Below are positions 1 through 9,265 of a DNA stretch of 9,265 nt, piece after piece (position 1 is the first letter of the stretch; the number at the start of each line of letters is the position of its first letter). The stretch is taken from assembly GCA_016929465.1 (NCBI GenBank), contig JAFGIT010000146.1, positions 1 through 9,265 of the forward strand. The letters run 5' to 3'. The DNA is from JAFGIT01 sp016929465 [NCBI: Candidatus Coatesbacteria bacterium]. Lineage in GTDB: Bacteria; B130-G9. Under the pieces are notes generated by a model, which was given only the letters and a program-made list of their open reading frames with translations, had not been told where the DNA came from and made no database searches. The translations under genes and the position numbers were made by a program.

Positions 1-2
1 AG

Positions 3-3000
3 TCGGCCAGCGACGCAGACCTTCTGGACAACACTTTCTCCAACAACACTGCTTACAACCAGGGGGGGGGAATCTACATCGGCGCCGGCTGTTCGCCGGC
101 AATCTCCTACTGCACTATATCTCCCAGCAACTCTGCGGTTCAGGGTGGCGGCATTCATGTGCCCAGCAATTACTTGGCTCCTATCGAAGACAGCACTGTC
201 TCTAACAACGTCGCCTCGTCCGAAGGCGGCGGGATATACATGGGGAGCAACAGCTCTCCACCTATCACCAATTGCGTGATTTCAAGCAATGAGAGCGGCG
301 GCATCTATATGGGAGACGATTGCTCGCCGTCAATCAGCGACTGCACGATAAATGGAAACACTGGCGCCGCTCGAGGCGGCGGAATCCGTTTGGGCGACAG
401 ATGTTCTCCGCCCATCGATTCCAGCTCTATATCTTATAACACCAGCTCCGGCGAGGGTGGCGGGATATATATGTCCGCAGACTGTTCGCCCTCAATCGCA
501 GACTGCGAGATCGATGGCAATAGCGCATCGACCAAAGGTGGAGCTGTCTATGTCGGCACGGATAGCATGCCAACTCTGACTAGCTGCTCAATGAACACCA
601 ATGCCTGCGATGCTGCAGGTGGGGCCGTGGCGTTCGTCGGTTCAGGTAATGCGGCGATCTGCAATTGCGAACTGAACGTCAACACTGCCGGCACAGATGG
701 GGGCGCCGTTCTTTGTGAAGCGGGTGCTTTCCCCAGCTTCTCCGATTGCGTAATGAAATACAACGAGGCCGGCCTGGACGGAGGCGCAATCGCGTGCTTC
801 GGCGATAGCGATCCCTTACTTCAGGATAACCTCCTAACAAACAATACGGCTGCAGAATACGGTGGTGCGATCTATTGCACCGGGGGATCGTCGCCTCGCC
901 TCGAAGCGGCGAACATGATCCAGTGGAATGAGGCGGGAGACGCGGGTGGTGCGATTTATTGTAGCGACAGCGCTTCTCCCTATGTGTTCTGTGCGCTGAT
1001 CGAGGAAAACTCGGCAGCAAATCTCCGCGGAGTGGGCGCGGGAATCGCCTGCTACTCCTCGAGTTCACCTGAATTTTGGAGCTGCACAATCGAGGGGAAC
1101 AGGAAAGGCGGCGTGTATGCTACCGGAGGCGCCGCTCCCACTCTAACAAACTGCATAATATGGAATAACGATGACGACGTGGCCGGGGTCAGCTGCGACC
1201 ACATCAGTCATTGCTGCATCGAGGACGGGGACTGCGCCGGGCAAAACGGCAACATCGCGGACGATCCCTTGCTGGTCCCACTACCGATGAGGCCCTGCTA
1301 TCTCTCCCATGAGGACGCCGGCCAGAGCCAGAGCAGCCCCTGCATTGACGCGGGATTGGGCCAGTCATCCGACTACGGTCTCGACCAATGCACGGTTAGG
1401 ACCGATGGAGAGTTGGATACAGGTGCAGTAGATATAGGCTTCCATTATGAATTAGGCCTCAACTCATACTATGTGGACAGCGAGAATGGGGATAACGGCG
1501 CCTCGGGCCGCAAAGGCTACCCCTGGAAGACGATCACGTACGCCACTACTCAAGAGGGCCTGGGCACCGAAGAGAGCCCCGCGTTCATTCAAGTTGCGCC
1601 GGGGCGCTACGACTATCAAAACAACCAGGAGAGCTTCCCGCTCAAGCCTCGTCCCTGGACCGCGCTACTAGGCGCGGGCGCTGAAGATGATGAGAACACC
1701 GGGAGCATCGTTGGCGACGGTGATCATCACGAGCCGTTCGATTTCAGAATCTATGGCGGCTATGCCTCGATCGGCGGCTTCTGGATAAGGGGGGGAGATG
1801 AATACGGAGTCAGGTGCGTGGACTCTCAGTCGGTCGTGATACACGACTGTGTCATAACAGAGGTCCAGGCCAAGGGTGACGGCGCCGTTTACCTGGAGAA
1901 CACCACCGACACCAGGCTCTTAAGATGCAAGATCACCGGGAACCAGGACACAAGCCACTCCGGGGCAGGCCTTGTATGTTTCTATGGAAATCCCAGAATC
2001 GAATACTGCGAGATCACAAACAACGATTCGGTGTACCGCGGAGCCGGCGTCATACTGGACCGATCAACAGCGACCTTCTTGGGCTGCATAATATCCGGCA
2101 ACACATCCGGCGAGTCCGGCGCGGGAGTCAGTACGACCGCGGGCTTCACAATGAGGGACTGCACGATCTCCGACAACACCGCCGACGGCACCTATGCATA
2201 TTACGGAGGCGGTATGATGATCAGCCGCTCCTACTCGGGAGAACGACTATTGATCAACTGCGTGATCTCCGGAAACAAGGTCACTAGAGGGGCAGGGACC
2301 AGCGTCGGTGGCGGAGCGATGTTTGGTGGACCGGTCGTGGCCTTGGACTGCATTTTCGAAGGCAATGTATGTGATGCACACGGAGGCGCGATCTACTTCG
2401 ACCAGGACTCAACGCAGAGATTAGAGAACTGCCTTATAATCGGCAACTCCGCAGGAACAGGGAGCTCGGCTGGCGGCGCCATTTACTGCCACGGAACCTC
2501 CAATCCCGAATTGATCAATTGCACGATCGAGGGCAACGACACAACCGGCGTCTATGGCACGACTGGCACTGGTCTGACACTCACCAACTGCATTGTCTGG
2601 AACAACGGAGACGACATTGTCAACGTTGATTGCTCGCAGATAAGCCACTGCGACATCCAGGATGACGACTGCAACTATGACGAGGACATCAACCTCAACC
2701 AGGACCCGATCTTCATGCCTCGGGATCCCAACGATATAGACGCCTACACCGGCTACTACTTGGCCCAGCAGGATGCTCAGGCCGGCGACAGCCCATGTAT
2801 AAACGAAGGGGACGATCAGGCGTCTGCATACGGCCTCGAGGCATATACGACCTGCACCGACGGTCGCTTTGACGAGGACGTCGTTGACATCGGCTACCAC
2901 TATCCTGAGGCTTATGAGGGCGAGGACAACACCTATATCGAGCTCATCTCATTCGAGGCAATTGCGGACGGGAGCGCCATCAAGGTCACCTGGGAAACCG

Positions 3001-3335
3001 GGACGGAGATCGACAACGCCGGTTTCGACCTCTACCGAACCGAGGCAGGCGAGATCTCGACCGCCAAAAAACTCAACGACCGGATGATCCCCGCAAGGGG
3101 CAGCGCGGCGGCTGGAGCGAGCTACGAGTTCGCGGATAGAAACGTCAAGATAAGTGTAATCTATAGCTACTATCTGATCGACATCGACACATCGGGCAAG
3201 GCAACGGCGCATGGGCCGGTCGAGGCTCGCGTCCTATCGAGGCCGGTCGTCATCCCAGACGAGCGGCTGAGGCCCGAAGAAGAGAGCAAACAGGGAGATA
3301 TCTTCAATGTCCCGGATTTTGCCGGGGCCATATAA
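3..3335 (+). CDS. Giant parallel beta-helix surface protein, 5' end missing
   Basis: The frame is open from base 3 to the TAA at 3333-3335, giving 1110 visible residues. The start lies upstream of the window, and the GTG at 159 is internal because the same repeats continue before it. The protein is probably secreted or surface-exposed and structural or adhesive, not enzymatic. Bases 3-1140 encode rungs of about 27 residues of the type GGGIYM..DCSPSI.DC.I..N, typical of right-handed beta-helix (Pmp-like) proteins. Bases 1141-1455 encode a closing module (NCIIWNN, SPCIDAG, DIGFHY) like the 'choice-of-anchor Q' type. A DUF1565-like opening follows at 1462-1680 (YYVDSENGD, PWKTITYA, FPLKP). A second helix follows at 1720-2580, a second closing module at 2581-2905, and an Fn3-like domain at 2931-3233. 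The last 33 residues are charged and match no sorting signal I know. A complete paralogue follows 47 nt downstream. The fold is clear; the function and anchoring mode are unknown. Confidence 0.92.
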   Translation, partial: SASDADLLDNTFSNNTAYNQGGGIYIGAGCSPAISYCTISPSNSAVQGGGIHVPSNYLAPIEDSTVSNNVASSEGGGIYMGSNSSPPITNCVISSNESGGIYMGDDCSPSISDCTINGNTGAARGGGIRLGDRCSPPIDSSSISYNTSSGEGGGIYMSADCSPSIADCEIDGNSASTKGGAVYVGTDSMPTLTSCSMNTNACDAAGGAVAFVGSGNAAICNCELNVNTAGTDGGAVLCEAGAFPSFSDCVMKYNEAGLDGGAIACFGDSDPLLQDNLLTNNTAAEYGGAIYCTGGSSPRLEAANMIQWNEAGDAGGAIYCSDSASPYVFCALIEENSAANLRGVGAGIACYSSSSPEFWSCTIEGNRKGGVYATGGAAPTLTNCIIWNNDDDVAGVSCDHISHCCIEDGDCAGQNGNIADDPLLVPLPMRPCYLSHEDAGQSQSSPCIDAGLGQSSDYGLDQCTVRTDGELDTGAVDIGFHYELGLNSYYVDSENGDNGASGRKGYPWKTITYATTQEGLGTEESPAFIQVAPGRYDYQNNQESFPLKPRPWTALLGAGAEDDENTGSIVGDGDHHEPFDFRIYGGYASIGGFWIRGGDEYGVRCVDSQSVVIHDCVITEVQAKGDGAVYLENTTDTRLLRCKITGNQDTSHSGAGLVCFYGNPRIEYCEITNNDSVYRGAGVILDRSTATFLGCIISGNTSGESGAGVSTTAGFTMRDCTISDNTADGTYAYYGGGMMISRSYSGERLLINCVISGNKVTRGAGTSVGGGAMFGGPVVALDCIFEGNVCDAHGGAIYFDQDSTQRLENCLIIGNSAGTGSSAGGAIYCHGTSNPELINCTIEGNDTTGVYGTTGTGLTLTNCIVWNNGDDIVNVDCSQISHCDIQDDDCNYDEDINLNQDPIFMPRDPNDIDAYTGYYLAQQDAQAGDSPCINEGDDQASAYGLEAYTTCTDGRFDEDVVDIGYHYPEAYEGEDNTYIELISFEAIADGSAIKVTWETGTEIDNAGFDLYRTEAGEISTAKKLNDRMIPARGSAAAGASYEFADRNVKISVIYSYYLIDIDTSGKATAHGPVEARVLSRPVVIPDERLRPEEESKQGDIFNVPDFAGAI
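62..70 (+). repeat. G9 homopolymer inside the first beta-helix gene
   Basis: Nine consecutive G residues form part of the codons for the Gly-Gly-Gly of a conserved GGGIY rung. In-frame poly-G tracts in coding DNA can change length by slipped-strand replication and switch a surface protein on or off; poly-G tracts in chlamydial pmp genes are a known parallel. Whether this tract varies is not shown here. Other Gly triplets in the gene mostly use mixed GGC/GGA/GGT codons, so the pure run is not forced by the protein sequence. Confidence 0.8.
144..633 (+). repeat. Degenerate ~81-bp tandem repeat encoding beta-helix rungs
   Basis: Successive rungs begin with GGGI or GGA and are mostly 27 residues (81 bp) apart. 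They carry the consensus G-G-G-I-Y-M-x3-C-S-P-x-I-x-D-C-x-I-x2-N. One rung near 234-305 is shortened by about three residues. The repeats are diverged at DNA level, so this is a protein-fold repeat and not a recent DNA amplification. Comparable but less regular rungs continue through the rest of this gene and the next one. Confidence 0.75.
2931..3233 (+). repeat. Fn3-like C-terminal domain, copy 1
   Basis: This 303-bp segment encodes a 101-residue domain (TYIELISFEA, VTWET.TEIDNAGFDLYR, LNDRMIPARG, YYLIDI, HGPVEA). It aligns without gaps to 7013-7315, with about 68 of 101 residues identical by hand count. The DNA includes a 22-nt exact match (2979-3000 with 7061-7082). The W.T..E..N.GF..YR pattern is that of Fn3-like domains that often sit just before the C-terminus of bacterial secreted proteins. 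Confidence 0.85.
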
Positions 3336-3347
3336 GGATTGAGCGCC

Positions 3348-3386
3348 ATGATTCAAACAATACTTAATGCGAAGGAGGAAGCATGA
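3348..3386 (+). CDS. Possible 12-residue leader mini-ORF
   Basis: An ATG at 3348 opens a 12-codon frame (MIQTILNAKEEA) that ends in TGA at 3384-3386 and overlaps the ATG of the next gene in an ATGA arrangement. An AAGGA at 3334-3338, overlapping the stop of the upstream gene, lies nine bases before it. Translation of this frame would pass ribosomes through the strong AAGGAGG of the downstream gene, so it could couple translation of the two large genes. Such short frames arise often by chance, and the peptide has no recognisable feature. Confidence 0.15.
   Translation: MIQTILNAKEEA
3372..3378 (+). promoter_or_regulatory. Strong Shine-Dalgarno site of the second beta-helix gene
   Basis: AAGGAGG lies four bases before the ATG at 3383, a near-perfect anti-16S match at slightly short spacing. 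Together with the signal peptide that begins at once after this ATG, it fixes the start. I see no terminator in the 47-nt gap after the upstream stop, which suggests co-transcription of the two paralogues. Confidence 0.8.
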
Positions 3387-6300
3387 AGGCGGCGATAAAT
3401 TCTAAGAGACCCAGGATCAGCAGGTTTGTCATCTCGGCGCTGGCTAGTGCGGTGCTGACTGCTGCTATATTGGTTCTAAGTGCTGCGGCAGACACGAACT
3501 ACTACGTTAATCGAGACGACGGAGTGGACACCTCCAGTAGGGATGGTCAATCCTGGGCTAACGCCTGGAAGTCGATTGGATACGCTATCGACCACACAAG
3601 TCAGGGGCCAGGCGATCTGGCCATCATCAACGTTTCCGACGGGGTGTATGACAGGAGCATAGAAGGTAGTAGCGGGTTCCCTCTCTATCCGAAGGAGTAT
3701 CAGACGATCAGGCACGAAGGGGGAGGGACTCTGCGAATCTCCGCGCAGAACTCGAATCGTGTTTTGCACTACGACAGCGTGAGGAGTGATGCCAAGCTGG
3801 AGGGAATCGTCATCCAGTATGGTGGCAGCTCCACCACCGATCGTGGCGGGGGGATATTCATGACCAACTCAGCACTTGTGATCGAGGACTGCCAGGTGGA
3901 GTACTGCGACGTCTATGCCACAGGCTCGCATAGCAGACGCGGCGCGGGTGGTGGAATCTACTGCGATCGCGGTTCAGTCCTGACAATGACTGACTGCAAG
4001 CTCCTTGACAACACATCACCTCGCTACGGCGGCGGCATATTCGTTGATGATCACAGCGAGTGCAATCTGACCAACGTCGAGTTCGACCTCAACACGACGA
4101 GCTTCGGTGGCGGAATTATGCTCTGGGACAGCTCGGATGGGACGTTCACAGACTGCGTCTTCACGAGGAATGTGGGAACCAACGGCGGCGCGCTGCGCTG
4201 CAACGAAAGCTCTGCGAGCCTGATCCATTGCTATATCGGGACGGATAGTGGGGGGACAGCGGAGCTGGGCAACACGTCCATCCACGGTGGGGGACTGACG
4301 TTTCACGAGAACGCGACAGGTTATGTGGACAACTGCTTGATCAAATACAACAAATGCACGCGAACGAGTGGCGGCGTGAACATCGCCTATAAATCCCAGG
4401 TCAAATTCATGAGAACTGAGATCTCAAATAATGAGCTCTATGACCATGATCTATATTATCACGGCGCAGGCATGCGTATCGTCGATGGCAACACGGTTGA
4501 TTTTATCAACTGCAAAATAAACAACAACACCATGGCCAAAGATGGCGCTGCGATGGCGATCTTGGGGGAGAACAATAGCGTTCGAATATCCACATCTGAA
4601 CTGAAGGGTAACGAGGCCAGCTACGCAGATGCCGGAGCAACGAGAGGCGGGGCAATATACCTCGTGGGTAATAGCGAACTATCTATAGAGAAATCCGACA
4701 TAACCGATAATATATCGAGTTCCGGACATGGAGGTGCCTTCTACATAGAAAGCGCCCCAATAGGCTCAATCAAGGAGTGCCTCTTCGACAATAATGAGGC
4801 TGGAAGGTCAGGAGGAGCCATCCGGATTTACGAGGCCACAGAAGATTTCGAGATCGAGCATTGCATATTCAACCAAAACCAGGCTGATACAGGCCGCCAG
4901 GCGGAGTATGGAGGTGGCGCGCTCAATGTGGTCGAAGGTAATCCGAGCGTTTTGAACTGCCTCATCATTCTCAATTCTGTCGAGGTCGAAGGAAATGGCG
5001 GAGGAATTCTCTGTCAGGCGGCGGGTTCTCCCAGGCTGACCAACTGCACGATAGCTGATTCGGTTGGCTATGGCGTATATGCCGACGCTGGTGAGGAGTG
5101 TGTGCCCGAGCTTCTGAACTGCATCGTCTGGGACAATAGCCTGGGTGGTATAGCGAATGTCGATTGCTCCAATGTGTCCTATAGCGACATTCAAGGCGGG
5201 GATTGCTGCGGACAGAACGATAATATCTGCGACCCCCCCCTGTTCGAGACCGGTTCTGGAGATTATGGCAACTACTGCCTCTCCCAGACCGACTCTGGCC
5301 AGTCCGAGCAGAGTCCATGTGTCGATACCGGGCAGGGAAATGCCTCCGACCATGGCCTTCATACCTATTCAACCCGCACAAGCGGCGCATACGATGACAA
5401 CGCCATGGATATGGGCTATCACTATGAGAGTTCGCTCCACTACTTCTATGTCGATGCGACCATCGGCGACAACAGCTCTTACGATGGCAGATCACCGACG
5501 ATTACAGGCGATTCAGGGCCCTGGAAGACAATCACGTGGGCGCTTGATACCGAAAATCTAGGGATTAGCAACGAGAACCATCCGATAACCATCTTCGTGG
5601 CCGCCGGGGATTATGACATCGACATGGGCGGCGGCGACCATGAGACATTCCCACTGAAGCCCGAGACGCAGTACATTTCTCTGATCGGCGCCGGCTGCGA
5701 CATTACAACGATCAACGCCTATGAAGAAGGCACAGACCACACCGCGATCGTCGTCGAGAAGAACCCGGATACCGAGCTCAAGCGAGACCATTTCACAATC
5801 AAGGGCTTCAAGATCACCGGGGCGGACAACACACCGCCGGGTCTCGGCAATGGAGGCGCGATACGCGTGACCGAGTCTGACTATCTGACGCTCGACGGCT
5901 GCGACATAGACAACAACTTGGCCAAATCCGGAGGCGGCATCTACTTCCGCGACAGTCTGGGCAATGAAATTCGCAGCTGCCTGGTCAGGAACAACACGGC
6001 AGAATCTGGCAGCGACGGCTACGGTGGCGGCGTCTGCATTTCAGACGGGTCATATTTCTTCGCTGAGTTCTCCAGCTTCACGGGCAATTCTGCGAGCATG
6101 GGTGGCGGCGGGGTTGCCCTCAGGAACCACACGGAGGATGACCCCCAGTGCAGGACGGAGATCAATGGGTCCGTATTCATGGCCAACGAGGCTGTTAATG
6201 GTGCTGGAGTCTTTGCCTATCTGAACTCCGTGGCTACGGTCTTCAACACATCTCTCACGGGTAATGCTGCACTTGGGGATGGCGGGGCAGTGTACTGCGA

Positions 6301-7417
6301 GGACAACTGCAACCTCGCCCTCACCTACGCCCACATGACGGGCAATGAGGCCGCCTACCACGGGGGCGCTGTCGCCTGCGTGGATTACTGCGAGCCACGC
6401 TTGAACTTCTGCTGGGTCGCGGATAACAGCGCGGGGCTATCCGGTGGGGGCCTATACTATAAGGACCACTGCAACCAGACGAGTGAAGAGGGCAAAGTGC
6501 TGAACACCGTCATTGCTAACAATGTGGTCACCGGAGGGGAGGGAAATGGCGCCGCAATATATTGCGAGATCGCATCAAGCCCATGGATCTGGTTTTGCAC
6601 GATTGCGGATAACACGCCGACAGGTGTTCATGCCGTTCTCAATTCCTACCCCAAACTAGACCATTCGATACTCTGGAACAACGGTGACGACGTAGATGGC
6701 ATCGATTGTGGCGAGGACCATATCTGCTACTGTGACATCGAGGACGGGGACTGCAATGGACAGAATGGCAACATCTCCGCGAATCCACTATTCGTGCCTC
6801 GCGATCGCGAAGATCCAGATAACAAATGGACCGGCTACTATATCGCTCAATACCCCGCCCAGAGCTGCCAGAGCCCATGCTTCGATGCCGGGGCGGATAC
6901 TGCGGAGTCCTATCGTCAGAATGCCTGGACGACTTGCACTGATGGCGCCCGCGACGAGGGCATGGCCGACCTGGGCTGTCACTTCAGAGACAGCTATGAG
7001 GGCAGCGACGACACCTACATCGAGCTAGTGTCCTTCGAGGCAAAGGCGAATCGGCAAGCGATCAAGGTCACCTGGGAAACCGCAACCGAGATCGACAATG
7101 CAGGCTTCAATCTTTACCGAGTGGAATCGGGCGAGCGCTCGACCGCGAGAAAACTCAATGACCGAATGATCCCCGCAAAGGGCAGCACGGCGGAGGGCGC
7201 CAAATACGAATTCATCGACAGTGACATACGGCCGGGAACGACCTATGAATACTACCTCATCGACATCGCAACCGATGGCAGGATGTCTGTGCATGGGCCG
7301 GTCGAGGCGGAATTCACGGTGTTGCCAATGGATCCAATCAGGCGTGATGTTCTTCCTAATCGGGGATTGCTGTCAATCATGCGAAGCCGGATCCTATCAG
7401 TACTCCCAATAATCTGA
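3383..7417 (+). CDS. Secreted giant beta-helix protein with two helix units and an Fn3-like domain
   Basis: This complete 1344-residue protein is a paralogue of the truncated gene upstream. Residues 1-36 are a Sec signal peptide: a basic n-region with K8, R9, R11 and R14, a hydrophobic core at 15-33, and AAA before a likely cut at 36/37. Unit A opens with YYVN..DG and WANAWKSI (about 40-115), continues with GGGIY/GGGIF rungs (about 155-575), and closes at 578-680 (NCIVWDN, SPCVDTG, DMGYHY). Unit B repeats this: YFYVD..IGD and PWKTITWAL at 687-775, rungs to about 1090, and a closing module to about 1200 (WNNGDDV, SPCFDAG, DLGCHF). The Fn3-like domain spans 1211-1311. The last 30 residues are basic and hydrophobic (PIRRD, MRSRILSVLPII) and differ wholly from the paralogue's tail. 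Many Cys residues recur at the same place in the rungs. The protein is presumably exported and acts in adhesion, the cell envelope or glycan binding. The role is inferred from fold only; no lyase active site is recognisable. Confidence 0.95.
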   Translation: MKAAINSKRPRISRFVISALASAVLTAAILVLSAAADTNYYVNRDDGVDTSSRDGQSWANAWKSIGYAIDHTSQGPGDLAIINVSDGVYDRSIEGSSGFPLYPKEYQTIRHEGGGTLRISAQNSNRVLHYDSVRSDAKLEGIVIQYGGSSTTDRGGGIFMTNSALVIEDCQVEYCDVYATGSHSRRGAGGGIYCDRGSVLTMTDCKLLDNTSPRYGGGIFVDDHSECNLTNVEFDLNTTSFGGGIMLWDSSDGTFTDCVFTRNVGTNGGALRCNESSASLIHCYIGTDSGGTAELGNTSIHGGGLTFHENATGYVDNCLIKYNKCTRTSGGVNIAYKSQVKFMRTEISNNELYDHDLYYHGAGMRIVDGNTVDFINCKINNNTMAKDGAAMAILGENNSVRISTSELKGNEASYADAGATRGGAIYLVGNSELSIEKSDITDNISSSGHGGAFYIESAPIGSIKECLFDNNEAGRSGGAIRIYEATEDFEIEHCIFNQNQADTGRQAEYGGGALNVVEGNPSVLNCLIILNSVEVEGNGGGILCQAAGSPRLTNCTIADSVGYGVYADAGEECVPELLNCIVWDNSLGGIANVDCSNVSYSDIQGGDCCGQNDNICDPPLFETGSGDYGNYCLSQTDSGQSEQSPCVDTGQGNASDHGLHTYSTRTSGAYDDNAMDMGYHYESSLHYFYVDATIGDNSSYDGRSPTITGDSGPWKTITWALDTENLGISNENHPITIFVAAGDYDIDMGGGDHETFPLKPETQYISLIGAGCDITTINAYEEGTDHTAIVVEKNPDTELKRDHFTIKGFKITGADNTPPGLGNGGAIRVTESDYLTLDGCDIDNNLAKSGGGIYFRDSLGNEIRSCLVRNNTAESGSDGYGGGVCISDGSYFFAEFSSFTGNSASMGGGGVALRNHTEDDPQCRTEINGSVFMANEAVNGAGVFAYLNSVATVFNTSLTGNAALGDGGAVYCEDNCNLALTYAHMTGNEAAYHGGAVACVDYCEPRLNFCWVADNSAGLSGGGLYYKDHCNQTSEEGKVLNTVIANNVVTGGEGNGAAIYCEIASSPWIWFCTIADNTPTGVHAVLNSYPKLDHSILWNNGDDVDGIDCGEDHICYCDIEDGDCNGQNGNISANPLFVPRDREDPDNKWTGYYIAQYPAQSCQSPCFDAGADTAESYRQNAWTTCTDGARDEGMADLGCHFRDSYEGSDDTYIELVSFEAKANRQAIKVTWETATEIDNAGFNLYRVESGERSTARKLNDRMIPAKGSTAEGAKYEFIDSDIRPGTTYEYYLIDIATDGRMSVHGPVEAEFTVLPMDPIRRDVLPNRGLLSIMRSRILSVLPII
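5233..5240 (+). repeat. C8 homopolymer in the second beta-helix gene
   Basis: Eight C residues span the codons for Asp-Pro-Pro-Leu in the first closing module (ICDPPLFE). The reading frame is intact through the run, so the tract has no frameshift in this sequence. It is a second candidate slippage site in the pair of paralogues. Confidence 0.7.
7013..7315 (+). repeat. Fn3-like C-terminal domain, copy 2
   Basis: This is the partner of 2931-3233 and has the same 303-bp length. It carries TYIELVSFEA, VTWET.TEIDNAGFNLYR, LNDRMIPAKG, YYLIDI and HGPVEA. Differences cluster in surface-like positions and in the stretch just before YYLIDI, while the core strand motifs are unchanged. By eye it is the best conserved part of the two proteins, pointing to a constrained common role such as export or attachment, or to gene conversion. 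Confidence 0.85.
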
Positions 7418-7472
7418 GATCAAATTCAGACAAACCAAGAAGAGCACCAATAAGAAATCGATACAATTCAAC

Positions 7473-7477
7473 AGGAG
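7473..7477 (+). promoter_or_regulatory. Shine-Dalgarno site of the 44-residue peptide gene
   Basis: AGGAG lies five bases before the ATG at 7483, in an otherwise A-rich 65-nt spacer after the beta-helix gene. It is the main evidence, together with peptide layout, that this short frame is translated. I see no clear terminator hairpin in the spacer, so the peptide could be read from the upstream transcript. Confidence 0.7.
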
Positions 7478-7482
7478 AAGAC

Positions 7483-7617
7483 ATGAAAGAAACGAAGCCG
7501 TACGAGAAGCCTGAAGTGACGACGATAGCTAGCGACCATATCATCACGATTCTCGGTCCTAGCATATCATGCACGGGCTTCGGGGGCTCCGCCGCCGATC
7601 TGCCGATACCTGAGTAG
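7483..7617 (+). CDS. 44-residue peptide, possible RiPP-type precursor
   Basis: The frame begins at an ATG with AGGAG upstream and ends at TAG 7615-7617. The N-terminal part is charged and polar (MKETKPYEKPEVTT), the middle is hydrophobic (IITILGP, residues 20-26), and the C-terminal 18 residues (SISCTGFGGSAADLPIPE) are rich in Ser, Gly and Ala with a single Cys30. There is no signal peptide. This leader-plus-core layout, with a YxxPxV element near the N-terminus, is like that of precursors of ribosomally made, modified peptides; YxxP elements bind the recognition protein in lasso peptide systems. The rest of the lasso leader signature is not convincing, and no cyclase, radical SAM enzyme, YcaO, protease or ABC transporter is in view. 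It could instead be a small regulatory or structural peptide. The gene lies 65 nt after the giant beta-helix gene. The coding call is fairly firm; the precursor role is inference. Confidence 0.68.
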   Translation: MKETKPYEKPEVTTIASDHIITILGPSISCTGFGGSAADLPIPE

Positions 7618-7661
7618 AGACGGCTGGAATTCCGACGGATCATTTGACAATCCCGGGGATT

Positions 7662-7691
7662 CTCCTGATCTTAGCTTAGATCGATCAGGAG
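7662..7691 (+). terminator. 9-bp inverted repeat after the peptide gene, possible terminator
   Basis: CTCCTGATC at 7662-7670 is the exact reverse complement of GATCAGGAG at 7683-7691, with a 12-base loop. No T-run follows, so it is not a classical intrinsic terminator. It may act as a 3' RNA-stabilising hairpin, a Rho-assisted stop or a protein site. An alternative smaller stem, GATCT at 7667-7671 with AGATC at 7678-7682, uses part of the same bases. It lies 44 nt after the peptide stop. The rest of 7618-7902 shows no gene or RNA that I can support. Confidence 0.35.
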
Positions 7692-7890
7692 TCGAGATTG
7701 CATAGCAGTAGCATATCCGCGCGGCCAACCGAGCCTATGCTCTCGCCCGGAGAAGGCCCGCATCAATAGTCGCTGGCTGCTTGTTGTTTTCTTGGCCTGG
7801 ATTCTGCAATATTCCCCGTGAGTGGAGTAGGTCGAATCGTCTGTTCTCCCTCTTTGTGCTCTGTCATCGCCGCTTGCTGTTTTTTGAGAT

Positions 7891-7896
7891 GGGGAG
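7891..7896 (+). promoter_or_regulatory. Shine-Dalgarno site of the nitrilase gene
   Basis: GGGGAG lies six bases before the ATG at 7903 and supports that start, from which the protein begins directly with the first beta strand of the nitrilase fold (MKVGFLQFCPQRG). No convincing sigma-70 promoter is visible further upstream. Confidence 0.55.
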
Positions 7897-7902
7897 TGTT
7901 GA

Positions 7903-8724
7903 ATGAAGGTTGGATTCCTGCAATTCTGCCCGCAAAGGGGGCAGGTTAAGGAGAATCTCAGAACGATCATAGGCCTGATCGACGGTCAAGAGTGCGACCT
8001 GTGGGTCCTTCCCGAGCTGTGTAACACGGGCTACCTATTCTCGGATCCGGATGAGGCCTGGGATCTTGCGGAGGAGATCCCATCTGGTAGCACCACCGAA
8101 AAACTCGCCGAGATATCCGTGCGCAACCGATCCGCCATTGTCGCCGGCATCGCCGAGCGAGATGAGGACCAGCTCTATAATTCGTCCATACTCGTCACCC
8201 CGAAGGGGGACATCTTTCGCTATCGGAAGCTGCATCTCTTCGGCTATGAGAAGGAAGTCTTCTCCCCCGGGGACCGCGAACCAGAAGTATTCAATATTGG
8301 GCGGGCGATGGTCGGTATGATGATCTGCTTCGATTGGTACTTCCCTGAAACCGCAAGGATCCTCATGCTGAAGGGCGCCCAGATAATTTGCCATCCCTCC
8401 AATCTGGTTCTTCCATATTGCCAGAAGTCGATGCCCACACGCTGTATCGAGAATCGCGTCTTTGCGATTACCGCAAACCGTATCGGCAGCGAGGTCGTTG
8501 GGAATCGGGAGCTCGTCTTCACCGGTGGCAGTCTGATAGTCGATCCGCTGGGAGAAGTTCTGGCAAAGGCGTCCGAAGATTCGGAAGAATTCAAGATTGT
8601 CGATATAGTCCCTAAGATATCTTCCGACAAGAAACTTACCAGGATGAACGAGCTTCGCTCGGACAGGAGAGTTGAGCTCTACGGTGAGCTCCTCAGAAAC
8701 GGGGATTCCGATGGTTCTGAATAA
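7903..8724 (+). CDS. Nitrilase-superfamily carbon-nitrogen hydrolase
   Basis: The 273-residue protein has the usual length of a single-domain CN-hydrolase and all its catalytic residues: Glu38 in LPELCNTGY, Lys109 in YRKLHLF, and the nucleophile Cys142 in MMICFDWYFPE. Glu116 in YEKEVFSPGD matches the second, supporting Glu of the family. Members hydrolyse non-peptide C-N bonds of amides, carbamoyl amides or nitriles through a Cys-acyl intermediate in the cytoplasm. The FDWYFPE and HPSNLVLPYC..SMPTRCIENRVFAITANR segments resemble the branch annotated as beta-ureidopropionase, N-carbamoyl hydrolase or general amidase. The substrate cannot be read from sequence. There is no signal peptide or extra domain. 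The TAA overlaps the next ATG by one base (TAATG), implying coupled translation with the downstream membrane protein. Family assignment is firm; specificity is open. Confidence 0.93.
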   Translation: MKVGFLQFCPQRGQVKENLRTIIGLIDGQECDLWVLPELCNTGYLFSDPDEAWDLAEEIPSGSTTEKLAEISVRNRSAIVAGIAERDEDQLYNSSILVTPKGDIFRYRKLHLFGYEKEVFSPGDREPEVFNIGRAMVGMMICFDWYFPETARILMLKGAQIICHPSNLVLPYCQKSMPTRCIENRVFAITANRIGSEVVGNRELVFTGGSLIVDPLGEVLAKASEDSEEFKIVDIVPKISSDKKLTRMNELRSDRRVELYGELLRNGDSDGSE

Positions 8725-9265
8725 TGGCTAAGGAAAGCAAGAAAGCCAGAAGCGGAGGCCAACAGATCGACAGGCGCATGACGATCTATCAGCTGTTCCG
8801 GGAGCGAGTCTTCAAAGAGGCGATCGCGGTCTTGGTCATCGTCGTTGCCGTCACCTCGCTTGTTAGCCTTTGGGGAGGCAACTCGGAGGACAATCCCGTC
8901 GGGCTTGTTGGCAGATGGATATATGGGGCGTTTGGCCTCCTATTCGGACACATCCCGTCATACCTGCTGCTGGTTCCTTTGTTTGCGTTCTCGCTCGCGA
9001 CGCTTTTCAGGCGCAAGCCGAGGCTCTTGCCGCTCAAGATCATTGCCACTTTCACGTTCACGATAGCCCTCGGAACGATCTATGCCCTTTTCAAGGGGCA
9101 TGCCTCAATGCAGGAGGCATTTCTGGCGCGGAAATTCGCAGAGATACTCATCGATTACACGAGCGCCGTCTGGGCGGTTGTCTTGGCTGCCGCGATCCTG
9201 CTCGCCTCCGCGATAATCGTCGCTGGTGTGAGCCTTGGACAGATGCTCTCCCTCGTCATCCGCAT
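8724..9265 (+). CDS. Probable FtsK/SpoIIIE DNA translocase, N-terminal membrane part (3' end cut)
   Basis: The frame runs from the ATG overlapping the nitrilase stop to the right edge, 180 codons without a stop. A basic cytoplasmic N-terminus (MAKESKKARSGGQ..DRR) is followed by four likely membrane segments at about 33-50, 77-95, 104-122 and 148-170. The stretch NPVGLVGRWIYGAFGLLFGHIPSYLLLVP between segments 1 and 2 fits the N-terminal four-helix domain of FtsK (N..G..G......FG..a.l.P). This domain anchors the chromosome-dimer-resolving translocase at the division septum. The region between helices 3 and 4 (GHASMQEAFLARKF) does not match the usual glycine-rich loop well. The motor domain with Walker motifs and the gamma DNA-reading domain would lie outside the window, so the call rests on the membrane domain only. 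The start has no strong ribosome site of its own, in line with coupling. Met19 is an alternative start. Confidence 0.68.
   Translation, partial: MAKESKKARSGGQQIDRRMTIYQLFRERVFKEAIAVLVIVVAVTSLVSLWGGNSEDNPVGLVGRWIYGAFGLLFGHIPSYLLLVPLFAFSLATLFRRKPRLLPLKIIATFTFTIALGTIYALFKGHASMQEAFLARKFAEILIDYTSAVWAVVLAAAILLASAIIVAGVSLGQMLSLVIR

Follow-up and report, generated by a model that had tools for sequence, protein, structure and literature searches.

The locus examined here raises the question of whether an ORF of only 44 codons encodes a RiPP precursor and, if so, which enzymes would act on the peptide and what connects it to the large surface proteins encoded beside it. The window, meaning the whole stretch of DNA that was analysed, is 9265 nt in length and is the entire contig C275 of a MAG (3.19 Mb, 423 contigs, 86% complete). 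We consider it likely that the ORF is a member of a multicopy RiPP precursor family, matured in trans by an LPP-like pathway with an additional radical SAM step.

A 44-codon gene with the layout of a RiPP precursor

The original prediction, made from the letters of the window, described an ORF with a good ribosome site, a YEKPEV element, a hydrophobic stretch running to LGP and a Gly/Ser/Ala-rich end containing one Cys. The frame has exactly the predicted coordinates, from ATG to TAG, the ribosome site is an AGGAGA string just ahead of the ATG, and all of the described elements are present in the translation (Table 1). Of 25 full-length copies of the gene described below, 23, the window copy among them, have a GGAG, GAGG or AGGA string no more than 20 nt from the start chosen. 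The product has the form of a RiPP precursor, a short peptide with a motif-bearing leader and a separate core, between which we infer the border given in Table 1. No promoter or terminator signal around positions 7483 to 7617 rose clearly over chance level, and the window gave no match to Rfam. Downstream of the peptide gene lie genes for a carbon-nitrogen hydrolase and then an FtsK-like protein, the FtsK-like match being just under the Pfam cut-off.

Table 1. Features of the window, of the maturase locus and of related loci
Feature	Position or size	Strand	Basis or remark
RiPP-precursor-like peptide gene, 44 aa	7483..7617	+	ATG to TAG, translation MKETKPYEKPEVTTIASDHIITILGPSISCTGFGGSAADLPIPE; paralogues and homologues
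Shine-Dalgarno-like AGGAGA	7473..7478	+	Sequence; 4 nt 5' of the ATG
YEKP, YxxP recognition motif of the leader	7501..7512	+	Aligned block of 25 copies; putative RRE partners
Putative site of leader removal, after T22 (Tyr+15)	7548..7549	+	Suggested by analogy with LppA only
Conserved core LGPSISCTGFGGS	7552..7590	+	Copy alignment
C-terminal tail AADLPIPE, atypical; the usual tail is short and ends in Cys	7591..7614	+	Comparison with other copies
Right-handed beta-helix protein, 1344 aa, directly upstream of the peptide gene	3383..7417	+	Pfam Beta_helix 148.9 bits; signal-peptide-like N-terminus (by eye)
Fn3-like C-terminal domain of the 1344-aa protein	7016-7315	+	Fn3-like tail profile
Second beta-helix protein, truncated 5' by the contig end	3..3335	+	Pfam Beta_helix 183.1 bits
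Fn3-like domain of the second beta-helix protein	2934-3233	+	Fn3-like tail profile
HprK-related protein	402-418 aa		Maturase locus
C25 peptidase	1075-1086 aa		Maturase locus; PorU/gingipain-like
Stretch common to G000 and G003	L068 about 2458-2594; L071 about 7891-8048	-	Sequence comparison
Lasso-type cluster	L072 (G002:C54) 1132-4815	+	B2, PqqD-like RRE, 660-aa cyclase-like protein
52-aa ORF with WERP motif	L072 4766-4924	-	Opposite strand to the lasso genes of G002:C54

The ORF belongs to a multicopy peptide family

The first sign of a second place with the common core came from a DNA search within the window's own genome. With tblastn, 16 places were detected in the same genome at E<=10, and 14 of these, including the window copy, reached E<=2.9e-4, giving 13 further copies. 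A profile (A1) was built from 13 copies, and a profile search of four genomes of the phylum (one family and three genera, the window's own genome included) returned 29 places, 15 in the own genome and two, seven and five in the three relatives. Homologues with the frame kept are present in all four genomes.

Twenty-six of the 29 places hold full-length copies; at C209:5625 the core is altered, and at C354 and G002:C74 the leader is missing. The full-length copies combine a variable leader containing Y-E-x-P with a near-constant core, LGPSLSCTGFGGS, and mostly end in Cys. Their consensus is Y-E-x-P-x-V-x-T-(L/I)-x-x-x-x-(I/L)-x-(S/A/T/N)-x-L-G-P-S-(L/V/I)-S-C-T-G-F-G-G-S-x-x-C. Within an aligned block of 25 copies, the motif Pro is invariant (25/25) and the Tyr is found in 24; two positions beyond the Pro, every copy has Val or, in two cases, Ile, in agreement with a YxxPxV leader. 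Position Tyr+15 is only ever Ser, Ala, Thr or Asn in these 25 copies, and Tyr+13 only Ile or Leu. Twenty-five of the 26 full-length copies retain the core Cys, the other (G002:C66; L083 1283-1402) having Tyr instead. Cys is also the terminal residue at 28 of the 29 places. The sole exception is the window copy, the last eight residues of which are AADLPIPE, and which may be a divergent or decaying member of the family. At the two leaderless places (C354 and G002:C74; L024 4180-4260 and L084 540-632), the core is intact and in frame, joined to unrelated upstream codons; these are either truncated pseudogenes or shuffled cores.

The codon test took 25 of the 29 places, G002:C66 (Cys to Tyr), C209:5625 (altered core) and the leaderless C354 and G002:C74 being omitted. 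Pooled over pairs of these ungapped copies, pS was 0.67, pN 0.089 and pN/pS 0.13 in the core, and pS 0.71, pN 0.36 and pN/pS 0.51 in the leader; the pairs are not independent, so the ratios are descriptive. Synonymous sites are near saturation and the core protein is held, which argues for selection acting on the protein and not on the DNA, and more strongly in the core than in the leader. The 44-residue ORF is a real gene, and the ratio near one that the original prediction had named as evidence against itself was not seen in the core. One check proposed with the prediction, whether residues 7 to 26 are more conserved than residues 27 to 44, gave the reverse, the C-terminal block being better conserved than the leader; apart from this and the atypical tail of the window copy, the prediction was essentially right. 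Stronger conservation of the core than of the leader fits a system in which many precursors lead to one product.

None of 13 copies matched a family in NCBIfam and neither of two copies tried matched Pfam; the peptide profile found no match in a PDB sequence search, nor did one typical copy in tblastn searches of phages and plasmids. A match of one of two copies tried against PHROGs (E 0.26) was meaningless, and 12 stretches of viral contigs that fitted the search pattern included no relative. In a collection of 84,980 species, the pattern GPS[LV]SCTGF found nine stretches and five relatives, in G001 and G003 only, a result limited by the pattern and by the own genome perhaps lying outside the collection. 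A leader-only profile detected no other family with the same leader, the next match having an E of 1.07. The peptide family, including its SCTGFGG core, was not found in the literature covered, many subscription papers lying outside that coverage.

The peptide genes adjoin genes for Fn3-tailed surface proteins

The suggestion of a tie to giant surface proteins held for all full-length copies. Every full-length peptide (26/26) has a same-strand neighbour, present as a gene or as a remnant, with a common Fn3-like tail. The profile of this tail was built from three sequences and detected 54 domains in the four genomes. In 21 of the 26 cases the Fn3-like domain precedes the peptide gene on the same strand by no more than 566 nt; the remaining five peptides are upstream of the Fn-tailed gene, with the domain 462-2130 nt off. 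Two copies on C73 have in common one Fn-tailed gene remnant (a 90-codon open frame), and copy C209:10669 lies inside the next gene when the latter is given its longest possible frame by a mechanical rule; the start so assigned is provisional.

The accompanied proteins are mostly beta-helix-like, as judged by a glycine-pattern heuristic and confirmed with Pfam for the two in the window, and some bear C25 peptidase domains. Since the beta-helix or C25 bodies vary, the common factor is the Fn3-like tail. Overall, C25 (gingipain-like) peptidase matches number nine, five, seven and 16 in G000 to G003, some with the Fn3-like tail of the beta-helix proteins.

A C-terminal Arg is found in 30 of 52 Fn-tailed proteins, compared with 24 of 156 other large ORFs chosen mechanically as background (p 1e-8). 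The tails came from 52 of the 54 Fn-like domains, C417 and G001:C135 (stop inside the domain) being omitted. We rejected this residue as a sign of a link to the peptide; it is common with a peptide downstream (15/21) and without one (15/31), which makes it characteristic of this class of protein without tying it to the peptide. It is possible that the Arg is a sorting or processing trait of the Fn-tailed surface-protein class. A search for the T9SS translocon component SprA matched neither the four genomes nor the control genomes and was uninformative.

One candidate maturase locus in each genome

The original prediction proposed that the modifying enzymes may be encoded away from the peptide, and a single candidate locus of this kind is present in every one of the four genomes. 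It encodes a discrete PqqD/RRE protein, an RRE-radical SAM-SPASM fusion protein, an HprK-related protein, a C25 peptidase and an archaeal-type SpI (partial in G001). None of the contigs that bear these loci carries a peptide copy, although the assemblies are drafts and single copies could be close across contig ends. The gene order RRE, RRE-radical SAM-SPASM, HprK-related, C25 and SpI is unbroken in G002 and G003, and fits both other genomes: in G000 the locus is split over C64 and C360, which are not joined, and in G001 the contig ends inside the SpI gene, the start of which is readable. Peptides and maturase locus co-occur in all four genomes, a sample with no genome lacking either half, and an RRE and a modification enzyme that may act on the peptide are encoded in every case. 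Homologues with no modification gene, which had been named as grounds for doubt, were thus not encountered. As for the partners suggested, an RRE and a radical SAM protein are present in 4/4 genomes, the lasso-type combination of B2, RRE and Asn-synthetase-like cyclase was found in G002 only, and no YcaO protein was found in any of the four.

Each genome has one discrete PqqD domain (90-96 aa) and one fused PqqD domain, with a third in the lasso cluster of G002. The fused protein is over the PqqD and SPASM cut-offs in all four genomes, and over the Radical_SAM cut-off in both genomes scanned (G000 and G003); its CX3CX2C motif and SPASM cysteine pattern are intact in 4/4. There are 11, seven, 15 and 13 SPASM matches per genome, so another enzyme could act, and only the RRE fusion singles out the enzyme of the locus. 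Because RREs diverge strongly in sequence, others may exist beyond the reach of the PqqD model.

The HprK-related protein has a P-loop and scores 57.1 of 200 bits with TIGR04352 and 26.7 of 33.3 with Pfam, and HPr kinases in the PDB match it weakly (E 0.037-0.048). Predicted structural models of this protein (pLDDT 38) and of the radical SAM enzyme (pLDDT 50.6) were both too poor for use. The archaeal-type SpI model TIGR02228 has one match per genome, which belongs to the locus in G000, G002 and G003 and, in G001, is close to the beginning of C197; the match is over the cut-off in three of the four, with 46.9 of 51.85 bits in G002. Ser46, His84 and Asp103 are kept in both SpI sequences compared. 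The five operon genes include no exporter, NTP transferase or MsbA-type transporter.

Five small ORFs around the maturase locus contain a Y/WxxP-like string. Two of them have matches across genomes (L068 999+ and L168 102+), and both are antisense to operon genes, leaving no convincing alternative substrate near the locus. Upstream of the RRE gene, G000 and G003 have in common a stretch that starts with GCGTTGGTCTCGGTGCCT and has at its end a hairpin-like sequence followed by a run of T (Table 1). It gave no match to Rfam, and is possibly an undescribed small RNA.

Proposed leader recognition and maturation pathway

In PDB sequence searches, the discrete RRE of G000 gave weak matches, the best to LppB (9x8z, E 0.034) and the next to PqqD and TfuB1. 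For the fused RRE of G001 the best match was the lasso RRE TfuB1 (6jx3, E 8.5e-4), with TbiB1 (5v1u) third; PqqD chains (PqqC/D in the latter case) stood second in both searches. In lasso leaders YxxP is well established as the element bound by RREs, and motifs of the W/Y/LxxP/L/I type have been ascribed to PqqD and the sactipeptide RRE StsC as well, according to the available text of PMC12710340. In LppB, D70 holds the leader Tyr and N33 clamps the Pro region (available text of PMC13381572); these residues align with an Asp and an Asn kept in the four discrete RREs, as read from the alignment with the numbering offset by eye. Judged by sequence, the locus RREs weakly resemble the lasso and LPP RREs that bind YxxP leaders, and the matches to these RREs, though weak, are the best ones, which supports the leader-RRE logic of the original prediction. 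Between the discrete RRE of G003 and the lasso RRE of G002, BLASTP detected no similarity.

We propose that the YExP leader would dock on the discrete PqqD-like RRE and on the RRE fused to the radical SAM/SPASM enzyme. The latter enzyme may modify the core LGPSLSCTGFGGSxxC, most likely via Cys in a thioether-type linkage. A cyclophane link needs a side chain and the Gly-Gly after Phe offers none; thioether chemistry is for this reason favoured over aromatic cyclophanes. The HprK-related enzyme may phosphorylate a core Ser, and the operon's archaeal-type SpI would cleave off the leader, perhaps at the small residue found at Tyr+15. In LppA the cut follows T-1, 15 residues past motif Tyr-16 (available text of PMC13381572), and by analogy the always small residue at Tyr+15 and the constant Ile or Leu at Tyr+13 make a cut at Tyr+15 plausible. 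The product would then be exported and, to judge from gene order, act at the envelope alongside the Fn3-tailed surface proteins of the adjoining genes.

It is also conceivable, but in our estimation improbable, that the modified peptide is a dedicated common ligand or anchor of the Fn3-tailed proteins, that one maturase locus produces an identical modified core from many scattered genes, and that its PorU/gingipain-like C25 peptidase couples the peptide to the C-terminal tails of these proteins, 30 of 52 of which end in Arg, or trims the tails with it. If true, this would make a RiPP an attachment part for surface proteins and not a free natural product.

The proposed trans-matured pathway would add a RiPP family from a poorly sampled phylum, in which LPP-like recognition and cleavage are combined with a radical SAM/SPASM enzyme and the precursors are dispersed beside giant surface proteins. 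As the peptide genes and the enzymes lie apart, cluster-based mining probably misses this family. Because the core hardly varies, copies are numerous and a single enzyme set is present, a role for a RiPP at the cell surface becomes a testable question.

Alternative explanations

The peptides might instead be unmodified small accessory proteins of the Fn3-tailed proteins, acting as chaperone, regulator or assembly partner, with the RRE/radical SAM locus serving another substrate. The linkage of all 26 full-length copies to an Fn-tailed gene or remnant would suit such a role, as would the separate contigs of the peptides and of the maturase whose action on them we infer. We nevertheless hold it to be unlikely, given that YxxP is a known RRE motif, that the locus RREs are the sole PqqD-family RREs detected in three genomes, that the surroundings of the locus offer no convincing alternative substrate, and that the core is a constant Cys/Gly/Ser-rich block and not a folded domain. 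It is quite unlikely, too, that the pathway is LPP-like only, so that the RRE, HprK-like kinase and SpI phosphorylate and cleave the peptide whilst the radical SAM enzyme acts elsewhere. Counterparts of the three core kinds of protein in LPP systems, that of the kinase being putative, are indeed present together with a YxxPxV leader (available text of PMC13381572), but the radical SAM enzyme has its own RRE and its gene sits between those for the discrete RRE and the HprK-related protein in 4/4 genomes, only one of 26 full-length copies lacks the core Cys, and neither an NTP transferase nor an MsbA-type transporter is among the five operon genes.

We regard it as very unlikely that the family consists of lasso precursors, which B1/B2/C proteins would cleave and cyclise. 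A right-sized B2-like match was obtained in G002 only (72.4 bits); Transglut_core3 gave four further matches, all partial, at 20.8-32.3 bits in frames of 659-705 aa, although one, inside a 666-aa frame of G003, is over the cut-off (32.3 of 26 bits). YxxP marks lasso leaders too (available text of PMC12710340) and G002 has a lasso cluster, but the lasso genes are adjoined by a separate WxxP candidate precursor, and the constant 13-residue core of the present family has no Asp or Glu for a ring. Finally, a chance ORF or a conserved non-coding DNA or RNA element would be in keeping with the small size and with the lack of a Pfam or NCBIfam match. The chance of this is practically negligible, given synonymous change near saturation with a fixed protein core, the presence of ribosome sites and a window without an Rfam match.

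Comparison with known systems

Our preferred reading, of a dispersed RiPP precursor family matured in trans, has features in common with several known pathways, and the system would appear from its sequences to combine an LPP pathway with one of the radical SAM/SPASM RiPP type, following the one-enzyme-many-precursors logic of the prochlorosins. In LPPs (LppA/B/K/S, Bacillota), a discrete RRE, an HprK-like kinase and an archaeal-type signal peptidase act on a YxxPxV leader, according to the available text of PMC13381572; the present system has counterparts of the RRE, the peptidase and the leader and a putative one of the kinase, and LppB is the best PDB match of the G000 discrete RRE. Unlike the LPPs as described in that text, the present family has an added RRE-radical SAM-SPASM enzyme and C25 peptidase, a Cys/Gly/Ser core, no FET ahead of the likely cut, an operon without NTP transferase or MsbA exporter, and many dispersed precursors in another phylum. 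We do not assign the system to the LPPs because the operon has no transferase or exporter and the HprK score is under the cut-off.

With sactipeptides and ranthipeptides the system has in common an N-terminal RRE followed by radical SAM and SPASM domains, and a Cys-containing core. The precursors are, in contrast, not clustered with the enzyme, and the linkage chemistry is proposed by us from the core. NCBIfam models matching the fused enzyme include StsB, PapB and AlbA, but among the best 25 of 87 and 84 families no curated maturase model was passed: the best scores were 128.3 (G000) and 133.6 (G003) of 265 bits, and StsB (117.9 of 625 bits) and PapB (95.1 of 340) were likewise below their cut-offs. 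The enzyme, scoring far under the cut-offs, cannot be placed in any of the curated radical SAM maturase families among these best 25. A search of plasmids with the G003 radical SAM enzyme matched 395 records, all at <60% identity; the 20 matches listed comprise PqqE, mycofactocin, pseudo-SAM and unnamed radical SAM proteins, some without annotation.

Prochlorosin cores vary, whereas in the present family the core is near-constant and the leader variable; the enzyme class and leader also differ from those of the prochlorosins. The likeness is that of many precursors to one enzyme set, as with the promiscuous ProcM (available text of PMC10783134). Lasso systems with a discrete B1 RRE (fusilassin/TfuB1 type) resemble the present one in the YxxP leader and the RRE similarity, but the core is unlike a lasso core and a right-sized B2-like protein is found in one of the four genomes. 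As a proper B2 is confined to that genome, we do not class the system as a lasso pathway.

The lasso-type cluster of G002 (contig C54) encodes a B2 protein that scores 73.9 bits with NF033537 (cut-off 33) and a 660-aa cyclase-like protein that scores 374 bits with the lasso cyclase model (cut-off 525). A further gene has an HprK-like P-loop, recognized by eye, and no Pfam match. The 52-aa ORF with a WERP motif could be the precursor of this cluster, and its Trp, against the Tyr of the peptide family, recalls the W/Y discrimination described in the available text of PMC13381572.
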